Shown here piece by piece: positions 1-64,000 of a stretch of DNA of 64,000 nucleotides. The DNA lies in NCBI RefSeq assembly GCF_001761465.1, contig NZ_CP017479.1, forward strand, positions 1,612,001 to 1,676,000, written 5' to 3'. This DNA comes from Flavobacterium gilvum (GTDB taxonomy: Bacteria > Bacteroidota > Bacteroidia > Flavobacteriales > Flavobacteriaceae). A program made the translations under genes and the position numbers. The notes under the pieces were generated by a model. It was not told the DNA's origin. It saw only the letters and a program-made list of their open reading frames with translations, and did not search any database. Numbering within the stretch: position 1 is the stretch's first letter; every line of letters starts with the position of its first letter.

Positions 1-26
1 GCTAAACTTAAAAATACTTTTTTCAT
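1..26 (-). CDS. 5' end of a secreted protein gene, cut by the window edge
   Basis: An ATG on the minus strand at 26 opens a frame reading MKKVFLSLA before the window ends. A Met-Lys-Lys start followed by hydrophobic residues is a typical signal peptide beginning. A -7 promoter box lies 37 bases upstream at 63-70. Nothing can be said about the product. Nine codons could be chance, so the call rests mainly on the start and promoter occurring together. Confidence 0.45.
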
Positions 27-62
27 CTTAATTTAATATAAAGGTTAATTATTAATTCGTGG

Positions 63-70
63 CAAAGATA
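63..70 (-). promoter_or_regulatory. Candidate -7 promoter box (TATCTTTG)
   Basis: On the minus strand this reads TATCTTTG, an exact match to the Bacteroidota -7 consensus TAnnTTTG. It would serve the gene starting at 26. No -33 TTG is visible at 17-23 bases upstream, so this is a half-match. Confidence 0.4.
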
Positions 71-185
71 TAAAATTTTTAATACGTAAAATATTTTTTC
101 ATTTATTTTTTAAAAATTATTTCGAATCAGTAGGTTAGCTTTTTCTTTTATGAAATAAAAAACAGGTAAATGATTACACGCGGCG

Positions 186-210
186 AAAAACAAGCCTGTT
201 TTTGAGGCTT
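186..210 (-). terminator. Probable rho-independent terminator of waaA
   Basis: On the minus strand a 6-bp stem (AAGCCT/AGGCTT) with a CAAAAAC loop is followed by GTTTTT. It lies 40 bases after the waaA stop codon. The stem is short, so strength is uncertain. Confidence 0.5.
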
Positions 211-250
211 TCCGCTTCTTTATTTATGGTTTAAAACTGTTTTTTATGAC

Positions 251-1498
251 TTATTTGTAGTCCTTATTGTAAGTTATTTTTTCCAAAATTCGGTTAGTTG
301 CGCCCTTATTTTGCTGTATAAAATTGTAGCATATTTCTCCTTTTTTGGATTTTAAAATTGGGTTTTGAACCAAGGTTGAAAACGCAGTTTCAAGTTCTTT
401 GAAATTTGTAATTGAGATGCACCCTTCAATTTTTACTAAACTAATGGCTTCTTCAAAATGAGAATAATTAGGTCCTATTACTATAGGTATTCCAAATGTG
501 GCTGGCTCCAGCAAATTGTGCACTCCCGGATTCCCAAATCCTCCACCAACATAGGCGATATCGGCGTAGCTGTAAATTTTGGTCAATATCCCGATTGTGT
601 CAATTATAAATACGTCAAATTGCGATAAGTCTTTGTTTTCTTTTTCCGAAAAAAGAACAGTTTTTTTTAGAATACTAGCTTGTAATTGCTTGATTTGATC
701 TGGTTTTATGTTATGTGGAGCGATAATAAATTTGATATCATCTTTGCATGAATTGATGTATTCTGCAAGTATTGTTTCGTCTTTTGGCCATGAGCTTCCT
801 ATTACAATTGTTGTTTTATTGTTTTTGAACTGGGAAACAAAGTCAAGTGTGTTGTCTTTTTCTAAAATAGTGACAACTCTGTCAAATCGTGTATCACCTG
901 AAACGATAACATTAGTTTCTCCTAATTGGCTGATTAGTTTTCTTGAGTTTTCATTTTGTACAAAGAAATAGGTAAAGCTTTTTAGTGCTTTTCTGTAAAA
1001 ACCACCGTACCATTTGAAGAATAATTGTTTCTTCCTAAAAATGCCCGAAATCAAGTAGGTAGGAATGTTTTGCTTTTGCAATTGGTTTAAATAATTTATC
1101 CAAAATTCATATTTGATAAAGAAAACCATTTCTGGATGTGCCAATTTTAAAAAACGTTTGGCGTTTTTTGGTGTGTCCAATGGGAGATAAATCGTGACAT
1201 CGGCAACCGTATTGTTTTTTCTCACTTCATAACCCGAAGGCGAAAAAAAGGAAACGATAATTTTGTGTGCTGGATATTTCTTTTTGATTTTTTCAATCAC
1301 AGGCAAGCCTTGTTCGTATTCACCCAAAGAAGCCGCATGAAACCATATTGTCTTATCGTTGGCAGCTATTTTTTGTTCCAAAATCGTGAAAACATCTTTT
1401 CGACCGTCAACAAAAAGTTTTATTTTTGGGTTGAAAAGTGCTATGATTTTTAGAAAAAATGAAGCGAACTGAATAGCTAAATTATAAAGAAAGTGCAT
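251..1498 (-). CDS. waaA: 3-deoxy-D-manno-octulosonic acid (Kdo) transferase
   Basis: Transfers Kdo from CMP-Kdo to lipid A precursor, the first step of LPS core assembly, at the cytoplasmic face of the inner membrane. The 415 residues match the usual family length. Residues 5-22 form the N-terminal membrane anchor. The GT30 motif HAASLGEYEQG at 54-64 contains the catalytic Glu60. The C-terminal half has the nucleotide-sugar region with GGGFGNPGVHNLLEPA. The gene stands alone, divergent from the aminotransferase gene at 1775, with its own terminator downstream. The start is the first in-frame ATG and gives the normal anchor. Confidence 0.95.
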   Translation of the reverse strand: MHFLYNLAIQFASFFLKIIALFNPKIKLFVDGRKDVFTILEQKIAANDKTIWFHAASLGEYEQGLPVIEKIKKKYPAHKIIVSFFSPSGYEVRKNNTVADVTIYLPLDTPKNAKRFLKLAHPEMVFFIKYEFWINYLNQLQKQNIPTYLISGIFRKKQLFFKWYGGFYRKALKSFTYFFVQNENSRKLISQLGETNVIVSGDTRFDRVVTILEKDNTLDFVSQFKNNKTTIVIGSSWPKDETILAEYINSCKDDIKFIIAPHNIKPDQIKQLQASILKKTVLFSEKENKDLSQFDVFIIDTIGILTKIYSYADIAYVGGGFGNPGVHNLLEPATFGIPIVIGPNYSHFEEAISLVKIEGCISITNFKELETAFSTLVQNPILKSKKGEICYNFIQQNKGATNRILEKITYNKDYK

Positions 1499-1639
1499 CG
1501 ATAATTTTTTTGTAAAATTACATTTTTCTTTGTGTTATTTTCTTCCCTAAAAAAATATTTAAGTTTTGGTTGTCATCCCGATAGTTGTCGAGCCGCTTTT
1601 TATTTTGACAAAGAAATTGTTTTTTGTTAAGAGTTTCAT

Positions 1640-1670
1640 TGGTTAAAACTCATTAAATAACTAATTTTGT
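1640..1670 (+). promoter_or_regulatory. Promoter of the DegT-family aminotransferase gene
   Basis: TTG at 1640-1642, a 20-base spacer and TAATTTTG at 1663-1670 match the Flavobacterium consensus TTG-N17-23-TAnnTTTG in both elements. The ATG at 1775 implies an untranslated leader of about 100 bases, in which I see no structure. Confidence 0.6.
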
Positions 1671-1774
1671 TCTGCTTGTTTATGTGGGTTGAATTGCATG
1701 GGAATTTGGTCCAAAAACGAGTTTACCTCTATTAATTGTTCCTAAGGAAGGAATAGGAAGCTAAAAAAGAATAC

Positions 1775-2905
1775 ATGAAAAAATTACAAATGGTTGACTT
1801 AAAAAGTCAATATGATAAAATTGCAGCGACTGTAAATGCTTCGATTCAGGGAGTTTTGGATACCAATACTTATATAAATGGGCCACAGGTTCACGCTTTT
1901 CAAAAATCATTGGAAGAATATCTTGATGTCAAGCATGTGATACCGTGTGCTAACGGAACCGATGCTTTGCAAATCGCTATGATGGGATTGGGACTGAAAC
2001 CAGGAGATGAAGTTATCACTGCCGATTTTACATTTGCTGCTACTGTTGAGGTAATCGCTTTGTTGCAATTAACCCCTGTTTTGGTTGATGTGGATTTGGA
2101 TAATATGAATATTTCCATCGATGCCATAAAGAAAGCAATAACGCCAAGAACCAAAGCTATTGTACCGGTACATCTTTTTGGGCGCGCTGCCAATATGGAA
2201 GCCATTATGGCTATTGCCAAAGAGCATAATTTGTATGTAATAGAAGATAATGCTCAGGCAATTGGTGCGAATTGCACGTTTTCGGATGGCACAAAAAAGA
2301 AAGCGGGAACTATCGGGCACGTGTCTTCTACTTCTTTCTTTCCTTCAAAAAATTTAGGTTGTTATGGGGATGGCGGTGCTATTTTTACCAATGATGATGA
2401 CTTGGCACATATTATTCGCGGTATCGTGAATCACGGAATGTATGAGCGTTACCATCACGATGTAGTGGGGGTGAATTCTCGTTTAGACAGTATTCAGGCA
2501 GCAGTTTTGAATGCTAAATTGCCTTTTTTGAATTCCTATAATAATGCCCGTCGTGATGCTGCGGCAAAATATAACGCTGCTCTTTCAGGCCATTCCAATA
2601 TTGTAATTCCAGAGTTTGATTCTAATGGAGATGATCATGTTTTTCACCAATACACATTGCGAATTATCGATAAAGATCGTGACGGATTGATGCAGCATTT
2701 GCTAGACAAAGGAATTCCATGTGCTATTTATTATCCTATTCCGTTGCATTTGCAAAAAGCGTATTTGGACGTTCGTTACAAAGAAGAAGATTTTACTATC
2801 ACAAATCAATTGGTTACAGAAGTGATTTCATTGCCAATGCATACAGAACTTGATGATGAACAAATTAAGTTTATAACGGATAGTGTTTTAGAGTATTTAA
2901 AATAA
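1775..2905 (+). CDS. DegT/DnrJ/EryC1/StrS-family sugar aminotransferase
   Basis: A PLP-dependent enzyme that aminates keto-sugar nucleotides for surface polysaccharide or glycan synthesis in the cytoplasm. The family is clear from DNAQAIGA at 158-165 (Asp158 contacts the PLP ring nitrogen) and SFFPSKNLGCYGDGG, in which Lys192 forms the Schiff base. The 376 residues are full length. The sugar substrate cannot be read from the sequence. It is followed by galE, but a palindrome with a T-tract separates the two, so co-transcription is doubtful. Together they suggest a nucleotide-sugar pathway. Confidence 0.92.
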   Translation: MKKLQMVDLKSQYDKIAATVNASIQGVLDTNTYINGPQVHAFQKSLEEYLDVKHVIPCANGTDALQIAMMGLGLKPGDEVITADFTFAATVEVIALLQLTPVLVDVDLDNMNISIDAIKKAITPRTKAIVPVHLFGRAANMEAIMAIAKEHNLYVIEDNAQAIGANCTFSDGTKKKAGTIGHVSSTSFFPSKNLGCYGDGGAIFTNDDDLAHIIRGIVNHGMYERYHHDVVGVNSRLDSIQAAVLNAKLPFLNSYNNARRDAAAKYNAALSGHSNIVIPEFDSNGDDHVFHQYTLRIIDKDRDGLMQHLLDKGIPCAIYYPIPLHLQKAYLDVRYKEEDFTITNQLVTEVISLPMHTELDDEQIKFITDSVLEYLK

Positions 2906-2914
2906 TCCCAATAG

Positions 2915-2939
2915 AGACGCGATTTATCGCGTCTTTTTT
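2915..2939 (+). terminator. Terminator made from a GACGCGAT palindrome
   Basis: The arms AGACGCGAT and ATCGCGTCT (2915-2923, 2926-2934) form a 9-bp stem followed by TTTTT. It sits 10 bases after the aminotransferase stop codon. The same palindrome recurs at 2962-2981, so it is also a member of a dispersed repeat. Confidence 0.75.
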
Positions 2940-2961
2940 ATGAAATATTAATTATATAAGG

Positions 2962-2981
2962 AGACGCGATAAATCGCGTCT
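2962..2981. repeat. Second copy of the GACGCGAT palindrome
   Basis: The arms AGACGCGAT (2962-2970) and ATCGCGTCT (2973-2981) repeat those at 2915-2934, with AA instead of TT in the centre. It lacks a T-tract and lies 19 bases before galE, inside its leader. The GAGACG...CGTCTC outline links it to the palindrome at 32250-32278. Confidence 0.75.
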
Positions 2982-3000
2982 GTACTCAAAAAAAAGAAAT

Positions 3001-4014
3001 ATGAAAATATTAGTAACAGGAGGTTTAGGTTTTATCGGTTCTCATACCGTTGTCGAATTACAAAATCAGGGATTTGAAGTTATTATCATTGATAATCTTT
3101 CCAATTCTTCAGAGGAAGTTTTAAAAGGAATTGTTGCCATAACCGGCAAACTTCCTGTTTTTGAGAAATTGGATTTACGCGAGAAAAAAAGCGTGCAGGA
3201 TTTTTTCAAAAGACATAATGATGTTGATGGGGTTATTCATTTTGCTGCCTCCAAAGCGGTGGGCGAAAGTGTCGAAAATCCGTTGTTGTATTATGAAAAT
3301 AATATCAATGCTTTGGTGTATCTGCTTCAGGAATTGGAACAAAAACCAGAGGCTAATTTTATTTTCAGTTCGTCCTGTACGGTTTATGGTCAAGCTAAAA
3401 CAATGCCCATAACCGAAAATGCGCCTGTGCAAACGGCCATGTCTCCATACGGAAATACCAAGCAGATAGGTGAAGAAATCATATCCGATGTTACAAAAGT
3501 TACCAATATCAATGCTGTTTTGTTGCGTTATTTCAACCCGATCGGTTCACACCCTTCAGCCGAAATTGGAGAGTTGCCTTTGGGAGTGCCACAGAATTTG
3601 GTGCCATTTATAACTCAAACCGGTTTTGGTTTGCGTAAGGAATTATCGGTTTATGGAGATGATTATCCTACGCCAGATGGTACGGCTATTCGTGATTATA
3701 TCCACGTAGTTGATTTGGCAAAAGCTCATGTTATCGCGTTGCAACGTTTGTTAAATAAAAAGAATTTAGAAAAAGTTGAAACTTTCAATTTAGGAACAGG
3801 TACAGGAAGTTCTGTTTTGGAAGTGATTCGAAGTTTCGAAAAAGTAAGTGGGAAAAAATTGCCTTATAAAATTGTTGCCAGAAGAGAAGGTGATATTACC
3901 GAGGCATATGCAAATACTGATAAAGCAAATAATGTTTTGGGCTGGAAAGCACAATCCACATTGGATGAAGCTATGGCTAGTGCATGGAAATGGGAACAGA
4001 AGATTAGAAGTTAG
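3001..4014 (+). CDS. galE: UDP-glucose 4-epimerase
   Basis: Interconverts UDP-glucose and UDP-galactose (Leloir pathway, supply for surface polysaccharide). It is an extended short-chain dehydrogenase of 337 residues, the normal length. The NAD-binding GGLGFIG is at 7-13, the catalytic Ser lies in FSSSCTVYG (122-130), and the YxxxK pair is Tyr150/Lys154 in SPYGNTK. The GalE-specific stretch RYFNPIGSHPSAEIGE follows. The ATG lies directly after the 2962 palindrome. Confidence 0.95.
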   Translation: MKILVTGGLGFIGSHTVVELQNQGFEVIIIDNLSNSSEEVLKGIVAITGKLPVFEKLDLREKKSVQDFFKRHNDVDGVIHFAASKAVGESVENPLLYYENNINALVYLLQELEQKPEANFIFSSSCTVYGQAKTMPITENAPVQTAMSPYGNTKQIGEEIISDVTKVTNINAVLLRYFNPIGSHPSAEIGELPLGVPQNLVPFITQTGFGLRKELSVYGDDYPTPDGTAIRDYIHVVDLAKAHVIALQRLLNKKNLEKVETFNLGTGTGSSVLEVIRSFEKVSGKKLPYKIVARREGDITEAYANTDKANNVLGWKAQSTLDEAMASAWKWEQKIRS

Positions 4015-4063
4015 ATTTCTGATTTTTGATTTTTAATTAAATAAATACCATGTTGTCAAACAT

Positions 4064-4097
4064 TAAAAATCCCCACAAACATCAGTTTATGAGGATT
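4064..4097 (-). terminator. Terminator downstream of fabD
   Basis: On the minus strand 13 bases (4085-4097) pair with 4068-4080 through eleven Watson-Crick and two G-U pairs around a 4-base loop, followed by a T-run (4065-4069). On the plus strand the same positions give A-C mismatches, so the structure serves the minus strand. It is 72 bases past the fabD stop codon. Confidence 0.6.
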
Positions 4098-4168
4098 CTA
4101 AAAATTCTGAAATCTAAATTGCTTCGCCAATTCGCTTTCGCTCGGGTCTGCAATCTGCAGTCTAAATT

Positions 4169-5041
4169 TTAAGCATTTGCAGTAGCGGCTTCTTTGTCGA
4201 TTTTTGCAATTAAACCAGCCAAAACTTTTCCTGGGCCAACTTCGGTAAACAAACTAGCGCCATCAGCAATCATTTGTTGTACAGATTGTGTCCAACGTAC
4301 AGGAGCTGTTAATTGAATAATTAAGTTTTTCTTGATTTCGTCAGCATCAGATACTGCAGAAGCTGTTACGTTTTGATACACCGGACAAATAGGAGCGGAG
4401 AATACAGTTGCTTCAATAGCAGCAGCCAGTTCTTCTCTCGCCGGTTCCATCATTGGTGAGTGAAAAGCACCTCCAACAGGTAATAATAAAGCACGTTTTG
4501 CTCCGGCAGCTTTCATCGCTTCGCAAGCTTTTTCAACTGCAGAGGTTTCTCCTGAAATTACTAATTGTCCCGGGCAGTTATAATTAGCAGCTACTACAAC
4601 TCCGTCGATAGAAGCGCAAACTTCTTCAACAACATTGTCGGCAAGTCCAAGTACGGCAGCCATAGTTGAAGGCGTAATTTCGCAGGCTTTTTGCATTGCC
4701 AAAGCACGTTGGGAAACCAATTTTAATCCATCCTCAAATGACAAAGCACCATTGGCAACCAACGCCGAGAATTCACCCAAAGAATGTCCCGCCACCATTT
4801 CTGGATTGAAATTTTCCAAAGTTTTGGCTAAGATTACTGAGTGTAAAAATACTGCTGGTTGGGTTACTTTGGTTTCTTTCAGTTGTTCTGCTGTTCCTTC
4901 AAACATAATATCAGTAATGCGGAAACCTAAAATATCATTGGCTTTTTCGAATAAATCTTTGGCTAATGGAGAGTTTTCATATAAGTCTTTGCCCATTCCT
5001 GTGAACTGTGCACCCTGACCTGGAAATACGTATGCCTTCAT
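4169..5041 (-). CDS. fabD: Malonyl-CoA:ACP transacylase
   Basis: Loads malonate onto acyl carrier protein for fatty acid elongation. The GQGAQ motif at 8-12, the nucleophile elbow GHSLGE with Ser87, Arg112 in QRALAMQ and His194 in GAFHSPMM are all present. At 290 residues it is full length. It has its own well-formed promoter at 5085-5113, and a terminator upstream of that separates it from yceI. It is not in a fab operon here. Confidence 0.96.
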   Translation of the reverse strand: MKAYVFPGQGAQFTGMGKDLYENSPLAKDLFEKANDILGFRITDIMFEGTAEQLKETKVTQPAVFLHSVILAKTLENFNPEMVAGHSLGEFSALVANGALSFEDGLKLVSQRALAMQKACEITPSTMAAVLGLADNVVEEVCASIDGVVVAANYNCPGQLVISGETSAVEKACEAMKAAGAKRALLLPVGGAFHSPMMEPAREELAAAIEATVFSAPICPVYQNVTASAVSDADEIKKNLIIQLTAPVRWTQSVQQMIADGASLFTEVGPGKVLAGLIAKIDKEAATANA

Positions 5042-5084
5042 ATTTTTAATTTTAAAGATTGAAATAGTAGTTTTAATCGGGATG

Positions 5085-5113
5085 CAAAAATAGTGTTTTT
5101 TTAGAACTTACAA
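5085..5113 (-). promoter_or_regulatory. Promoter of fabD
   Basis: On the minus strand TTG (5113-5111), an 18-base spacer and TATTTTTG (5092-5085) match the Bacteroidota promoter in both elements. The ATG is 43 bases downstream. This is one of the clearest promoters in the window. Confidence 0.75.
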
Positions 5114-5131
5114 GAAAAGATAAAAATGCAT

Positions 5132-5170
5132 AAAAAAAACCTCCATACTCGTCAATAAGTATGGAGGTTT
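5132..5170 (-). terminator. Terminator of the cytoplasmic yceI gene
   Basis: A perfect 13-bp stem (5137-5149 with 5158-5170, AAACCTCCATACT) with an 8-base loop is followed on the minus strand by an uninterrupted T-run (5132-5139). It starts 21 bases after the yceI stop and ends just before the fabD promoter. Confidence 0.85.
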
Positions 5171-5191
5171 GTATTAGAAAAACGGAATGAA

Positions 5192-5719
5192 TTATAGTTT
5201 TATTAACTGCAATTCGATATTCAAACGGACATCTTCGCCCACTAAAACACCACCGGTTTCTAGGGCTGAGTTCCAATTCAATCCCCAGTCTTTACGGTTT
5301 ATTTTCCCAGAAATATTCAATCCAGCTTTTGTATTGCCCCAAGGATCTTTCATTAATCCGCTAAACTCAGTTGGTAGAGTAACCGATTTGGTTATTCCTC
5401 TGATGCTCAAATCTCCTGTCAATTCATAATCATCGTCATTTTTTGTAAAAGAAGTGGCTTTGAAAGTCAGTTTTGGATGGTTTTCAGCATCAAAAAAGTC
5501 ACCGCTTTTCAAGTGATTATCTCTGTCAGTATTGTTTGTGCTGATAGAATTGATATCGGCAGAGAATTCAATGGTAGAATTTTCGAAGTTATCGTCCTCG
5601 GTTGTGATTGTAGTATCGTATGTTTCAAATTTACCTGAAACATTAGTAAACATCATGTGTTTTACTTTGAATCCAATTTCTGAGTGTGTTGGGTCGATTG
5701 CCCATTTTGTAGTTGCCAT
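5192..5719 (-). CDS. YceI family protein, cytoplasmic form
   Basis: YceI proteins are lipocalin-like beta barrels that bind amphiphilic molecules such as isoprenoid quinones. This 175-residue protein begins MATTKWAIDPTHSEIGFKVKH with no signal peptide, unlike the exported YceI proteins at 40-46 kb, so it should act in the cytoplasm. Family landmarks are DPTHSEIGF at the start, the DRDNHLKSGDFFD region near 65-77, and TGDLSIRGITK near 100-110. It is monocistronic, with a terminator downstream. Its upstream region carries a palindrome shared with the pirin gene, which implies joint control, probably in redox or solvent stress. The exact ligand is unknown. Confidence 0.9.
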   Translation of the reverse strand: MATTKWAIDPTHSEIGFKVKHMMFTNVSGKFETYDTTITTEDDNFENSTIEFSADINSISTNNTDRDNHLKSGDFFDAENHPKLTFKATSFTKNDDDYELTGDLSIRGITKSVTLPTEFSGLMKDPWGNTKAGLNISGKINRKDWGLNWNSALETGGVLVGEDVRLNIELQLIKL

Positions 5720-5756
5720 ATTTTATTGTTTAAATTGTTATTTCATTTTGATGAGA

Positions 5757-5764
5757 CAAAGTTA
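5757..5764 (-). promoter_or_regulatory. -7 box of yceI (TAACTTTG)
   Basis: On the minus strand this is an exact TAnnTTTG, 37 bases upstream of the ATG. There is no -33 TTG at the right distance. Instead the 5787-5802 palindrome occupies that place, which fits an activator-dependent promoter. Confidence 0.6.
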
Positions 5765-5782
5765 CTATGAGCTTGCAGATGA

Positions 5783-5814
5783 AACACTTAATCTAGATTA
5801 AGAAATTAAGTGTT
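5783..5814 (-). promoter_or_regulatory. Palindromic operator upstream of yceI
   Basis: CTTAATCTAGATTAAG (5787-5802) is a perfect 16-bp palindrome with 5-6-5 architecture. A second, wider inverted repeat overlaps it: AACACTTAAT (5783-5792) and ATTAAGTGTT (5805-5814), giving further TTAAG half-sites. The palindrome starts 22 bases from the -7 box, centring it near -41. The same site at the same distance occurs upstream of the pirin gene (8763-8778). A Crp/Fnr regulator is encoded at 8853-9428. Binding is inferred. Confidence 0.65.
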
Positions 5815-5828
5815 CAGTGTTTCGTTTT

Positions 5829-5857
5829 TTAGTATTCAGTAAAATACGGTGCTTTAT
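5829..5857. repeat. Upstream block shared with the pirin gene
   Basis: A block of about 29 bases beginning TTAGTATTCAG and containing AAATACGG is repeated at 8791-8819 with four transitions. It contains GTATT-N6-AATAC, a short inverted repeat kept in both copies. It lies 26 bases beyond the yceI operator and 12 beyond the pirin operator. Confidence 0.6.
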
Positions 5858-5925
5858 TAATCTCAGTTCTATTATTGCTATTTTTCTTTTTTGTAGGATT
5901 ATAAAAAAGCTAAATCTCTCTCTTT

Positions 5926-5993
5926 AGCCCCGATAGAAGTGGAAATCCTTGTGTGCCGGGGTTCGGCACACAAGATTGCAACGGATAGCGGGA
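5926..5993 (+). ncRNA. Structured element resembling Flavo-1 RNA
   Basis: AGCCCCGATAGAAGTGG on the left and GCAACGGATAGCGGG on the right flank a strong hairpin. AATC plus TTGTGTGCC (5944-5957, with one bulged C) pairs with GGCACACAA plus GATT (5965-5977) around GGGGTTC, and outer CCCG can pair with CGGG. No reading frame fits. From memory this layout resembles the Flavo-1 RNA class, which is widespread and multicopy in Flavobacteria; I cannot confirm it here. It could instead be a REP-like intergenic repeat. It lies in the 670-base gap between yceI and the acetyltransferase gene. Confidence 0.5.
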
Positions 5994-6107
5994 ACAATGT
6001 TTACTGAAAATGCCAAATTTTTCTGCTCCAAAAAATAATAATCGAATTCAGGTTTTTAATAATGAAAAAAGAAAAAATATATAGGTAACGCGTTGGTTGT
6101 GATTATT

Positions 6108-6256
6108 TTAACCACATAGAAACGTAGAATTTATATTGTTTAAAAAGAATTTTATAGTCATTTTACTCTTCACATAGTCAAACTATGTGTAAAATAGGCT
6201 TATTTCTATTCTTTCTTTAACGATTTGTTGCTAAATCTATGTCTCTATGTGGTTAA
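6108..6256. repeat. Long intergenic inverted repeat (CCACATAGA type)
   Basis: The 13-base arms TTAACCACATAGA (6108-6120) and TCTATGTGGTTAA (6244-6256) are perfectly complementary. A second hairpin nests inside: CACATAGT (6171-6178) and ACTATGTG (6182-6189). The arms re-use the word ACATAG. No coding frame is present. It belongs to the class of word-built hairpins found elsewhere in this window. Confidence 0.65.
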
Positions 6257-6392
6257 TTTTTTATTTAAAGCGAATTGCACTTAAAGGGTTATATGTATTA
6301 CTTATCCCTGTTAATAGAAAATAGTTCTTCAAATTTGTGTTAATTTGTGGCTATCTCATAATCTGAATCTAAAATTTGAAAATAGCTTAAAA

Positions 6393-6950
6393 ATGACAGA
6401 AAAAGAAAAAATGCTTTTGGGAGAAATTTATTTTTCCAATGATAAACAACTCGTCGAAGAGCGTGCAAAAGCCAAAAGATTACTGCACAAATTGAATGTT
6501 ACAGAATATTTGATGAACGGTAAATCCCGCGCCATTCTTCGGGAGTTACTTCCCAATTCCCATAAGCGATTGTATATAGAACCGCCTTTTCACTGTGATT
6601 ATGGATACAATATCCATTCTGGCGAAAATGTTTATTTTAATGTCAATTGCGTGGTTTTAGACACGATGAAAGTAACTATTGGTAACAATGTTTTCTTTGC
6701 GCCGGGCGTGCATATTTACACTGCAACCCATCCGCTCAATGCCATAGAAAGAAGAACAATCGAAAGTTCAAAACCTGTTTCAATTGGTGACGATTGCTGG
6801 ATTGGCGGTAACGCTGTGATTTGCCCGGGAGTCACAATTGGTTCTGGTTGTGTAATCGGTGCAGGATCTGTGGTGACTAGAGATATTCCCGAAAATTCGT
6901 TGGCAGTGGGAAATCCTGCCAAAGTAATTCGGAAACTGAATGTGGACTAA
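6393..6950 (+). CDS. Maltose/galactoside O-acetyltransferase family protein
   Basis: Transfers acetyl from acetyl-CoA to a sugar hydroxyl in the cytoplasm (Maa/LacA/NodL type). The N-terminal domain begins MTEKEKMLLGEIYFSNDKQL; the rest is a left-handed beta helix of hexapeptide repeats, including IGDDCWIGGNAVICPGVTIG and VIGAGSVVTRDIP. The catalytic His lies in YTATHPLNA. The start is set at 6393 (185 residues), because the family begins at MTEKEK and an upstream in-frame ATG at 6345 adds an unrelated extension. Its stop codon overlaps that of the convergent iron-sulfur gene. Physiological substrate unknown. Confidence 0.9.
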   Translation: MTEKEKMLLGEIYFSNDKQLVEERAKAKRLLHKLNVTEYLMNGKSRAILRELLPNSHKRLYIEPPFHCDYGYNIHSGENVYFNVNCVVLDTMKVTIGNNVFFAPGVHIYTATHPLNAIERRTIESSKPVSIGDDCWIGGNAVICPGVTIGSGCVIGAGSVVTRDIPENSLAVGNPAKVIRKLNVD

Positions 6951-7177
6951 TCCTTTTTGTTCAGATAAAAACTCAATGCTCCTGATGGACATTTGTTTAC
7001 CGTTTCAATAATTTTTTCGGTAGTTGAGTTTTCGGGCGTAATCCATGGCTGCTCTTTTGGTTTGAAAACGTCTGGATTATTGCGTACACAATTTCCCGAA
7101 TGAATGCATTTTCCTGATTGCCACACGATGGTTACTTCACCATTAGTGTATTCTTTTTTGATGTTTTTTGGATCCAT
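6947..7177 (-). CDS. YjdI-type (4Fe-4S) mono-cluster protein
   Basis: A 76-residue ferredoxin-like protein homologous to E. coli YjdI. The motif CIHSGNC (Cys24, Cys30) and the C-terminal CPSGAL (Cys63) provide three cysteines; a fourth ligand, perhaps non-Cys, is not obvious, as in E. coli YjdI. It is the last gene of a GNAT-OsmC-YjdI operon, starting two bases after the OsmC stop. In E. coli yjdI is next to yjdJ, a small acetyltransferase, so the pairing is conserved with OsmC inserted. Probable role in redox or peroxide stress; the reaction is unknown. Confidence 0.88.
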   Translation of the reverse strand: MDPKNIKKEYTNGEVTIVWQSGKCIHSGNCVRNNPDVFKPKEQPWITPENSTTEKIIETVNKCPSGALSFYLNKKD

Positions 7178-7179
7178 GG

Positions 7180-7590
7180 CTAAAATGTTGTGTTAATAAT
7201 TATGTTTCCTTTAAGTAATTTTGAAATCGGACATTTATCAGCAATGATCAGTAGTCGTTCTCTTTGTTCGGCGGTGACATCTCCGGAAAAAGTAATGTTT
7301 CTTTTTATGGTTGTAGACAATTCACCATCTACAGTTTCCTGATATAAATTTAGTGAAATATTTATTTCGGGGATTATCCATTCTTTTCTGTCGATGTACA
7401 TTCTCAGGGTAGAAAGTGTACAACTTGCCAAAGAAGCCAAAAGTGTTGAAAACGGATCTGGTCCTAAATCTTTTCCGCCTTTGTTTTCGGGTTCGTCCAT
7501 CAGTAATTTGCCATTTCGCCAAGAAATAGTACACAAGTATTTTTGTGTTCCAATGGAGCCTGTTATATCTTCGTCAAACATATTTTCCAT
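7180..7590 (-). CDS. OsmC family protein
   Basis: OsmC/Ohr proteins reduce organic hydroperoxides with two cysteines. This 136-residue protein has the family layout with GPDPFSTLLASLASCTLSTLRM (Cys57) at the core helix and DKCPISKLL (Cys119) near the end, so both reactive cysteines are present. It lies between the GNAT gene (18-base gap) and the YjdI gene (2-base gap), clearly one operon. The YhfA/OsmC subgroup without a proven substrate is also possible. Confidence 0.9.
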   Translation of the reverse strand: MENMFDEDITGSIGTQKYLCTISWRNGKLLMDEPENKGGKDLGPDPFSTLLASLASCTLSTLRMYIDRKEWIIPEINISLNLYQETVDGELSTTIKRNITFSGDVTAEQRERLLIIADKCPISKLLKGNIIINTTF

Positions 7591-7608
7591 ACACTGATTG
7601 AATAATGG

Positions 7609-7893
7609 TTATAAAACGTCTCTGAATTCTGGAGTTTTGTCAAAAACTTTTTTGGCAAATGGACAAAGCGGAATAATCTTGATATTTTTTTCTCTGGCAA
7701 ATTCTACTGCTTTGGCTACCATTTTTTTACCATAACCTTTTCCGTTGTTCCCTTCGTTTACTTCGGTGTGGTCTATGATTATTTTGTCGGGTCCGGCAAA
7801 TACAAAAGTCATTTTGGACTCTGTTTTACCGTTGACGTCTATATGAAAAAAACCTTTTCTGTCGTTTATTTCTAATTGTACTTCTTCGTTCAT
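7609..7893 (-). CDS. Small GNAT acetyltransferase, YjdJ type
   Basis: A 94-residue minimal GNAT of the yjdJ/Gtn family. The acetyl-CoA loop is NNGKGYGKKMVAKAVEFARE (about 48-67), followed by KIIPLCPFAKKVFDKTPEF, the typical tail. It is the first gene of the GNAT-OsmC-YjdI operon. The target is unknown; association with a YjdI-type protein is seen also in E. coli. No clean promoter is visible between it and the pirin gene; a long hairpin repeat fills that gap. Confidence 0.88.
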   Translation of the reverse strand: MNEEVQLEINDRKGFFHIDVNGKTESKMTFVFAGPDKIIIDHTEVNEGNNGKGYGKKMVAKAVEFAREKNIKIIPLCPFAKKVFDKTPEFRDVL

Positions 7894-7906
7894 TTTTTTT
7901 GAGTTG

Positions 7907-7978
7907 CTGAGTTACTAAGATTCTAAGTTACTAAGATTTTAAGTCTTTTCTTAGCAACTTAGAATCTTAGTAACTTAG
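7907..7978. repeat. Long hairpin of the ACTTAG octamer type
   Basis: The arms 7907-7929 and 7956-7978 pair over 23 positions, with one G-T wobble; the inner 18 are perfect (TTACTAAGATTCTAAGTT). Each arm is built from 8-base units like AACTTAGA and ATCTTAGT. The same units form a direct repeat at 57933-57972. It lies between the pirin stop and the GNAT start. A T-tract follows only on the plus strand (7983-7989). Confidence 0.75.
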
Positions 7979-7987
7979 GGACTTTTT

Positions 7988-8704
7988 TTAATATCTCATT
8001 GGAATTTCCATTAAAAGAAATTTGGCATCAGTTGTTGCTTTAATATCCAAAGTTTTAAAATCAGTGATTCCCAGACCATCACGGGTTTGTAATTCCTGAT
8101 TGTCAGCAGTTATTGTTCCTGAAATCACAAAAACATAAATACCGTTCCCTTCTTTTTTTAATTCATATTGTTTAGAAAAACCAGCCTCAAAATCGGCTAA
8201 ATGAAACCAAGCATCTTGGTGAATCCAAACGCCGGCATCATCAGGATTTGGAGATAATATTTGAGCAAAATTATTTTTCTGTTCCGCAGTGTCTAATGTG
8301 ATTTGTTGGTAACGTGGCTCAACATTTCGAGTTCTTGGAAATAACCAAATCTGAAAAAGTTTTGTTTGCTGATCCGCATTTGGGTTGAATTCACTGTGTT
8401 GGATTCCGGTACCGGCACTCATCACTTGGACATCTCCCGTTTTTATGGTTGCGGCATTTCCCATGCTGTCTTTGTGTGCCAAATCACCTTCAAGTGGAAT
8501 GGTAATAATTTCCATGTTATCGTGTGGATGTGTTCCAAAACCCATACCGGCCGCAATTGTGTCATCGTTCAAAACGCGTAAAGCTCCAAATTGAACTCTA
8601 TCCGGATTGTACCAACTGGCGAAACTAAAACTGTGATATGCGTTTAACCATCCGTGATCGGCATGTCCTCTTGTATCTGCTTTGTGTAAAACTGTAGTTG
8701 TCAT
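7988..8704 (-). CDS. Pirin family protein
   Basis: A bicupin of the pirin/YhhW group; members can act as quercetin 2,3-dioxygenases or redox-linked regulators. The N-terminal cupin has GFGTHPHDNMEIITIPLEG, with the metal-binding HPHDNME residues, and GTGIQHSEFN. The start is set at 8704 (MTTTVLHKADTRGHADHGWL, 238 residues), where family members begin; an ATG 13 codons earlier would overlap the -7 box region. It is preceded by a shared palindromic operator and a Crp/Fnr gene. Cytoplasmic. Confidence 0.92.
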   Translation of the reverse strand: MTTTVLHKADTRGHADHGWLNAYHSFSFASWYNPDRVQFGALRVLNDDTIAAGMGFGTHPHDNMEIITIPLEGDLAHKDSMGNAATIKTGDVQVMSAGTGIQHSEFNPNADQQTKLFQIWLFPRTRNVEPRYQQITLDTAEQKNNFAQILSPNPDDAGVWIHQDAWFHLADFEAGFSKQYELKKEGNGIYVFVISGTITADNQELQTRDGLGITDFKTLDIKATTDAKFLLMEIPMRY

Positions 8705-8732
8705 GATGTATATTTTTATTGATTTTGTTATA

Positions 8733-8746
8733 CAAATGTACATTTG
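8733..8746 (-). promoter_or_regulatory. -7 box of the pirin gene within a perfect palindrome
   Basis: CAAATGTACATTTG is a perfect 14-bp palindrome. Read on the minus strand, 8740-8733 is TACATTTG, matching TAnnTTTG, 29 bases before the ATG. No TTG lies at 17-23 bases; the nearest is at 13. The operator at 8763-8778 takes the -33 region. Confidence 0.55.
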
Positions 8747-8762
8747 ATATAAGCAAAAGACA

Positions 8763-8778
8763 CTTAATCTAGGTTAAG
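8763..8778 (-). promoter_or_regulatory. Palindromic operator upstream of the pirin gene
   Basis: CTTAATCTAGGTTAAG differs from the yceI operator (5787-5802) by one base. It starts 22 bases from the -7 box, exactly the distance in yceI, and is flanked by the same CA before and AAA after. The centre is near -41. It lies in the 148-base gap between the pirin gene and the Crp/Fnr gene, which is the natural candidate binder. Confidence 0.65.
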
Positions 8779-8790
8779 AAAGAAAAGTGA

Positions 8791-8819
8791 TTAGTATTCA
8801 GCGAAATACGGCACTTTAT
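8791..8819. repeat. Upstream block shared with yceI
   Basis: Begins TTAGTATTCAG and continues to AAATACGG and CTTTA, matching 5829-5857 apart from four transitions. It keeps the GTATT-N6-AATAC inverted repeat. It lies just beyond the operator, near the 3' end of the Crp/Fnr gene. Confidence 0.6.
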
Positions 8820-8852
8820 AAAATTTATTAATAGTCTTGAAAAAAGTGAACA

Positions 8853-9428
8853 CTACTTTTTAAGAAGTCTACTCTTCATTTTACTAAAAAATTCTGGAGT
8901 AACTCCCATATAAGAGGCAATTTGCTTTTGGGGTACTTTCTGGATTAAATCAAGATTTTTTTTGCAGAATTTTTCAAAGCGCTCTTCGGCGGTTAAACTC
9001 AGATTATCCATTAATCGTTCTTGGTGTGCGACTAACGATTTTTCGATTAATATTCTGAAAAAACGTTCCAATTGAGGAATTTCTTTGTATAAAATTTCCT
9101 GATTTTCTTTGGATAATATAACCACTTCGGCATCCTCGATTACCTGAATAAAAAGGTTACCCGGCTTTTGCGAAAGCAAACTGTACATATCACTGATCCA
9201 CCAACCGCTACAGGCAAAACTCAAAACATGTTCGACGATATTGTCATTGATGTTGAAACTTCTCAGGACACCCGAATTGACAAAATAGGAATGTTTGCAT
9301 ATTTCTCCGGCATTAAGCAAAATAGTTTTGGCCTTATAATGTTTGATTTCGGTTTTGGACAAGATAAATTCCTGCTCTTGAGAATTGAGTGTCACATGCT
9401 GGGCAATATTTTCTAGGATTAATGCCAT
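8853..9428 (-). CDS. Crp/Fnr family transcriptional regulator
   Basis: 191 residues: a cyclic-nucleotide-binding fold (about 1-115), a dimer helix, and a C-terminal winged helix with QKQIASYMGVTPEFFSKMKSRL (about 166-187). There are only two cysteines (44, 73) and no N-terminal Cys cluster, so it is not an iron-sulfur Fnr; its ligand is unknown. Its ATG directly abuts the stop codon of the DUF6370 gene, so the two are probably translationally coupled. It lies upstream of the pirin gene with a palindromic site between them, and is the best candidate to control pirin and yceI. Confidence 0.92.
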   Translation of the reverse strand: MALILENIAQHVTLNSQEQEFILSKTEIKHYKAKTILLNAGEICKHSYFVNSGVLRSFNINDNIVEHVLSFACSGWWISDMYSLLSQKPGNLFIQVIEDAEVVILSKENQEILYKEIPQLERFFRILIEKSLVAHQERLMDNLSLTAEERFEKFCKKNLDLIQKVPQKQIASYMGVTPEFFSKMKSRLLKK

Positions 9429-9749
9429 TTATTTCTTTTTCGGAAGCAAGGTAAAAGTGATTGCTTTAAAGCGGTTGTCTACAATGGTTCCTGTAACTTC
9501 GGCTTTTCTGATGGTTTCGCAAAAACCGTCTGCGGCATGAGCATCACCGTGGTCATCAATCTTCGTCCCGTCTACGAAATAGGTTTTTCCATCAATGCGG
9601 ATTGCCAAATTACATCCTTTTCCTTTCATTCCAAATTGGCATTCGCCACAGGCAACTTCTACCGTTTGAGGTTTTAAGGACTCTTTTTTTTCTTGGGCAT
9701 TACAAAAAAAGACAGTAAGTAATAATGCAACTGATAATAGATTTTTCAT
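9429..9749 (-). CDS. Secreted Cys-rich DUF6370 family protein
   Basis: 106 residues with a signal peptide (MKNLLSVALLLTVFFCNAQ). The mature part has CGECQFGMKGKGC (Cys34, Cys37, Cys46), GDAHAADGFC with His71 and Cys77, and ITFTLLPKKK at the end. The Cys/His set could bind a metal or act in redox chemistry; function unproven. It is the first gene of a two-gene unit with the Crp/Fnr regulator, whose start follows its stop without a gap. This hints that the regulator senses something related to this periplasmic protein. Confidence 0.8.
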   Translation of the reverse strand: MKNLLSVALLLTVFFCNAQEKKESLKPQTVEVACGECQFGMKGKGCNLAIRIDGKTYFVDGTKIDDHGDAHAADGFCETIRKAEVTGTIVDNRFKAITFTLLPKKK

Positions 9750-9797
9750 TTAGGACCATTTTTTGAGAGTCCTAAGTTAAGTAATTTGATACGAATT

Positions 9798-10160
9798 TTA
9801 AACAGAATAGTCTTTAAACATATAAATCCACAGCAATCTTGAAAGACGAATGTTGAATGGCGCCATCGCTATTATGACAAAAGTAATGATGCCAATGATT
9901 CTTAAGTCAAATAATTGTGTGAAAAATTGTTGTGCAATCAAATAAGTTGCGATTCCCTGTGCGACTGTTAGTCCATAATTTACATACATGGCACCAAAGA
10001 AATAACCGGGCTCTTTTTCGAATTTGTATTGACAGTGCGAACAATACTGATTCATTTTTGGAAAACCAATGTTAAGGAAGATGTTTTTTTCGTTAAAAAC
10101 TTTTCCTCTATGACAATTTGGGCATTCGTTGTTTAGGATGTGAACAAGTAGATGTGACAT
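9798..10160 (-). CDS. DUF983 family membrane protein
   Basis: A 120-residue protein of the DUF983 family. Two zinc-ribbon-like CxxC pairs occur in NECPNCHRGK and QYCSHCQYKF, followed by EPGYFFGAMYVNYG and two hydrophobic segments (about 60-80 and 88-108). The start is set at 10160 (MSHLLVHILNNECPNC); an upstream in-frame ATG extends into the -7 box. Role unknown. Divergent from the AraC-type regulator. Confidence 0.85.
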   Translation of the reverse strand: MSHLLVHILNNECPNCHRGKVFNEKNIFLNIGFPKMNQYCSHCQYKFEKEPGYFFGAMYVNYGLTVAQGIATYLIAQQFFTQLFDLRIIGIITFVIIAMAPFNIRLSRLLWIYMFKDYSV

Positions 10161-10174
10161 TTTTTTGTTTTTTT

Positions 10175-10182
10175 CAAAGGTA
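10175..10182 (-). promoter_or_regulatory. -7 box (TACCTTTG) of the DUF983 gene
   Basis: An exact TAnnTTTG on the minus strand, 14 bases upstream of the ATG at 10160. No -33 TTG is visible at the correct distance. It lies inside the longer reading frame and so supports the shorter start. Confidence 0.4.
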
Positions 10183-10250
10183 TTTGTAATTCGTGTCACA
10201 GCTATTTTCTATATTCGCTAATTATAGCACAAAAAAGACATTTTGTAATT

Positions 10251-11114
10251 ATGAGTAAATATCCGATTTATTCCATTCAGCGATTTAATTGTAATGATTT
10301 CGGAAGTGATTTTTATATCAATACTTTTAAAAATCACTTGGTTAATCACGGTTTTGTCGAAGAGCCACATAGACATAATTCGTATGTGTTGGTTCTTTTT
10401 ACCAATGGATCAGGTACACATGATATTGATTTTGATAGCTTCAGGATTCAGCCCGGTAGTGTGTTCTTTATGCAACCGGGACAAATTCATCATTGGGATT
10501 TGTCTGATGATATTGATGGGTTTGTTGTTTTTTATTCTCAAGAAATGTATAATCTTTATTTTAGGCAAAAGACAATTGATGGTTTTTCTTTTTATTCTTC
10601 GTTGGGGAATTCGCCCGAAATTGTTTTTGATTCTAAAGAATTAAAGACGATTGAACCTTATTTTTTCAACATACTTGAAGAATATCAAGGAAACAAATTG
10701 ATGAAACAAGACAAAATTCTGAATTTATTGGATTGTATTCATATCGAAATTGCGAGAAAATATGAAGAAAATAATGTTTTAAAAGCACATTCTTATAATG
10801 TAAAAATAAAAGAGTTTAATGCGCTTTTGGAACTGCATTTTTGGACAGAAAAAACAGCCGCGTTTTATGCTTCACAACTCCATATTACGCTAAAACATTT
10901 GAATAGAATCTGCAGTGAAATCTTAAAAAAGACCACAACACAGGTTATTGCTGGAAGGGTTATTCTAGAGGCCAAAAGAATGTTGATGGATAAAAAAAGA
11001 ACAGTCAACGAAATTGCAACAATGCTGGGTTTTGATGATTATTCTTATTTCGTGCGATTGTTTAAAAAGCATACAGCAATGACGCCGACCGCTTTTCGGT
11101 TTTCAAAGCGGTAA
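10251..11114 (+). CDS. AraC family transcriptional regulator
   Basis: 287 residues. The N-terminal cupin sensor has EEPHRHNSYVLVLFTNGSG and PGSVFFMQPGQIHHWDL, typical of AraC-type ligand pockets. The C-terminal AraC DNA-binding domain (about 190-287) ends with two helix-turn-helices, the second being TVNEIATMLGFDDYSYFVRLFKKHTAMTP. Ligand and targets unknown. It stands alone, divergent from DUF983; a -7-like TATATTCG lies at 10210-10217. Confidence 0.93.
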   Translation: MSKYPIYSIQRFNCNDFGSDFYINTFKNHLVNHGFVEEPHRHNSYVLVLFTNGSGTHDIDFDSFRIQPGSVFFMQPGQIHHWDLSDDIDGFVVFYSQEMYNLYFRQKTIDGFSFYSSLGNSPEIVFDSKELKTIEPYFFNILEEYQGNKLMKQDKILNLLDCIHIEIARKYEENNVLKAHSYNVKIKEFNALLELHFWTEKTAAFYASQLHITLKHLNRICSEILKKTTTQVIAGRVILEAKRMLMDKKRTVNEIATMLGFDDYSYFVRLFKKHTAMTPTAFRFSKR

Positions 11115-11140
11115 TCCTGTTCAGTTTTTCTAAATAAAGT

Positions 11141-11206
11141 TCTCGCAAAGACGCGAAGTTGCAAAGAAATTGGTTGTAAACTTTGCGACTTAGCGTCTTT
11201 GCGAGA
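11141..11206. repeat. Long intergenic hairpin (CGCAAAGACGC type)
   Basis: The arms TCTCGCAAAGACGC (11141-11154) and GCGTCTTTGCGAGA (11193-11206) are perfectly complementary. AAGTTGCAAAG (11156-11166) continues the stem against CTTTGCGACTT (11181-11191) with one G-T pair. It lies between the convergent araC-type and outer-membrane protein genes. It may terminate both, but has no clear T-tract. Confidence 0.7.
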
Positions 11207-11225
11207 GTTGTATTCAAGAAATAAA

Positions 11226-11801
11226 CTAAAAAGAAATGCCCATTTTTATGCCACATCGGAACACGAAATTATCTGAATAAATGTTGTCGATATCGCCTTT
11301 TCCGGCTACTTCCCATTTCCAATTGTATCCCAATGAAGGATCAATACTGAAATTGTTTCCGATTTTGATTTTGTATCCAATGTCGTTATTTAATAAACTC
11401 CAATAGGAATATTTTCCATCGAAATGGCCCAAAGGTGTGTCTTCGTCAAATTCGGTGTTGGAATACGCCAAAAGCCATTGAATATAAACGCCGGATTTGC
11501 GCCCGCCAGTTTTGTAAAATCGATGACCAAGCTCCACTGCAAAACCAGTGCCTTGTACTTCTACCAAATTGTTGTCATAATTCATTCGTGACATGGAAAT
11601 ATTCAATACAGTAGAAGTGTGTTGACTGAAAATACCAAATTTGTTTTTGCTAAATTCTGCACTTATGCCATACAATGAAGGATCAGAGTAACTGTAATTT
11701 GCAGAAATGGTAACGGTAGTCGGGTCTGATTGTCTTTGTTGGGCAAATGTTGATACGGTAAACAACAATAAAATGGTGATGAATAGTGTTGATTGCTTCA
11801 T
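11226..11801 (-). CDS. Predicted outer-membrane beta-barrel protein
   Basis: 191 residues from the ATG at 11801 (MKQSTLFITILLLFTVSTFAQ, a clean signal peptide); an earlier in-frame ATG adds seven residues before it. The mature part has alternating strands with many aromatic residues and ends CGIKMGISF, a terminal Phe as in barrel insertion signals. I do not recognise a named family. Likely a small barrel in the outer membrane, function unknown. Confidence 0.75.
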   Translation of the reverse strand: MKQSTLFITILLLFTVSTFAQQRQSDPTTVTISANYSYSDPSLYGISAEFSKNKFGIFSQHTSTVLNISMSRMNYDNNLVEVQGTGFAVELGHRFYKTGGRKSGVYIQWLLAYSNTEFDEDTPLGHFDGKYSYWSLLNNDIGYKIKIGNNFSIDPSLGYNWKWEVAGKGDIDNIYSDNFVFRCGIKMGISF

Positions 11802-11900
11802 GTTGTATGGGTTTAGAATCATGAAGTTACGAATTTTTTATTAACTCAGCCTGTTTTATTTGCGATAGAAATTAGGGACAATTATTTGGATTATAGGTAT

Positions 11901-11953
11901 AAAAAAACAGTTTAAAGTCTAAAGTAATTAAACTTTATGCTTTAAACTGTTTT
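11901..11953 (-). terminator. Terminator of the aspartate aminotransferase gene
   Basis: The arms at 11904-11917 and 11940-11953 (AAAACAGTTTAAAG) pair over 14 bp and enclose a smaller AAAGT/ACTTT helix. On the minus strand seven T (11907-11901) follow. It lies 17 bases past the stop codon. Confidence 0.8.
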
Positions 11954-11970
11954 ATGTAATTTAAATTATA

Positions 11971-13176
11971 TTAAGCTGTTACTTCGGAAAAAGATACAGC
12001 TTCTTTGATTCTGCGCAAAGCTTCTTTTAGTAATTCTTCGCTTGTTGCGTAAGAGAAACGGATACAATTTGGGTTTCCAAAAGCATCTCCCGTTACAGTT
12101 GCTACACAAGCTTCGGCCAAAAGATACATGGAGAAATCATTAGCATCTTTGATTAATGTTCCTTTTAATGTTTTTCCGAAGAAAGAAGAAACATCTGGGA
12201 ATACGTAAAAAGCTCCTTCAGGACTGTTTATTTTGATTCCAGGGATTTCTTTTAATAATCCTACAACTAAATCTCTACGGCTGTGGAAAGCCTGAACCAT
12301 GTGGTTCAATACGCTTGGGTCTGCATCTACAGCTGTGATTGTAGCGCGTTGTGCGATAGAATTTGCTCCAGATGTTACCTGGCCTTGAATTTTAGTACAC
12401 GCTTTAGCAATAAATTCTGGTGCTCCAATGTAACCGATTCTGTATCCTGTCATTGCAAAAGCTTTGGCAACTCCGTTTACAGTAATAGTTTTTTCCAACA
12501 TTCCTGGAATAGAACCAATACTGCAGAAAGTTCCAGAGAAATTGATGTGCTCATAGATTTCATCTGCAACTACATAAATGTTTGGATATTTTTCTAATAC
12601 TTTAGCAAGAGCAGTTAATTCTTCTCTGTTGTAAACAGATCCCGAAGGGTTACATGGAGAAGAGAACCACATCATTTTTGTTTTTGGTGTGATAGCTGCT
12701 TCCAATTGTTCTGGTGTGATTTTGAAATCTGTTTCTACAGAAGTTGGAACTTCTACAGGAACTCCTCCAGATAATTTTACGATTTCGAAATAGGAAACCC
12801 AATATGGTGCTGGTAAGATTACCTCGTCACCATCATTAAGCATTACTTGTGCAATATTGTATAAAGATTGTTTTGCTCCTGTTGAAACTACAATTTGAGA
12901 TGGTTTGTAATCCAATCCGTTGTCTCTTTTGAATTTTCTGCAAATAGCTTCTTTTAAGTCGCCATAACCATCAACTGGAGAATAGGTGCTATAATTGTCA
13001 TCAATAGCTTTTTTTGCAGCTTCTTTAATGAAATCAGGAGTGTTGAAATCTGGTTCTCCCAAACTTAAACTGATGATGTCTTTTCCTTGTGCTTTTAATT
13101 CTCTTGCCAATGCCGCCATCGCCAATGTTTGTGAGGTGGCCAAATTGTTAATTCTGTCTGAAAGTGGATTGCTCAT
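11971..13176 (-). CDS. Aspartate aminotransferase-like class I aminotransferase
   Basis: A fold-type I PLP enzyme of 401 residues, in the I-gamma group of prokaryotic aspartate aminotransferases. Landmarks are SLGEPDFNTP (38-47), the cofactor contact NPSG in SSPCNPSGS (172-180), DEIYEH (205-210), the Schiff-base Lys238 in NGVAKAFAMTGYR and the substrate Arg in CIRFSYA near the end. It should interconvert aspartate and oxaloacetate; other amino acids cannot be excluded. Monocistronic. Confidence 0.93.
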   Translation of the reverse strand: MSNPLSDRINNLATSQTLAMAALARELKAQGKDIISLSLGEPDFNTPDFIKEAAKKAIDDNYSTYSPVDGYGDLKEAICRKFKRDNGLDYKPSQIVVSTGAKQSLYNIAQVMLNDGDEVILPAPYWVSYFEIVKLSGGVPVEVPTSVETDFKITPEQLEAAITPKTKMMWFSSPCNPSGSVYNREELTALAKVLEKYPNIYVVADEIYEHINFSGTFCSIGSIPGMLEKTITVNGVAKAFAMTGYRIGYIGAPEFIAKACTKIQGQVTSGANSIAQRATITAVDADPSVLNHMVQAFHSRRDLVVGLLKEIPGIKINSPEGAFYVFPDVSSFFGKTLKGTLIKDANDFSMYLLAEACVATVTGDAFGNPNCIRFSYATSEELLKEALRRIKEAVSFSEVTA

Positions 13177-13221
13177 TAAAATGTAATTTTTGGTTTATTC
13201 TTTTTTTAGATAATTAATTAT

Positions 13222-14313
13222 TTATAAGGCGGGTTTTAATCCCAATGTTTTTAAATGTTTGAAATGGGCAATAACAGCAGCTGTCATTGTCTTGTATTCA
13301 TAATAGGGTAACTGACATTCTTTTGCCGTTTCTTTTACGATTTTTGCAATTTTGCCATAATGAACATGGCTGATATGCGGAAAAATATGATGTTCGATTT
13401 GGTGATTTAAGCCTCCGGTGTACCAGTTTATAATTTTGTTTTTTGGTGCAAAATTGACTGTGGTAAACAATTGGTGAATGGCCCAAGTGTTTTCCATTTC
13501 TCCCTCTTCATTTGGCTGTGGATTGGCTGCTTCGTCAACTACGTGTGCCAATTGGAATACAATACTCAGGATTAATCCAGCAGTGTAATGCATTACAAAA
13601 AAACCAATTAAAACTTTCCACCAAACAATCCCTATTACCATTGGTAAAACAATCCAAATAGAGATGTAAATTATTTTGGTGATAATTAATGTTGTCCACA
13701 GTATTTTTGGATTTTTAGGTTTTCCGTAGGATAATTTTCTTTTCAGGTAACTGTGCATTTGTTTAAAATCGGTGGTGATGGCCCAATTAAAAGTCAATAA
13801 TCCGTACAAAAACACGGCATAATATTGTTGGAATTTGTGGAATTTATGCCATTTGGCTTCTTTGGAAAAACGCATGATTCTTCCGGCTTCCAAATCTTCA
13901 TCATGACCTATGATGTTTGTATAGGTGTGGTGCAAAACATTGTGTTGTACTTGCCAGTTGTGCACGTTTCCGGCCAATAGGTATATGGTTCCTCCCATAA
14001 AATTATTTACCCAGTTTTTGGTCGAATACGATCCGTGATTGGCATCGTGCATTACGTTCATCCCAATTCCGGCCATCCCAATTCCCATAACAATGGTCAA
14101 TAGAAGATGCACCCAAAAAGGCATGTTTAAGGTAAGTATCAAAAAATAAGGAACAAGGAAAACAGTAAAAAGTATTACAGTCTTCAAATGAATTTTCCAG
14201 TTCCCAGTTTTTTCAATATTGTTTTCTTTGAAATAGCTGTTAACTCGAGAATTAAGAGTCCTGAAAAACTTTAAATTGTCTTGTTTGGCAAATGTTGGAG
14301 CGCTATTGTTCAT
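13222..14313 (-). CDS. Fatty acid desaturase (front-end/acyl-lipid type)
   Basis: A membrane di-iron desaturase, 363 residues from the ATG at 14313 (MNNSAPTFAKQDNLKFF). The three His boxes are HDANH (89-93), HNVLHH (124-129) and HQIEHH near 317. The Gln in the third box is typical of front-end and delta-5/6-like desaturases. Several transmembrane segments lie at about 43-63, 67-85, 105-117 and 195-245. No cytochrome b5 domain is fused. It probably adjusts membrane fluidity. An upstream ATG would overlap the promoter region and is less likely. Confidence 0.92.
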   Translation of the reverse strand: MNNSAPTFAKQDNLKFFRTLNSRVNSYFKENNIEKTGNWKIHLKTVILFTVFLVPYFLILTLNMPFWVHLLLTIVMGIGMAGIGMNVMHDANHGSYSTKNWVNNFMGGTIYLLAGNVHNWQVQHNVLHHTYTNIIGHDEDLEAGRIMRFSKEAKWHKFHKFQQYYAVFLYGLLTFNWAITTDFKQMHSYLKRKLSYGKPKNPKILWTTLIITKIIYISIWIVLPMVIGIVWWKVLIGFFVMHYTAGLILSIVFQLAHVVDEAANPQPNEEGEMENTWAIHQLFTTVNFAPKNKIINWYTGGLNHQIEHHIFPHISHVHYGKIAKIVKETAKECQLPYYEYKTMTAAVIAHFKHLKTLGLKPAL

Positions 14314-14332
14314 ATAGTTTTTTGAATATTTG

Positions 14333-14340
14333 CAAAGGTA
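14333..14340 (-). promoter_or_regulatory. -7 box (TACCTTTG) of the desaturase gene
   Basis: An exact TAnnTTTG on the minus strand, 19 bases upstream of the ATG. A TTG lies 15 bases further upstream (14358-14356), slightly closer than the usual 17-23. Confidence 0.45.
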
Positions 14341-14419
14341 ACCAATATAAATCTTCAAGATGCATTATTCGGTAAATATTTCTAAGCTAAAAGCAGTACT
14401 TTTGTTAAAAATTTTTAAG

Positions 14420-15049
14420 ATGGATGAGATTCTAAAGTATTTTCCTAACCTGTCTGATAATCAGATAGAACAGTTTAAAAAGTTGGATTTTTTATACCAC
14501 GATTGGAATGAAAAAATCAATGTTATTTCGCGCAAAGATATCGACTCGTTGTACACAAAGCATATATTGCATTCACTGGCTATTGCCAAAGTAAATAAGT
14601 TTGAACCCGGAACTTATATTTTAGATGTAGGAACAGGTGGTGGATTTCCAGGTATTCCATTGGCTATTCTTTTTCCTGAAACGCGTTTTTATTTAATTGA
14701 TGTTATTGCCAAAAAAATAAAAGTGGTGAAAGCGGTTGCTGAAGCATTAGAATTGAAAAATGTCAAAGCTGAGCAAATTCGTGCCGAAAATGTAAAAGGA
14801 GATTTCGATTTCATCGTAAGTCGTGCGGTGACAAATATGCCTGATTTTGTTTCTTGGATTAAAACCAAAATCAAAAAACAAAACAAACACGAACTGAAAA
14901 ATGGTATTCTGTATTTGAAAGGCGGTGATTTGACCGAAGAATTAAAAGATTTCCCGAAAGCCACAGAATATAATATTTCCGATTTCTTCGAAGATGAGTT
15001 TTTTGAGACCAAGAAAGTGGTTCATTTACCTTTGAAATTTGTTGTGTAA
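14420..15049 (+). CDS. rsmG: 16S rRNA (guanine(527)-N(7))-methyltransferase
   Basis: Methylates G527 of 16S rRNA with S-adenosylmethionine. The 209-residue protein starts MDEILKYFPNLSDNQIEQF, with SAM motif I as ILDVGTGGGFPGIPLAI (about 66-82) and the NVISRKDIDSLYTKHILHS signature upstream. An in-frame ATG at 14360 would add 20 residues not expected in the family, so 14420 is preferred. It is divergent from the desaturase gene and ends in a strong bidirectional terminator. Confidence 0.93.
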   Translation: MDEILKYFPNLSDNQIEQFKKLDFLYHDWNEKINVISRKDIDSLYTKHILHSLAIAKVNKFEPGTYILDVGTGGGFPGIPLAILFPETRFYLIDVIAKKIKVVKAVAEALELKNVKAEQIRAENVKGDFDFIVSRAVTNMPDFVSWIKTKIKKQNKHELKNGILYLKGGDLTEELKDFPKATEYNISDFFEDEFFETKKVVHLPLKFVV

Positions 15050-15056
15050 AAGTATC

Positions 15057-15169
15057 AAGTTTAAGGTTTCAAGCTTGTTGAGACTTGGAAAAATCAAAAG
15101 CCGAATCTTAAATTTAAGATTCGGCTTTTTGTTATTGTTAAAGATTTTCAAACTTGAAACCTTAAACTT
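15057..15169. repeat. Outer arms of a nested intergenic hairpin
   Basis: AAGTTTAAGGTTTCAAG (15057-15073) and its exact complement (15153-15169) flank the terminator at 15096-15130. The 17-base arms use a repeated TTTAAG/TTTCAAG word, as do other intergenic hairpins here. Confidence 0.65.
15096..15130. terminator. Bidirectional terminator between rsmG and pruA
   Basis: A perfect 34-bp palindrome (15096-15129) with AAAAGCCGAATC at its left edge gives a long GC-containing stem ending in a T-run on either strand. It lies between two convergent genes and can stop both. Confidence 0.9.
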
Positions 15170-15175
15170 TTTAAA

Positions 15176-16804
15176 TTATTCGCCAAGAAACGGATATCTG
15201 TAATCTGTTGGAGTTACAAATGTTTCTTTGATTGTTCTTGGTGAAACCCAACGCAATAAGTTCAATGCAGAACCCGCTTTGTCATTGGTTCCCGAAGCTC
15301 TTGCTCCACCAAATGGCTGCATTCCTACAATGGCTCCAGTTGGTTTATCATTGATGTAGAAGTTTCCTGCAGCATTTTGTAATGCAACTGTTGCTTCCTC
15401 AATGGCGTAACGGTCTTGGCTGAAAACTGCTCCAGTCAAAGCATATTCAGATGTAGTGTCAACCAATTTTAGTGTTTCGGACCATTTAGCGTCTTCATAA
15501 ACATAAATCGTGATTACTGGTCCGAATAATTCAGTTTCCATCGTAGTGTATTTTGGGTTTGTAGTTACGATTACGGTTGGTTCAATAAAATAACCAACAG
15601 ATTTGTCGTAATTTCCTCCAACGATAATTTCGGCATCAGCATCTTTTTTGGCTTGGTCAATATAACTGGCCAATTTGTCAAAAGAACCTTCGTGAATAAC
15701 GGCAGTAATGAAGTTTCCAAAATCTTCTGGAGAACCCATTTTCATAGATTTTACATCAGCAATTAATTGTTCTTTAACGGCAGGCCATAAACTTTGTGGT
15801 ACATAGGCTCTTGATGCGGCAGAACATTTTTGTCCTTGAAATTCAAATGCACCACGTGTGATTCCTGTAGTAACTTGTTTTGGATTGGCACTTGGATGAG
15901 CGATAATGAAATCTTTACCGCCAGTTTCCCCAACAATTCTTGGGTATGTTTTGTAATGGTTGATGTTTGTTCCAATTTTTGCCCAAATATCTTTGAATAC
16001 GTGAGTTGAACCAGTAAAGTGAATTCCGGCAAAATCGCGACTTGCCAAAACTGTATCTGTAATCATTAAAGCATCTCCGAAAACAACATTGATAACTCCA
16101 TCTGGAACACCAGCTTCTTTGAATACATCAATGATAATTTTTGCAGAAAAAACCTGACTGTCACTTGGTTTCCATACTACTACATTCCCCATCATGGCGG
16201 CACTGGCAGGCAAGTTGGCAGCAATTGCAGTAAAGTTGAATGGAGTTATCGCATATACAAAACCTTCAAGCGGTCTGTATTCTAGACGGTTCCACATATC
16301 AGATGCTGATTTTGGCTGGTCGGCATAAATTTGTGTCATGAACTCTACGTTGAAACGTAAAAAATCAATCAATTCACAGGCGGCGTCAATTTCGGCCTGA
16401 TGGATATTTTTGGATTGACCAATCATCGTTGCAGCATTGATTTTTGCTCTGTAAGGACCTGCAATTAATTCGGCTGCTTTTAAGAAAATCGCTGCTCTTT
16501 GTTCCCAAGCCATATTTGCCCATGCGGTTCTGGATTCCAATGCATTTGCAATAGCCTTTTCAATATGTGATTTTTCTGCCAAATGATAGGTTCCTACAAC
16601 GTGTTGATGATCGTGTGGGGCTGTAATATTTTTGGTGTTTCCTGTTTTAATCTCTTCGCTTCCAATATACAGCGGAACATCAATTTTAGAATTCCACATT
16701 TCTTTATACGCTGCTAGAACAGCTGTTTTTTCCGGGGAATTGGGGGCGTAACTTTTTACAGGTTCGTTTACCGCTTTGGGTACGTTGAAAAATCCTTTTA
16801 GCAT
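15176..16804 (-). CDS. pruA: L-glutamate gamma-semialdehyde (1-pyrroline-5-carboxylate) dehydrogenase
   Basis: Oxidises glutamate semialdehyde to glutamate with NAD in proline catabolism. The 542 residues match the long ALDH4-type enzyme found in Bacteroidota and eukaryotes. The general base Glu is in ETGGKD (about 292) and the catalytic Cys in GQKCSAASRAY (about 327). PFNFTAIAANLP and PFGGARASGTND are family signatures. No proline dehydrogenase gene adjoins, so the pathway is split. A -7-like TACTTTTG lies at 16853-16846 upstream. Confidence 0.96.
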   Translation of the reverse strand: MLKGFFNVPKAVNEPVKSYAPNSPEKTAVLAAYKEMWNSKIDVPLYIGSEEIKTGNTKNITAPHDHQHVVGTYHLAEKSHIEKAIANALESRTAWANMAWEQRAAIFLKAAELIAGPYRAKINAATMIGQSKNIHQAEIDAACELIDFLRFNVEFMTQIYADQPKSASDMWNRLEYRPLEGFVYAITPFNFTAIAANLPASAAMMGNVVVWKPSDSQVFSAKIIIDVFKEAGVPDGVINVVFGDALMITDTVLASRDFAGIHFTGSTHVFKDIWAKIGTNINHYKTYPRIVGETGGKDFIIAHPSANPKQVTTGITRGAFEFQGQKCSAASRAYVPQSLWPAVKEQLIADVKSMKMGSPEDFGNFITAVIHEGSFDKLASYIDQAKKDADAEIIVGGNYDKSVGYFIEPTVIVTTNPKYTTMETELFGPVITIYVYEDAKWSETLKLVDTTSEYALTGAVFSQDRYAIEEATVALQNAAGNFYINDKPTGAIVGMQPFGGARASGTNDKAGSALNLLRWVSPRTIKETFVTPTDYRYPFLGE

Positions 16805-16901
16805 AACTTTATAATTTGAATAGTAAGCAATTATATAATTTGCTGCAAAAGTACAACGGAAAGATTTAAATTATACTAAAAATGTTATAATAAAAGTCAA
16901 A

Positions 16902-17288
16902 TTAGTTTAATGCGAAAGGTGCGCACAGTCTAAAAGTGGGTACAATAACCCTGAAAGATTTAGTAGAAGTAAAGTTAATCATATTGAAATAACCTTTCAT
17001 GGCGCCATAAGGCGATGATAGCAAGCATCCAGAACTGTAAGTGTGTTGTTCTCCTGGTTTTAAAACCGGTTTTTTACCAATAACGCCTTCACCATCAACG
17101 TATTCCAAATCGTTTAAGGAGTCGAAAATTTCCCAATGACGAGAAGTGAGTTGTACAGAATCTTTGCTGTGGTTTTCGATGGTGATTTCATAACTAAAGG
17201 CAAAATGTATCTTGTAGTTTTTGAAGTATGTTCCTTCAAAACTAGTCAATACCGTAATTTTTATGCCTCTTGTGATTTGAGAAACCAT
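16902..17288 (-). CDS. apaG: ApaG family protein
   Basis: A 128-residue ApaG: an immunoglobulin-like beta sandwich linked to Co2+ resistance and Mg2+ efflux, biochemical role unclear. It shows ENHSKDSVQLTSRHWEI, the VDGEGVIGKKPVLKPGEQHTYSSGC stretch and SPYGAMKGYFNM, all family hallmarks. It follows the T9SS plug gene in the same direction by about 80 bases. TAGATTTG at 17327-17320 may be its -7 box. Confidence 0.93.
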   Translation of the reverse strand: MVSQITRGIKITVLTSFEGTYFKNYKIHFAFSYEITIENHSKDSVQLTSRHWEIFDSLNDLEYVDGEGVIGKKPVLKPGEQHTYSSGCLLSSPYGAMKGYFNMINFTSTKSFRVIVPTFRLCAPFALN

Positions 17289-17369
17289 GTTAATGAGCGG
17301 ATTAAGTGCTGTATTGCGACAAATCTACAAAAAAAATGAATAATTTATTTAAAAAAAAATTAAAGTTTT

Positions 17370-18623
17370 CTAATTTGTTATATTTAACGAATTTGCTGTT
17401 CCCTTGCCAATTACTTTTTCGTAACGGTCAGCACTTCCTTTGTAGTAAACCAAAACAGTATATTCGTTTTCTGTTTGATAAAAATTTCCGTCAATGGCGT
17501 GTTCCTGATCGATAATTCCTTTGGAGTTTACCGTCAGGTATTGGTAGTTTGTAAATCCTTGTTTGATTAAAACGGCTTTCTCATAAAGACCTTTTTTAGT
17601 GTTGAAATCCATTTTGAATTCTGGGGTTGTGCTATAATTGTTGAACATTCCCACGATGTAAATGGAAGAACTCGGATCTGCCAAAGGTGACGAAAGACTG
17701 AAGTAAACCCAAGAATAATCAGATTCGGTGATGTTGTTTTCTGCGTCAAATTTTCTAATTGTAAAGTTTCCGTTAATGTCCGAATAGTTAGAGTATGGGA
17801 AACTGGATTTGTCATTGTTGGTGAATAAATGTGTATTGTAAATTCCATTATCCGAATTGACAAAACTCACGTAGTTATTGGCATTTTTGATGTCTTTGGA
17901 ATCAAAATTCAAAAATTCATTTCCTGCCCAAAACTGGGTTTCCTTATCGTATTTATAAACATAATTATTGCTGACGGTATATTGCGGAGGAACATTTTTG
18001 ATGGCGGTACAGAATTTTCCGTTTTGAAGCAATAATACTTTTAGGTTTTGCATCGGATTTTGAAATAATATTCGATCTTCTCCTTTGATTTCAATTTCTA
18101 AATTGTGTTTGGCATAAATATCTTTGACGGTTCGGGCTCTTCTGATTTTCAAAGAAACTGGCACTAGGTCTTCGTATAAAACAAAATATCTTTTTGTGAC
18201 TACTTCTTTGTCAGAATTTAAAATGGTAAGTACATAATTACCGCTAAGGAGTAATCTATTCGTGTAATTATTTGGAAGCGATAATTTGTAATGCGTAAAA
18301 ATCTGTAATGTATTGAAAGAGTTTATAGTTTCCTGAATTTTTTGACCATCAAAACCAGAAAGATATTCGCTTTTTGGAATGTCTGTTGGAACCCAATTGT
18401 AATCGCAGTGTGTGATTTCATAATAATAGTCGGCTTCGTTACCAAACAAATCATCAAATTCAAAATTAAATTGATCTCCTAACCGGAAAATCGGAACTAC
18501 GTTTTGATTGTTTTGGGTAAAAGCTGCTGTTTTGATGTTATAAGGAGGTGCAACTTCAATTTGTGTTTGTGCTGTAACTGTAAAATAAAAAAACGAAAGT
18601 AATACTGCGTAGGCTGTTTTCAT
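17370..18623 (-). CDS. Type IX secretion system plug protein (DUF5103)
   Basis: 417 residues with a signal peptide (MKTAYAVLLSFFYFTVTAQ). The family was first named DUF5103; its F. johnsoniae member was identified as the Plug that closes the periplasmic side of the SprA translocon. Recognisable parts are FDDLFGNEADYYYEITHCDYNW (in the N-terminal part), SGNYVLTI, and YIVGMFNNY in the C-terminal half. It links the window to T9SS and gliding, with gldB and gldC at 61-63 kb. No other T9SS gene is adjacent. Confidence 0.85.
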   Translation of the reverse strand: MKTAYAVLLSFFYFTVTAQTQIEVAPPYNIKTAAFTQNNQNVVPIFRLGDQFNFEFDDLFGNEADYYYEITHCDYNWVPTDIPKSEYLSGFDGQKIQETINSFNTLQIFTHYKLSLPNNYTNRLLLSGNYVLTILNSDKEVVTKRYFVLYEDLVPVSLKIRRARTVKDIYAKHNLEIEIKGEDRILFQNPMQNLKVLLLQNGKFCTAIKNVPPQYTVSNNYVYKYDKETQFWAGNEFLNFDSKDIKNANNYVSFVNSDNGIYNTHLFTNNDKSSFPYSNYSDINGNFTIRKFDAENNITESDYSWVYFSLSSPLADPSSSIYIVGMFNNYSTTPEFKMDFNTKKGLYEKAVLIKQGFTNYQYLTVNSKGIIDQEHAIDGNFYQTENEYTVLVYYKGSADRYEKVIGKGTANSLNITN

Positions 18624-18717
18624 TTGTGATGAATGTTCATGAACTGTAAATATACAAATTAACGGAAATTAATTTGAGCTTACCGATGAGTTTAAAAACA
18701 ATCAAAGTTAAATTTAA

Positions 18718-18791
18718 CCATATAAGGAATGTAAGGACATATAAGCTAGGATTTAAATAACAACTTAAATGAACTTATATGCCTTATATGG
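18718..18791. repeat. Intergenic hairpin, CCATATAAGG type, copy 1
   Basis: The arms CCATATAAGG (18718-18727) and CCTTATATGG (18782-18791) enclose a loop containing CTTAAATGAACTTATATG. The same words in inverted order form the hairpin at 22615-22655, so this is a dispersed element. It sits between the SNF2 stop and the plug gene start. Confidence 0.65.
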
Positions 18792-18802
18792 TAAACCTTC
18801 TT

Positions 18803-21709
18803 TTATTCTAAAATAAAACTCAAATTGCTTTCAATCTCGGCGCCAATGAAGTTTTCGTCCAAAAGAGAATCAGATAATAATTTTTTACTTTCCTGCAAGC
18901 GGATGATTTTTTCTTCGACGGTATTTTTGGTGATAAATCGAATCACGTTGACTTTGTTCATTTGGCCAATTCGGTGCGCGCGGCCAATTCCCTGTTTTTC
19001 TGAAAAAGGATTCCACCACGGATCCAGGAAAACTACATAAGAGGCTTTGGTAATGTTGAGCCCAACACCGCCAGCTTTCAAGGAGATGAAAAACAATAGT
19101 GGTTTTTCCTGTTGCTGAAAACGATTCACTTGATATTCTCTTTCGTTTAAAGAGGTTTCTCCCGTGAGCTCACAAAAATCGATTTTGTTTTCTTTGCACC
19201 ACTTTTTATAAAAATCCAAATTGGATGTAAACGAACTGAATACAATTGTTTTCTGGTTTGATTGTACCAAAGTTTCCAAATATTGGGTTGCGGCAATATA
19301 TTTTCCAGAATCCATTTCGGATTTTGAATCAATCATTTTTGGGTGATTGCTCAATTGGCGCAAACGTATCAAAGTGTTGATGATGCTGATTTTGTCAACT
19401 TTATCTCCTTCAGCTTTTAATAGAGAATTGCGTGCTTTGGATTTTTCTTCTTCGTATAGTTTTTCCTGTTCGGGTTCCATTTCGCAATAAAAGATTTGCT
19501 CGGAGAGTTCCGGTAAATCTTTTAAAACTTGTTCTTTGGTTCGTCGTAAAATAAAAGGTGCGATGAGATTTTTTAATTCTAATAAACTGTTTTCGTCCTG
19601 TTTTTTCTCGATTGGGAATTTGTAATTTTCGACAAAAAAAGAATAGCTTCCCAAGATATTTGGATTGATAAATTGCATTTGCGACCATAAATCATCGAGG
19701 GAGTTTTCTATCGGGGTGCCGCTCAATGATATTTTATGGCTGGCTTTTATCTGATTGATTGCCTTGAAAATTTTGGAGTTTTTGTTTTTGATGTATTGAC
19801 TTTCGTCCAAAATCAAATATCTAAAATTGTATTTTTCCAAAATCGAAATATCTCTGGAAACTACAGCGTAACTAGTGAAAATCAAATCGTATTTTTCTAG
19901 TTTTTTCGAAAGCATTTTTCGGTCGTTGCCAATGTATTGCACTCTCCGAAAATGCGGAGTGAATTTTCGGGCTTCGTTGTACCAGTTAAAAACCAAAGAC
20001 GAAGGCAGGACAATCAATGCTTTTAGGTATTCTTTTGGTACAGGAATTTCGTTTCCGAATAAATCAAGCTGAACGTTTTCGGCCTTTTCAAAATCCAATT
20101 GTTCCTGCACTGCAACCAATGTGGATAAAGTTTGCAATGTTTTTCCCAATCCCATATCATCGGCAAGACAAGCGCCCAATCCATTGTTGTAATGTTCCAA
20201 GAGCCATTTAATTCCGTCTATTTGATATGGTCTCAAAGTAGCTTTTACCAAAGGTGAAGGTTGGTATTCGATTGTTTCTTGTGAATTAATTGAGCTTTTT
20301 AGTTGGGGAATATCTTCCAAAACGGCAAAATTGCTTTTTGGCAAAGTAAGATTTCCATTTTGGATTTTTGCCAATTTTGCCATCGGGCCATAAAGCGTCA
20401 TCCATTCGACGGGGATTAAAAAATAGTTACCGTTTGGTAAAAGGAAAAGACGATTTCGGTTTTTTATGTTCGGAATGATTTCGCTGAAACTAAATTCAAA
20501 TGCTTCACAAACCACGGTCATTTTAATGTCAAACCAATCGCTTTTGACATCATTAGAAAATTGAATTCTGACTTTTTTAGTGTCAATTTTCTTGCTGTCG
20601 ATTTTTAAATCTGCAACCGAAAAAACACATGATTCAAGAATTTCCTGATTTTCTATTACCCATTGAATGGTTGCGTAAGGATCTTGTTTTTCTGTTTTTG
20701 GCGAAAGCCCAAACAAACCATTTTCGGTTTTCGATAAACCTAATTCTACTAATTTATCTGCAAATGAAGATTCACTTTCCAAACGTTTGTGTTGAATGAG
20801 TCTGATATTGTTTAAATCGCTTAAATCAATATTCGAATGTGTTTTTTTGGTTGAAGTCGCTTCAAATGAATATCCGTTATAATGGAACGTTAAGTTGAGA
20901 TGATAACTGTTTTTGAAAAAATCCAATACAGGTTGAATTCCGCAGGAAACGATTTTGTTCCTTGTTTCAATTTCAAAACCTGTTGCTGTGATGGCTGCTT
21001 TTCGGGCAATATCTTTGATGAATTTTTCAAAATAGTCCGGCACCAATTTCGACGGAATCTCAACAGATTTTTTCGTCAAAAAAGGAGTGATTTTTTTGGA
21101 ATTGATGTGTTGCAAATGAAAAAGCTTTCGGTCAACGATAATCCAGCCCGGCTCGTCTAAAAGTATTTCAATCGCAACATCTGATGGGTAAAAAACTGTT
21201 TGCTTGTCTTTTAAAGCGAGTGTGTAAGTAATTCCGCTTTCGTGTTTGTCAAAATGGAGTTGCGTTTCTAAGTAATCATTATTGGTTGCAATCTTACTTT
21301 TTCTAAAGTCTTTCTCGATTCCCAAATTCATCGACAACGGAAAGTTCTCTTGTTTTACTCCAACATAAAATTGGTCAAGATTCGTTTTCTTGAACTGTCG
21401 AATACCAAATTCGAGTTTTGAATCTTTGAGTAAATCATCAATGGTTTTGGCAGATTTGCTGTTCTTGCTGAATTTCTTAAAAACCTTTTCGGGTTTTAAA
21501 TCTTCGCAAATAGTCAGTAGTTTTTTGGTACTACCATCCAGATTGTCAAAAACAACACCGAAACTTTCTAAAACTTCGGGGCTTGCTTTTTTGTTTAAAT
21601 AGGTTATTTCCTCCGTCTGTTCGATGATGTATGCCGTTGGGATATAACAATTGAGTCTTTTTTCAAAACTAATGTCAAAACAGAACAGAAAGGAGGGGGC
21701 AATTTTCAA
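18803..21709 (-). CDS. SNF2-family DEAD/DEAH-box helicase
   Basis: A 968-residue bacterial SNF2 ATPase. The N-terminal half (about 1-480) is a variable region without a named motif that I recognise. The ATPase core has the Walker A DDMGLGKTLQT near 515, the Walker B variant DESQYIKN near 636, SLSGTPIEN, and the C-terminal helicase lobe with AGGVGLNITKAS and DPWWNPFSEKQGIGRAHRIGQ. It probably remodels protein-DNA complexes or aids transcription, as RapA-like proteins do. No defence gene adjoins. Monocistronic. Confidence 0.92.
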   Translation of the reverse strand: MKIAPSFLFCFDISFEKRLNCYIPTAYIIEQTEEITYLNKKASPEVLESFGVVFDNLDGSTKKLLTICEDLKPEKVFKKFSKNSKSAKTIDDLLKDSKLEFGIRQFKKTNLDQFYVGVKQENFPLSMNLGIEKDFRKSKIATNNDYLETQLHFDKHESGITYTLALKDKQTVFYPSDVAIEILLDEPGWIIVDRKLFHLQHINSKKITPFLTKKSVEIPSKLVPDYFEKFIKDIARKAAITATGFEIETRNKIVSCGIQPVLDFFKNSYHLNLTFHYNGYSFEATSTKKTHSNIDLSDLNNIRLIQHKRLESESSFADKLVELGLSKTENGLFGLSPKTEKQDPYATIQWVIENQEILESCVFSVADLKIDSKKIDTKKVRIQFSNDVKSDWFDIKMTVVCEAFEFSFSEIIPNIKNRNRLFLLPNGNYFLIPVEWMTLYGPMAKLAKIQNGNLTLPKSNFAVLEDIPQLKSSINSQETIEYQPSPLVKATLRPYQIDGIKWLLEHYNNGLGACLADDMGLGKTLQTLSTLVAVQEQLDFEKAENVQLDLFGNEIPVPKEYLKALIVLPSSLVFNWYNEARKFTPHFRRVQYIGNDRKMLSKKLEKYDLIFTSYAVVSRDISILEKYNFRYLILDESQYIKNKNSKIFKAINQIKASHKISLSGTPIENSLDDLWSQMQFINPNILGSYSFFVENYKFPIEKKQDENSLLELKNLIAPFILRRTKEQVLKDLPELSEQIFYCEMEPEQEKLYEEEKSKARNSLLKAEGDKVDKISIINTLIRLRQLSNHPKMIDSKSEMDSGKYIAATQYLETLVQSNQKTIVFSSFTSNLDFYKKWCKENKIDFCELTGETSLNEREYQVNRFQQQEKPLLFFISLKAGGVGLNITKASYVVFLDPWWNPFSEKQGIGRAHRIGQMNKVNVIRFITKNTVEEKIIRLQESKKLLSDSLLDENFIGAEIESNLSFILE

Positions 21710-21743
21710 ATTTAATTGTTTATATAGATTGGCTTTTTTTTAG

Positions 21744-21789
21744 CCACAAATTACACAAATTAGCACTAATTAATTTATGTAATTTGTGG
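21744..21789. repeat. Intergenic hairpin, CCACAAATTACA type
   Basis: CCACAAATTACA (21744-21755) pairs perfectly with TGTAATTTGTGG (21778-21789). The inner part, AAATTAGCACTAATTAATTT, continues the pairing imperfectly. It fills most of the gap between the methyltransferase and SNF2 genes. Confidence 0.6.
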
Positions 21790-21796
21790 TTAAAAT

Positions 21797-22561
21797 TTAT
21801 TTAAAGCAAACCGGAATGATTTCTCCTTTTGCCAAACAATATTTTTCGACCAATTCGGGTGCTATTTTATTGGTGTAATCTTCCTCGACAACGGTAAAAC
21901 CGATGCTTCTTAATTTGTCAAAATAATCACGCCCATAAATGCGCACGTGGTCGTATTGGCCAAATATTTTGGCGCGTTCTTTTTGGTCGGTAATTGTGTC
22001 GTCTGCAAATGTTGTAGCTCTGTTCAAATCTTGTGGGATTTGAAGAATAGCCATTCCGCCTGGTTTCAAGACGCGATACAATTCCTGCATGGCTTTTGTG
22101 TCATCTGGAATATGCTCCAATACGTGATTACATAGAATTACGTCATATTGATTATCCTCAAAAGGCAAATTGCAAATGTCTGCTTTTACATCCGCCAAAG
22201 GCGAAAATAAATCGGTTGTGGTATAATCGAGGTTCTTTTGCTTGCGGAACAATTTGTAAAAAGCCTGTTCCGGAGCAAAATGCAATACTTTTTTAGGAGC
22301 TGTAAAAAAATCGGTTTGTCCATTTAAGTATAACCAAAGCAAACGGTGTCTTTCTAGTGAAAGCGTACTTGGTGAAAGTACGTTGTTGCGCTGTGTTTCG
22401 TACCCATAAGGCAGGAATGATTTGAAACTTTTTCCGTCAATCGGGTCTGTATAGGTGTCTCCTTTTAGTGAAAAAGCGATAATTGGTTGCGCTAGATAAC
22501 TCATCCTGATTAATAAAGGACGAGGAATTGTGTTGAGTATAAGTTTAAAGAGTTTTTTCAT
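21797..22561 (-). CDS. Class I SAM-dependent methyltransferase
   Basis: 254 residues of the Methyltransf_11 type. The core has VLHFAPEQAFYKLFRKQ in place of the usual glycine-rich motif I, YTTTDLFSPLADVKADICNLPF, CNHVLEHIPDD and LKPGGMAILQIP. The N-terminal part (LFKLILNTIPRPLLIRMSYLAQP) is hydrophobic and basic, which suggests membrane association. Substrate unknown. Monocistronic between two hairpin repeats. Confidence 0.85.
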   Translation of the reverse strand: MKKLFKLILNTIPRPLLIRMSYLAQPIIAFSLKGDTYTDPIDGKSFKSFLPYGYETQRNNVLSPSTLSLERHRLLWLYLNGQTDFFTAPKKVLHFAPEQAFYKLFRKQKNLDYTTTDLFSPLADVKADICNLPFEDNQYDVILCNHVLEHIPDDTKAMQELYRVLKPGGMAILQIPQDLNRATTFADDTITDQKERAKIFGQYDHVRIYGRDYFDKLRSIGFTVVEEDYTNKIAPELVEKYCLAKGEIIPVCFK

Positions 22562-22614
22562 AGGGTTATTACGCAGAGATTCATAAAAGGCATTTTTTCT
22601 TATCTGTCCTTAAA

Positions 22615-22655
22615 TGCCTTATATGGTTTGATAAATTATTTAACCATATAAGGCA
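22615..22655. repeat. Intergenic hairpin, CCATATAAGG type, copy 2
   Basis: TGCCTTATATGGTT (22615-22628) pairs perfectly with AACCATATAAGGCA (22642-22655). The following TTAAGTTCATTTAAG is the complement of a string inside the hairpin at 18718-18791, so the two loci share more than the arms. Confidence 0.65.
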
Positions 22656-22684
22656 ATTAAGTTCATTTAAGTTTTGCCTGTTTG

Positions 22685-23503
22685 TTAAACAACCAAAGGT
22701 ACTTTTCTAAACTCATCTTCTTCATTACTCACAATTCCTAAAGCTTTGTAGATGTAATAGAAAGTCGATAAAATCTCGGGTTTTCCGTCTATGATGGCAA
22801 CATCGTGTTCGAAGTGGGCGCTAGGTTTACCATCAGCGGTGGTGATTGTCCAACCGTCTTTGTGTTGTTTGATGTTTTTGGTACCCATATTAATCATCGG
22901 TTCGATTGCGACAACCATTCCTTCGATTAAAAGCTTTCCGCGACCTCTTTTTCCATAGTTTGGCATCTCTGGATCTTCGTGCATTTTTTGTCCTACACCG
23001 TGACCAACCAGCTCTCGAACCACGCCATAACCATGTGCTTCGGTGTATTTTTGAATGGCGTTCCCAACGTCTTCTACTCGGTTTCCAGCACGTAATTCAC
23101 GGATTCCGACATATAGAGATTCTTTGGTGACCTGAAGTAATTTTTTGGTTTCTGGAGCAACCTCGCCAATTTCAAAAGAATAAGCATGATCTCCGTGAAA
23201 TCCGTTTTTGAAAGCACCACAATCAACCGAAATGACATCACCGCTTTCAAGAGGTTTGTTGTTTGGGATTCCGTGTACCACTTGGGAATTTGGACTCATG
23301 CACAATGAATTCGGGAAACCATAAAGTCCTAGGAAACTTGGTACAGCTCCATGATCCCTTATAAATTCTTCGGCTCTTTTGTCTAGATATAATGTTGTAA
23401 CTCCTTCTTTTATTTCAGAAGCAATCATTCCTAATGTTTTTGATACGATTAACGCACTTTCACGCATTAACTCTATTTCCTCACGGGTTTTTTGAATAAT
23501 CAT
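22685..23503 (-). CDS. map: Type I methionine aminopeptidase
   Basis: Removes the initiator methionine from nascent proteins. The 272-residue protein carries all metal ligands: Asp in SVDCGAF, Asp in FHGDHAY, His in GHGVGQKMHE, Glu in AIEPMIN and Glu in AHFEHDVAI; the substrate His is in QVVHGIPN. Length and order are normal for type Ia. It stands alone, not in the ribosomal-protein operon. TACTTTTG at 23531-23524 may be its -7 box. Confidence 0.96.
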   Translation of the reverse strand: MIIQKTREEIELMRESALIVSKTLGMIASEIKEGVTTLYLDKRAEEFIRDHGAVPSFLGLYGFPNSLCMSPNSQVVHGIPNNKPLESGDVISVDCGAFKNGFHGDHAYSFEIGEVAPETKKLLQVTKESLYVGIRELRAGNRVEDVGNAIQKYTEAHGYGVVRELVGHGVGQKMHEDPEMPNYGKRGRGKLLIEGMVVAIEPMINMGTKNIKQHKDGWTITTADGKPSAHFEHDVAIIDGKPEILSTFYYIYKALGIVSNEEDEFRKVPLVV

Positions 23504-23579
23504 ATTTTCAAATTTTCAGTTTGCAAAAGTACAATTTTAAAATTATTTCTTTATGCGTTGGGTTTGTTTTAATTTTTTC

Positions 23580-23662
23580 TTAACCGCAAAGAACGCTGGG
23601 GAGGCGCAATGTCCGAAAAGCTTAGCGAACTTTGCGTAATTCTTTGTGAACTTTGCGGTTAA
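23580..23662. repeat. Intergenic hairpin, CCGCAAAG type
   Basis: TTAACCGCAAAG (23580-23591) pairs with CTTTGCGGTTAA (23651-23662). The loop repeats the word AACTTTGCG twice. It is related in wording to the hairpin at 11141-11206. It lies between the divergent map and DUF445 genes, so it cannot be a terminator for either. Confidence 0.6.
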
Positions 23663-23707
23663 TTCTAGACTTTAGTCGTAAATTAGCAATAATCAATCTG
23701 TTAGATT

Positions 23708-24964
23708 ATGAGTGCAACTTTAAATGAGCAAAAAAGCCAAAAGGAAAAGGATTTGGATAAAATGAAAAGGAATGCATTTGTTCTTTTGGGGTTTGCGGTG
23801 GTTCTTTTTGTGGTTGCCAATGTTTATAATATGAATTGGCTCAAAGCTTTCAGTGAAGCGGCGATGGTTGGTGGAATTGCTGATTGGTTTGCGGTTGTGG
23901 CGCTGTTCCGACATCCGTTGGGAATTCCGATACCGCACACGGCTTTGATTCCGAATAATAAAGATAAAATTGGGGAGAATCTCGGGAATTTTGTTTCGGA
24001 TGAGTTTTTGACAAGAGAAAAACTGGAAGTTAAAATTGAACAATTTAATGTGGCAATGAAAGCTTCGGACTGGCTACTAGATGAAAAAAACGCAAATCTT
24101 GTAGCTAATTTAATCGTAGAGAATGTGATTCCGGGTGTTTTGAAAACCATTGATGACGATGAAGTAAAACATTTTGTGCAAGCGCAATTTAGTGACAAAC
24201 TTGGGAAATTGAATTTTGCCGAATGGATTGCTCTTGGTTTGGAATCGCTTGCAAAAAGCGAAAAGCAGGAACAATTGGTTACCAATGTTCTGAAAACATT
24301 GATTGTCGAACTACACAATCATAAGCATCTGATTGAAGAAAAAGTAAAGAGTTCTACTCCGTTTTTTTCTTTTGGCTTGGCCGATAAAAAAATAACTGAA
24401 GGTGTTTTTAATGGTTTGTATGATTTTTTGGAACAAGCCAGTTATAAAGATAGTGCTATTCGCAAAAAAATAAATGAGTATTTAATGCAGTTTATTGAGG
24501 AATTGAAAGCTTCAACAGAAATGCAACAGAAAGTAAACGAATTGGTTTTGGCTTTTGCCAATAAAAAAGAAGTACAGGATTATATCAACGGGATTTGGCT
24601 CGAAATCAAAACGGCGATTGCTGCTGATTTGGCTCAAAAAGAAGAATCATCAATTAAAAAAAGTATTGCCAGTATGATTCAGAGTTTTGGCAAAGGAATC
24701 CAAGCTGATTCGTTGATGGTGGAGAAGATTAATTATTTTATCAAAAATGATATGTTGTCAGTGCTTATTAATAATAAAAAAATGATTGGTGATTTGATAT
24801 CTTCTACCGTTAAAAGTTGGGATACTGATGAGGTTTCGAAGAAACTCGAACTAGAAATAGGAAGTGATCTTCAGTACATACGCATTAACGGGACGCTGGT
24901 AGGAGGTTTGGTAGGGCTTTTGATTTATGGGGTAGAATGTGTTTTGCAGAATTTTGTGTTGTAA
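23708..24964 (+). CDS. DUF445 family membrane protein
   Basis: 418 residues. A membrane segment at about 25-42 is followed by FSEAAMVGGIADWFAVVALFRHPLGIPIPHTALIP, the family signature, and a second hydrophobic segment ends the protein (VGGLVGLLIYGVECVLQNFVL). The long middle part is helical and should lie in the periplasm or cytoplasm. Family function is unknown; E. coli YjiN belongs to it. Ends at a strong hairpin shared with the tRNA genes. Confidence 0.88.
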   Translation: MSATLNEQKSQKEKDLDKMKRNAFVLLGFAVVLFVVANVYNMNWLKAFSEAAMVGGIADWFAVVALFRHPLGIPIPHTALIPNNKDKIGENLGNFVSDEFLTREKLEVKIEQFNVAMKASDWLLDEKNANLVANLIVENVIPGVLKTIDDDEVKHFVQAQFSDKLGKLNFAEWIALGLESLAKSEKQEQLVTNVLKTLIVELHNHKHLIEEKVKSSTPFFSFGLADKKITEGVFNGLYDFLEQASYKDSAIRKKINEYLMQFIEELKASTEMQQKVNELVLAFANKKEVQDYINGIWLEIKTAIAADLAQKEESSIKKSIASMIQSFGKGIQADSLMVEKINYFIKNDMLSVLINNKKMIGDLISSTVKSWDTDEVSKKLELEIGSDLQYIRINGTLVGGLVGLLIYGVECVLQNFVL

Positions 24965-24974
24965 ATTTTGGAAT

Positions 24975-25007
24975 AAAAAAAACCTCAAATTTTCATTTGA
25001 GGTTTTT
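24975..25007. terminator. Bidirectional terminator between DUF445 and the tRNA-Gly genes
   Basis: A perfect 13-bp stem (24978-24990 with 24995-25007, AAAAACCTCAAAT) with a TTTC loop. On the plus strand the stem itself ends in five T; on the minus strand the arm and following bases give eight T. It lies directly after the 3' end of the first tRNA. Confidence 0.9.
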
Positions 25008-25009
25008 GG

Positions 25010-25082
<73 letters not shown>

Positions 25083-25129
25083 ATTAATCATTAAAATTTA
25101 CCCTTTACAATCAAAAAGATTGACTTTAG

Positions 25130-25202
<73 letters not shown>

Positions 25203-25586
25203 ATTTATCTCACAAAACTCTTGTTTTAAAAGGAGTTCGACGAACTCGTTTGTGAGGTGCAAAGATAAATAATAAAAAAAGTTATTTGCAAATTTTTTTT
25301 TGAAAAATAATTCGGCATTTCTCTTTTTGTTTTGCAATCATTTTAAAACTAAAATGTTATGCTTTTATTTTGTATTTTAATTGTGTGATAAACAAAAAAA
25401 AATATGGGTTAAGGAGACTAATTTGTAAGATATGCCGTTATCCGGAAGAAAATTAATACAACCTGTCGATTTAATTTTGTTCAATTTTAGAATCGTTGCA
25501 GGTGGTTTTTATGCAAAAATTATGTTACGCCAGTGTTGGTGATGCTTTTATTAAATATGAGGCGAACATTTCTTAATTTAAAAAAA

Positions 25587-27176
25587 ATGAAAATAAATAA
25601 ATTTTGGGTTTTTATTGTTTTTGCACTTTTATTAAGTTGCAAAAAAGAGTTAGTCATAAATCCAGATTCTTTTGCATTAACTGAAAATATGTTCAAAAAT
25701 GACAGGGAAGGGGAGAGCCTGGAAATTGATACGCTATTGATTGCAGCTTTTAAAAGTAAATCACTCATGGAATTTTATAAATCCAGAGGGTTTAAGACGG
25801 TATGGCATTCTGAAAAAAACAGAAAAATAATTCTTGTAACTATTAAGAAATGCGAAGACGAAGGATTGAATCCGTTGGATTATAACATTTCAAAATTAGA
25901 AAGTATTGAAAAAAACTTCACTGATCTAAATGACAATGAACAGGTCAATTACGATTTATTGCTTTCGTATAATTTTGAAAAATATTTGAAGCATCTTCAT
26001 CAGGGAAAATTGAATCCCAAAAACGTATATTTCAATTGGGATTTGCATATGGATGAATTTGATACTCCAGCGGTTTTGAATACTGCTTTGGAAAAAGATT
26101 CTCTTGCCGGAGAAATAGTAAAATGCCAGCCTCAGGCATTAACATATAAAAAATTAATTGCAGCACTAGAAATCATCAATAAATTTCCAGAAGATACTAC
26201 AGATATTATTGATACTGCTTATGTGATGCGACACAATCATACTGATAAAGCAATAATCACAGTCAAAAAGAAACTGATTTACTGGAATGATCTGGACAGT
26301 GTGAGACTTTCCTCTTTTTATGATGATAAGACATTTGAGGCGGTAAAAAAATTTCAAACCAGACATGGTTTATATTCAGATGGTGTTATTGGTAAAGGAA
26401 CCATAAAGGCACTTAATTTTACCAAAGAAGAAAGAAAGCACCAAATCATTGCCAATCTGGAGCGTTGGCGCTGGTATTCTAGACCATTTGCACCAAAGTA
26501 CGTGCTGATTAATATTCCTGATTACAGCCTGAATGTTGTCGAAGACCAAAATGTAACGATGAGCAAGCGAATTGTTGTAGGAAAAAATAAAAGAAGAACA
26601 CCGGTATTGACGTCTGTTTTGCAGACAGTAGTTTTCAACCCAACATGGACAGTTCCTCCAACTATTTTGAAAGAGGATATTATTCCCGAATTAATCAAAG
26701 ATCGAAATTATCTAAGAAAAAAAGGGATTGGAATATATGATTCAGACAGCAACGAAGTGGATCCTTATAAATGGAATGAAAAAAAGCCGAGAGGATATCG
26801 ATATGTTCAAAAACCCGGATATAATAATGCGTTGGGCGTTGTCAAAATCAATTTTCCAAACCGATACAGTGTTTATATGCATGACACCGATCATCGCGAT
26901 TTGTTTGATCGCAATTTTCGGTCATTGAGCTCGGGTTGCATACGTGTTGAGAAACCTTTGGAATTGGTTGAACTTTTACTGGCCGATCAGAAGAAATATA
27001 CTAAGGAAAAAATGGACTCCATTATTGAGACCAAGAAAACGCTTTTTGTTCGTTTAATCAAGCGTTATGCTTTGTATCAATGGTATTGGACCGCTTGGAG
27101 TGAAGACGGTGAATTGGTTTTCAGAGACGACATCTATAATCTTGATGCCGATTTGTATTCTCAATTACGAAATTAG
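25587..27176 (+). CDS. L,D-transpeptidase lipoprotein, YcbB-like
   Basis: Forms 3-3 cross-links in peptidoglycan in the periplasm. The 529-residue protein starts at 25587, giving MKINKFWVFIVFALLLSCKKE, a lipoprotein signal with lipid-anchored Cys; longer starts spoil it. A peptidoglycan-binding domain contains FEAVKKFQTRHGLYSDGVIGKGTIKAL, followed by the YkuD domain with YMHDTDHRDLF and SLSSGCIRVEKP, the catalytic Cys near 451. The size and domain order match E. coli LdtD (YcbB). It is convergent with a second L,D-transpeptidase gene. TAATTTTG at 25472-25479 may be its -7 box. Confidence 0.93.
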   Translation: MKINKFWVFIVFALLLSCKKELVINPDSFALTENMFKNDREGESLEIDTLLIAAFKSKSLMEFYKSRGFKTVWHSEKNRKIILVTIKKCEDEGLNPLDYNISKLESIEKNFTDLNDNEQVNYDLLLSYNFEKYLKHLHQGKLNPKNVYFNWDLHMDEFDTPAVLNTALEKDSLAGEIVKCQPQALTYKKLIAALEIINKFPEDTTDIIDTAYVMRHNHTDKAIITVKKKLIYWNDLDSVRLSSFYDDKTFEAVKKFQTRHGLYSDGVIGKGTIKALNFTKEERKHQIIANLERWRWYSRPFAPKYVLINIPDYSLNVVEDQNVTMSKRIVVGKNKRRTPVLTSVLQTVVFNPTWTVPPTILKEDIIPELIKDRNYLRKKGIGIYDSDSNEVDPYKWNEKKPRGYRYVQKPGYNNALGVVKINFPNRYSVYMHDTDHRDLFDRNFRSLSSGCIRVEKPLELVELLLADQKKYTKEKMDSIIETKKTLFVRLIKRYALYQWYWTAWSEDGELVFRDDIYNLDADLYSQLRN

Positions 27177-27185
27177 TCTTGGCAA

Positions 27186-27887
27186 TTAGGATTCATTTAA
27201 TGAAGGATGATAGATAAATAAACAGGATTGATCTTTTATCATTGATATGATTTCTGTTGCCAATTCTACCGGAACCGCTGGGCATCCTTGACTTCTGCCC
27301 AAACGGTTGTGCCTCTTTATGAACGACTCCGAAACATAATCGGCACCATGAATCACGATGGCTCTTTCGCGAGCAGAATCGTTTATACCTTTTTCTAAAC
27401 CATCTAATTTTAACGAATTGCCGTGTTTTCCATAATATTCTTCTCCAGTAGCGTAGAAGCCCAAACTGCTTTTGAAGGACTCAGGGATGTTCGAAAAATT
27501 ATTGGCAAATTCATCTCCGGTGTTTTTTCCGTGTGCAACCAAAGTCTGGATAAGTATCTCATTGGTCGTTAAATCAATAATCCAAAGGCGTTTTGAATTG
27601 GATGACAAACTAAAATCAATTAAAGTTAAAATGTCTTTTTTGATTAATCCATTTGCTTTAAAAGCATAAAAACCTTTCAAAGCTTCGCAAAAGCATTCTT
27701 TATTGGGCAGCTGAAATTGATTGGTTTGTAATGAGTTGTAAGTCGACTGAATTTTACTGTCAATATCAGAAATTGTTTTTGAAACAGCCAATTTTTTGGA
27801 TTTTATTGTAGTAGAAACTTCTGTTTTGCCTGTAAAAGACAAAGAAGCTAATAAAAACGGTATTGCGATAAAAAACTTATAAAACAT
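27186..27887 (-). CDS. Murein L,D-transpeptidase catalytic domain protein (YkuD_2 type)
   Basis: 233 residues from 27887 (MFYKFFIAIPFLLASLSF, signal peptide). The C-terminal domain has LWIIDLTTNEILIQTLVAHGKNTG, IVIHGADYVSE and GRSQGCPAVP with the catalytic Cys near 199, typical of the YkuD_2 subgroup, which acts on peptidoglycan. An upstream ATG exists but would lie against the promoter at 27924-27952. It ends nine bases from the stop of the convergent YcbB-like gene. Confidence 0.88.
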   Translation of the reverse strand: MFYKFFIAIPFLLASLSFTGKTEVSTTIKSKKLAVSKTISDIDSKIQSTYNSLQTNQFQLPNKECFCEALKGFYAFKANGLIKKDILTLIDFSLSSNSKRLWIIDLTTNEILIQTLVAHGKNTGDEFANNFSNIPESFKSSLGFYATGEEYYGKHGNSLKLDGLEKGINDSARERAIVIHGADYVSESFIKRHNRLGRSQGCPAVPVELATEIISMIKDQSCLFIYHPSLNES

Positions 27888-27923
27888 TGAAATCCATTTA
27901 GTTGCTAAAATATTGAGGGGAGG

Positions 27924-27952
27924 CAAATATACAAACAAATATTGCTTAGCAA
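27924..27952 (-). promoter_or_regulatory. Promoter of the YkuD_2 transpeptidase gene
   Basis: On the minus strand TTG (27952-27950), an 18-base spacer and TATATTTG (27931-27924) match both promoter elements. The ATG at 27887 is 36 bases downstream, which supports that start. Confidence 0.7.
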
Positions 27953-28075
27953 AATAATAAGCGCATTTTAACGATTATTTTGGGTTTTTTATCGACTTTT
28001 TTTTACAAAATGAGTATAGGTGTCAGTATTTTTTTTAATTTTTGCTTTATCTTAGCCCCAAATAGAAAGTTTTTT

Positions 28076-30469
28076 ATGACCAAAATTATAAACAGTATTG
28101 CTTTTTTTATAATTATAGGCACAAGTCTATTGTATGGCCAGAAAAAGATTCTTAATGCAAAATCGATAACTTCTAGAATATCGATAGATGGGAAAATTTT
28201 GGAAGGCGAATGGGATTCAGCAGAAACTGCTGCTGATTTTGTTATGTATCAACCTGATAATGGTAAACCAATCAGTGTAAATAAAAAATCAGAGGTTAAA
28301 GTAATTTATGATAATGATGCTGTTTACATTGCAGCCAAATTATTTGATGAAAATCCCAGTCAAATAAAAAAGGAAATCACCAATAGAGATGTTTTTGGGG
28401 TGAGTGATTATTTTGCAGTTTTTATTAATGGTTTTAATGATGGACAACAAGATTTCAGATTTTATGTAACTGCAGCGGGAGTTCAGCTGGATTGTATTGC
28501 TACTGAAGACACTAAGGATTTTTCCTGGGACGCCATTTGGGACAGTAAAGCTGTAATAACCAATGATGGCTGGATAGTCGAAATGAAAATTCCCTACGCT
28601 GCAATACGATTCTCAAATTCTGACAAACAAGTATGGGGGATTAATTTTCTTAGAAATATACAAAGAGATGTGCAGGTGTATTCATGGAATCGGATTGATA
28701 CCAAAATTGGTGCCGAACTGACACAAAATGGGCTGTTGGAAGGAATTGAAAATATCAAGACACCAACCCGATTGTTCTTTATTCCGTATGCTTCATTTTA
28801 TTATCAAAAAGACCAATTCCAGTCGGATAAAACGTTCAAAGGAGGTGTGGATATCAAATATGGGATTAATGACGCTTTTACGCTGGATGCGATTTTAGTG
28901 CCCGATTTTGGTCAGACAAAATTTGATAATGCCATTTTAAATCTCGAACCATTCGAACAAAAATTAGATGAAAATAGACCTTTTTTTACCGAAGGAACCG
29001 AGTTGTTTTCAAAAGGAAATTTGTTTTACTCCAGAAGGATAGGAGGTTATCCGAGTTCTGATCCTGCATTGAAGGAAAACGAAAAAATTACAGATTTCCC
29101 AAGTACTGTCGATTTACTTAATGCAATCAAAATTTCGGGGCGTACCAAAAAAGGTTTGGGAATAGGTTTTCTAAATGCCGTTACCGAAAAAACATACGCC
29201 ACCATAAAAGATACTGTAACAAATGCTGAGAGGAAAGAAGTTATTGAACCACTTGCCAATTATAATATATTTGTTTTGGACCAAAGGTTTAATCAAAATT
29301 CGTCGGTGACTTTTATCAATACAAACACAATCAGGAACGGGAGTTTTAGAGATGCAAATGTTTCAGGACTTTTATTTGATTTGAATACTAAGGAAAATGC
29401 TTATAGCCTGAACGGGGATTTTAAATACAGTAAAGTAAATACGGTTGATGATTATGACGGTTTTAAAACCGCTCTGAATTTTGAAAAAACAAGCGGAAAA
29501 ATCCGTTATGAACTTTCGGGAAAATATATTTCGGAAAACTATGATGTCAATGATTTGGGATTGATTTATTATACTAATTATTACAACCCTTACGCCAATG
29601 TGAGCTACAGAATCTTGAATCCAACTTCTGTTTTTAATACGTTTAAAATTCTGCAAGAAGCTAATTTGGAAATTCAAAACACAACAGGGAAAATTCAAGA
29701 GGATTATCTGAAGACTACTATAGGAGCTTCTACTTTTAAAAATAATTACTATGAATTCTCGTTAGTTCTCACTCCAAAAGGAACTTTCGATTTTTATGAG
29801 CCCAGAGAAGTTGGTCGCTATGTATATGTTCCAAAAAGAATTTCTTCTCTTTTTACTTTTGAATTAAACAAGAATCATGCATTCACGGTAGGCCTGCAAT
29901 CTTTTTTTGTAAAATATGATGAGGAAAATAGATTGAATTATGGTGTTTTTATTAACCCAAAATACCGATTTAGCAATCAATTTTCATTAGAATACGCCTT
30001 AGATTATTCTGTGAAAAAAAACGACAGAGGCCGTGTTGATTCTGATGATTTAGGGATTGTATTTGCCGAAAGAAATAGAGAAATACTGCAGAATACGCTT
30101 GTCGGAAAATTTGCTATCTCAAATAGAATGTCTTTAAATCTCGATGTGAGATACTACTGGTCGTATGCCGATAACCATGAGTTTTTTACGTTGCAGGACG
30201 ATGGTTATCTGACTCCAAATCCTGGTTACAACTTAAACAAAAACAGGAATTTTAATTCCTGGAATTTGGATTTGTCCTATTCGTGGTGGTTTGCCCCAGG
30301 AAGCGAAATGATTTTGTTGTACCGAAATTATGCTTTGGAAGAAACCAATCAAATCGAGAAAAGCCTTTCGAACAATTTTTCAGATGTGTTCAATAGTAAT
30401 TTGACCAATATTATATCGCTTAGCATTCGTTATTATATCGACTATAATGTGGTTAAAAATAAATTTTGA
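28076..30469 (+). CDS. DUF5916 family outer-membrane protein with CBM9-like N-terminus
   Basis: 797 residues from 28076 (MTKIINSIAFFIIIGTSLLYGQK, signal peptide); an earlier ATG adds a non-signal extension. The N-terminal domain (about 25-215) is of the CBM9-like fold: GKILEGEWDSAE, YDNDAVYIAAKLFDENP, GWIVEMKIPYAAIRFS. The remainder is DUF5916, with DENRPFFTEGTELFSKG and a long run of beta strands ending in SIRYYIDYNVVKNKF, as in an outer-membrane barrel. Probably a surface carbohydrate-linked protein; substrate unknown. No SusC/SusD genes adjoin. Confidence 0.87.
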   Translation: MTKIINSIAFFIIIGTSLLYGQKKILNAKSITSRISIDGKILEGEWDSAETAADFVMYQPDNGKPISVNKKSEVKVIYDNDAVYIAAKLFDENPSQIKKEITNRDVFGVSDYFAVFINGFNDGQQDFRFYVTAAGVQLDCIATEDTKDFSWDAIWDSKAVITNDGWIVEMKIPYAAIRFSNSDKQVWGINFLRNIQRDVQVYSWNRIDTKIGAELTQNGLLEGIENIKTPTRLFFIPYASFYYQKDQFQSDKTFKGGVDIKYGINDAFTLDAILVPDFGQTKFDNAILNLEPFEQKLDENRPFFTEGTELFSKGNLFYSRRIGGYPSSDPALKENEKITDFPSTVDLLNAIKISGRTKKGLGIGFLNAVTEKTYATIKDTVTNAERKEVIEPLANYNIFVLDQRFNQNSSVTFINTNTIRNGSFRDANVSGLLFDLNTKENAYSLNGDFKYSKVNTVDDYDGFKTALNFEKTSGKIRYELSGKYISENYDVNDLGLIYYTNYYNPYANVSYRILNPTSVFNTFKILQEANLEIQNTTGKIQEDYLKTTIGASTFKNNYYEFSLVLTPKGTFDFYEPREVGRYVYVPKRISSLFTFELNKNHAFTVGLQSFFVKYDEENRLNYGVFINPKYRFSNQFSLEYALDYSVKKNDRGRVDSDDLGIVFAERNREILQNTLVGKFAISNRMSLNLDVRYYWSYADNHEFFTLQDDGYLTPNPGYNLNKNRNFNSWNLDLSYSWWFAPGSEMILLYRNYALEETNQIEKSLSNNFSDVFNSNLTNIISLSIRYYIDYNVVKNKF

Positions 30470-30691
30470 TTTAGTTGGGATGTAAATAAATATCATTTCC
30501 CAAAGAAAAATCTTTTTATAAGACAAAATTCTCCTTAAAAATCAAGGTTTTTATACTCGATTTTTGAGGAATTTTTTTGCGTTTTTTTTACAAAAAATCG
30601 CTTTTTGCAACACAATTTTAAGTATTTGTTGTACTTCTCTTTTTTATGTACAATAGTAGTTTTGACGAACTTATATTTTTTTGGAATGCGT

Positions 30692-30699
30692 TATCTTTG
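30692..30699 (+). promoter_or_regulatory. -7 box of gpmI (TATCTTTG)
   Basis: An exact TAnnTTTG, with the ATG 17 bases downstream at 30716, so the leader would be about 10 bases. The nearest TTG upstream (30662-30664) is 27 bases away, longer than usual. Confidence 0.5.
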
Positions 30700-30715
30700 C
30701 AAAAAATTTCATACC

Positions 30716-32233
30716 ATGAACAAAAAAGTAATTTTAATGATTTTAGACGGTTGGGGAAAATCACCTGACCCGAAAGTTTCTGCAATTGATAATGCAAATG
30801 TTCCGTTTATAAATAGTCTTTATACAAAATATCCTAGCGCACAACTTCGAACAGACGGGTTGAATGTTGGACTTCCTGATGGACAAATGGGAAACAGCGA
30901 AGTAGGACACATGAACCTAGGAGCTGGAAGAATTGTTTATCAAGATTTAGCCAAAATTAATCTTGCCGTAGAACACAAAACGTTGGCAAAAGAGCCAGTG
31001 CTTATCGAAGCTTTTGAATATGCAAAAAAAACCAATAAAAAAGTACACTTTTTAGGTCTTCTTTCAGATGGTGGGGTTCACTCGCATACGTCTCACTTAC
31101 GCGGATTAATTGATGCTACTCAAGAATATGGCCTTCAAAACGTATTCGTACATGCTTTTACCGATGGTCGTGATGTAGATCCAAAATCTGGAAAAAAATA
31201 CATTCTGGATTTAGAAAACTATATTTATTCAACTACCGTAAAATTGGCATCGATAACTGGTCGTTATTATGCTATGGACAGAGATAAACGTTGGGAAAGA
31301 GTGAAATTGGCCTACGATGCAGTGGTTCATGGAGAAGGAATTCACTCTACAAATGCTGAAGCCAGTATCAAAGAAAGTTACAAAAACGACGTAACCGATG
31401 AGTTCATCAAACCAATTATAATGGTGGATGACAAAAATCAACCTCTTGCCAAAATTGAAGAAGACGATGTGGTTATTTTCTTCAACTTTAGAACTGATAG
31501 AGGTCGTGAATTGACCGAAGCGCTTTCGCAAAAGGATTTCCACGAGCAAAACATGCACAAATTAAAATTGTACTATGTGACGCTTACCAATTATGATGAA
31601 ACTTACGAAAATGTAAAAGTGGTGTACAACAAAGACAACATCACTGAAACATTGGGTGAAGTTTTGGCAAAAGCCAATAAAAAACAAATTCGTATCGCCG
31701 AAACAGAAAAATATCCTCACGTAACCTTTTTCTTCTCAGGTGGGCAGGAAACTCCATTTGAAGGCGAAACCAGAATTTTGAGAAACTCTCCAAAAGTAGC
31801 TACTTACGATTTACAGCCAGAAATGAGCGCTTATGAATTGAAAGATGCTTTGGTGCCAGAATTAAACAAAGGTGAAGTTGATTTTGTTTGTTTAAATTTT
31901 GCCAACGGAGACATGGTTGGGCATACAGGAGTTATGAGTGCGGCGATAAAAGCCTGTGAGGCTGTTGATGCTTGCGTAAAAGAAGTTGTCGAAGCCGCTC
32001 TTGCAAATGATTACACAACAATCATTATTGCAGATCACGGTAACTGCGAAACTATGATTAATCCTGATGGTTCTCCAAACACGGCTCACACAACGAATCC
32101 TGTGCCAATTATTTTGGTGGACAAAGAGTTGAAAAACATTAACAATGGTGTTCTGGGAGATATCGCTCCAACAATTCTTGCTTTGATGGGAATTGAGCAA
32201 CCAGCAGCTATGACAAGTCATTCGTTGTTGTAA
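30716..32233 (+). CDS. gpmI: 2,3-bisphosphoglycerate-independent phosphoglycerate mutase
   Basis: Interconverts 3- and 2-phosphoglycerate in glycolysis with two Mn2+. The 505-residue protein starts MNKKVILMILDGWG at 30716; a longer frame from 30605 runs across the promoter and is not credible. Metal ligand Asp11 and the phospho-acceptor Ser61 in GQMGNSEVGHMNLG are present, and ADHGNCE and HTTNPVPI occur near the end. Monocistronic, with a palindromic repeat after the stop. Confidence 0.96.
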   Translation: MNKKVILMILDGWGKSPDPKVSAIDNANVPFINSLYTKYPSAQLRTDGLNVGLPDGQMGNSEVGHMNLGAGRIVYQDLAKINLAVEHKTLAKEPVLIEAFEYAKKTNKKVHFLGLLSDGGVHSHTSHLRGLIDATQEYGLQNVFVHAFTDGRDVDPKSGKKYILDLENYIYSTTVKLASITGRYYAMDRDKRWERVKLAYDAVVHGEGIHSTNAEASIKESYKNDVTDEFIKPIIMVDDKNQPLAKIEEDDVVIFFNFRTDRGRELTEALSQKDFHEQNMHKLKLYYVTLTNYDETYENVKVVYNKDNITETLGEVLAKANKKQIRIAETEKYPHVTFFFSGGQETPFEGETRILRNSPKVATYDLQPEMSAYELKDALVPELNKGEVDFVCLNFANGDMVGHTGVMSAAIKACEAVDACVKEVVEAALANDYTTIIIADHGNCETMINPDGSPNTAHTTNPVPIILVDKELKNINNGVLGDIAPTILALMGIEQPAAMTSHSLL

Positions 32234-32249
32234 AATAAATGTAATGTGC

Positions 32250-32278
32250 GTAGAGACGTTGCAGTGCAACGTCTCTAC
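32250..32278. repeat. GTAGAGACG palindromic repeat (REP-like)
   Basis: The arms GTAGAGACGTTGCA (32250-32263) and its exact complement (32265-32278) surround a single G. It lies between the gpmI stop and the pepE stop and may terminate both, though there is no T-tract. The GAGACG/CGTCTC outline is shared with the palindromes at 2915-2934 and 2962-2981. Confidence 0.7.
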
Positions 32279-32298
32279 TATCATAATAAACTTAGAAT

Positions 32299-33006
32299 CT
32301 AATTCAAAAAACTCAAATCGCTTCCGGTTTCGAGTTCTTCCGGCAATTGATTTTGTCTAAAAAGGCGCGCCTGAAGATTTCCTTTGAGTGTAATTTTTTC
32401 TCCTTTTACATCCAGCCAGCTTCCTTCTCGTAATCCTAAAACTGGCAACGAATTAAAGGCGTGAAATTCTTTAATTCTCGTTTCTCTAGTTTCTCCCATG
32501 TGTTTGGATTGTAAATCCGGATCGAGATAATGCGGATTCAAATTAAACGGTATCAACCCTAAAGTTTGAAAGCTCGGAGGGTAAATAATAGGCATATCGT
32601 TGGTCGTTTGCATGGTCAATCCGCAAATGTTGCTTCCTGCGCTGGTTCCAAGATATGGAGTTCCATTTTTTACAACATTGGCAAGAATGGTCATCAAGTC
32701 TTTTTTGTACAATTGAGTAACGAGCAAAAAGGTGTTGCCTCCGCCGGTAAAAATACCTTCGGCTTTTTGTACGGCTTCTTTTGGATTTTCAAATTCGTGA
32801 ACCCCTTTTACGCTTATGTTTATTTTGGCGAAAGCCGTAGCAACTTTGGAGGTGTATTCGTCGTGAGAAATGCCGCTTGGTCTTGCAAAAGGAATAAATA
32901 AAATGGTTTTACAATCCTTAAAATGCAATTGCAATTCGGGCAATAAATATTCCAGATATTCACCTTCGTGCAAAGTCGAAGTACTGGCTATAATGCAGTT
33001 TTTCAT
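32299..33006 (-). CDS. pepE: Dipeptidase E (peptidase S51)
   Basis: A cytoplasmic serine peptidase that cleaves Asp-X dipeptides. 235 residues from 33006 (MKNCIIASTSTLHEGEYLEYL); an earlier ATG adds 21 residues without similarity to the family. The nucleophile is Ser122 in YLGTSAGSNICG, preceded by the IFTGGGNTF motif (85-93). LREGSWLDV near the end is typical. The region 33007-33347 upstream holds only a hairpin repeat and its probable promoter. Confidence 0.9.
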   Translation of the reverse strand: MKNCIIASTSTLHEGEYLEYLLPELQLHFKDCKTILFIPFARPSGISHDEYTSKVATAFAKINISVKGVHEFENPKEAVQKAEGIFTGGGNTFLLVTQLYKKDLMTILANVVKNGTPYLGTSAGSNICGLTMQTTNDMPIIYPPSFQTLGLIPFNLNPHYLDPDLQSKHMGETRETRIKEFHAFNSLPVLGLREGSWLDVKGEKITLKGNLQARLFRQNQLPEELETGSDLSFLN

Positions 33007-33191
33007 TTTTGTTTTGTGTAAAATTCGGCGTAAAGGTATAAAATGAAAATTTTTTAACGGGTCGAACAAAGGTTTTAATTAACAAAGTTTTACCAACTAA
33101 TTAGTAATTAATTTGGATGGTATTGGGATACTTTTACATTTTATAAATGGTACAGTATGCTAATCTAACAAAAAAAGGATTGTGTTTTTTT

Positions 33192-33251
33192 ACCATTAAG
33201 AGATTAAGAAAATTAAGTTTTAGTCTTAATGAATCTTAATCTCTTAATGGT
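33192..33251. repeat. Intergenic hairpin, ACCATTAAGA type, copy 1
   Basis: ACCATTAAGAGATTAAGA (33192-33209) pairs perfectly with 33234-33251. The loop AAATTAAGTTTTAGTCTTAATGAA carries more TTAAG words. A near-identical hairpin lies at 48318-48381. Here it sits between two divergent genes, so it is not a terminator. Confidence 0.7.
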
Positions 33252-33347
33252 TATAAGAGAAAAAAACTTTTGTTTTTTAAGAATCAAACTAAATTTTGGA
33301 TTGGTATTATTAACGGATTGTCATTTTAATTAATTAAAAAATTGAGT

Positions 33348-34112
33348 GTGAGGAAGAATTTTACTTTATTATTTCTTTTCTTTTTTTTAACACAGTTGGT
33401 TGTTGCACAATCAGGAACCGAAAAATGGATAAAAGGTCAGGTGAGTTCGAATGGAATTCCCGTTGAAGGAATCAATATTATGAACACTTCAACCAAAGCA
33501 TCAGCCGTGTCTGATTCCTACGGTTCTTTTTCGATTCTTGCGAAAGAGGGTGATATCTTGAATTTTTCAGCGGTAGATTATGAGGATTTAAGAAAATATG
33601 TGAAAGTTCAAGAATTCAGGATGGGGACTGTTATTGTTGATTTAACACCAAAAAGTATTCAGTTGGATGAGGTAGTCATTAAAGATTACCATGGAATCAG
33701 TGCCGAGAGTCTTGGGATTCCAACATCTAAAGTAAAATTAACGCCAGCTGAAAGACGGCTTTATACGGCGGGCGATTTTAAACTAAAAGATTTATTTAAA
33801 ATTTTGGTTGGCGGAATGCCTTTCGATCCCGTTTTGAATGCCATAAACGGTAGAACCAAAATGCTCAAAAAAGAATTGAGTGTCGAGAAAAAAGAATTCT
33901 TGATGGCTAAACTAGAAGGCTTATTTGAAGACAAATATTATATCGAAACACTGAAAATACCCGAGGATTTCATCAAGGGATTCCAATATTATTGTATAGA
34001 AGATCAGGATTTCGTTAGGTCGTTGAACGAAAAGAATAAAACGATGAGTATGTTTTTAATTGTTGGTATGGCAGACAGTTTTAATAAAAACAGGGAAAGT
34101 AATCTCAATTAG
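33348..34112 (+). CDS. Secreted protein with carboxypeptidase-regulatory-like domain, paralogue 1
   Basis: About 254 residues. The start is GTG at 33348 (signal peptide MRKNFTLLFLFFFLTQLVVAQ) or TTG two codons earlier; no ATG fits. After the signal comes a CarboxypepD_reg-like beta domain (GQVSSNGIPVEGINIMNTSTKASAVSD, SFSILAKEGDILNFSAVDYED), then a helical region with AESLGIPTSKVKLTPAERRLYTAGD and EKKEFLMAKLEGLFEDKYYIETLKIPEDFIKGFQYYC. The next gene shares all these parts. Function unknown; probably periplasmic or outer-membrane associated. Confidence 0.8.
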   Translation: MRKNFTLLFLFFFLTQLVVAQSGTEKWIKGQVSSNGIPVEGINIMNTSTKASAVSDSYGSFSILAKEGDILNFSAVDYEDLRKYVKVQEFRMGTVIVDLTPKSIQLDEVVIKDYHGISAESLGIPTSKVKLTPAERRLYTAGDFKLKDLFKILVGGMPFDPVLNAINGRTKMLKKELSVEKKEFLMAKLEGLFEDKYYIETLKIPEDFIKGFQYYCIEDQDFVRSLNEKNKTMSMFLIVGMADSFNKNRESNLN

Positions 34113-34146
34113 TCTTAATTCTAAAATCTTATAAATTTTATTTCTT

Positions 34147-34869
34147 GTGAAAAATAGTTTATTAGTACTGTTTGTTTTGTTGGGACAAAGTCAATTAATG
34201 ACCGCACAAACAAATGTAGAAAAAATCATAACGGGAACAGTACTATCCGATATAGCACAATTGGAAGGAATTAGTGTTGTTAATTGTTCCAATAAAATGA
34301 TTGCTGTTACTGATAAAAATGGCTGTTTTTCGATTCAGGCAAAATCCGGTGATATATTGGATTTCTCAGGGATTGATTATAAATACCTCCGAAAATATGT
34401 GTACAAATTTGAATACAATTCTGGTGTAATGGAGGTAAACATGACAGCTAAAGCAGTGGAATTGGATGAGGTGGTTATCAATAAATATGGAAGCATTAAT
34501 GCCGAAAGCCTTGGAATAATTCCAAAGGGACAAATCAAACTTACACCACAGGAACGAAGATTGTATTCCAGTAAAGGAATTGTTGATGGAACGTATAGCA
34601 TACTTTCTGGCGAAAGAAGTTTACTCAAAATGAATCTCGAAGTCGAAAAGAAAGAGTTATTGCTAAAAAAACTCGAATATCTTTTTGGGAATAAATATTA
34701 TACCAATACTCTGAAAATCCCTGAAGAACTCATTAAAGGATTTCAATATTATTGTGTAGAAGACAATGAGTTTGTTGAGTCTTTGGGTTTAAAGAATAAA
34801 ACAACAACCATGTTTTTGATGACAAATTTAGCCACAACATATAATCAAAAGCGATTGGGCGAAGAATAA
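34147..34869 (+). CDS. Secreted protein with carboxypeptidase-regulatory-like domain, paralogue 2
   Basis: 240 residues with a GTG start (GTG-AAA-AAT) giving the signal peptide MKNSLLVLFVLLGQSQLMTAQ. It mirrors paralogue 1 throughout: GTVLSDIAQLEGISVVNCSNK, CFSIQAKSGDILDFSGIDYKYLRKYV, AESLGIIPKGQIKLTPQERRLY, and LEYLFGNKYYTNTLKIPEELIKGFQYYC. It lacks the short insert before RTKMLKKELSVEKK seen in paralogue 1. It follows paralogue 1 after 34 bases, so a tandem duplication within one transcript is likely. Function unknown. Confidence 0.8.
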   Translation: MKNSLLVLFVLLGQSQLMTAQTNVEKIITGTVLSDIAQLEGISVVNCSNKMIAVTDKNGCFSIQAKSGDILDFSGIDYKYLRKYVYKFEYNSGVMEVNMTAKAVELDEVVINKYGSINAESLGIIPKGQIKLTPQERRLYSSKGIVDGTYSILSGERSLLKMNLEVEKKELLLKKLEYLFGNKYYTNTLKIPEELIKGFQYYCVEDNEFVESLGLKNKTTTMFLMTNLATTYNQKRLGEE

Positions 34870-35108
34870 AATCCATTATTCGGTTGTGTTAAAACTACAT
34901 TTTGAAGATTCTTCCGAATAAAGGTGATTGAAGTATTGTTTTTTCTTCAATATATTGTAAATCAGTTTTTTTAATGAAAATTATAACAAAAATAACATCA
35001 AGATTTATCATTAGGATAGAAATAAAGTTGTAAATTTAATAGACAATTTTGGTGTTCCATGGAAACCGAAATGTTTTTTAAAAATGATAATCTTTATTTG
35101 AATACAAA

Positions 35109-35870
35109 ATGAAAATAATAACAGGAATTTTGATTTTGTTTTTGGGCTGCCAGCTTAGCTTCGGTCAGGTCTTGGTGCGAAAAGCATTGCACGGAATAGT
35201 TGTGAATGATTCAACAGCTGTAGAAAATGGTTTGGTTTTCAATATAAATGCAAAAACGGGAGCTCTTATAAGTAACAAAGGGTATTTTAGTATTTTGGCT
35301 AAGGTAAATGATACTTTGGTTTTTTCCAGTTTAGGATTTAAGACCAAAAAAATAGTGCTTTCGCAAACGGATGTTAATTCTTCTTTTTTTAGATTGAAAT
35401 TGGATGCTGTGGCCAATCAGTTGTTGTCAGTGTTGGTGTATGCCAAACATGGTCCTCATCCTGAATTTGGGAATACTCAAAGAATTGTTGACACTCAATA
35501 TTATGATGATTTACAGTCTTCTCCAGATAATATTTTAATGATGCCGACAGGCACAGGCGATCCCAACAATATGGATTGTATTCGTGTGTTTAATATGGTT
35601 TTCAAAAATTTACTTAAAAACAATCCAGATAAAGCAGATTTGGTTTCGGATGTTGGCTTTACTACAGTTGCTATGAATCATCTCAATTATTCTTTTTTTA
35701 CCGATAAATTAAAGTTGAAAGATGATCAGGTTGGGCTCTTTTTGTTATTTTGTGAAAACGACCCAAAATCTAAAACCTTTGTAAATACTTCAAGTCAGGA
35801 ATTTGAAATCATGGATTTTTTGATTACAAAAAATAATGAGTTCAGAAATATTGCTACTTTTGAAAAATGA
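35109..35870 (+). CDS. Secreted protein with carboxypeptidase-regulatory-like domain, paralogue 3
   Basis: 253 residues with an ATG start and signal peptide MKIITGILILFLGCQLSFGQ. The N-terminal domain has the same plan as the two preceding proteins (GIVVNDSTAVENGLVFNINAKTGALISN, YFSILAKVNDTLVFSSLGFKTKKIVL). The C-terminal part differs (VYAKHGPHPEFGNTQRIVDTQYYDD, GTGDPNNMDCIRVF). Its stop overlaps the start of the DUF6702 gene by 4 bases. It is probably the original member of a conserved set with DUF6702 and the M1 peptidase. Function unknown. Confidence 0.82.
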   Translation: MKIITGILILFLGCQLSFGQVLVRKALHGIVVNDSTAVENGLVFNINAKTGALISNKGYFSILAKVNDTLVFSSLGFKTKKIVLSQTDVNSSFFRLKLDAVANQLLSVLVYAKHGPHPEFGNTQRIVDTQYYDDLQSSPDNILMMPTGTGDPNNMDCIRVFNMVFKNLLKNNPDKADLVSDVGFTTVAMNHLNYSFFTDKLKLKDDQVGLFLLFCENDPKSKTFVNTSSQEFEIMDFLITKNNEFRNIATFEK

Positions 35871-36370
35871 AAAAAAGATTAGTTTTTGCTCTTTTATTGT
35901 TTCTTTCGGTTTCATTGAGCAGTTTTGGTGTGCATAAATTTTATATGGGTATTTACCAGATTAATTATTCGCCCGAAAAAAAGATGCTTCAGGTTACTTC
36001 ACGAATATTTGTTGATGATCTCAATAAAGCATTAGAAAAAAAATACAACAAAAAGTTTTTTATTGGTTCAGATAAAGAAACATTAGGATCAGTCGAGCTT
36101 TTAAAAAAATACCTCGTAGAAAATTTCTCCATTAAAGTAAACGGACAATCAAAAACTATGAATTTCTTAAGCAAAGAAATGGATGCTGATGTATTGATAT
36201 GTTATTCGAATGTGAAGGATATTTCCAAAATTAATTCCCTTGAAATTTCTAATTCTGTTTTGATAGATTGTTTTAGTGAACAGCAAAATATTGTTCATGT
36301 AACAGTATTTGGAACTAAAAAAAGTTTGCTTTTTACAGAGACTTCAATGAGAGAAGTGTTAAAATATTGA
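35867..36370 (+). CDS. DUF6702 family secreted protein
   Basis: 167 residues with a signal peptide (MKKRLVFALLLFLSVSLSSFG). The mature start HKFYMGIYQINYSPEKKMLQVTSRIFVDDL and the acidic middle stretch are typical of DUF6702. It begins inside the preceding gene (ATGA overlap), so the two are translationally coupled. It is followed after 66 bases by the M1 peptidase gene, which has its own promoter. Role unknown, perhaps a partner of the neighbouring surface proteins. Confidence 0.85.
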   Translation: MKKRLVFALLLFLSVSLSSFGVHKFYMGIYQINYSPEKKMLQVTSRIFVDDLNKALEKKYNKKFFIGSDKETLGSVELLKKYLVENFSIKVNGQSKTMNFLSKEMDADVLICYSNVKDISKINSLEISNSVLIDCFSEQQNIVHVTVFGTKKSLLFTETSMREVLKY

Positions 36371-36395
36371 CGGAAAAGAACAATTATGTTTAAAA

Positions 36396-36425
36396 TTGTT
36401 ATTTTCACCGCCTAAAATAATTTTG
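36396..36425 (+). promoter_or_regulatory. Promoter of the M1 peptidase gene
   Basis: TTG (36396-36398), a 19-base spacer and TAATTTTG (36418-36425) match both elements. The ATG at 36437 is only 11 bases after the -7 box, so the mRNA leader would be a few bases. Confidence 0.65.
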
Positions 36426-36436
36426 AACACTTATTC

Positions 36437-38680
36437 ATGAGAAAAACGTTACTCTTATTTATTATTCCAACCATTTTATTGGCACAAGAAAAAGCAGTTA
36501 CCCCAACTGTAAAGCAACCAGGGAAATATGATACCAATAAATTTAGCCAAATGTATGATTTATTGGCAACTCCCAATATGTTTCGTACAGCGGCTGGAGC
36601 TCCAGGTCCTGCATACTATCAGCAACAGGCAGACTATAAAATTGATGTGGAACTGGATGATAAAAATGCAAAATTAAGCGGTTCTGAAACGATTACGTAT
36701 TATAACAATTCACCAGATAATTTAGAGTATTTATGGGTGCAGTTGGACCAAAACCAAGCTGCCAAAAACTCTCAGACACCATTGGCAGAAAATGAAAAAA
36801 TAGAGACTGTTTTGTCTGTGAATAAATTTGCAAATGAGTATTTGAAAGCGGGATTGGATCGTGGTTTTAAAATTGAATATGTAAAAGATGTAAAAGGAAA
36901 TCCGTTGTCTTATACCATCAATCAAACGATGATGCGAATTAATTTGGCTACGCCAATGAAGCCCGGAACCACTATGTCTTTTTCAATAAAATGGTGGTAT
37001 AATATCAATAATTATCAGCAGGATGGAGGTCGTTCCGGTTATGAATTATTCGAAAAAGACGGAAACAAGTTGTATGTTATTGCTCAGTTTTATCCAAGAA
37101 TGGCGGTTTATAATGATGTCGAAGGCTGGCAAAACATGCAATTTTGGGGTGGTGGAGAATTTGCATTACCGTTTGGGAATTTTGATGTAAATATCACGGT
37201 TCCTGCAGATCACGTTGTGGATGCTACAGGTGAATTGATGAACAGAGCCGAAGTGTTTACCCCAGAACAAGTAAAAAGATATCAATTGGCTCAAAAATCA
37301 TTTGATAAACCGGTAGTTATCGTAACTCAGTCTGAAGCAGAAGCTGCCGAAAAAGGATTTTCTGATAAAAAGAAAACATGGAAATTCAGTGCTAAGAATG
37401 TTAGAGATTTTGGAATAGCCACTTCGAGAAAATTTATTTATGATGCTATGGCGGTTCAATTGGCTGGGAAAGTTGTCATGGCAGAATCGGTTTATCCAAA
37501 AGAGGCCAATCCGCTTTGGGGAGAAACATCAACAAAGACTGTTGCTCACACGATAAAAAGTTATTCTTCGCACACTTTTGATTATCCTTATCCAAAAGCG
37601 GTTTCTGTTTCAGCTGAAGATCAGGGAATGGAGTATCCTATGATTTGCTGGAATTTTGGTCGTCCCGATGAGAATGGAGTAACAAGCGAACAAATTAAAA
37701 ACGGAATGATAGGAGTGGTGATTCACGAGGTTGGACATAACTTTTTTCCGATGATTGTGAATTCTGATGAGCGACAATGGACTTGGATGGACGAAGGATT
37801 AAATTCGTTTATGGAATATATGGCAGAGCAGGAGTTAAGTCCAAACTTTCCTTCTAGGCGAGGTCCTGCAAAGAATATCGTTCCGTATATGAGTGGTGAC
37901 CAAAAATTTTTGGAACCAATTATGTCCAATTCCGAAAATATAATTCAGTTTGGAAATAATGCTTATGGAAAACCAGCTACAGGTCTTAATATTCTTAGAG
38001 AAACAATTATGGGGCGTGAGTTGTTTGATTATGCCTTCAAAATTTATGCTGATAGATGGAAATTCAAGCACCCTACTCCTGAAGATTTTTTCAGAACGAT
38101 GGAGGATGCTTCAGCAGTCGATTTGGATTGGTTTTTTAGAGGTTGGTTTTACTCTACAGACTTTGTGGATATTGGTATTAATGATGTAAAACAATATTTT
38201 GTAACTGAAAATCCAACCGCAGCACTAAAAGATGCTAAAGTAAAAAAAGGACGTTTTGGAGTAGAAAAAGGACCTTTTGTATATTTAGTTGCTGGAGATA
38301 ATCCAGAATTGAATCCTGCTTCGAAAAAACCGTTACAAATTGAAGAAGTGAGTTCACTTTCGGAATATGTAAACTTAAAGCTTACTGCAGAAGATAAGGC
38401 TTCCTTGAAAAAACCAAAATACTTTTATGAAGTAGAATTCAATAAACCGGGTGGAATGCCAATGCCTATAATTGTTCAGATTACGTATGAAGACGGAACA
38501 ATGGATAATTATAAATATCCAGCTCAAATTTGGAGACAAAATAATGAAACGGCAAAGAAAGTATACGCTACTACAAAAGCCATTAAGCAAATTCAAATCG
38601 ATCCAAAACTTGAAACCGCAGATATTGATGTAACTAACAATACTTGGCCAAAAGTAGAAACGAAATCAAAGTTTGATTAA
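36437..38680 (+). CDS. M1 family metallopeptidase
   Basis: A 747-residue secreted zinc aminopeptidase-like protein with a short signal peptide (MRKTLLLFIIPTILLAQ). The zinc site is HEVGH near 430 with the second Glu in WTWMDEGLNSF, 18 residues after the HEVGH motif as usual for M1. The exopeptidase motif is QGMEYP in place of GxMEN. The N-terminal beta domain includes LSGSETITYYNNSPDNLEYLWVQLDQN. It is a periplasmic or outer-membrane protein peptidase of unknown substrate; ends in a terminator at 38701-38771. Confidence 0.93.
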   Translation: MRKTLLLFIIPTILLAQEKAVTPTVKQPGKYDTNKFSQMYDLLATPNMFRTAAGAPGPAYYQQQADYKIDVELDDKNAKLSGSETITYYNNSPDNLEYLWVQLDQNQAAKNSQTPLAENEKIETVLSVNKFANEYLKAGLDRGFKIEYVKDVKGNPLSYTINQTMMRINLATPMKPGTTMSFSIKWWYNINNYQQDGGRSGYELFEKDGNKLYVIAQFYPRMAVYNDVEGWQNMQFWGGGEFALPFGNFDVNITVPADHVVDATGELMNRAEVFTPEQVKRYQLAQKSFDKPVVIVTQSEAEAAEKGFSDKKKTWKFSAKNVRDFGIATSRKFIYDAMAVQLAGKVVMAESVYPKEANPLWGETSTKTVAHTIKSYSSHTFDYPYPKAVSVSAEDQGMEYPMICWNFGRPDENGVTSEQIKNGMIGVVIHEVGHNFFPMIVNSDERQWTWMDEGLNSFMEYMAEQELSPNFPSRRGPAKNIVPYMSGDQKFLEPIMSNSENIIQFGNNAYGKPATGLNILRETIMGRELFDYAFKIYADRWKFKHPTPEDFFRTMEDASAVDLDWFFRGWFYSTDFVDIGINDVKQYFVTENPTAALKDAKVKKGRFGVEKGPFVYLVAGDNPELNPASKKPLQIEEVSSLSEYVNLKLTAEDKASLKKPKYFYEVEFNKPGGMPMPIIVQITYEDGTMDNYKYPAQIWRQNNETAKKVYATTKAIKQIQIDPKLETADIDVTNNTWPKVETKSKFD

Positions 38681-38700
38681 CCAAAAGGTGCTAAGTTATT

Positions 38701-38771
38701 AAGATGCTGAGTTGCTAAGATTTTAAAGGGAGAAAAAAGCCTTTGAGTCTTAGTTGTTCAGCATCTTTTTT
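38701..38771 (+). terminator. Terminator of the M1 peptidase gene
   Basis: AAGATGCTGA (38701-38710) pairs with TCAGCATCTT (38758-38767), and inner CTAAGA (38715-38720) with TCTTAG (38748-38753). A T-run follows. The arms use the same CTAAG/CTGAG words as the hairpin at 7907-7978. Confidence 0.65.
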
Positions 38772-38808
38772 TATGACTTTTTTTTAATCACAAAGTTTTT
38801 AATTTTAA

Positions 38809-38816
38809 TATCTTTG
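38809..38816 (+). promoter_or_regulatory. -7 box (TATCTTTG) of the tatA-PAP2 operon
   Basis: An exact TAnnTTTG 21 bases before the tatA ATG. No TTG is present at the -33 position; a run of T takes its place. Confidence 0.5.
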
Positions 38817-38836
38817 CCCATTAAATCACAGAAATT

Positions 38837-39235
38837 ATGTTTGGAATAGGAGGCGGTGAATTAGTTTTTATCATGTTTATCGTATTGATGCTTTTCGGAT
38901 CTGATAAAGTACCAGAAATTGCAAGAACTATGGGTAAAGCGATGGCACAGCTTAAAAACGCAACCAACGATATCAAAAGCGAAATACAGAAAGGAGCAGA
39001 AGCAAATGGTTTTGATCAAAAAACTTTGGATGATTTAACAGGTGGTATTAATTCTGAAATCGACAAGGTAAAGAATAATCTTTTGGGAGACACTTCTGGT
39101 ACATTAAATGGAATTACCGATACGTTCAATACTGAAGTTAATAAAACAAAAGACAGCGTCTTAAGCGGTACTACAAATCCCGATGGGACTAGCGTTTTAG
39201 ATGATATTTCCGGACCTATTAAGAGACAAATGTAA
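38837..39235 (+). CDS. Sec-independent protein translocase TatA/TatB-like protein
   Basis: 132 residues. The N-terminal membrane helix GGGELVFIMFIVLMLFGSDKVPEIART is followed by the amphipathic helix MGKAMAQLKNATNDIKSEI and a long acidic tail. The FGSDKVPEIAR motif is typical of TatA/B/E. Whether it acts as TatA or TatB cannot be read directly; a TatC gene is not in the window. Its stop overlaps the start of the PAP2 gene by one base (TAATG). Confidence 0.9.
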   Translation: MFGIGGGELVFIMFIVLMLFGSDKVPEIARTMGKAMAQLKNATNDIKSEIQKGAEANGFDQKTLDDLTGGINSEIDKVKNNLLGDTSGTLNGITDTFNTEVNKTKDSVLSGTTNPDGTSVLDDISGPIKRQM

Positions 39236-39795
39236 TGCTAGAAAAGTTACTATCTCTAGATACTCAGCTATTTATTTATCTTAATGGTTTAGGTTCAGAC
39301 ACCTATGATGGTTTTTGGCTTATTGTAACCAAACAAGTTAATTGGATTCCGTTTTTTTTATTGTTATTATATTTTATTTATAAAAAAATAGGGATTAAAC
39401 AAACGGGTTATTTGTTGCTTTTTGTTGCTTTTTTGGTGTTGACAACAGATCAAATCACCAATGTTTTTAAATATACCGTGCAAAGGGTTAGGCCTTGTAA
39501 TAATCCAGAAATCAACTCTATTATCAGGGTTGTTCAAGTTCGAAATTCATTTAGTTTTTTCTCTGGGCATGCTGCCAATACTATGGCAGTAGCTACTTTC
39601 TTGTACCTTATTTTTAAAAGACAGTTCAAATATTTAGGATTACTGTTTCTTTGGCCTCTAATTTTTGCTTATAGCCGAATTTATTTAGGCTTGCATTATC
39701 CATTAGACATTCTTTGTGGGTATTTTTTCGGATTTATGATGGGATTTTTTGTGTACAAAGGGTATCAGTGGGCGAAAAAAACAGGAAAGATTTAA
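39235..39795 (+). CDS. PAP2-family membrane phosphatase
   Basis: 186 residues with six hydrophobic segments. The three active-site motifs are complete: KYTVQRVRP, FFSGHAAN and YSRIYLGLHYPLD, containing the Lys-Arg-Pro, Ser-Gly-His and Arg-His-Asp sets. It may dephosphorylate undecaprenyl pyrophosphate or phosphatidic acid; the family does not decide this. Coupled to tatA by a one-base overlap. Convergent with the O-methyltransferase gene. Confidence 0.92.
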   Translation: MLEKLLSLDTQLFIYLNGLGSDTYDGFWLIVTKQVNWIPFFLLLLYFIYKKIGIKQTGYLLLFVAFLVLTTDQITNVFKYTVQRVRPCNNPEINSIIRVVQVRNSFSFFSGHAANTMAVATFLYLIFKRQFKYLGLLFLWPLIFAYSRIYLGLHYPLDILCGYFFGFMMGFFVYKGYQWAKKTGKI

Positions 39796-39828
39796 GAAAA
39801 GATTGCTGATTTTTGATTAACGATTTTT

Positions 39829-39922
39829 GATTAACGATTTTTGATTTCAGATGTAATAAACATCGTAAAATAGACAATCTAATATTTCGTAACATCAAAT
39901 CTGAAATCAAAAATCGTTAATC
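39829..39922. repeat. Long intergenic hairpin with GATTTTTGATTAAC direct repeats
   Basis: The 24-base arms at 39829-39852 and 39899-39922 are perfectly complementary. On the left, GATTTTTGATTAAC occurs twice in tandem (39808-39835) followed by a third, altered copy. It lies between two convergent genes and may terminate both. Confidence 0.7.
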
Positions 39923-39936
39923 CTCAATCTAAAATC

Positions 39937-40578
39937 TTAAAGAACCCTACTTACAGTCAAACCATCGCGAATGGGGAGTAAAACCGTTTCTACTCTTGGG
40001 TCGTTTTTAAGAAGCTTGTTGTATTCTACCAAAATTTGGGTGCTAATGTCTTTAGGGTTTATAGGTTCGAGTACCTTGCCACTCCAAAGTACATTATCGG
40101 ATAAAATAATGCCACCTTTATTCATTTTGGGAAGAATAATTTCGAAATAATTCAAATAATTTTCTTTATCAGCATCTATGAAAACCAAATCAAATTTTAA
40201 TTCAAGATTAGGAATAATGTCAATGGCTTCTCCAAGATGTTGCACAATTTGTTTGCCCCATGGTGATTTATCAAAATATTTGCGCTGAAAATCTACCAAT
40301 TCTTCCTTGATGTCAATGGTGTGCAATTGTCCGTTTTCCTGCATTCCTTCGCACAAACACAAAGCTGAATAGCCTGTATAAGTCCCAATTTCTAAAATAT
40401 TTACAGGGCGTATCAATTTGGACAACATACTCAAAACACGTCCCTGAAAATGACCGCTGAGCATTCTTGGTAACAAAATTTTTTGATAGGTTTCCTTGTT
40501 TAATGCCGCTAGTAATTCTGGTTCTTTTTCAGAATGTTGTTCAATATAATCTTCTAAATCTTGGGAAATGAAATGCAT
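39937..40578 (-). CDS. SAM-dependent O-methyltransferase (family 3)
   Basis: 213 residues from 40578 (MHFISQDLEDYIEQHS). Motif I is NILEIGTYTGYSALCLCEGM (about 60-79), FDLVFIDADKENYLNYFE holds the metal-binding Asp, and DNVLWSGKV provides the Asp-Asn pair, as in COMT-like enzymes. Substrate unknown, likely a catechol or similar. An upstream ATG would put the -7 box inside the gene. Confidence 0.92.
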   Translation of the reverse strand: MHFISQDLEDYIEQHSEKEPELLAALNKETYQKILLPRMLSGHFQGRVLSMLSKLIRPVNILEIGTYTGYSALCLCEGMQENGQLHTIDIKEELVDFQRKYFDKSPWGKQIVQHLGEAIDIIPNLELKFDLVFIDADKENYLNYFEIILPKMNKGGIILSDNVLWSGKVLEPINPKDISTQILVEYNKLLKNDPRVETVLLPIRDGLTVSRVL

Positions 40579-40601
40579 TTGTGACTTCTTAAAATTTGCC
40601 A

Positions 40602-40609
40602 CAAAGTTA
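40602..40609 (-). promoter_or_regulatory. -7 box (TAACTTTG) of the O-methyltransferase gene
   Basis: An exact TAnnTTTG on the minus strand, 23 bases upstream of the ATG at 40578. It lies inside the longer reading frame, so it supports the later start. No -33 TTG is visible. Confidence 0.45.
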
Positions 40610-40716
40610 TTCATTTAACTTTTAAAAAAAAGGAAGTATTGTTTGATTTATGTTAGCACTGAATACTGACAGACTTTATTTAAAATTAAAATTAGGGAAT
40701 CGGGCCAAGGACATAT

Positions 40717-41271
40717 TTATAATTTGAATAGCACGAAATGAATCACAAATTCATCTTTTACTTTTATGATACCTCCCATTTTTGTTGGTGGTTCAAGCGC
40801 AATATCCGAAAATTTTACTGCTACAGTTCCGTCTAGCGATTCTTTATTGTTTTTCAGCGTTAGATTTTGATAGGATAGCGTTTTGTCGGTTATGCGAAAA
40901 TTCAAGCTGCATTTATAATTGGTTCCAAAAGGTTTTATATTACTGATGGTTACTGTGCTTTTTGGGAATTTTGTTGCCTTAACTGTTGTTTTAAGGTCTT
41001 TGTTCATGATTCTGTTTCCACACTCAAAATTAGTCATCGAAATTTCTGATTTCAAACTGTTTCTGGTATTTGAATCCAAAAAAATAGTATCCCTGTACGA
41101 GAGGGAGTTTGCGCAATTGTATTTTCCGACGGTTGAATTTCCAAGAATTTCGATTTCCAGTCGGTCAATAATGATAGTATTGGGGTTTATTATTGTTGAA
41201 ATGGGCTTAGCATTTCCCAGTAAAAAGGAAAATGCCAAGCCCATAACTATAAGTGCTACTTTTTGTTTCAT
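40717..41271 (-). CDS. YceI-like periplasmic protein, cassette copy 1
   Basis: 184 residues with a signal peptide (MKQKVALIVMGLAFSFLLGNA). It keeps the YceI pattern in a diverged form: IEILGNSTVGKYNC, NFECGNRIMNKDLKTTVKATKFP, and EPPTKMGGIIKVKDEFVIHF. It aligns without gaps to the protein at 44095-44649, with about 78 percent identity counted by eye. Last gene of the three-gene cassette, 3 bases after the barrel gene. It should bind a small amphiphile in the periplasm; ligand unknown. Confidence 0.85.
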   Translation of the reverse strand: MKQKVALIVMGLAFSFLLGNAKPISTIINPNTIIIDRLEIEILGNSTVGKYNCANSLSYRDTIFLDSNTRNSLKSEISMTNFECGNRIMNKDLKTTVKATKFPKSTVTISNIKPFGTNYKCSLNFRITDKTLSYQNLTLKNNKESLDGTVAVKFSDIALEPPTKMGGIIKVKDEFVIHFVLFKL

Positions 41272-41274
41272 AAA

Positions 41275-42705
41275 TTAGAAAGTGATGGCTGCCTCAAACA
41301 TAAGTCCGTTGAAACTACCGCCATATAAGTCATTTAAACTATTTCCGCTAAATTGGCTGTATTTGGAATAGTTTTGGTTTGTATAGGCTAATTTAGCAAT
41401 AATGTTTTTGGTCATGAACCAACCTGCACTAGTTTCGAAACGTTCTACGTCAACTTTTTGTGGTGCTCCAGAAAGTTCGCCCGAAACGATATTGTATCTT
41501 GCTCCCACATAGAATTGATTAGTAGGACCAAATCTGTAAACTAAATCAGCAGCATATTGATCTACGCTTCGAGAGTCATCAGTACCTTTTTTATCCCCAC
41601 CGCTTGTGAATTCTAAGGTTCCAAAGAATTCAAGTCCTTTGTATTTGATAAAAGGATTAATCATAAATGCGGTGTACCAGTTGGCGTATCCTGGACTGAA
41701 TCTACCTGTGGTTGCGTTTGCAGCTGGGTCAAAGTTGTTTGCTTGAACATTGTCACCGCCAGGAGCATTTCCGTTGGAATCATAGGTGTAAGCTTGGTGT
41801 GACATTACACCAAAATAGCGGCTACCCGCTCTATCCGAGCCCCATGGGTTTGCACTCATGTTGGCGTTGTGGTTGTATGACCCAGTGATTCTCACCCTTA
41901 AATCTTGATTTAATTGCTTGTCATAACCCAATTTAGCCAAAATAGTTGGACTCACTGTTGTGTTTGGATCCGGAGCCGTTGGAGTTGCAGCAGATGGTAC
42001 GAATTCAGCTACTCCTTGGTTTAGTTTTCCATTGGTGATACCAACCATACTAACCAAACCATCTCTGTTATAATACACTTCCATTCCCATTTCTGTTTCA
42101 AAAGAATCCATGATGTTGGCTTCGATGAATGGATTCAAAAGTGCATTACCATTGTCGGTTCTTCTAAAGTGTGAGTCACCATAGTTGTTCTCCATCTGTC
42201 CAATTTTGATGGTGGTGTATTTCATGATGTCTTCCATGAAACCTTTTTTGATGAAGTCTAATTTGTCAATTTGCAAATAACCTCCTTTTACCCATGTTTC
42301 ATTATGGTGTCTTGAAGAAAGATAAATATCCAAATTAACGCGTACTCCATCAGCCAACTGCGCGCCTAATGTAAAGTTGGCAGCTGGTAAGTTGAAATTA
42401 TTTCCCAGATTGTTTAGTCTGTATCCAGTTGTTCCGGCGGCTCCGTAGATAGTTGCTCCATTAGGTAGGGTATATGCACCTTCTTTTTGGTCATTAAAAG
42501 AATTTAATCCTTGAAATTGCATGGCAAAAGCACCTCCTACATCGACACTTAATCCATCAAATGGCACATCATCTTTTTTAACGTCAAAGACATTTAATCC
42601 TTCTTTGCTTCTTGGAATCATGTTTTGCATCTTTCCAAAAGATACCTGAGCATCAGCGTATGTTAGAGAAAGGATTCCGGCTATTATAAAAATCGATTTT
42701 TTCAT
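41275..42705 (-). CDS. Outer-membrane porin-like barrel, cassette copy 1
   Basis: 476 residues with a signal peptide (MKKSIFIIAGILSLTYADA). Long alternating strands with aromatic girdles and a terminal Phe (MFEAAITF) indicate an outer-membrane barrel. Strongly kept segments shared with copy 2 include VGGAFAMQFQ, RHHNETWVKGGYLQIDKLDF, KYTTIKIGQMENNYGD and ILAKLGYDKQLNQDLRVR. It resembles porins of the phosphate- or alginate-type in layout, but I cannot assign a substrate. It lies between two YceI genes with gaps of 3 and 5 bases. Confidence 0.82.
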   Translation of the reverse strand: MKKSIFIIAGILSLTYADAQVSFGKMQNMIPRSKEGLNVFDVKKDDVPFDGLSVDVGGAFAMQFQGLNSFNDQKEGAYTLPNGATIYGAAGTTGYRLNNLGNNFNLPAANFTLGAQLADGVRVNLDIYLSSRHHNETWVKGGYLQIDKLDFIKKGFMEDIMKYTTIKIGQMENNYGDSHFRRTDNGNALLNPFIEANIMDSFETEMGMEVYYNRDGLVSMVGITNGKLNQGVAEFVPSAATPTAPDPNTTVSPTILAKLGYDKQLNQDLRVRITGSYNHNANMSANPWGSDRAGSRYFGVMSHQAYTYDSNGNAPGGDNVQANNFDPAANATTGRFSPGYANWYTAFMINPFIKYKGLEFFGTLEFTSGGDKKGTDDSRSVDQYAADLVYRFGPTNQFYVGARYNIVSGELSGAPQKVDVERFETSAGWFMTKNIIAKLAYTNQNYSKYSQFSGNSLNDLYGGSFNGLMFEAAITF

Positions 42706-42710
42706 GGCTT

Positions 42711-43274
42711 TTATTTAAAGTTAATGTTGAATTTTACTGTTAAATCTTCTCCTGTTTTTATTGTGCCCAACATTGCAGTTGGGGATTTCATACCAAACTC
42801 TTTGAATGTTATTTTATTTGATCCCTGCAGATTGACAACGTTATTGGCAACAGCTGTTTTTACCTGTGTTTTCAATACTTTTGATGCGCCGGCGATAGTA
42901 AAAGTACCAGTTAAGTTCCAAGTCGTTTCATTCACTTTTTCTGCAGATTTTAAAACATATTTGATGTTTTTGTTTTCTTTTGTTTTCAAAGCTTCATAAG
43001 CAACTTTGTCCATGTTTTTTTTCTCGCTTTTTATTGTTTCAGCGGGAAGGGTAATATCAATACTGGTAATTTCTGTCAACTTTCCATTAGCAACCGTCAA
43101 ATTTGCTTTACCGGTACCAGACGCTGATTTCATTGTCCAATCATGCAGTGTTGAAGTGCCTGCCACCGAAAAATTTGATTTAGCGTCTAATGTGTAGTCT
43201 TTTTGCGCATTTGCTGATAGTACAAGTGCGAATAACGCCAATGCTGTGGTAATTTTTTTGATAATTGTTTTCAT
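42711..43274 (-). CDS. YceI family periplasmic protein, cassette copy 1
   Basis: 187 residues with a signal peptide ending in ANAQ. Typical YceI parts: FSVAGTSTLHDWTMKS (about 34-49), DITLPAETIKSEKKNMDKVAYEALK, NLTGTFTIAGASK, and ITFKEFGMKSPTAMLGTIKTGEDLTVKF. It binds amphiphiles such as quinones in its family. First gene of the cassette. Its close relative is at 46064-46627. The upstream site (43401-43414) is a degenerate version of the Fnr-like palindrome of copy 2. Confidence 0.9.
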   Translation of the reverse strand: MKTIIKKITTALALFALVLSANAQKDYTLDAKSNFSVAGTSTLHDWTMKSASGTGKANLTVANGKLTEITSIDITLPAETIKSEKKNMDKVAYEALKTKENKNIKYVLKSAEKVNETTWNLTGTFTIAGASKVLKTQVKTAVANNVVNLQGSNKITFKEFGMKSPTAMLGTIKTGEDLTVKFNINFK

Positions 43275-44094
43275 GACTTTTTTGTATAGATTAGTTAGTA
43301 ATTCTGCTCGAAATAAGAGTTTTATTTTTTTAATCGATTGGTCTTTAAAACTTAAAATTAGCTTGGGGCAATAATGTATGAACTGATGATTATTGTAAAT
43401 ATAATAAAAATCTTGTTAAAACAACAAAAATATTTTTTAATAATCTTTTTTTGTCTGAATATCAGCTTTAACGATTTTTTATTGAAAATAATATTTTACT
43501 TATTTAAAAATAAAATAAAAATAATAGTGCCGTAAATTGTTTATTGTGTATTAAAACTTAATTATGCTTGATTTTTGGGGCTTCGCGACATAATCTTACT
43601 TAGTTCTTTTTTTTGAAAAAAAAATTAAAATTCTTTTTTGTAATCAGATTTCATTGTGTTTAATCGATTCTGGAACTATGTTTTCGGGCTTGTGTTAAAA
43701 CAAATTTAGTAAAACAAATTTTAAAAAAAAAAGCATTCGGTTAATTTAGTTGCTTGTTTTCTATTGTTTTAACAAAAATGTGTTTTTTATGGAGGCTTTT
43801 TTAAAGAAAAGGTTGTGTTATTGTTAGGGTTTCTTTAATGTTTTTTTTCTTTTAAAAAAGAATAATTAAAAGCGTAAAATTTTATTTTTTGATTGTAGAA
43901 AGCGGAATGGATTTTTGAATTTAATCCAATATTGTCAAGCTGTAAGCATCCCTCAAAGAAAAGGATTTAGTTTGTGTCTAATACGGATTCTGAGTTTAAA
44001 GGAAGAAGCTTTTACAGTGATATGCAAAAAAAAACTTAATCAAAACCCATTTGGCCTTAATTAAGTATTGAAGAAATTTATAAACAAGGTAAAT
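43275..44094. other. AT-rich spacer between the two cassettes
   Basis: About 820 bases with no credible reading frame and many runs of A and T. Near the right-hand promoter end of copy 1 it holds CAAAAATA (43425-43432, TATTTTTG on the minus strand) and ATAATAAAAATCTT (43401-43414), which aligns to the palindrome upstream of copy 2. The rest shows no repeat, hairpin or gene that I can recognise; it may hold remnants of the duplication joint. Confidence 0.5.
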
Positions 44095-44649
44095 TTATTG
44101 CTTATGAAGGGTGAAATGAATTACGAAATCATCTTTTACCTTTATGATGCCTCCCATCTTGGTTGGTGGTTCTAATGCTATTTCAGAAAAAGTGACTGCC
44201 ACGCTTCCTTCAAGAGATTCTTTATTGTTCTTTAGAACCATATTTTGATAGGACAGCGTTTTATCTGTTATTCTAAAGTTTAAACTGCATTTGTAATTTG
44301 TCCCAAAAGGTTTGATATTGGTAATGGTTACCGTGCTTTTTGGGAATTTTGTTGCCTTAACTGTTGTTTTAAGGTCTTTGTCCATAATTCTGTTACCACA
44401 ATCAAAATTGCTCATTGAAATTTCCGATTTCAAACTATTTTTTACGTTTGAATTTAAATAAATAGTGTCTCTATAAGCAAGGGAATTGGAACAACTGTAT
44501 TTGCCAATTGTTGAATTTCCTAAAATTTCGATTTCAAGTTTGTCAATGATGATGGTGTTTGGGTCAATTAATGAAGAAATGGGTTTAGCACTTCCCAATG
44601 TAAAGAGAAGTACTAAACCCAAAATCATTAAAGAAAATCTTTGATTCAT
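44095..44649 (-). CDS. YceI-like periplasmic protein, cassette copy 2
   Basis: 184 residues with a signal peptide (MNQRFSLMILGLVLLFTLGSA). Nearly identical in the core to the protein at 40717-41271, with the same length and no gaps; differences concentrate in the signal peptide and the C-terminal tip (FTLHKQ versus FVLFKL). Motifs are GNSTIGKYSC, CGNRIMDKDLKTTVKATKF and PPTKMGGIIKVKDDFVIHF. Last gene of copy 2, 5 bases after the barrel gene. Confidence 0.85.
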   Translation of the reverse strand: MNQRFSLMILGLVLLFTLGSAKPISSLIDPNTIIIDKLEIEILGNSTIGKYSCSNSLAYRDTIYLNSNVKNSLKSEISMSNFDCGNRIMDKDLKTTVKATKFPKSTVTITNIKPFGTNYKCSLNFRITDKTLSYQNMVLKNNKESLEGSVAVTFSEIALEPPTKMGGIIKVKDDFVIHFTLHKQ

Positions 44650-44654
44650 TTATA

Positions 44655-46019
44655 TTAGAAAGCAATTACAGCTTCAAACATTAATCCTTTGAATTGTCCT
44701 CCGTAGTTATCATTTAATACTCCAGCAGATACTTGAGAGAAGTCTTTGTATGTTTGGTCAACATAAGCAAGTTTTGCCAAAATGTTTTTAGTCATAAACC
44801 AACCAGCAGAAGTTTCCAATCTGTTGATGCTTGCGTTAACATCTTTAGTTTCTAATTCTCCAGTAACAGTTCCGTAACGAGCTCCTAAATAGAATTGCTC
44901 AGTTTGTCCGAATCTGTAAACTACATCTCCTACGAATTGGTTAACGCTTTTAGATTGCGAACGGTCTGTTTTGCTTGCTCCACCTGTAGTTGTTTCAATA
45001 GTACCAAAGAATTCCAATCCTTTGTATTTTACAAATGGGTTAAACATAAAAGCTGTGTAATATTGAGAATAACCAGGTTGGTATCTTCCTGTAGTAAAAG
45101 TTGATTCACCTTGAGTTCCTGCTACTAACGCATTTCCAGCTACTGGTTGTCCACCAAATGTATATGCATTGTGAGCCATTACACCATAGTAACGAGAACC
45201 ACCTCTGTCAGAAGACCAAGGGTTTGAACTCATGTTGGCATTGTGATTGTATGATCCTGTAAGTCTAACTCTCAAATCTTTGTTTAGTTGTTTGTCATAT
45301 CCAAATTTAGCCAAGATAGTTGGAGAAACGTTAGGGTCTGTTTCCTGTACAGATTGGTTCAATTTACCGTTAGTAACTCCTAACATGCTAACCCATCCGT
45401 TTCTGTTATAGTATACTTCCATTCCCATATCAGTTTGGAAAGAGTCCATGATGTTACCTTCAATGAAAGGATTTAATAACGCTTGTCCGTTATCAGTTCT
45501 TCTGAAGTGAGCATCACCATAGTTGTTCTCCATTTGACCAATTTTGATGGTAGTATATTTCATTACATCAGCCAAGAAGTCTTTTTTGATGAAGTCTAAC
45601 TTGTCGATTTGTAAGTATCCACCTTTAACCCATGTTTCATTGTGGTGTCTTGCAGCAAGATATAAGTCTAGGTTTACTCGAACCCCATCAGCCAACTGAG
45701 CACCGATAACCATGTTTGCTGCAGGTAGATTGAATTGGTTTTCCAAATTGGTTAATCTATAACCAGAATATGCTTTACCACCTACTGTTCCAGAACTTGC
45801 CTGATCATTGAAAGAGTTGAATGCCTGAAATTGCATTGCGAATGCGCCACCTACTTCAACGCTAAGTCCCTTGAATTCTTTATCATCTTTTTGTACGTCA
45901 AAAACGTTGATTCCGTCTTTACCTCTGGAAATTTGATTTTGCATGTTTCCAAATGTTACTTGTGCATTTGCAGCGGCCATTGATAATAGCCCGGCTGCTA
46001 AGAGATATATTCTTCTCAT
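44655..46019 (-). CDS. Outer-membrane porin-like barrel, cassette copy 2
   Basis: 454 residues with a signal peptide (MRRIYLLAAGLLSMAAANA) and terminal Phe (MFEAVIAF). It is clearly homologous to the barrel at 41275-42705 along its whole length; insertions in copy 1 (around the TLPNGATIYGAAGTTG and AAGTAPDPN-like loops) account for the length difference and lie in probable surface loops. Substrate unknown. The YceI-a gene is 44 bases upstream. Confidence 0.82.
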   Translation of the reverse strand: MRRIYLLAAGLLSMAAANAQVTFGNMQNQISRGKDGINVFDVQKDDKEFKGLSVEVGGAFAMQFQAFNSFNDQASSGTVGGKAYSGYRLTNLENQFNLPAANMVIGAQLADGVRVNLDLYLAARHHNETWVKGGYLQIDKLDFIKKDFLADVMKYTTIKIGQMENNYGDAHFRRTDNGQALLNPFIEGNIMDSFQTDMGMEVYYNRNGWVSMLGVTNGKLNQSVQETDPNVSPTILAKFGYDKQLNKDLRVRLTGSYNHNANMSSNPWSSDRGGSRYYGVMAHNAYTFGGQPVAGNALVAGTQGESTFTTGRYQPGYSQYYTAFMFNPFVKYKGLEFFGTIETTTGGASKTDRSQSKSVNQFVGDVVYRFGQTEQFYLGARYGTVTGELETKDVNASINRLETSAGWFMTKNILAKLAYVDQTYKDFSQVSAGVLNDNYGGQFKGLMFEAVIAF

Positions 46020-46063
46020 TTTTATTGTATTAAATTGGTTAAATATTAAATTTATTTTGGTGT

Positions 46064-46627
46064 TTAATTAAAATTCAAATTGAATTTGATGGTTAAGTCT
46101 TCGCCAGTTTTGATGGCTCCAAACATGGCAGTTGGTGATTTCATGCCAAATTCAGTAAAGGTTATTTTGTTTGATCCTTGTAATGTTACAGTTCCGTTTG
46201 CGGCTACTGTAGATTTAACTTGTGTTTTGAATACTTTTGAAACACCTGCGATTGTATAAGTTCCTGTAAGATTCCAAGTTGTTTCATTTACTTTTTCAGC
46301 ATCTTTTAAAACATATTTTATGTTTTTGAATTTGTCTGTTTTCAAAGTTTCGTATGCTACTTTGTCCATGCTTTTTTTCTCGCTTTTGATGCTTTCTGCA
46401 GGAAGAGTGATATCGATACTGTTGATGTCTACCAATTTTGAATTGGTTACTGTTAAGTTTGCGGTACCAGTTTTTGAAGCCGATTTCATTTCCCAGTCGT
46501 GCATTGTCGATGTGCCATTTACACTGAAGCTCGTTTTGTCGTCTAAATTGTATGCCTTCTGTGCATTTACTGATACTGATACTACTAATACCAATAAGGC
46601 GATAATTGTTTTAATTTTTGATTTCAT
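46064..46627 (-). CDS. YceI family periplasmic protein, cassette copy 2
   Basis: 187 residues with a signal peptide (MKSKIKTIIALLVLVVSVSVNA). Same landmarks as the copy at 42711: VNGTSTMHDWEMKSASKTG, DITLPAESIKSEKKSMDKVAYETLK, NLTGTYTIAGVSK, ITFTEFGMKSPTAMFGAIKTGEDLT. First gene of copy 2. About 100 bases upstream lie a -7 box and an Fnr-like palindrome, so expression probably depends on an activator. Confidence 0.9.
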   Translation of the reverse strand: MKSKIKTIIALLVLVVSVSVNAQKAYNLDDKTSFSVNGTSTMHDWEMKSASKTGTANLTVTNSKLVDINSIDITLPAESIKSEKKSMDKVAYETLKTDKFKNIKYVLKDAEKVNETTWNLTGTYTIAGVSKVFKTQVKSTVAANGTVTLQGSNKITFTEFGMKSPTAMFGAIKTGEDLTIKFNLNFN

Positions 46628-46725
46628 AACTTTTTTTTAAAAAATTAATTTTTGTTTCGATGTTAATCTTGGTAAAATGATTTTGTTAATTTTTGGTTAA
46701 AGCCTTTTACTAATCTTAACTGAGA

Positions 46726-46733
46726 CAAAATTA
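46726..46733 (-). promoter_or_regulatory. -7 box (TAATTTTG) of cassette copy 2
   Basis: An exact TAnnTTTG on the minus strand, 98 bases upstream of the ATG at 46627. No -33 TTG is present at 17-23 bases; the palindrome at 46756-46769 is in that region. Confidence 0.5.
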
Positions 46734-46755
46734 GAATGGAAATCAAAATAGGAAT

Positions 46756-46769
46756 ATGATAAAAATCAT
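46756..46769 (-). promoter_or_regulatory. Fnr-like palindrome upstream of cassette copy 2
   Basis: ATGAT-AAAA-ATCAT contains TGAT-N4-ATCA, the core of the Fnr site TTGAT-N4-ATCAA. Its centre is 33 bases from the centre of the -7 box, near -40, the class II activator position. The 618-base gap around it (46628-47245), shared with rlmN, shows nothing else. Confidence 0.5.
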
Positions 46770-47233
46770 GTATAATGAAGCGTGAAAATTGTAGTTTAAT
46801 CAAAAAAAGGGTTTGGTTTTTAACTATATCGTTTTCTTTAAGCTGGTTGCAAAAAGAGGTTTAAGAGGTTGAATTTTTTATTTATCTGATTATGTGAGAC
46901 TTTGAGTATTTTTTTGGTTGTTAATATAAAAGACAAAAATGTCTTTTGTTAAAAAAATAATTTGGTATTTTTTTTTAACTTTTTTTTTAATTTTAACTTT
47001 TGCGTGTATTAAATTTCTTCCAAAGTTTTCTTGGCTAATCAGGATGTGTGTAATTTTAACATTGTTGATTCCTCCCGTGACTATTTTTGGATAACAAAGC
47101 GAAGTTTTCAGAATAAAACTTTGGGGTACTTTATGATTTAGTGCAAACCAGGGAAAAGATAGAAATGAAGTCGTTTTTGTATTTCATTTGTTTAAAATTT
47201 TCTTATACAAAGTACAATTCGACAAATTGTCAT

Positions 47234-47241
47234 TAAATTTG
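47234..47241 (+). promoter_or_regulatory. -7 box (TAAATTTG) next to the rlmN start
   Basis: An exact TAnnTTTG ending 4 bases before the rlmN ATG. Transcription would begin at or beside the start codon. No -33 TTG is visible, so chance is possible. Confidence 0.4.
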
Positions 47242-47245
47242 CCCC

Positions 47246-48289
47246 ATGCAAATTGAGAAAAAAGACATACGGGCATTATCCAAAGACCAATTGAGGGACT
47301 TTTTTATAAACAACGGAGATAAAGCTTTCCGTGGTAATCAGGTTTATGAATGGTTATGGAGTAAAGGGGCGCACAGTTTTGATGATATGACTAATGTTGC
47401 CAAAAATACTCGCGCCATGCTGGAAGATCATTTTGTGATTAATCATATCAAAGTTGATACTATGCAGCGAAGTGAAGACGGAACCGTAAAGAATGCGGTT
47501 AGGCTTCATGATGGATTGGTGGTCGAGAGTGTCTTGATTCCTACCCAAACCCGTACAACCGCTTGTGTTTCGAGTCAGGTGGGATGTAGTTTGGACTGTA
47601 ATTTTTGCGCAACTGCTCGTTTGAAGCGAATGCGTAACTTGGAACCTGCAGAAATTTATGATCAGGTTATTTCTATTGATAAGGAAAGTCGATTGTATTA
47701 TAACCATCCTTTGTCTAACATTGTTTTTATGGGAATGGGTGAGCCACTCATGAATTATAATAATGTGATGAAAGCCATCGGAATGATAACTTCTGATGAA
47801 GGTTTGGGGATGTCTCCAAAACGCATTACGGTTTCGACTTCGGGAATCCCAAAGATGATAAAAAAAATGGCTGATGATGAAGTGAAATTCAAACTGGCGG
47901 TTTCTTTACATTCTGCAATAGACAGTATTCGTTCTCGTATAATGCCTTTCAGTCAAAATTTTCCTTTGGTCGAATTGCGCGAAGCGTTGGAATATTGGTA
48001 CCGAAAAACAAAAAGCAAAGTTTCCTACGAATATGTAGTCTGGAAAGGAATTAATGATGATAAGGCATCGATAGATGCGCTGGTTAAATTTTGCAAATAT
48101 GTTCCCTGCAAAGTAAATCTGATTGAATATAACCCAATAGACGACGGAGAGTTTCAACAAGCTTCGGAAGAATCGATAAATGCTTATATAAAAGCGCTTG
48201 AAAATACTGGAATTGTAGTGAAGGTACGAAGAAGTCGAGGTAAAGACATTGATGCCGCCTGCGGACAATTGGCCAATAAAGAGGCTTGA
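47246..48289 (+). CDS. rlmN: 23S rRNA (adenine(2503)-C(2))-methyltransferase / tRNA m2A37 methyltransferase
   Basis: A radical SAM enzyme that methylates A2503 of 23S rRNA and A37 of some tRNAs. The iron-sulfur cysteines are Cys114, Cys118 and Cys121 in GCSLDCNFC, and the catalytic Cys339 is in DIDAACGQL near the C-terminus. MGMGEPLMNYNNV and RITVSTSGIPKMI are family motifs. 347 residues, full length. The start places the -7 box only 4 bases upstream, so the mRNA may be leaderless. Confidence 0.95.
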   Translation: MQIEKKDIRALSKDQLRDFFINNGDKAFRGNQVYEWLWSKGAHSFDDMTNVAKNTRAMLEDHFVINHIKVDTMQRSEDGTVKNAVRLHDGLVVESVLIPTQTRTTACVSSQVGCSLDCNFCATARLKRMRNLEPAEIYDQVISIDKESRLYYNHPLSNIVFMGMGEPLMNYNNVMKAIGMITSDEGLGMSPKRITVSTSGIPKMIKKMADDEVKFKLAVSLHSAIDSIRSRIMPFSQNFPLVELREALEYWYRKTKSKVSYEYVVWKGINDDKASIDALVKFCKYVPCKVNLIEYNPIDDGEFQQASEESINAYIKALENTGIVVKVRRSRGKDIDAACGQLANKEA

Positions 48290-48317
48290 TCAGTAACTAA
48301 AAAAAAGAATTTTTTTT

Positions 48318-48381
48318 ACCATTAAGATATTAAGAAAATTAAGTTTTTTTTAGCCTTAATGAAGCTTAATATCTTAATGGT
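48318..48381. repeat. Intergenic hairpin, ACCATTAAGA type, copy 2
   Basis: ACCATTAAGATATTAAG (48318-48334) pairs perfectly with 48365-48381. The loop carries AAAATTAAGTTTT and CCTTAATGAAG, almost the same as in copy 1 at 33192-33251. It lies between two convergent genes. Confidence 0.7.
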
Positions 48382-48397
48382 TTAAGAGAGAAATATT

Positions 48398-49279
48398 TTA
48401 TTTTTTTAATTCTATTGTTGTCGTAACGCCATTAGTTGTTACAGTTGCAAGATTGTCGCATTGGCCAGTTCCATAATCGATTAATGTTTCGACGCCGTTA
48501 TTGACTTTTAAAACAGTACCGGAAACAGGGATTGCTCTTTTGCACGCCATTTCATAGCGCAACGGAGTTTTAATAGTGCAAGACCAAGAGCCACCGGTAG
48601 AAAGAGTTGTGGTATGATTTCCTGTTACAAGGAAAACTCTGCCTTCCCAATCGTCATCGTCATCACCGTCATGATTGGTGTCACCGCTTATCATTTCTTT
48701 TGTTTGGGTTCCTGTTCTGGTGTAAACGGTTCCGTTTTCAAAAGTTATGGTCAAATCAATACTTTGTGTAAATACAGGATGTATTGGGGTGTACAAATCA
48801 GTAGTTTTAATGGTTTTGATAATTGTTTTACTACCTTGGATTTTGATTCCGTTATGATAAAAATTATCAAAGCTATAGGTGATTGTTTTTTCGGGTGTCA
48901 TGAAATTACCAGAAAAGGAAAGAGTGATTTTTCCTTTCAGCACATTTCCGTTTTGAAGTGTACATCCTTCAGTACCAAAATCAATTGAACCGGTAAAGGT
49001 TCCGTTGGTGTAGGTCCAAGCAGTAACGGCACAGGCAGGCAAAAAGCTACTGTGAGTGGCTTCGGTTCCTCTGGCAGTACTGGTTTGTTTTAATGAAAAT
49101 TGGTCTTCAGCAATATTAGAAACGTCATTAATAGAAGCATCAATTCTGGAGTCGGCAAGTATCTGGCTGTTTGCTGTAGTAAGAGCTGCTGTATCAGTAG
49201 TAGTATTGTCTGTAGAATTACAACTGATAAAAAAGAGAATCACAATGAAAGAAGCAATCAAAAAAAACTTTGTTTTCAT
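48398..49279 (-). CDS. Lipoprotein of unknown function
   Basis: 293 residues with a lipoprotein signal (MKTKFFLIASFIVILFFISC, lipidated Cys20). The mature part begins with a Thr/Ala-rich linker, then beta-rich segments such as ACAVTAWTYTNGTFTGSIDFG, GNVLKGKITLSFSGNF and a small acidic insert (GDTNHDGDDDDDWEG) that could bind Ca2+. Probably attached to the outer membrane. I recognise no named family. Confidence 0.8.
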   Translation of the reverse strand: MKTKFFLIASFIVILFFISCNSTDNTTTDTAALTTANSQILADSRIDASINDVSNIAEDQFSLKQTSTARGTEATHSSFLPACAVTAWTYTNGTFTGSIDFGTEGCTLQNGNVLKGKITLSFSGNFMTPEKTITYSFDNFYHNGIKIQGSKTIIKTIKTTDLYTPIHPVFTQSIDLTITFENGTVYTRTGTQTKEMISGDTNHDGDDDDDWEGRVFLVTGNHTTTLSTGGSWSCTIKTPLRYEMACKRAIPVSGTVLKVNNGVETLIDYGTGQCDNLATVTTNGVTTTIELKK

Positions 49280-49599
49280 AATTTGATAGGTTTTAGGGTT
49301 ACTTTTAAAATGGATATTTATTAAAAAAATTATTTAAAAACTACAGGGGGCAACAAAGGGGTAATCTTGATAATTTCAAATCAAGCCTTTAAACATATTG
49401 ACTCGAAATGTTTGCGTTTTAGTTAGGGAGTAAACTGTAAAACACTATTTTTATAAAGTTATAATCATACTTAGAATCTTTTTATAAGAATGTTTATATT
49501 GCATAAAAGAATTAAAGATACAAATTGCCGTTTTTTAAAATTTTACGGTAATTTAATCATAGTTGCATATATTGATAAACGTATTTTTATTTAAAATAG

Positions 49600-49607
49600 T
49601 ATATTTG
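49600..49607 (+). promoter_or_regulatory. -7 box (TATATTTG) of the polyprenyl synthase gene
   Basis: An exact TAnnTTTG ending 8 bases before the ATG at 49616. A TTG at 49572-49574 is 25 bases upstream, just longer than usual. The 336-base gap to the lipoprotein gene otherwise shows nothing. Confidence 0.5.
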
Positions 49608-49615
49608 GCATCTAA

Positions 49616-50593
49616 ATGAACATTACTACACAAATAAAGCAGCCAATAGTTTACGAGATGGAACTTTTTGAAAAAAAGTTCTACGAATCTATGTCTTCCA
49701 AAGTGGCGCTTTTAAACCGTATCACCTATTATATCGTCAATAGAAAAGGCAAACAAATGAGACCGATGTTTGTTTTTCTGATGGCAAAAATGGTGTCTAA
49801 AGGTGAAGTAAACGAAAGAACGTATAGAGGTGCCTGCGTTATTGAATTAATTCATACTGCAACATTGGTTCATGACGACGTGGTGGACGACAGTAATCGC
49901 CGTAGAGGTTTTTTCTCGATTAATGCGCTTTGGAAAAACAAAATCGCCGTTTTGGTAGGAGATTATTTGTTGTCCAAAGGTTTGTTGCTATCTATTGATC
50001 ATGGTGATTTTGATTTGTTAAAAATCATTTCGGTAGCAGTTAGAGAAATGAGCGAAGGGGAATTACTCCAAATAGAAAAAGCCCGAAGACTCGACATTAC
50101 GGAGGATGTTTATTATGATATTATCCGAAAAAAGACCGCTACTCTTATCGCCGCTTGTTGTGCCCTTGGTGCAAGATCGGTTGTGGAAGACGAAGTAGAG
50201 GTAGAAAAGATGAGAAAATTTGGTGAACTCATCGGGATGGCTTTTCAGATTAAAGACGATTTATTCGATTATTCCGAAGAAGCAATTGGAAAACCTACCG
50301 GAATCGATATCAAAGAACAAAAAATGACTTTGCCTTTAATTCATGTCCTTAATAATTGTACCGACAAAGAAAAAAGCTGGCTCATCAATTCGATAAAAAA
50401 CCATAATAAAGACAAAAAAAGAGTCAAAGAGGTTATTGCTTTTGTAAAAAACAATAATGGATTGGCTTACGCCGAAAATAAAATGGTGGAATTTCAGCAA
50501 GAAGCACTTCAATTACTGAACCATTACCCAGAATCCGACTATAAAGCGGCGCTTATTTTGATGGTGAACTACGTTATCGAAAGAAAGAAGTAA
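49616..50593 (+). CDS. All-trans polyprenyl diphosphate synthase
   Basis: Makes a long isoprenoid chain, in this group most likely the side chain of menaquinone. 325 residues with both Asp-rich motifs: HDDVVDD (Asp87, 88, 91, 92) and KDDLFDY near 215, plus GKQMRPMFVF at the start and a Lys in GKPTGIDIKEQKMTLP. Chain length cannot be read safely, so the IspB assignment is avoided. Monocistronic. Confidence 0.92.
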   Translation: MNITTQIKQPIVYEMELFEKKFYESMSSKVALLNRITYYIVNRKGKQMRPMFVFLMAKMVSKGEVNERTYRGACVIELIHTATLVHDDVVDDSNRRRGFFSINALWKNKIAVLVGDYLLSKGLLLSIDHGDFDLLKIISVAVREMSEGELLQIEKARRLDITEDVYYDIIRKKTATLIAACCALGARSVVEDEVEVEKMRKFGELIGMAFQIKDDLFDYSEEAIGKPTGIDIKEQKMTLPLIHVLNNCTDKEKSWLINSIKNHNKDKKRVKEVIAFVKNNNGLAYAENKMVEFQQEALQLLNHYPESDYKAALILMVNYVIERKK

Positions 50594-50737
50594 TTTTTTT
50601 TAAAATTATTATCTTTTCTTACCACTTGATTTTATTGACTTCCCAGTTTCCGAACTATAAATTTTGATTATTTTTTAAAGTTAAGGCAACCTTTTTACCT
50701 CAAGAATCGTCTATGATAATAGAAACACTTTAAAAAT

Positions 50738-51298
50738 TTGAAAGTAATCAATTTAAATCAAAGAGAAATCGAACTTATTAGTTTGGCTGTCAAAAACGAT
50801 AGGCAGGCGCAGCAAAAACTATTCAATCAGTTCTCTCCAAAAATGCTAAGTGTTTGTCGACAATATATAAAAGACATTCACCTGGCCGAAGATGTAATGA
50901 TTACTGCTTTTATGAAAGTGTTTGTTAATTTAAAAAAATTTGAACACAAGGGTAGTTTTGAAGGTTGGATTCGAAGGATTATGGTCAATGAATGCATCTC
51001 TTTTATTCGAGTCGAAAAAAAATTAAAGTATATCGAGGATGAAACCTATTTTGAAGAAAGTTTCAATAATAGTGAAAGTCAATTTTCTTTAGAAGATATT
51101 CAATTTTTGATTGACAGCTTGCCAGATGGTTATCGATTGATTTTCAATTTATATGCAATCGAAGGATATAAGCATCAAGAAATAGCAACGATGCTAGGGA
51201 TAAGTGAAGGGACATCGAAATCGCAATTGTCGCATGCTCGAAAAATGTTGCAAGAGCAGATTAATAAGTTAAAAATTTACAATAATGGAACTGAATAA
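50738..51298 (+). CDS. ECF-type RNA polymerase sigma factor
   Basis: 186 residues of the sigma-70 family, with region 2 (FSPKMLSVCRQYIKDIHLAEDVMITAFMKVFVNL, about 28-61) and region 4 (LPDGYRLIFNLYAIEGYKHQEIATMLGISEGTSKSQLSHARKML, about 128-171). The start is a TTG (TTG-AAA-GTA), since the next ATG is at residue 36 inside region 2 and the sequence MKVINLNQREIELISLAVKN is typical of relatives. Its stop overlaps the anti-sigma gene by 14 bases. It probably senses an envelope signal through that gene. Confidence 0.9.
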   Translation: MKVINLNQREIELISLAVKNDRQAQQKLFNQFSPKMLSVCRQYIKDIHLAEDVMITAFMKVFVNLKKFEHKGSFEGWIRRIMVNECISFIRVEKKLKYIEDETYFEESFNNSESQFSLEDIQFLIDSLPDGYRLIFNLYAIEGYKHQEIATMLGISEGTSKSQLSHARKMLQEQINKLKIYNNGTE

Positions 51299-51965
51299 AT
51301 GGGAAAAGGAATTCAAAGAACAGCTGAATTCACGGGAAATTAGTCCATCTGAAAACTCTTGGACAAAATTGGATGCAATGCTTACTGTATCCGAAAAACC
51401 AAAAACTAAATTTCATTGGATGTATATCGCGGCAAGTTTGATTGGATTTTTATTGATTGGAACTATTTATTTCAATCAAAAAGAGAATGCAATTGTAATA
51501 GAGAAAAATGAAGTGGTCATTCAAAAAAGAATTGAGAAAAAAAACAATGAAGAACCTTTAATTACAAATTCAAACAATATAGAAAATGCAACAGCTGTCT
51601 TTGCCTCAAAAAATACAGGAAAAGCCTATGGTGTACCAGAATTAGAAAAAGAAATAATAATAGCTAAAGATAGTTCGAGTCAAAATCAAGAAGTAGTTTC
51701 AGTCAATAATCAAATAGAAAAATCAGAATCAATTCAATCAGAAACCAACACCGTTACTGTTGATGAACTGTTCGCCAGATTGGATAAATCGGCAAGGATA
51801 GACAATAAGTCTTATTCAGATTCAGAAGTGCACGTCGATGCGAATTATTTGTTATTGCAAGTTGATAACGATTTGGAGCCGACTTTCCGTCAAAAAGTAT
51901 TTACTAAAATAGTGGATAATTTTAAGGCTGTAAAAGAAGCAGTTGTTAATAAAAACAAAGAATAA
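51285..51965 (+). CDS. Probable membrane anti-sigma factor
   Basis: 226 residues with a single membrane helix (WMYIAASLIGFLLIGTIYF, about 46-64). The short cytoplasmic N-terminus (LNKWEKEFKEQLNSREISPSENSWTKLDAML) can bind sigma, and a 160-residue low-complexity periplasmic tail follows. The 14-base overlap with the sigma gene and the single helix suggest an anti-sigma role. No named domain is recognised, so this is inferred from position and topology. Confidence 0.65.
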   Translation: MELNKWEKEFKEQLNSREISPSENSWTKLDAMLTVSEKPKTKFHWMYIAASLIGFLLIGTIYFNQKENAIVIEKNEVVIQKRIEKKNNEEPLITNSNNIENATAVFASKNTGKAYGVPELEKEIIIAKDSSSQNQEVVSVNNQIEKSESIQSETNTVTVDELFARLDKSARIDNKSYSDSEVHVDANYLLLQVDNDLEPTFRQKVFTKIVDNFKAVKEAVVNKNKE

Positions 51966-51996
51966 AATCATCAATTACATTTTAAAACAAATAATT

Positions 51997-53355
51997 ATGA
52001 GAAACTTTACTGTTTACTTAGTGCTATTGCTATGTCTTTTTGTGAATAGAATAACTGCGCAAGAAACCTTTGATCAAGCTTCAGCAAAATATTCTGCTAA
52101 ATACCATCAAATAAGGCTAGAGGAAGAAAAAACATTTGCGGAAGGAATAAATAAGTTAAAAATTCAACGTAGAGAAGGGATTATTTTTAAGCAAGAATTC
52201 AAAGAGCAGAAAATAGTTTTGGAAAAGAAGAAGATAGCAAATATAAAAGAGAGAGATAATGAAAATATAAAAGAATTAAGAAAGAAATTTCCTGAGTTGT
52301 GGGCAAAAAGTTTTGTAGATAGGGCGACTCAAATTTCGATTGGAATTAAAAGTGATGTCCGTGAGGAAAAAGATTCGTTAAAAATTGAAATTGAAGCTGT
52401 GGATAAGCAATTAATGGAAGGTGTAATTACAAAAGCGCAAGCCGAAGAACAGAAGCAGAAGTTAGCAAATGCTAGAGCAAAAGCTATTGAAGAAAAAGTA
52501 AAAGTTAGAAAAGAAGCTTTGAATAAATTGGTTCAGGATGACATTGATAACCTCTTGCCTAATCCATATGAGAATGATGGATTAAGTTTGACATTATTTG
52601 GGAATAACATATCTCAAAAAACTAAAACTGGAGATATTGACCCAAGAACGAATATTGATTTCCCTGCAATGAAAGCCTATCATGGGCAAAAAGATAAAGA
52701 TAGAAAGGAAAACAGAAGGACTTCTTCTCAGTTGGTATTTGCTTTAGGTGTTAATAATGTTATAACAGATGGTGCAGTCGCCAATTCAGATTTTAAATAT
52801 TGGCAATCTCACTTTTACGAATGGGGTCTTACATTTAATAGTAGAATTATTTCTAATTATAACTTATTGCATTTTAAGTATGGATTATCATTAATGTATA
52901 ATAATTTACGACCAACGGATAATCGTGTTTTTGAAGTAAATGGTGATCAAACGGATCTAGTGGTTAGTCCAATTGATTTAGAAGAATCCCGTTTTAGAAA
53001 TGTAAATTTTGTAGCACCATTGCATTTGGAGTTTGATTTTACAAAGCCAAAAATCAAAAATGATAAAACTTATTTTAAATCGCATAACAGCTTTAGATTG
53101 GGAGTAGGAGGGTATTTTGGTTTTAACGTGAAGTCGAAACAAAAGCTTTGTTTTGATGATGTTAGTGGGAGGAATGATGTGAGACAAATAACGAAAGGTT
53201 CTTTTAATGTAAATGATTTTATTTATGGATTAAGTACTTATGTAAGTTACAAAGCGACTGGTTTGTATTTGAAATACGATTTGAATCCGTTGTTCAAAGA
53301 CAATGTGGTGAAACAAAACAATGTTTCGCTAGGACTTCGTTTTGATTTTAATTAA
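51997..53355 (+). CDS. Secreted protein with coiled-coil N-terminus and barrel-like C-terminus
   Basis: 452 residues from 51997 (MRNFTVYLVLLLCLFVNRITAQ, signal peptide); an earlier ATG lies in the preceding gene. Residues about 25-190 are Lys/Glu-rich helices, predicted coiled coil. The rest is beta-rich with alternating aromatic residues (FKYWQSHFYEWGLTFNSRI, RNVNFVAPLHLEFDF) and ends NNVSLGLRFDFN, suggesting an outer-membrane barrel. Third gene after the sigma factor; probably part of its output or signal system. No named family recognised. Confidence 0.75.
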   Translation: MRNFTVYLVLLLCLFVNRITAQETFDQASAKYSAKYHQIRLEEEKTFAEGINKLKIQRREGIIFKQEFKEQKIVLEKKKIANIKERDNENIKELRKKFPELWAKSFVDRATQISIGIKSDVREEKDSLKIEIEAVDKQLMEGVITKAQAEEQKQKLANARAKAIEEKVKVRKEALNKLVQDDIDNLLPNPYENDGLSLTLFGNNISQKTKTGDIDPRTNIDFPAMKAYHGQKDKDRKENRRTSSQLVFALGVNNVITDGAVANSDFKYWQSHFYEWGLTFNSRIISNYNLLHFKYGLSLMYNNLRPTDNRVFEVNGDQTDLVVSPIDLEESRFRNVNFVAPLHLEFDFTKPKIKNDKTYFKSHNSFRLGVGGYFGFNVKSKQKLCFDDVSGRNDVRQITKGSFNVNDFIYGLSTYVSYKATGLYLKYDLNPLFKDNVVKQNNVSLGLRFDFN

Positions 53356-53418
53356 AGTTGAGAATAGAATATACTTAAAAAGAATGCTATCATTTTAAAA
53401 ATCAATAAAATTGTAATT

Positions 53419-55293
53419 ATGAAAAAAATCTTACTATTTCTCATTGGTGTTTTGACCTGTTCTTTTGTTTTTTCGCAAGACGGAAAACTGTATTTAAAAA
53501 ACTCAAAATTCAAATCAGGACGAGAAAACACCTATGTTTACGAACCTCCTAAAGAGTTGCTTGTTCCTGAAAAAGTGATAGTGCAGATCGCGTATGTTCC
53601 ATCAAAAAACATGAAATTTATAATGGATAAAGTGGGAGATAAGTATGAATTCAATATGAAATTACCAGATTCGACAGCTTTTTTTATGGCTTCTGTTTTG
53701 GATAAAAAAATGAAATTGGTTGACAATAACAACAACAAAGCCTATACTGTTTTCTTGAAAAGCAAGTCGTCAAAAAACAAGCAGGAAATAGAACTTTCAA
53801 GATTAGGATTGGTGTCCAAAAGTGCACAACTGCTAAAAATGGATATTCCTGCCGAAAAAATGATTTCGGATTATGAAGCATTTTTTAATTTGAATCCAAA
53901 GCTAAAAAGCAATGAGACCTATACCCGTTATTTGTTTTTGCTCCATAATAGTGATCCAAAAAAAGCAGAACCTTTACTATTGGAATGTGTCGAAAAATTA
54001 ATCAAAAAAGGAGATGAAAGTAGTTTTGAAGATGCAATTTCAATATACAGTCGCCTTAAAATGAAAGAGAAATATAAAGAAACAAAAGAGCTTGCTATAG
54101 TTAAGTACCCGAAAGGAATGCATGCAAAAGAGAAATTTGGTGATGCCTTTTCGGAAAAATGGGAAAAAGAAGGTTTCGGAGTAGAAGCACTAATAAAATT
54201 TGTAGAGGATTACAAGAAAAATTATACCAATGAAGCGAATAAGGATTTGGACGAAAGAATGTTGAACTCCGCTTACGTTCAAATCTTAAACCATTATGCA
54301 CGAGTTAGCGACACCACAAAACTTGAAGCATATAGCAAGTTGCATACAAACAAAGCCGAATTGTCAAATTTTTATAACAATGTGGCTCGCAATTTGGTTG
54401 GGAAAGAATTGTCAAGTGAATCTAAAAATCTTGATTATGCTACTTATTTGTCTAGGAAATCAATTGACATTATCAATGAAAGAATTAAAAACTTGAAGTA
54501 TGGCGAACTCGAAAGTGATTTTGATAATTACAAAACCAATAATTTAGCAACCTACGCTCAGATAAAATTTAAACTTGGAAAAAATAACGAAGCTGTCGAT
54601 TTGATGAATCAAATTGCAGAAAAAAGAGATTTGTATCCAGCAGAAAAAGAAAAATATGCTGTTTACTTGGAAAAGTCACAAGGTTCTGAAGTTGCTAAAA
54701 ATTATCTCGAAAAAGAATTGATAGCAGGGCTCGGCTCTAAAGTGATGATGAAACAATTAGAGGAAATTTATAAAAAACTAAATATTCCCGAAAATGAATT
54801 TGTTAAGATAAAAAGGGAAGCTGTAAAATTAGTATCAGAAAAATCAAAAATTGATTTCACTAAAAAATACGGAGATTTCAAAGGAATTGATTTTGCATTG
54901 ACTAATTTAGAAGGCAAAAAAGTACAATTGTCGGAATTGAAAGGGAAAGTTGTTGTTTTGGATTTTTGGGCAACCTGGTGCGGACCTTGTCGCGTGTCTT
55001 TTCCATACATGCAAAAAATGGTCGAAAAATACAAAGGTAAGCCTGTTGAGTTTCTGTTCATTAATACCGGAGAAAACTCAATCCCTACAGAAACGGTACA
55101 AATTGCCTCTAAATTCATAACTGAAAAGAAATACGATTTCAATGTGTTATTCGATTTTGAAAAAGAAGTGAGTAAGAAATATCAAATTAAAGGAATCCCA
55201 ACAAAAATAATTATAGGTAAAGAAGGAAATATTGTATCAGATAGTTTTTCGGATGGGAATATGGATCTTTTGATTGACGAGCAAATTAAATGA
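53419..55293 (+). CDS. TlpA-type thioredoxin protein with large N-terminal region, copy 1
   Basis: 624 residues with a signal peptide (MKKILLFLIGVLTCSFVFSQ). The long middle is helical and may contain TPR-like repeats. The C-terminal thioredoxin domain (about 490-620) has VVVLDFWATWCGPCRVSFP with the redox pair WCGPC near 518 and a cis-Pro region GIPTKIIIG. It acts as a periplasmic disulfide reductase or oxidase; partners unknown. It shares the C-terminal module with the next gene, the rest differing. Confidence 0.88.
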   Translation: MKKILLFLIGVLTCSFVFSQDGKLYLKNSKFKSGRENTYVYEPPKELLVPEKVIVQIAYVPSKNMKFIMDKVGDKYEFNMKLPDSTAFFMASVLDKKMKLVDNNNNKAYTVFLKSKSSKNKQEIELSRLGLVSKSAQLLKMDIPAEKMISDYEAFFNLNPKLKSNETYTRYLFLLHNSDPKKAEPLLLECVEKLIKKGDESSFEDAISIYSRLKMKEKYKETKELAIVKYPKGMHAKEKFGDAFSEKWEKEGFGVEALIKFVEDYKKNYTNEANKDLDERMLNSAYVQILNHYARVSDTTKLEAYSKLHTNKAELSNFYNNVARNLVGKELSSESKNLDYATYLSRKSIDIINERIKNLKYGELESDFDNYKTNNLATYAQIKFKLGKNNEAVDLMNQIAEKRDLYPAEKEKYAVYLEKSQGSEVAKNYLEKELIAGLGSKVMMKQLEEIYKKLNIPENEFVKIKREAVKLVSEKSKIDFTKKYGDFKGIDFALTNLEGKKVQLSELKGKVVVLDFWATWCGPCRVSFPYMQKMVEKYKGKPVEFLFINTGENSIPTETVQIASKFITEKKYDFNVLFDFEKEVSKKYQIKGIPTKIIIGKEGNIVSDSFSDGNMDLLIDEQIK

Positions 55294-55363
55294 AAAAAGA
55301 CAGGAGTAAAAATATCAGTTAACTAATAAATGAAAAGCCGCTATACTCTAACAACCAACAACC

Positions 55364-57856
55364 ATGAAACAACCATTTTTTTTACTCTTACTGATATTAG
55401 TAGCATATAGCGTGTTTTCACAAAAATCAATAGAGAATCCAGATTATGGTTTGAGTACTATTCCGGGGAGTTTAACTAAAATTGAATTCACGGCAGAATC
55501 CACTATACTTCATTTCCATATTCAATACCAACCGGGGCAATGGATTTCGGTTCCTAAAGAATCGTATATCCAGGATGTGAATGGCGGTGAAAAAAAATTT
55601 GTCTCTAAAACCGAAGGTATTCCATTGGGCGAAAAATACATTATTCCAGAGAGCGGGGAGGTCAACTATCAATTGTACTTCCCAAAATTAGGCAGTTCCA
55701 TAAACAAAATAGATTTTGGCGAGGCAAATGAAGGCGCGAGTTGGTCAGTCTATGATATTGTGATAAATGAACAAGAAGGAGAATTTCTTATGCCAAAAGA
55801 ATTGCGTGGCAATTGGTTTCAAACTAATGGAAGCAACCAATGGGATTACGGGTTTTATGCCTCAAATGCTATTGTAGATAAAGCAATTTGGAATTACAAA
55901 ACGGTCAAAAAAGACAAAAATGAATATACAATAGTTCTCGAGCGTAACGGAATCCAAAAAACTTTGTATGCTCAAATAGTCAAAAAAGGTCAGACAAACT
56001 TTGGTTTCAATAAACTTAAAATGCAGAGCTACAGCACAACAAAAATTGAAAACCCAAACTATAAATTAGCCAATGACAAACCATATGTATCAGGTGCTAT
56101 TTTTAAATCAGACATGGCTACCTATTCAGGAGTAATCAAAGGATATACACCAAGAGTAGGAAGAAAAACAGGAACAATATATGTAAATAACGTTTTTACA
56201 GGAAATCAAGATTCTTATTTGGTCAAAATTGCAGATGATGGTAGCTTTTCTGTAAAGTTCCCAATAAACCATCCTCAATCTGTATTATTGAATTATGCAG
56301 GAACCTATACTTCAGTTTTTGTTGAACCTGGAAAAAAAATTTTCCAACTTATAGATAATGAAAATGGGCTGTTTATGGGCGATTGTGTCAGAGTAAACAC
56401 AGATTTAAAAGCATTGGAAAAAATACAATCTTACGAAGATTACAGAAAACTGACAGAAAATATTTTAGAAACGAGTCCTAAAGACTTTAAAGAAGCTTGT
56501 TTGGCAATAAAAAACAAACAAACAGAAGCTTTGAAAGTCTTAGTCCAAAAACAATTGATAAGCCAGAAAGCATTTCAGATAAAAAAGTTGGATATTGAAT
56601 TTAGAGCTTTGACGGAAATATTGAGCTATGAAATGAATCGAGAAGATGCTCAAAGAAATGAATCTTCAAAAGTCAGCCAAAACAAAAATCGATCAGAACA
56701 AGTTTTTAAATTGGATAAGTCTTACTATGATTTTATCACCCAATCAATCTTAAACGATGAAACTGATGTACTAGCAAGAGATTATGATCTTTTTATAAAT
56801 AGATTAAGCCGTGCCAATAGTATTTTTAAAGGTAATCCGTTTAGTCCCGGGGATGTTAGAGAATTACAGGAAATAAACCGTAAAACATATGATTTTCTTA
56901 AAGCGAATAACAGTAAAATTCAAGATTTCAAGAAAAACCACAAAGAGGTTTATGATAAGTTGTACAAAGAAAAGTTGGAAAATGAGGTGACCGTTGTTGG
57001 CGATTTGGCAAGCGAATTAATGGCTCAAGGTATTGTTTTAACTACTGAAGAAAAGGAATTGCTAGCAAGTTATAAATTGGCCGAATTGATAAAAGTAGAG
57101 TTGCAACTTCAAAAACATTTTACTGATAAATATGGTAAAAAGCAAGAGCCATATTATGAAAAGTACAATACAAATATTCAAGAATTTGAAGATGAAAGAA
57201 ATTTTAATGAGCTAAACAGTAAACTAAAGGAAGTTTTTGGTATAAATGAAGCATTTGTATATGATGTTATTACATTGCAAGACAACGCAGGGGGGATAGA
57301 AAAAAATTTTGCTCCTTATACCGACAATCGATTAAAATGGGTTCAAGGAAAAATTAAGCATCCTTTTTTATCCAATTATATTGTTTCCGAAAACAATAGG
57401 GTTATATCAAAGATAGCTGCCAATAAAAAACAATCTGGTTTTACAGTTAATGCAGTCAAGGAAACAGAAGGTGATGAAATTTTTGAATCAATGATTTCCA
57501 AGTTTAAAGGAAAAGTGATCTATGTCGATTTTTGGGCTACATGGTGCGGTCCTTGTATGTTGGGAATAAAAAATATTGCGTCTTTAAAAGAAGAAATGAA
57601 AAATGAGGATGTGGTTTTTTTGTATATAACAGACCAAACTTCTCCCGAAAAAACTTGGAATAATATCATCCCAAATATAAAAGGAGAACATTATAGGGTT
57701 TCTCAAGATGAATGGAACTTTTTAACTCAGAAGTTTAATATTTCAGGAATTCCACATTATGTGCTTGTAAATAAAAAGAATGAAATTGTAAACCCAAACT
57801 TGGAACATAATGCAAATGAAACTTTGAAGAAAATATTGGAGGAACAACTGAAATAA
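55364..57856 (+). CDS. TlpA-type thioredoxin protein with large N-terminal region, copy 2
   Basis: 830 residues with a signal peptide (MKQPFFLLLLILVAYSVFSQ). About 700 residues precede the thioredoxin domain: a beta-rich first part (to about 330) and helical segments (about 340-650). The thioredoxin domain begins KVIYVDFWATWCGPCMLGI, with WCGPC near 727, and ends in SGIPHYVLVNKKNEIVNPN. It is larger than most TlpA proteins. Role unknown; position suggests the same regulon as the sigma factor cluster. Confidence 0.88.
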   Translation: MKQPFFLLLLILVAYSVFSQKSIENPDYGLSTIPGSLTKIEFTAESTILHFHIQYQPGQWISVPKESYIQDVNGGEKKFVSKTEGIPLGEKYIIPESGEVNYQLYFPKLGSSINKIDFGEANEGASWSVYDIVINEQEGEFLMPKELRGNWFQTNGSNQWDYGFYASNAIVDKAIWNYKTVKKDKNEYTIVLERNGIQKTLYAQIVKKGQTNFGFNKLKMQSYSTTKIENPNYKLANDKPYVSGAIFKSDMATYSGVIKGYTPRVGRKTGTIYVNNVFTGNQDSYLVKIADDGSFSVKFPINHPQSVLLNYAGTYTSVFVEPGKKIFQLIDNENGLFMGDCVRVNTDLKALEKIQSYEDYRKLTENILETSPKDFKEACLAIKNKQTEALKVLVQKQLISQKAFQIKKLDIEFRALTEILSYEMNREDAQRNESSKVSQNKNRSEQVFKLDKSYYDFITQSILNDETDVLARDYDLFINRLSRANSIFKGNPFSPGDVRELQEINRKTYDFLKANNSKIQDFKKNHKEVYDKLYKEKLENEVTVVGDLASELMAQGIVLTTEEKELLASYKLAELIKVELQLQKHFTDKYGKKQEPYYEKYNTNIQEFEDERNFNELNSKLKEVFGINEAFVYDVITLQDNAGGIEKNFAPYTDNRLKWVQGKIKHPFLSNYIVSENNRVISKIAANKKQSGFTVNAVKETEGDEIFESMISKFKGKVIYVDFWATWCGPCMLGIKNIASLKEEMKNEDVVFLYITDQTSPEKTWNNIIPNIKGEHYRVSQDEWNFLTQKFNISGIPHYVLVNKKNEIVNPNLEHNANETLKKILEEQLK

Positions 57857-57888
57857 TGTTTCAAAAAAAAACTTAGAAAATTTTTCAA

Positions 57889-57919
57889 AACCCTTCAGAG
57901 TTTCAAACTCTGAAGGGTT
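57889..57919. repeat. Palindromic repeat AACCCTTCAGAGTTT
   Basis: The 15-base arms AACCCTTCAGAGTTT (57889-57903) and its complement (57905-57919) surround a single C. It lies 33 bases past the second TlpA gene and may act as its terminator, but no T-tract follows. Its form resembles the palindromes at 2915 and 32250. Confidence 0.65.
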
Positions 57920-57932
57920 AATATTTTCAAAA

Positions 57933-57972
57933 ACTTAGTAACTTAGCGACTTAGAAACTTAGCAACTTAAAA
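57933..57972. repeat. Tandem 8-base repeat (ACTTAGnn) before dnaG
   Basis: Five direct units: ACTTAGTA, ACTTAGCG, ACTTAGAA, ACTTAGCA and ACTTAAAA. The unit period is exactly 8. It is the unfolded, one-armed form of the hairpin at 7907-7978. It ends 5 bases before the dnaG start codon, so it forms the dnaG leader. Confidence 0.7.
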
Positions 57973-57977
57973 ATAAA

Positions 57978-59954
57978 TTGATATCACAAGCAACCATAGA
58001 CACTGTTTTTGAAACTGCTCGAGTAGAGGAAGTTATTGGAGATTTTGTACAGTTAAAAAGAGCAGGAAGTAACTTTAAGGGGCTTAGTCCGTTTTCGGAT
58101 GAGCGTTCTCCTTCTTTTATGGTTTCGCCGGCAAAAGGGATTTGGAAAGATTTCAGTTCTGGAAAAGGCGGAAATTCTGTTGCTTTTTTGATGGAGCATT
58201 CGCATTTTACCTATCCGGAAGCCATTCGTTATTTGGCCAAAAAATACAACATTGAGATTGAAGAAACCGAACAAACGGATCAGGAAAAATTAAACACGGA
58301 TGTTCGCGAAAGTATGTATTTGGTTTCCGAATTTGCTAAAAAATATTTTAGCGATGTTCTTGTAAATTCAGAAGAAGGAAAAGCAATTGGTCTTTCGTAT
58401 TTTAAAGAACGTGGTTTTACCAATGAAACGATCAAGAAATTTGCTTTGGGTTATTCGCCCGAAACTTGGGATGCTTTTACAAAAGAAGCACTTGGGAAAG
58501 GTTACAAAATGGAATTTCTGGAAAGTACCGGATTGACCATTGCAAGGGAAGACCGCCCTTTTGACCGATTCAAAGGGAGAGTGATGTTTCCTATTCAAAG
58601 TATGTCTGGGAGGGTGCTTGGTTTTGGTGGACGAATCTTGACAAACGATAAAAAAGCTGCCAAATATTTGAACTCGCCAGAGAGTGAGATTTACCATAAA
58701 AGCAAGGTGCTGTATGGTATTTATCAGGCCAAACAATCAATAGCAAAATTAAATAACTGTTTCCTGGTTGAAGGTTATACAGATGTTATTCAGTTCAATC
58801 AGGCGGGAATTGAGAATGTGGTGGCTTCTTCAGGAACAGCACTTACGCCAGATCAAATACGTTTGATTAATCGATTGACCAGAAATATTACAGTTCTTTT
58901 TGATGGTGATGCAGCTGGTCTTCGAGCCTCGATTCGCGGTATCGATTTGATTCTTGAAGAAGGCATGAACGTTAGGGTTTGTGCGTTTCCTGATGGGGAA
59001 GATCCAGATAGTTTTGCACGAAAAACTTCCTACGAAGATTTAGTGGCTTATTTAGAAAATAATGCTAAGGATTTTATTCAGTTCAAGGCATCGCTTTTGA
59101 TGAATGAAGCCAAAAATGATCCGATTAAAAAAGCCGATTTGATTCGGGATATGGTGGCAAGTATTTCGAAAATTCCGGACAGGATTCAGCGTGAAATTTA
59201 CATTCAGGAATGTTCCCGAATAATGGATATTTCCGAGCAGGTTTTGACTAGCACTTTGGCGCAGTTGGTTCAAAAAGACATTACCGAAGTAGGTAAAAAA
59301 GTCAAACAAGAACAAAAAGCTTTTGAGGTTGTAAAAAATGAAAACCCTGCCGAAGTTGCCAAAGTGGATGTGCTTTATCGTTTGGAGCGAAAAATAATTG
59401 AAATTCTTTTGTTGTATGGAAATAAGACAGAAGAATTTGAAGATGTTTACCTAAGAACAAATGATTCGGGCGAAATTGAAACGGTAACCGAAAAGAAAGA
59501 ATATAAGGTTTATCAAAGGATTTATCTGAGTTTGCAGGAAGATGAGGTAGAACTTGCCAATCCTTTATTTCGAGATATTTTTAGTGATTTGATTCAGTAT
59601 TATCTTCAAAATGAAAATTTAGAATTTGAAAAATATCTAATGCATCTAAATTCTGATTTTGCTCAGGAAGTGACCGATATTTTAATGGAAGATGAACGAT
59701 TGATACTCCATAATTGGGAAGGTCAAAATATTTTTCCCAAAACCAAAACCGAAACTATTGCGCAATATGTCTCCGAAACTATTTTGACAATGCGTTGGTA
59801 CTTGGTGGATAGAATTATAGAAGAATTAAAAAACTCTGTATCAAATGAACCGGGTTCAGATAATACAGAGTCTATGTCTTTGGCGATGGACTACTATAAA
59901 CTAATTAATTCATTTTCGAAAAAATTAGGAAGAGTGATGTCTCGCTACAGTTAA
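57978..59954 (+). CDS. dnaG: DNA primase with degenerate zinc-binding domain
   Basis: Makes RNA primers at the replication fork. 658 residues from a TTG (MISQATIDTVFETARVEEV); no ATG is suitable. The N-terminal domain aligns to the DnaG zinc domain but the ligands are replaced: GLSPFS (Ser37, Ser40) and WKDFSS (Asp58, Ser61) in place of Cys, His, Cys, Cys. The TOPRIM core is intact: CFLVEGYTDV, LFDGDAAGL and DGEDPDSF. The C-terminal DnaB-binding region is present. Its stop overlaps that of the convergent response regulator gene. Confidence 0.93.
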   Translation: MISQATIDTVFETARVEEVIGDFVQLKRAGSNFKGLSPFSDERSPSFMVSPAKGIWKDFSSGKGGNSVAFLMEHSHFTYPEAIRYLAKKYNIEIEETEQTDQEKLNTDVRESMYLVSEFAKKYFSDVLVNSEEGKAIGLSYFKERGFTNETIKKFALGYSPETWDAFTKEALGKGYKMEFLESTGLTIAREDRPFDRFKGRVMFPIQSMSGRVLGFGGRILTNDKKAAKYLNSPESEIYHKSKVLYGIYQAKQSIAKLNNCFLVEGYTDVIQFNQAGIENVVASSGTALTPDQIRLINRLTRNITVLFDGDAAGLRASIRGIDLILEEGMNVRVCAFPDGEDPDSFARKTSYEDLVAYLENNAKDFIQFKASLLMNEAKNDPIKKADLIRDMVASISKIPDRIQREIYIQECSRIMDISEQVLTSTLAQLVQKDITEVGKKVKQEQKAFEVVKNENPAEVAKVDVLYRLERKIIEILLLYGNKTEEFEDVYLRTNDSGEIETVTEKKEYKVYQRIYLSLQEDEVELANPLFRDIFSDLIQYYLQNENLEFEKYLMHLNSDFAQEVTDILMEDERLILHNWEGQNIFPKTKTETIAQYVSETILTMRWYLVDRIIEELKNSVSNEPGSDNTESMSLAMDYYKLINSFSKKLGRVMSRYS

Positions 59955-60580
59955 ACGATTTCCAGCGTTTTAGCTTTGTTTACTAAGTCTACTAGATTTG
60001 TAACGTTTAATTTTGTTAACAATCTCAATTTGTAAGTGCTGATTGTTTTTTCGTTGAGAGATAAAATCTCAGCGATTTCGTGGTTTTTCTTTCCATCACT
60101 TAAGTAACGCAACACTTCAACTTCACGATTGGAAAGTTTTCTGTATAAACGTTCGCTTTTACTTTGTTTTGCAATCAAAGCAATGTTTTTCATAACCGTT
60201 TCGTTCATGATTATTTTGCCTTGATTTACTTTGATGATAGATTGCCCCAAAGTTTCTAGTTTTTCAGTTTTGTGAACAAATCCAGAAACTCCCGCTTTGA
60301 TGGCATTTGGAGCGTAAATTTGTTCTGAAAGACCGCTGTAAAAAACGATTTTTGTTTTTGGAAAATTTTTCAAAACCGATTTGATTTCAAAAATACTTGA
60401 CAAACCTTCAAGTTCAAGGTCTAATACAAGAACATCTATTTCTTTTGTAAGAAGGATGTCTTTTACCATTGCAAAATTACCAACGTTGGCAACGATGGAG
60501 ATGTCTGAATGGTCTTTGAAGTACGATTTTATTCCGAAATGTACGACGGGATAGTTATCTGCTAAACAAACTTTAATCAT
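59951..60580 (-). CDS. NarL/FixJ-type response regulator
   Basis: 209 residues. The receiver domain has the phospho-acceptor Asp54 in VLVLDLELEG, Ser in VFYSG and Lys in FVHKTE, but the usual acidic pair is Asp8-Asn9 (LADNYP), so Mg2+ binding may be altered. The LuxR-type helix-turn-helix is LSNREVEVLRYLSDGKKNHEIAEILSLNEKTISTYKLRLLTKLNV (about 147-191). No histidine kinase adjoins, so it is an orphan. Targets unknown. Confidence 0.9.
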   Translation of the reverse strand: MIKVCLADNYPVVHFGIKSYFKDHSDISIVANVGNFAMVKDILLTKEIDVLVLDLELEGLSSIFEIKSVLKNFPKTKIVFYSGLSEQIYAPNAIKAGVSGFVHKTEKLETLGQSIIKVNQGKIIMNETVMKNIALIAKQSKSERLYRKLSNREVEVLRYLSDGKKNHEIAEILSLNEKTISTYKLRLLTKLNVTNLVDLVNKAKTLEIV

Positions 60581-60668
60581 GGTATTTAGTTTTAGGATTG
60601 TTTTTGAAGCTATAAAATTATAAAAATATTTTTATATAAGTCTAATTTTTCGGACAAAATTATTTTTT

Positions 60669-61466
60669 TTAACAGTTTATTATGCAAACAGGGATCGGAT
60701 TCATCTTGTGCTGGTTGTTTGAATTGAGTCTTTTGAAAATTATTATAACTTCTTTTTCACGTTCGGTAAAAGTTGTATTCGCTATTTCTTCGTCGGTTAG
60801 GAGCATTGCCCATTCTAATTCGTCATAACTTGCTCCGATTTGGTCTTCATCAGTTCGGCTGTCGCCAAATAACCCATCAGTTGGAGCGGCTGTCAGGATA
60901 GATTTAGGAATATTGAGATATTCGCCTAATTGATACACTTCAGATTTCATCAAATCGGCAATTGGACTCAAATCAACACCACCATCACCATATTTTGTAT
61001 AAAAACCTACTCCAAAATCTTCTACTTTATTTCCAGTTCCTGCAACTAATAAGCCATGGATTCCGGCAAAATAGTAAAGAGTTGTCATACGTAAACGCGC
61101 GCGCGTATTGGCAAGGGATAAATGCAAGGCGTGTTCGTTATCGGTTGTAGGGACTTCTTTTTTGAATGTTTCAAAAACAGTAGTTAAGTCGGCAACAGCA
61201 CTGGTTACGTTCGGGAATCTATTTTTTAATTGCTCGATGTGTTCTCTGCCTCTTGAAACCTGGCTTGGTGCCTGGTGTATTGGCATTTCGACGCATAAAA
61301 CTTGTAAACCTGTTTGGGCACAGAGTGTTGAGGTTACTGCAGAGTCAACTCCACCGGATATTCCAATTACAAATCCGTTAACTTTTGAATTCGTAGCATA
61401 GCTTTTTAGCCATTCTACGATATGGGTATTTACCTTTTCAATTTGCAGGGTTCTTTTTTTAGTCAT
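60669..61466 (-). CDS. nadE: NAD(+) synthase, ammonia-dependent type
   Basis: Adenylates and amidates nicotinic acid adenine dinucleotide to NAD. 265 residues, the length of the single-domain NH3-dependent enzyme. The PP-loop is ISGGVDSAV (34-42); TGNKVEDFGVGFYTKYGDGGVDLSPIADL is the NaAD-binding region, and APTDGLFG and DEDQIGASY are typical. Upstream of gldB but divergent. The start codon region is clear, with no longer start. Confidence 0.94.
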   Translation of the reverse strand: MTKKRTLQIEKVNTHIVEWLKSYATNSKVNGFVIGISGGVDSAVTSTLCAQTGLQVLCVEMPIHQAPSQVSRGREHIEQLKNRFPNVTSAVADLTTVFETFKKEVPTTDNEHALHLSLANTRARLRMTTLYYFAGIHGLLVAGTGNKVEDFGVGFYTKYGDGGVDLSPIADLMKSEVYQLGEYLNIPKSILTAAPTDGLFGDSRTDEDQIGASYDELEWAMLLTDEEIANTTFTEREKEVIIIFKRLNSNNQHKMNPIPVCIINC

Positions 61467-61648
61467 AATAGTTCAGGTTTTAAAAAGCAGGAATGTATAT
61501 TTGCAAAAAAATAAATGCAGCCTTTTTGTGATTTCTTTAAAACAAATTTAAAGAAAATAAAACAACTGTATAAAGGATGCGTGATTTAGGTTCAAATGAC
61601 CTATGTAGATTTGTGAATTATTCTCAAAATGAATTGAAAAATTGATAA

Positions 61649-62623
61649 ATGAATAAAATAAGTGTAAAATTATTTTTGTTATCGATGGTTGGCAGTTTGC
61701 TTTTTATGTCCTGTGATAAAAAAAGCAAAGTTGAAAAAGCTATCGAAGAAACACCGGTTGATGCGGTGAAGGTGGAGCGATTTGATAAAGAATTCTTTGA
61801 AACATCTCCGAAGGATTTGTCAAAATTAAAAAAGAAATATCCTTATTTTTTCTCGCCAAAAATCGATGATACGGTTTGGACTAACAAAATGGAAGCTCCA
61901 ATTTGGAGAGAAGTGTATGCCGAAGTTCAAAAAAAATATCCGAACACTGAAGGAATTCAAAGCGAGGTTGAAACCTTGGTTCAGCACATGAAATATTATT
62001 TTCCAAAGACCAAAACGCCGAAAGTGATTACTTTGATTTCGGATATGGATTATAATAATAAAGCAATTTATGCCGATTCATTGGTTTTGATTTCATTAGA
62101 ATTATATTTAGGAAAAGAACATAAGTTTTATACTTTTCCAAAATATTTGAAGCAGAATTTTGAACTAAGACAAATGATGCCAGATGTTGTAAAGAGTTTT
62201 GCATTTAGGGAAATTGCTCCACCAACAGATAAGAATTTGTTGTCACAAATGATTTATTTCGGGAAAGAACTTTACCTAAAAGATCTTTTACTGCCGGAAT
62301 ATTCAGATGCCGAAAAAATGGGATATACTCCGGAACAAATTGTTTGGTGTCAGGAAAACGAAAGTTATATTTGGCGTTACTTTATTGAAAAAGAATTGCT
62401 TTTTAGTGACGAGCAAAAGTTAAATTCGCGTTTTATTGATGTAGCTCCCTTTTCAAAATTTTATTTAGAAATAGACAATGAGTCGCCTGGGCAAGTTGGC
62501 TCATGGATTGGCTGGCAAATTGTTAGATCCTATATGGAAAATAATGACACCAAGGTAGATCAAATGTTAAAGATGGATGCCAAAGAAATATTCGAAAAAT
62601 CAAAATACAAACCCAAGAAATAA
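61649..62623 (+). CDS. gldB: Gliding motility lipoprotein GldB
   Basis: 324 residues with a lipoprotein signal (MNKISVKLFLLSMVGSLLFMSC, Cys22). GldB is needed for gliding in Flavobacterium. Family landmarks are VERFDKEFFETSPKDLSKLKKKYPYFF, YLGKEHKFYTFPKYLKQNFE and ESPGQVGSWIGWQIVRSYMENN near the end. The pair gldB-gldC is conserved in the genus. Its stop overlaps the gldC start by one base (TAATG). Confidence 0.95.
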   Translation: MNKISVKLFLLSMVGSLLFMSCDKKSKVEKAIEETPVDAVKVERFDKEFFETSPKDLSKLKKKYPYFFSPKIDDTVWTNKMEAPIWREVYAEVQKKYPNTEGIQSEVETLVQHMKYYFPKTKTPKVITLISDMDYNNKAIYADSLVLISLELYLGKEHKFYTFPKYLKQNFELRQMMPDVVKSFAFREIAPPTDKNLLSQMIYFGKELYLKDLLLPEYSDAEKMGYTPEQIVWCQENESYIWRYFIEKELLFSDEQKLNSRFIDVAPFSKFYLEIDNESPGQVGSWIGWQIVRSYMENNDTKVDQMLKMDAKEIFEKSKYKPKK

Positions 62624-62958
62624 TGTCAGATAACAATACTTCAGAAATAAAATTTTTAGTCGAATTAGACGAAAACCGTGTGCCGGAAAAACTTTTTTGG
62701 ACAGCACAAGACGGCGGAGTGCAACAATCCGAAACTAAAGCGATTATGCTTAATGTTTGGGACAGCAAAGCCAAGGAAAGCATGCGTATCGATTTGTGGA
62801 CAAAAGATATGCCTGTTGATGAAATGAAAATTTTCTTTCACCAAACATTAGTGTCTATGGCCGAAACTTTTAGAAGAGCCACAAATGATGAAAAAATGTC
62901 GGATACGATGTTGGACTTCTGTGATTATTTTGCCGAGAAATTAGATTTGAAACAATAA
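62623..62958 (+). CDS. gldC: Gliding motility protein GldC
   Basis: 111 residues, cytoplasmic, no signal peptide. GldC improves gliding but is not essential in F. johnsoniae. Signature stretches are VELDENRVPEKLFWTAQDGG, KAIMLNVWDSKAKESMRIDLWTKDMPVDEM and MLDFCDYFAEKLDLKQ. Translationally coupled to gldB; ends in a terminator whose stem reaches into the next, convergent gene. Confidence 0.95.
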   Translation: MSDNNTSEIKFLVELDENRVPEKLFWTAQDGGVQQSETKAIMLNVWDSKAKESMRIDLWTKDMPVDEMKIFFHQTLVSMAETFRRATNDEKMSDTMLDFCDYFAEKLDLKQ

Positions 62959-62960
62959 AG

Positions 62961-62987
62961 AAAAGCGGTCAAATGGCCGCTTTTTTT
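62961..62987 (+). terminator. Terminator of gldBC
   Basis: AAAAGCGG (62961-62968) pairs with CCGCTTTT (62977-62984) around an 8-base loop, followed by T. It overlaps the last codons and stop of the convergent gene at 62969-63304. Confidence 0.85.
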
Positions 62988-63304
62988 AGGTATATAATTG
63001 TTTGGATATCTTTTGTAATGGTATTCGGGATTTTTATGATTTCTATAGTGAAAGATTTTAGGTTTTCAATTTTATTTATTGTGTCGGCTGGGAAAAATTT
63101 ACCGTTGTAGTAAACAAAATTTTTTTTGCCGTAATTTTTAGTTGCTAATGCCGATTGTACAGATGAATCATTTAAGTCAATAATATCTTTTCCACTATTG
63201 GTTTTAATATCTTTTTTAATGATTTTAGAAGTTTCCTTTTCTTGGCTGTAAGACAAATTTATTATTAGTAAAAAAAGAAAGATTAATGCTTTTTTTGGAG
63301 TCAT
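62969..63304 (-). CDS. Small secreted protein of unknown function
   Basis: 111 residues with a signal peptide (MTPKKALIFLFLLIINLSYSQ). The mature part is Lys-rich and without cysteines (SKIIKKDIKTNSGKDIIDLNDSSVQ, NFVYYNGKFFPADTINKIE). The last codons (LKKAAI and stop) lie inside the gldC terminator. No family recognised. It is well placed upstream of engB in the same direction; the signal peptide supports a real gene. Confidence 0.7.
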   Translation of the reverse strand: MTPKKALIFLFLLIINLSYSQEKETSKIIKKDIKTNSGKDIIDLNDSSVQSALATKNYGKKNFVYYNGKFFPADTINKIENLKSFTIEIIKIPNTITKDIQTIIYLKKAAI

Positions 63305-63359
63305 AAGAATCTGTATTTTAGGTTTGTACCCAAATATAATTAAATAATCCAGAACAAGA

Positions 63360-63974
63360 TTAATTTCCTCCTTTAAAAATCTCTTGGTTTACTTCTTCTA
63401 TATAACTTAATAATTCTTCTTTCCCTAAAGCTTCTGTCGATGAAGTGACAAAGTAAGGTGGCATTTCGGCCCAGTTGTTGGCAAACATTTGTTTTTTGTA
63501 AGCCGCGATATGAGAGCTTATTTTTACTTTACTGATTTTATCGGCTTTCGTAAAAATAATACAAAACGGAATTTCGCTTTCTCCCATATAAGTCATGAAT
63601 TCAATATCGATTTTTTGTGCTTCGTGACGAATGTCTATTAGAACAAAAGCGCAAGCCAACTGTTCTCTTTTTTCAAAATAATCAGTGATAAACTGCTGAA
63701 AGATAGACTTTGTTTTTTTTGAAACTTTGGCATAACCGTATCCTGGTAAATCAACAAGAAACCAGTTGTTGTTTATTAAAAAATGATTAATCAGTTGGGT
63801 TTTACCTGGTTTTCCCGAAGTTTTTGCCAAATTTTTATGATTGGTCAACATGTTGATCAAAGAGGATTTTCCAACATTGGAACGACCAATAAAAGCATAT
63901 TCAGGCAAAAAATCCTTTGGACATTTGCTTACGTCTGAGTTGCTTATTACGAATTCGGCGGTATTAATTTTCAT
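63360..63974 (-). CDS. engB: Ribosome biogenesis GTPase EngB (YsxC/YihA)
   Basis: 204 residues. The GTP-binding motifs are GRSNVGKSSLINML (G1, 31-44), DLPGYGYA (G3) and FTKADKIS (G4), with FVTSSTEALGK as G5. EngB assists 50S subunit assembly. The N-terminus MKINTAEFVISNSDVSKCPKD is typical. The possible end of an upstream gene overlaps its start by a few codons. Confidence 0.95.
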   Translation of the reverse strand: MKINTAEFVISNSDVSKCPKDFLPEYAFIGRSNVGKSSLINMLTNHKNLAKTSGKPGKTQLINHFLINNNWFLVDLPGYGYAKVSKKTKSIFQQFITDYFEKREQLACAFVLIDIRHEAQKIDIEFMTYMGESEIPFCIIFTKADKISKVKISSHIAAYKKQMFANNWAEMPPYFVTSSTEALGKEELLSYIEEVNQEIFKGGN

Positions 63975-64000
63975 TGTCTTGAGTGTAAAATTCCTCTATT
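63964..64000 (-). CDS. Possible 3' end of a gene upstream of engB, cut by the window edge
   Basis: Reading leftward from the window edge in the frame offset from engB gives IEEFYTQDNEN followed by TAA at 63966-63964, overlapping the first engB codons. This fits the tight spacing common here, and an alpha/beta hydrolase often precedes engB in this genus, which I cannot check. Another frame is also open over this stretch, so the evidence is slim. Confidence 0.35.
   Translation of the reverse strand, partial: IEEFYTQDNEN

Follow-up and report, generated by a model that had tools for sequence, protein, structure and literature searches.

A putative Crp/Fnr-family activator with candidate class II operators before yceI and the pirin operon in Flavobacterium gilvum

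Background

The genome of Flavobacterium gilvum contains two near-identical 16-bp palindromes, one before yceI and one before a pirin gene, close to a gene encoding a Crp/Fnr-family protein. The locus raises the question of which protein acts on these palindromes, and in what way. We analysed the 64-kb stretch of DNA that holds the locus (hereafter the window) together with loci of related genomes. An excerpt of PMC7366714 describes Bacteroidota promoters of the sigma-ABfr type as a -7 box, TAnnTTTG, with a -33 motif, and states that a -33 motif could not be found for Flavobacterium johnsoniae. The yceI and pirin promoters share this -7 box, and the operator palindrome occupies the place of the -33 motif.

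Operators and promoters in the window

The features of the locus are listed in Table 1. At both yceI and pirin, the gap between the palindrome and TAnnTTTG is exactly 22 bases on the minus strand, the strand of both genes, as a previous reading made from the sequence only had reported. That reading had also described a missing -33 TTG with the palindrome in its place. This agrees with our inspection by eye, in which no TTG was found at the -33 position of the yceI or pirin promoter; the pirin spacer contains TTTTG, but just 13 nt before the -7 box. The list of open reading frames places the pirin start at 8743, ahead of the -7 box; the start chosen in Table 1 agrees with the promoter.

Table 1. 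Features of the yceI and pirin locus, with positions in the window.
Feature	Position	Strand	Description
Operator before yceI	5787..5802	no strand	CTTAATCTAGATTAAG, perfect 16-bp palindrome, 5-6-5
Operator before pirin	8763..8778	no strand	CTTAATCTAGGTTAAG; reads CTTAACCTAGATTAAG on the pirin strand
-7 box of yceI	5757..5764	minus	TAACTTTG
-7 box of pirin operon	8733..8740	minus	TACATTTG
yceI, target gene	5192..5719	minus	175 aa; PF04264, 174.7 bits
Divergent 4Fe-4S mono-cluster protein, likely pirin operon	6947..7177	minus	PF06902; in part of the relatives' loci
OsmC-like protein, likely pirin operon	7180..7590	minus	PF02566; in part of the relatives' loci
GNAT-type acetyltransferase, second gene of likely pirin operon	7609..7893	minus	PF14542; behind pirin in many relatives' loci
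Pirin, first gene of operon	7988..8704	minus	PF02678 and PF17954; start placed after the -7 box
Crp/Fnr-family regulator, proposed activator	8853..9428	minus	191 aa; PF00027; predicted structure; fold matches
DUF6370 gene directly upstream of regulator	9429..9749	minus	PF19897; same adjacency in part of the relatives' loci

Within the 64 kb, the two sites are the sole palindromes (at least 7/8 complementary pairs) with a strict TAnnTTTG 15-30 nt downstream. In 60 Markov shuffles of the window, a mean of 1.4 such palindromes and no matching pair were obtained, and the two palindromes of the window match each other; a chance origin of the pair was rejected on this basis.

Genome-wide, sequences with up to two mismatches were detected at just two more places, 54751 (one mismatch, within a TonB-receptor-like ORF) and 558403 (two mismatches, between recombinase-like and resolvase-like ORFs), with the ORFs labelled by eye. 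The reversed-pattern control was commoner in this genome, with 13 + 9 loose matches by strand versus 4 + 4 for the motif; hence exactness and position, and not the number of loose matches, are distinctive. With just two credible sites, a wider regulon in this genome was rejected.

Characteristics of the regulator

The gene directly upstream of pirin ends 74 nt from the pirin operator, and PF00027, the cyclic-nucleotide-binding-like beta-roll domain, was detected in its product with 33.3 bits (cut-off 27.5), which bears out its earlier assignment to the Crp/Fnr family. The DUF6370 gene is probably co-transcribed with it. The AlphaFold model (pLDDT 93.8) possesses helices at residues 118-143, 166-173 and 177-189, where residue 1 is the second codon; it shows a long dimer helix and a C-terminal helix-turn-helix, as in the Crp/Fnr superfamily, and its fold matches CRP, FNR and GlxR in a structure search. 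The closest solved relative is 3dn7, a cyclic nucleotide binding regulatory protein of Cytophaga hutchinsonii (sequence E 2.4e-35; TM-score 0.91 on the target), which is a structure only, and its match listings give no function, ligand or operator.

The protein scored far below the cut-offs of the NCBIfam Fnr model (28.6 versus 228 bits) and CRP equivalog (30.9 versus 266 bits). N-terminal cysteines for a 4Fe-4S cluster are absent, the first cysteine being residue 44; this agrees with the sequence-only reading, which had described a regulator lacking an iron-sulfur cluster. Among 52 regulator orthologues, no cysteine was found in columns conserved at 95% or more, and thiol sensing was rejected on these grounds. 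A cAMP-pocket signature was not seen in the regulator by eye.

Conservation and spacing within the genus

Loss of the palindrome before yceI and pirin in relatives that keep the regulator, the refuting condition of the sequence-only reading, was looked for, and the outcome did not refute that reading. In pirin loci with a regulator orthologue, the palindrome (up to two mismatches) was present in 43/43 scored, versus 2/26 scored loci lacking the orthologue. Forty-nine regulator-bearing loci were entered for this scoring; six with no pirin in the fetched stretch were left out (L020, L025, L027, L028, L031, L032), and L225 and L226, in both of which the regulator is split, were kept. Among the best 30 of 192 matched genomes, the window's own included, 29 yceI loci carry the palindrome 22 nt from the box, and the exception, L077, has yceI directly behind the pirin operon.

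At the level of genomes, and among the matches listed, the motif was found in 129/138 genomes with the regulator and in 5/61 without it (Fisher p 1e-33). The five are G074 (a one-strand match), G078, G130, G131 and G144; G131 and G168 keep the site before pirin with 0 and 1 mismatch, respectively. Six of the nine genomes with the regulator and no exact motif have versions with 1-2 mismatches before pirin, the other three being G034, G046 and G155. G097, G145 and G197, with one mismatch each, and G020, G123 and G157, with no pirin in the fetched stretch, stand outside the pirin scoring. The reversed control is not palindromic and matched over half of these 199 genomes as counted by eye, so the 5/61 regulator-free genomes are the better background. 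In a further search, the reversed pattern matched 4/199 genomes. On the pirin tree, absence of the regulator requires 10 changes, five of them forced by supported branches; tree-corrected pairs ran in the same direction in four or five of six and in none in the opposite direction, with a p of only 0.0625. Additional sites in the genus were found before genes of other YceI and pirin subfamilies.

The fetched loci yielded 97 unique exact sites, of which 92 are followed by a strict TAnnTTTG at 21-23 nt and five lack the strict box. When sites were oriented, 90 gaps of 22 nt and four of 21 nt were counted, and none at other distances up to 52 nt. Of the 94 sites with a box, 56 precede pirin and 31 precede yceI; for the remaining seven, no 60-aa ORF was found behind the site within the fetched piece, four of these seven being truncated pirin or yceI loci. 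One exact boxed site (G022, L161) is not followed by any 80-aa ORF on the same strand. The site stands at a fixed phase to the core promoter, in place of the upstream element, as in Crp-type class II promoters, and this fixed spacing to the -7 box supports the activator position near -41 predicted previously.

The same spacing bears on whether the regulator activates or represses. Repression occurs among Crp/Fnr members, and the comparative data are silent on this point. Moreover, palindromes are absent from 14/16 loci that have pirin but no such regulator, and five of these 14 keep the -7 box (by eye), which suggests that the promoter may work without an activator. However, the gap is constant at 22 (or 21) nt and the palindrome replaces the -33 element, an arrangement that an activator requires and a repressor does not; in addition, the site lies ahead of the -7 box and does not overlap it. 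A repressor that binds the palindromes and is released by its signal is accordingly improbable, and we infer activation.

Second regulator-operator pair and sites outside the genus

A second regulator, 35-39% identical to the first, is located upstream of a pirin-yceI pair and goes with a second palindrome, CTTGTCCTAGTTCAATG, present in 28/29 genomes with the second regulator versus 8/170 without it. The recognition helix reads VTPEFFSKMK with type 1 and ISAEFLSKIR/VR with type 2. A single-residue code for the two types was rejected: PEFLS-type helices occur beside type-1 sites, and one type-2 protein has ISPEFLSKVR. A looser pattern may exist across a few clades, with Glu-containing helices corresponding to CTTRA-like arms and helices without Glu to other arms; in several clusters with such helices, an adjacent site is lacking altogether.

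Outside the genus, the motif was found in 11 genomes versus 13/299 for the reversed control; since it is no commoner than the control, only the site positions are informative there. Of the 13 family-level sites, five are next to a different Crp/Fnr gene, at -5 to +9 nt relative to its end, as is one site in G130. Two of these five lack a good -7 box at 21-22 nt.

Four closed genomes of the genus possess 13 to 22 Crp/Fnr paralogues each, of which 70/71 were covered in a scan for palindromes. For 18/70 genes (6/30 clusters, four genomes), a downstream palindrome was found with a -7-like box following at 21-22 nt, other gaps occurring 0-3 times each; the scan misses all 10 type-2 sites, which have imperfect arms, and 18 is therefore an undercount. 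On the upstream side, the scan gave 2/18 matches (gaps 20 and 23).

These data also bear on the identity of the binder. An AraC-type (HpaA-like) gene (10251-11114, divergent) shares the neighbourhood here and in several relatives, and quinone-stress genes in other phyla are often controlled by MarR/HxlR proteins; the palindrome could be bound by the AraC-type protein or by a MarR/HxlR-type protein encoded elsewhere, with the Crp/Fnr gene as a bystander. We consider this very unlikely: a 5-6-5 palindrome is a homodimer-type site, and the concerted absence of regulator and palindrome at 14/16 pirin loci, the second Crp/Fnr protein with its own motif at the same gene pair, the five Crp/Fnr-adjacent sites outside the genus and the geometry shared by 18/70 paralogues all speak against another protein. 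The AraC neighbour was set aside on this evidence. It is hardly credible that the palindromes are an RNA hairpin, a terminator or a repeat element: intergenic DNA often contains inverted repeats, but these lie outside the transcript because they are upstream of the -7 box, their centre varies at a constant 22-nt phase, and the 94 boxed sites divide between pirin, yceI and the seven with no ORF found.

Proposed mechanism

The comparison shows where the sites are, that their spacing is fixed, that they are conserved and that they are linked to the regulator and its paralogues. Crp/Fnr proteins typically bind dyad-symmetric operators of 14-16 bp, and the conserved palindrome linked to this regulator is a candidate for such an operator. 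The Crp/Fnr protein is singled out because of the co-occurrence, the paralogous regulator-operator pair at the same targets and the other Crp/Fnr genes beside the motif outside the genus, all of which favour the earlier proposal that it governs yceI and pirin. It is highly probable, judging from sequence comparison, that the 191-aa protein binds both palindromes and activates yceI and the pirin operon from the class II position; physical binding and the start site are likewise inferred. The regulator would bind the two palindromes as a dimer, and the bound dimer would substitute for the missing -33 element and touch RNA polymerase at the TAnnTTTG promoter, leading to activation of yceI and of the pirin-GNAT-OsmC-ferredoxin operon. 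The small regulon proposed previously, of pirin and a YceI taken there to bind quinones, is supported as to both targets and was drawn too narrowly, as the GNAT, OsmC and 4Fe-4S genes behind pirin would belong to it. The signal may be redox-active or electrophilic stress (quinone-like or peroxide-like), a guess from the target genes.

Comparison with known systems

Similar to the class II CRP and FNR-dependent promoters of E. coli, the system described here combines a Crp/Fnr fold with a C-terminal helix-turn-helix and a 5-6-5 palindrome in place of the upstream element at about -41. The consensus sites are TTGAT-N4-ATCAA for FNR and TGTGA-N6-TCACA for CRP, and the operator here, TTAAT-N4-ATTAA, is unlike both. 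Unlike in E. coli, the promoter is of the Bacteroidota TAnnTTTG type, and the regulator lacks the N-terminal cysteine cluster of FNR.

Burkholderia xenovorans belongs to a different phylum than Flavobacterium. According to an excerpt of PMC4349456, its regulator MgxR is encoded beside a YceI-family gene and answers to methylglyoxal. In both systems a YceI-type gene adjoins a local regulator, which in the case of MgxR senses an electrophile; the MgxR operator sequence differs from the palindrome found here (PMC4349456, excerpt). Among the matches listed for open-licence PMC papers, no description of the regulator, its targets or operator, the motif or the regulon was found. The one exact-sequence match among them was a phage-display paper.

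Implications for the Crp/Fnr family

One Crp/Fnr paralogue now has a proposed target set, operator and promoter geometry, and the palindrome rule predicts operators and targets for some other paralogues. It also offers a concrete reason for the missing -33 element at some promoters of the phylum, namely that an activator sits there. The combination of regulator, site and spacing seen at these two stress-related gene groups is conserved in relatives and may exemplify a wider, so far undescribed family of regulators. We give about even chances to a broader proposal, in which the window pair belongs, as a single branch, to a large family of 190-aa Crp/Fnr cassettes that spans the genus and its relatives. 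Each regulator would have its own class II operator directly behind its gene, clade-specific in sequence, 21-22 nt before the -7 box and replacing the -33 element, followed by a target whose product deals with quinones, peroxides or other electrophiles. Recognition helix and operator would change together by clade, and the proteins would respond to reactive small molecules, with neither a cyclic nucleotide nor an iron-sulfur cluster involved. If this is true, the expansion of Crp/Fnr paralogues would be a readable set of regulator-operator-target triplets.

Predicted operators and genes in the window

The genes yceI and pirin are each preceded by a 16-bp palindrome, and the gap from the palindrome to the TAnnTTTG box (the -7 box) on the minus strand is 22 nt at both, so the window sequence bears out the equal distance claimed in the sequence-only reading. 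In the 64 kb of the window, these are the only palindromes with at least 7 of 8 pairs located 15-30 nt before a strict (exact) box, and the two match. Across 60 Markov shuffles, such palindromes averaged 1.4 and no matching pair arose. Beyond the two operators, a genome-wide search allowing up to 2 mismatches gives two extra matches: one falls within a receptor-like ORF, and the other, which has 2 mismatches, is next to a recombinase-like ORF. Genome-wide, loose matches are more numerous for a reversed control pattern than for the motif, therefore exactness and position carry the weight.

Features of the yceI-pirin region
Feature	Position	Strand	Details
yceI	5192-5719	-	predicted target gene behind first palindrome
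Palindrome before yceI, CTTAATCTAGATTAAG	5787-5802		16 bp
Element TTAGTATTCAGNNAAATACGGNNCTTTAT, two copies	5829-5857; 8791-8819		29 bases, 26 and 12 nt upstream of the palindromes
pirin	7988-8704	-	predicted target gene behind second palindrome
Palindrome before pirin, CTTAATCTAGGTTAAG	8763-8778		16 bp
Crp/Fnr gene	8853-9428	-	3' end 74 nt upstream of pirin operator
Inverted repeat TTAGGACC...GTCCTAA	9750-9775		by eye, just 5' of DUF6370 gene

Behind pirin, and in its orientation, come genes for a GNAT-type protein, an OsmC-like protein and a 4Fe-4S mono-cluster protein, an order retained partly or wholly in many relatives. A DUF6370 gene lies immediately 5' of the Crp/Fnr gene with zero gap, and the inverted repeat preceding it could be the operator of this gene pair. 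A genome-wide search allowing up to 3 mismatches gave no further copy of the TTAGTATTCAGNNAAATACGGNNCTTTAT element, which is found upstream of both palindromes. On the minus strand it contains another 5-6-5 inverted repeat, GTATT-N6-AATAC, and it could represent either a duplicated promoter flank or a second site.

AlphaFold (54 sequences) predicts a Crp/Fnr fold for the regulator with confidence (pLDDT 93.8). Among solved chains, 3dn7 of Cytophaga hutchinsonii is the nearest, and the protein scores far under the cut-offs of both the CRP and the FNR models. Its first cysteine is residue 44; the N-terminal cysteine cluster is absent, consistent with the proposed lack of an iron-sulfur cluster.

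Conservation and spacing in Flavobacterium

Loss of the palindrome where the regulator is kept had been named as evidence against the proposed regulon. The palindrome was present at all 43 scored pirin loci with the regulator (up to 2 mismatches) and at 29 of the best 30 yceI loci (28 exact, one with one mismatch). Of these pirin loci, 36 have the strict box at 22 nt, 3 have it at 21 nt and 4 lack it; six more regulator loci, whose fetched stretch held no pirin, were left out of this set. All 29 yceI palindromes lie exactly 22 nt from TAnnTTTG, and in the sole exception (L077) yceI comes immediately after the pirin operon. By eye, the palindrome was visible in all 25 pirin upstream rows inspected, two of them the window's own, with one mismatch in L022.

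In the loci covered by this count, 94 oriented sites had a strict box, at 22 nt in 90 and at 21 nt in 4, and no other gap was found up to 52 nt. The strict box was missing at 5 of 97 unique sites, and four of these five have a variant box at 21-22 nt (by eye). Many loci were fetched for holding pirin, yceI or the motif, and none was picked by spacing.

Co-occurrence of motif and regulator

Among the matches listed, an orthologue of the regulator (E under 1e-55, plus two split copies) was found in 138 of 199 genus genomes, and the 15-mer motif in 129 of these 138 versus 5 of the 61 without it (Fisher p 1e-33). Among the nine genomes with the regulator but not the motif, six have a copy of it with 1-2 mismatches ahead of pirin; the remaining ones are G034, G046 and G155. 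Where pirin is 65-84% identical and the regulator is absent, the palindrome is missing at 14 of 16 loci, and five loci having pirin but neither regulator nor palindrome retain the -7 box (by eye). Two draft genomes, G131 (95% complete, exact site) and G168 (92% complete, one mismatch), are counter-examples, with the operator before pirin and no regulator. In G131 (loci L118, L223 and L244), no ORF of 90 aa was found in the approximately 410 bases between DUF6370 and the operator.

On the pirin tree, absence of the regulator takes 10 changes, 5 of them forced by supported branches. The motif accompanies the regulator in 4 or 5 of 6 independent pairs and the opposite never occurs (p 0.0625), so that the tree-corrected test by itself is only suggestive of a tie. 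L225 (G154) and L226 (G122) hold pirin and an exact operator next to a regulator whose coding sequence is broken across two frames; these regulator copies are young pseudogenes or sequencing errors.

A second regulator with a second putative operator

In ten fetched loci, mostly from genomes without the first regulator, a paralogue about 35-39% identical lies directly upstream of pirin, with yceI in view in 9. The promoters of these loci bear CTTGTCCTAGTTCAATG or a near copy. A [TC]AnnTTTG box occurs at 18 of 31 exact sites of this second type in fetched loci, always at 21 nt (one also at 3), and the other 13 have only other box variants. The second motif was found exactly in 24 of the 29 genomes that carry the second regulator (E under 1e-70) versus 1 of 170 without, and with one mismatch allowed in 28 of 29 versus 8 of 170. 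The first motif is present in 3 of the 23 genomes that carry the second regulator but not the first. The paralogue and its palindrome represent a natural swap of the regulator-operator pair at pirin and yceI.

Putative operators beside other Crp/Fnr paralogues

In a first set of 18 further paralogues, 8 have a palindrome 21-22 nt before a -7-like box (shuffles 1.3%), either right behind the gene or up to 150 nt further on, with arms CTTRA in seven and ATTGA in L165; one of the eight (L170, G130) was known before the scan. The second set comprised 70 of 71 paralogues matched in four closed genomes, including four orthologues of the first regulator. A perfect 5-6-5 palindrome was found downstream in 18 of the 70, at 21 nt in 16 and 22 nt in 2, while each other gap of 10-35 nt gave 0-3 loci (shuffles 2.1%). 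Upstream zones of this set showed no comparable peak; the largest single-gap count was 5, on the divergent strand at 22 nt (three from one cluster) and at the gene's own promoter at 28 nt. In these three loci (L301, L303 and L310), the zone 5' of the Crp/Fnr gene holds the palindrome ATGTT-N6-AACAT, with a TAACTCTG box of the divergent strand following at 22 nt; this may be the same cassette in divergent form. In L301 the arms ATGTT and AACAT flank another centre.

At 50% identity the 70 paralogues form 30 clusters. Operators were found in 6, similar inside a cluster and different among clusters, and the downstream scan found none in 24, the one formed by the window's orthologue included. In large genomes, among the matches listed, the pirin and yceI sites lie kilobases from the regulator orthologue. 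The ten next-in-line genes scanned encode CMD-family proteins (four), short-chain dehydrogenases (two), and one each of a zinc-binding dehydrogenase, a flavodoxin-fold protein, an FMN reductase and a metallo-beta-lactamase-fold protein.

Sites outside the genus and additional targets

The 16-mer is present in 13 of 299 family genomes: two belong to the genus, the window's own among them, and the other 11 contribute 13 sites. The reversed control pattern likewise hits 13 of 299, so outside the genus the number of sites alone is at background; their positions are not. A different Crp/Fnr gene (30-40% identical) adjoins five of the 13 sites, which are at -5 to +8 nt relative to its end. The genes that come next encode an MFS transporter, a DJ-1/PfpI protein, an NmrA-like protein, a protein without assigned family followed by a DoxX-like gene (by eye), and a SnoaL-like protein followed by a metallo-beta-lactamase-fold protein. 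The box at 21 nt is strict in two of the five and has one mismatch in one, and two have no good box at 21-22 nt. A YceI gene, identified by Pfam in L243 and by likeness in L242, lies behind two more sites that lack a strict box, and the remaining six have neither a Crp/Fnr nor a YceI neighbour.

Within the genus, more sites were found ahead of genes for further YceI proteins (L142, L162, L246, L249) and for other pirins (L163 and L247; L248 by likeness). Sites also precede a luciferase-like monooxygenase (L163), an NAD(P)H-binding protein (L164, without a good box) and, behind yet another Crp/Fnr gene in G130, a CMD-family gene. In G022 (L161), an exact site has a box at 21 nt, and on that strand no ORF of 80 aa follows.

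Proposed mode of regulation

The best reading of these sequence data is that the neighbouring Crp/Fnr protein would activate yceI and the pirin operon from a class II position. This supports the proposed small regulon of YceI and pirin and would widen it to the genes behind pirin. The data show the sites with their spacing and conservation, the co-occurrence with the regulator and the swap; we infer binding, the sign of regulation, the start site and the signal. In Burkholderia, a regulator encoded next to a YceI gene is reported to respond to methylglyoxal (PMC4349456); this shared YceI neighbourhood is a lead for the signal rather than a test. Because of the target gene families, our guess is that the signal may be an electrophile or a quinone.
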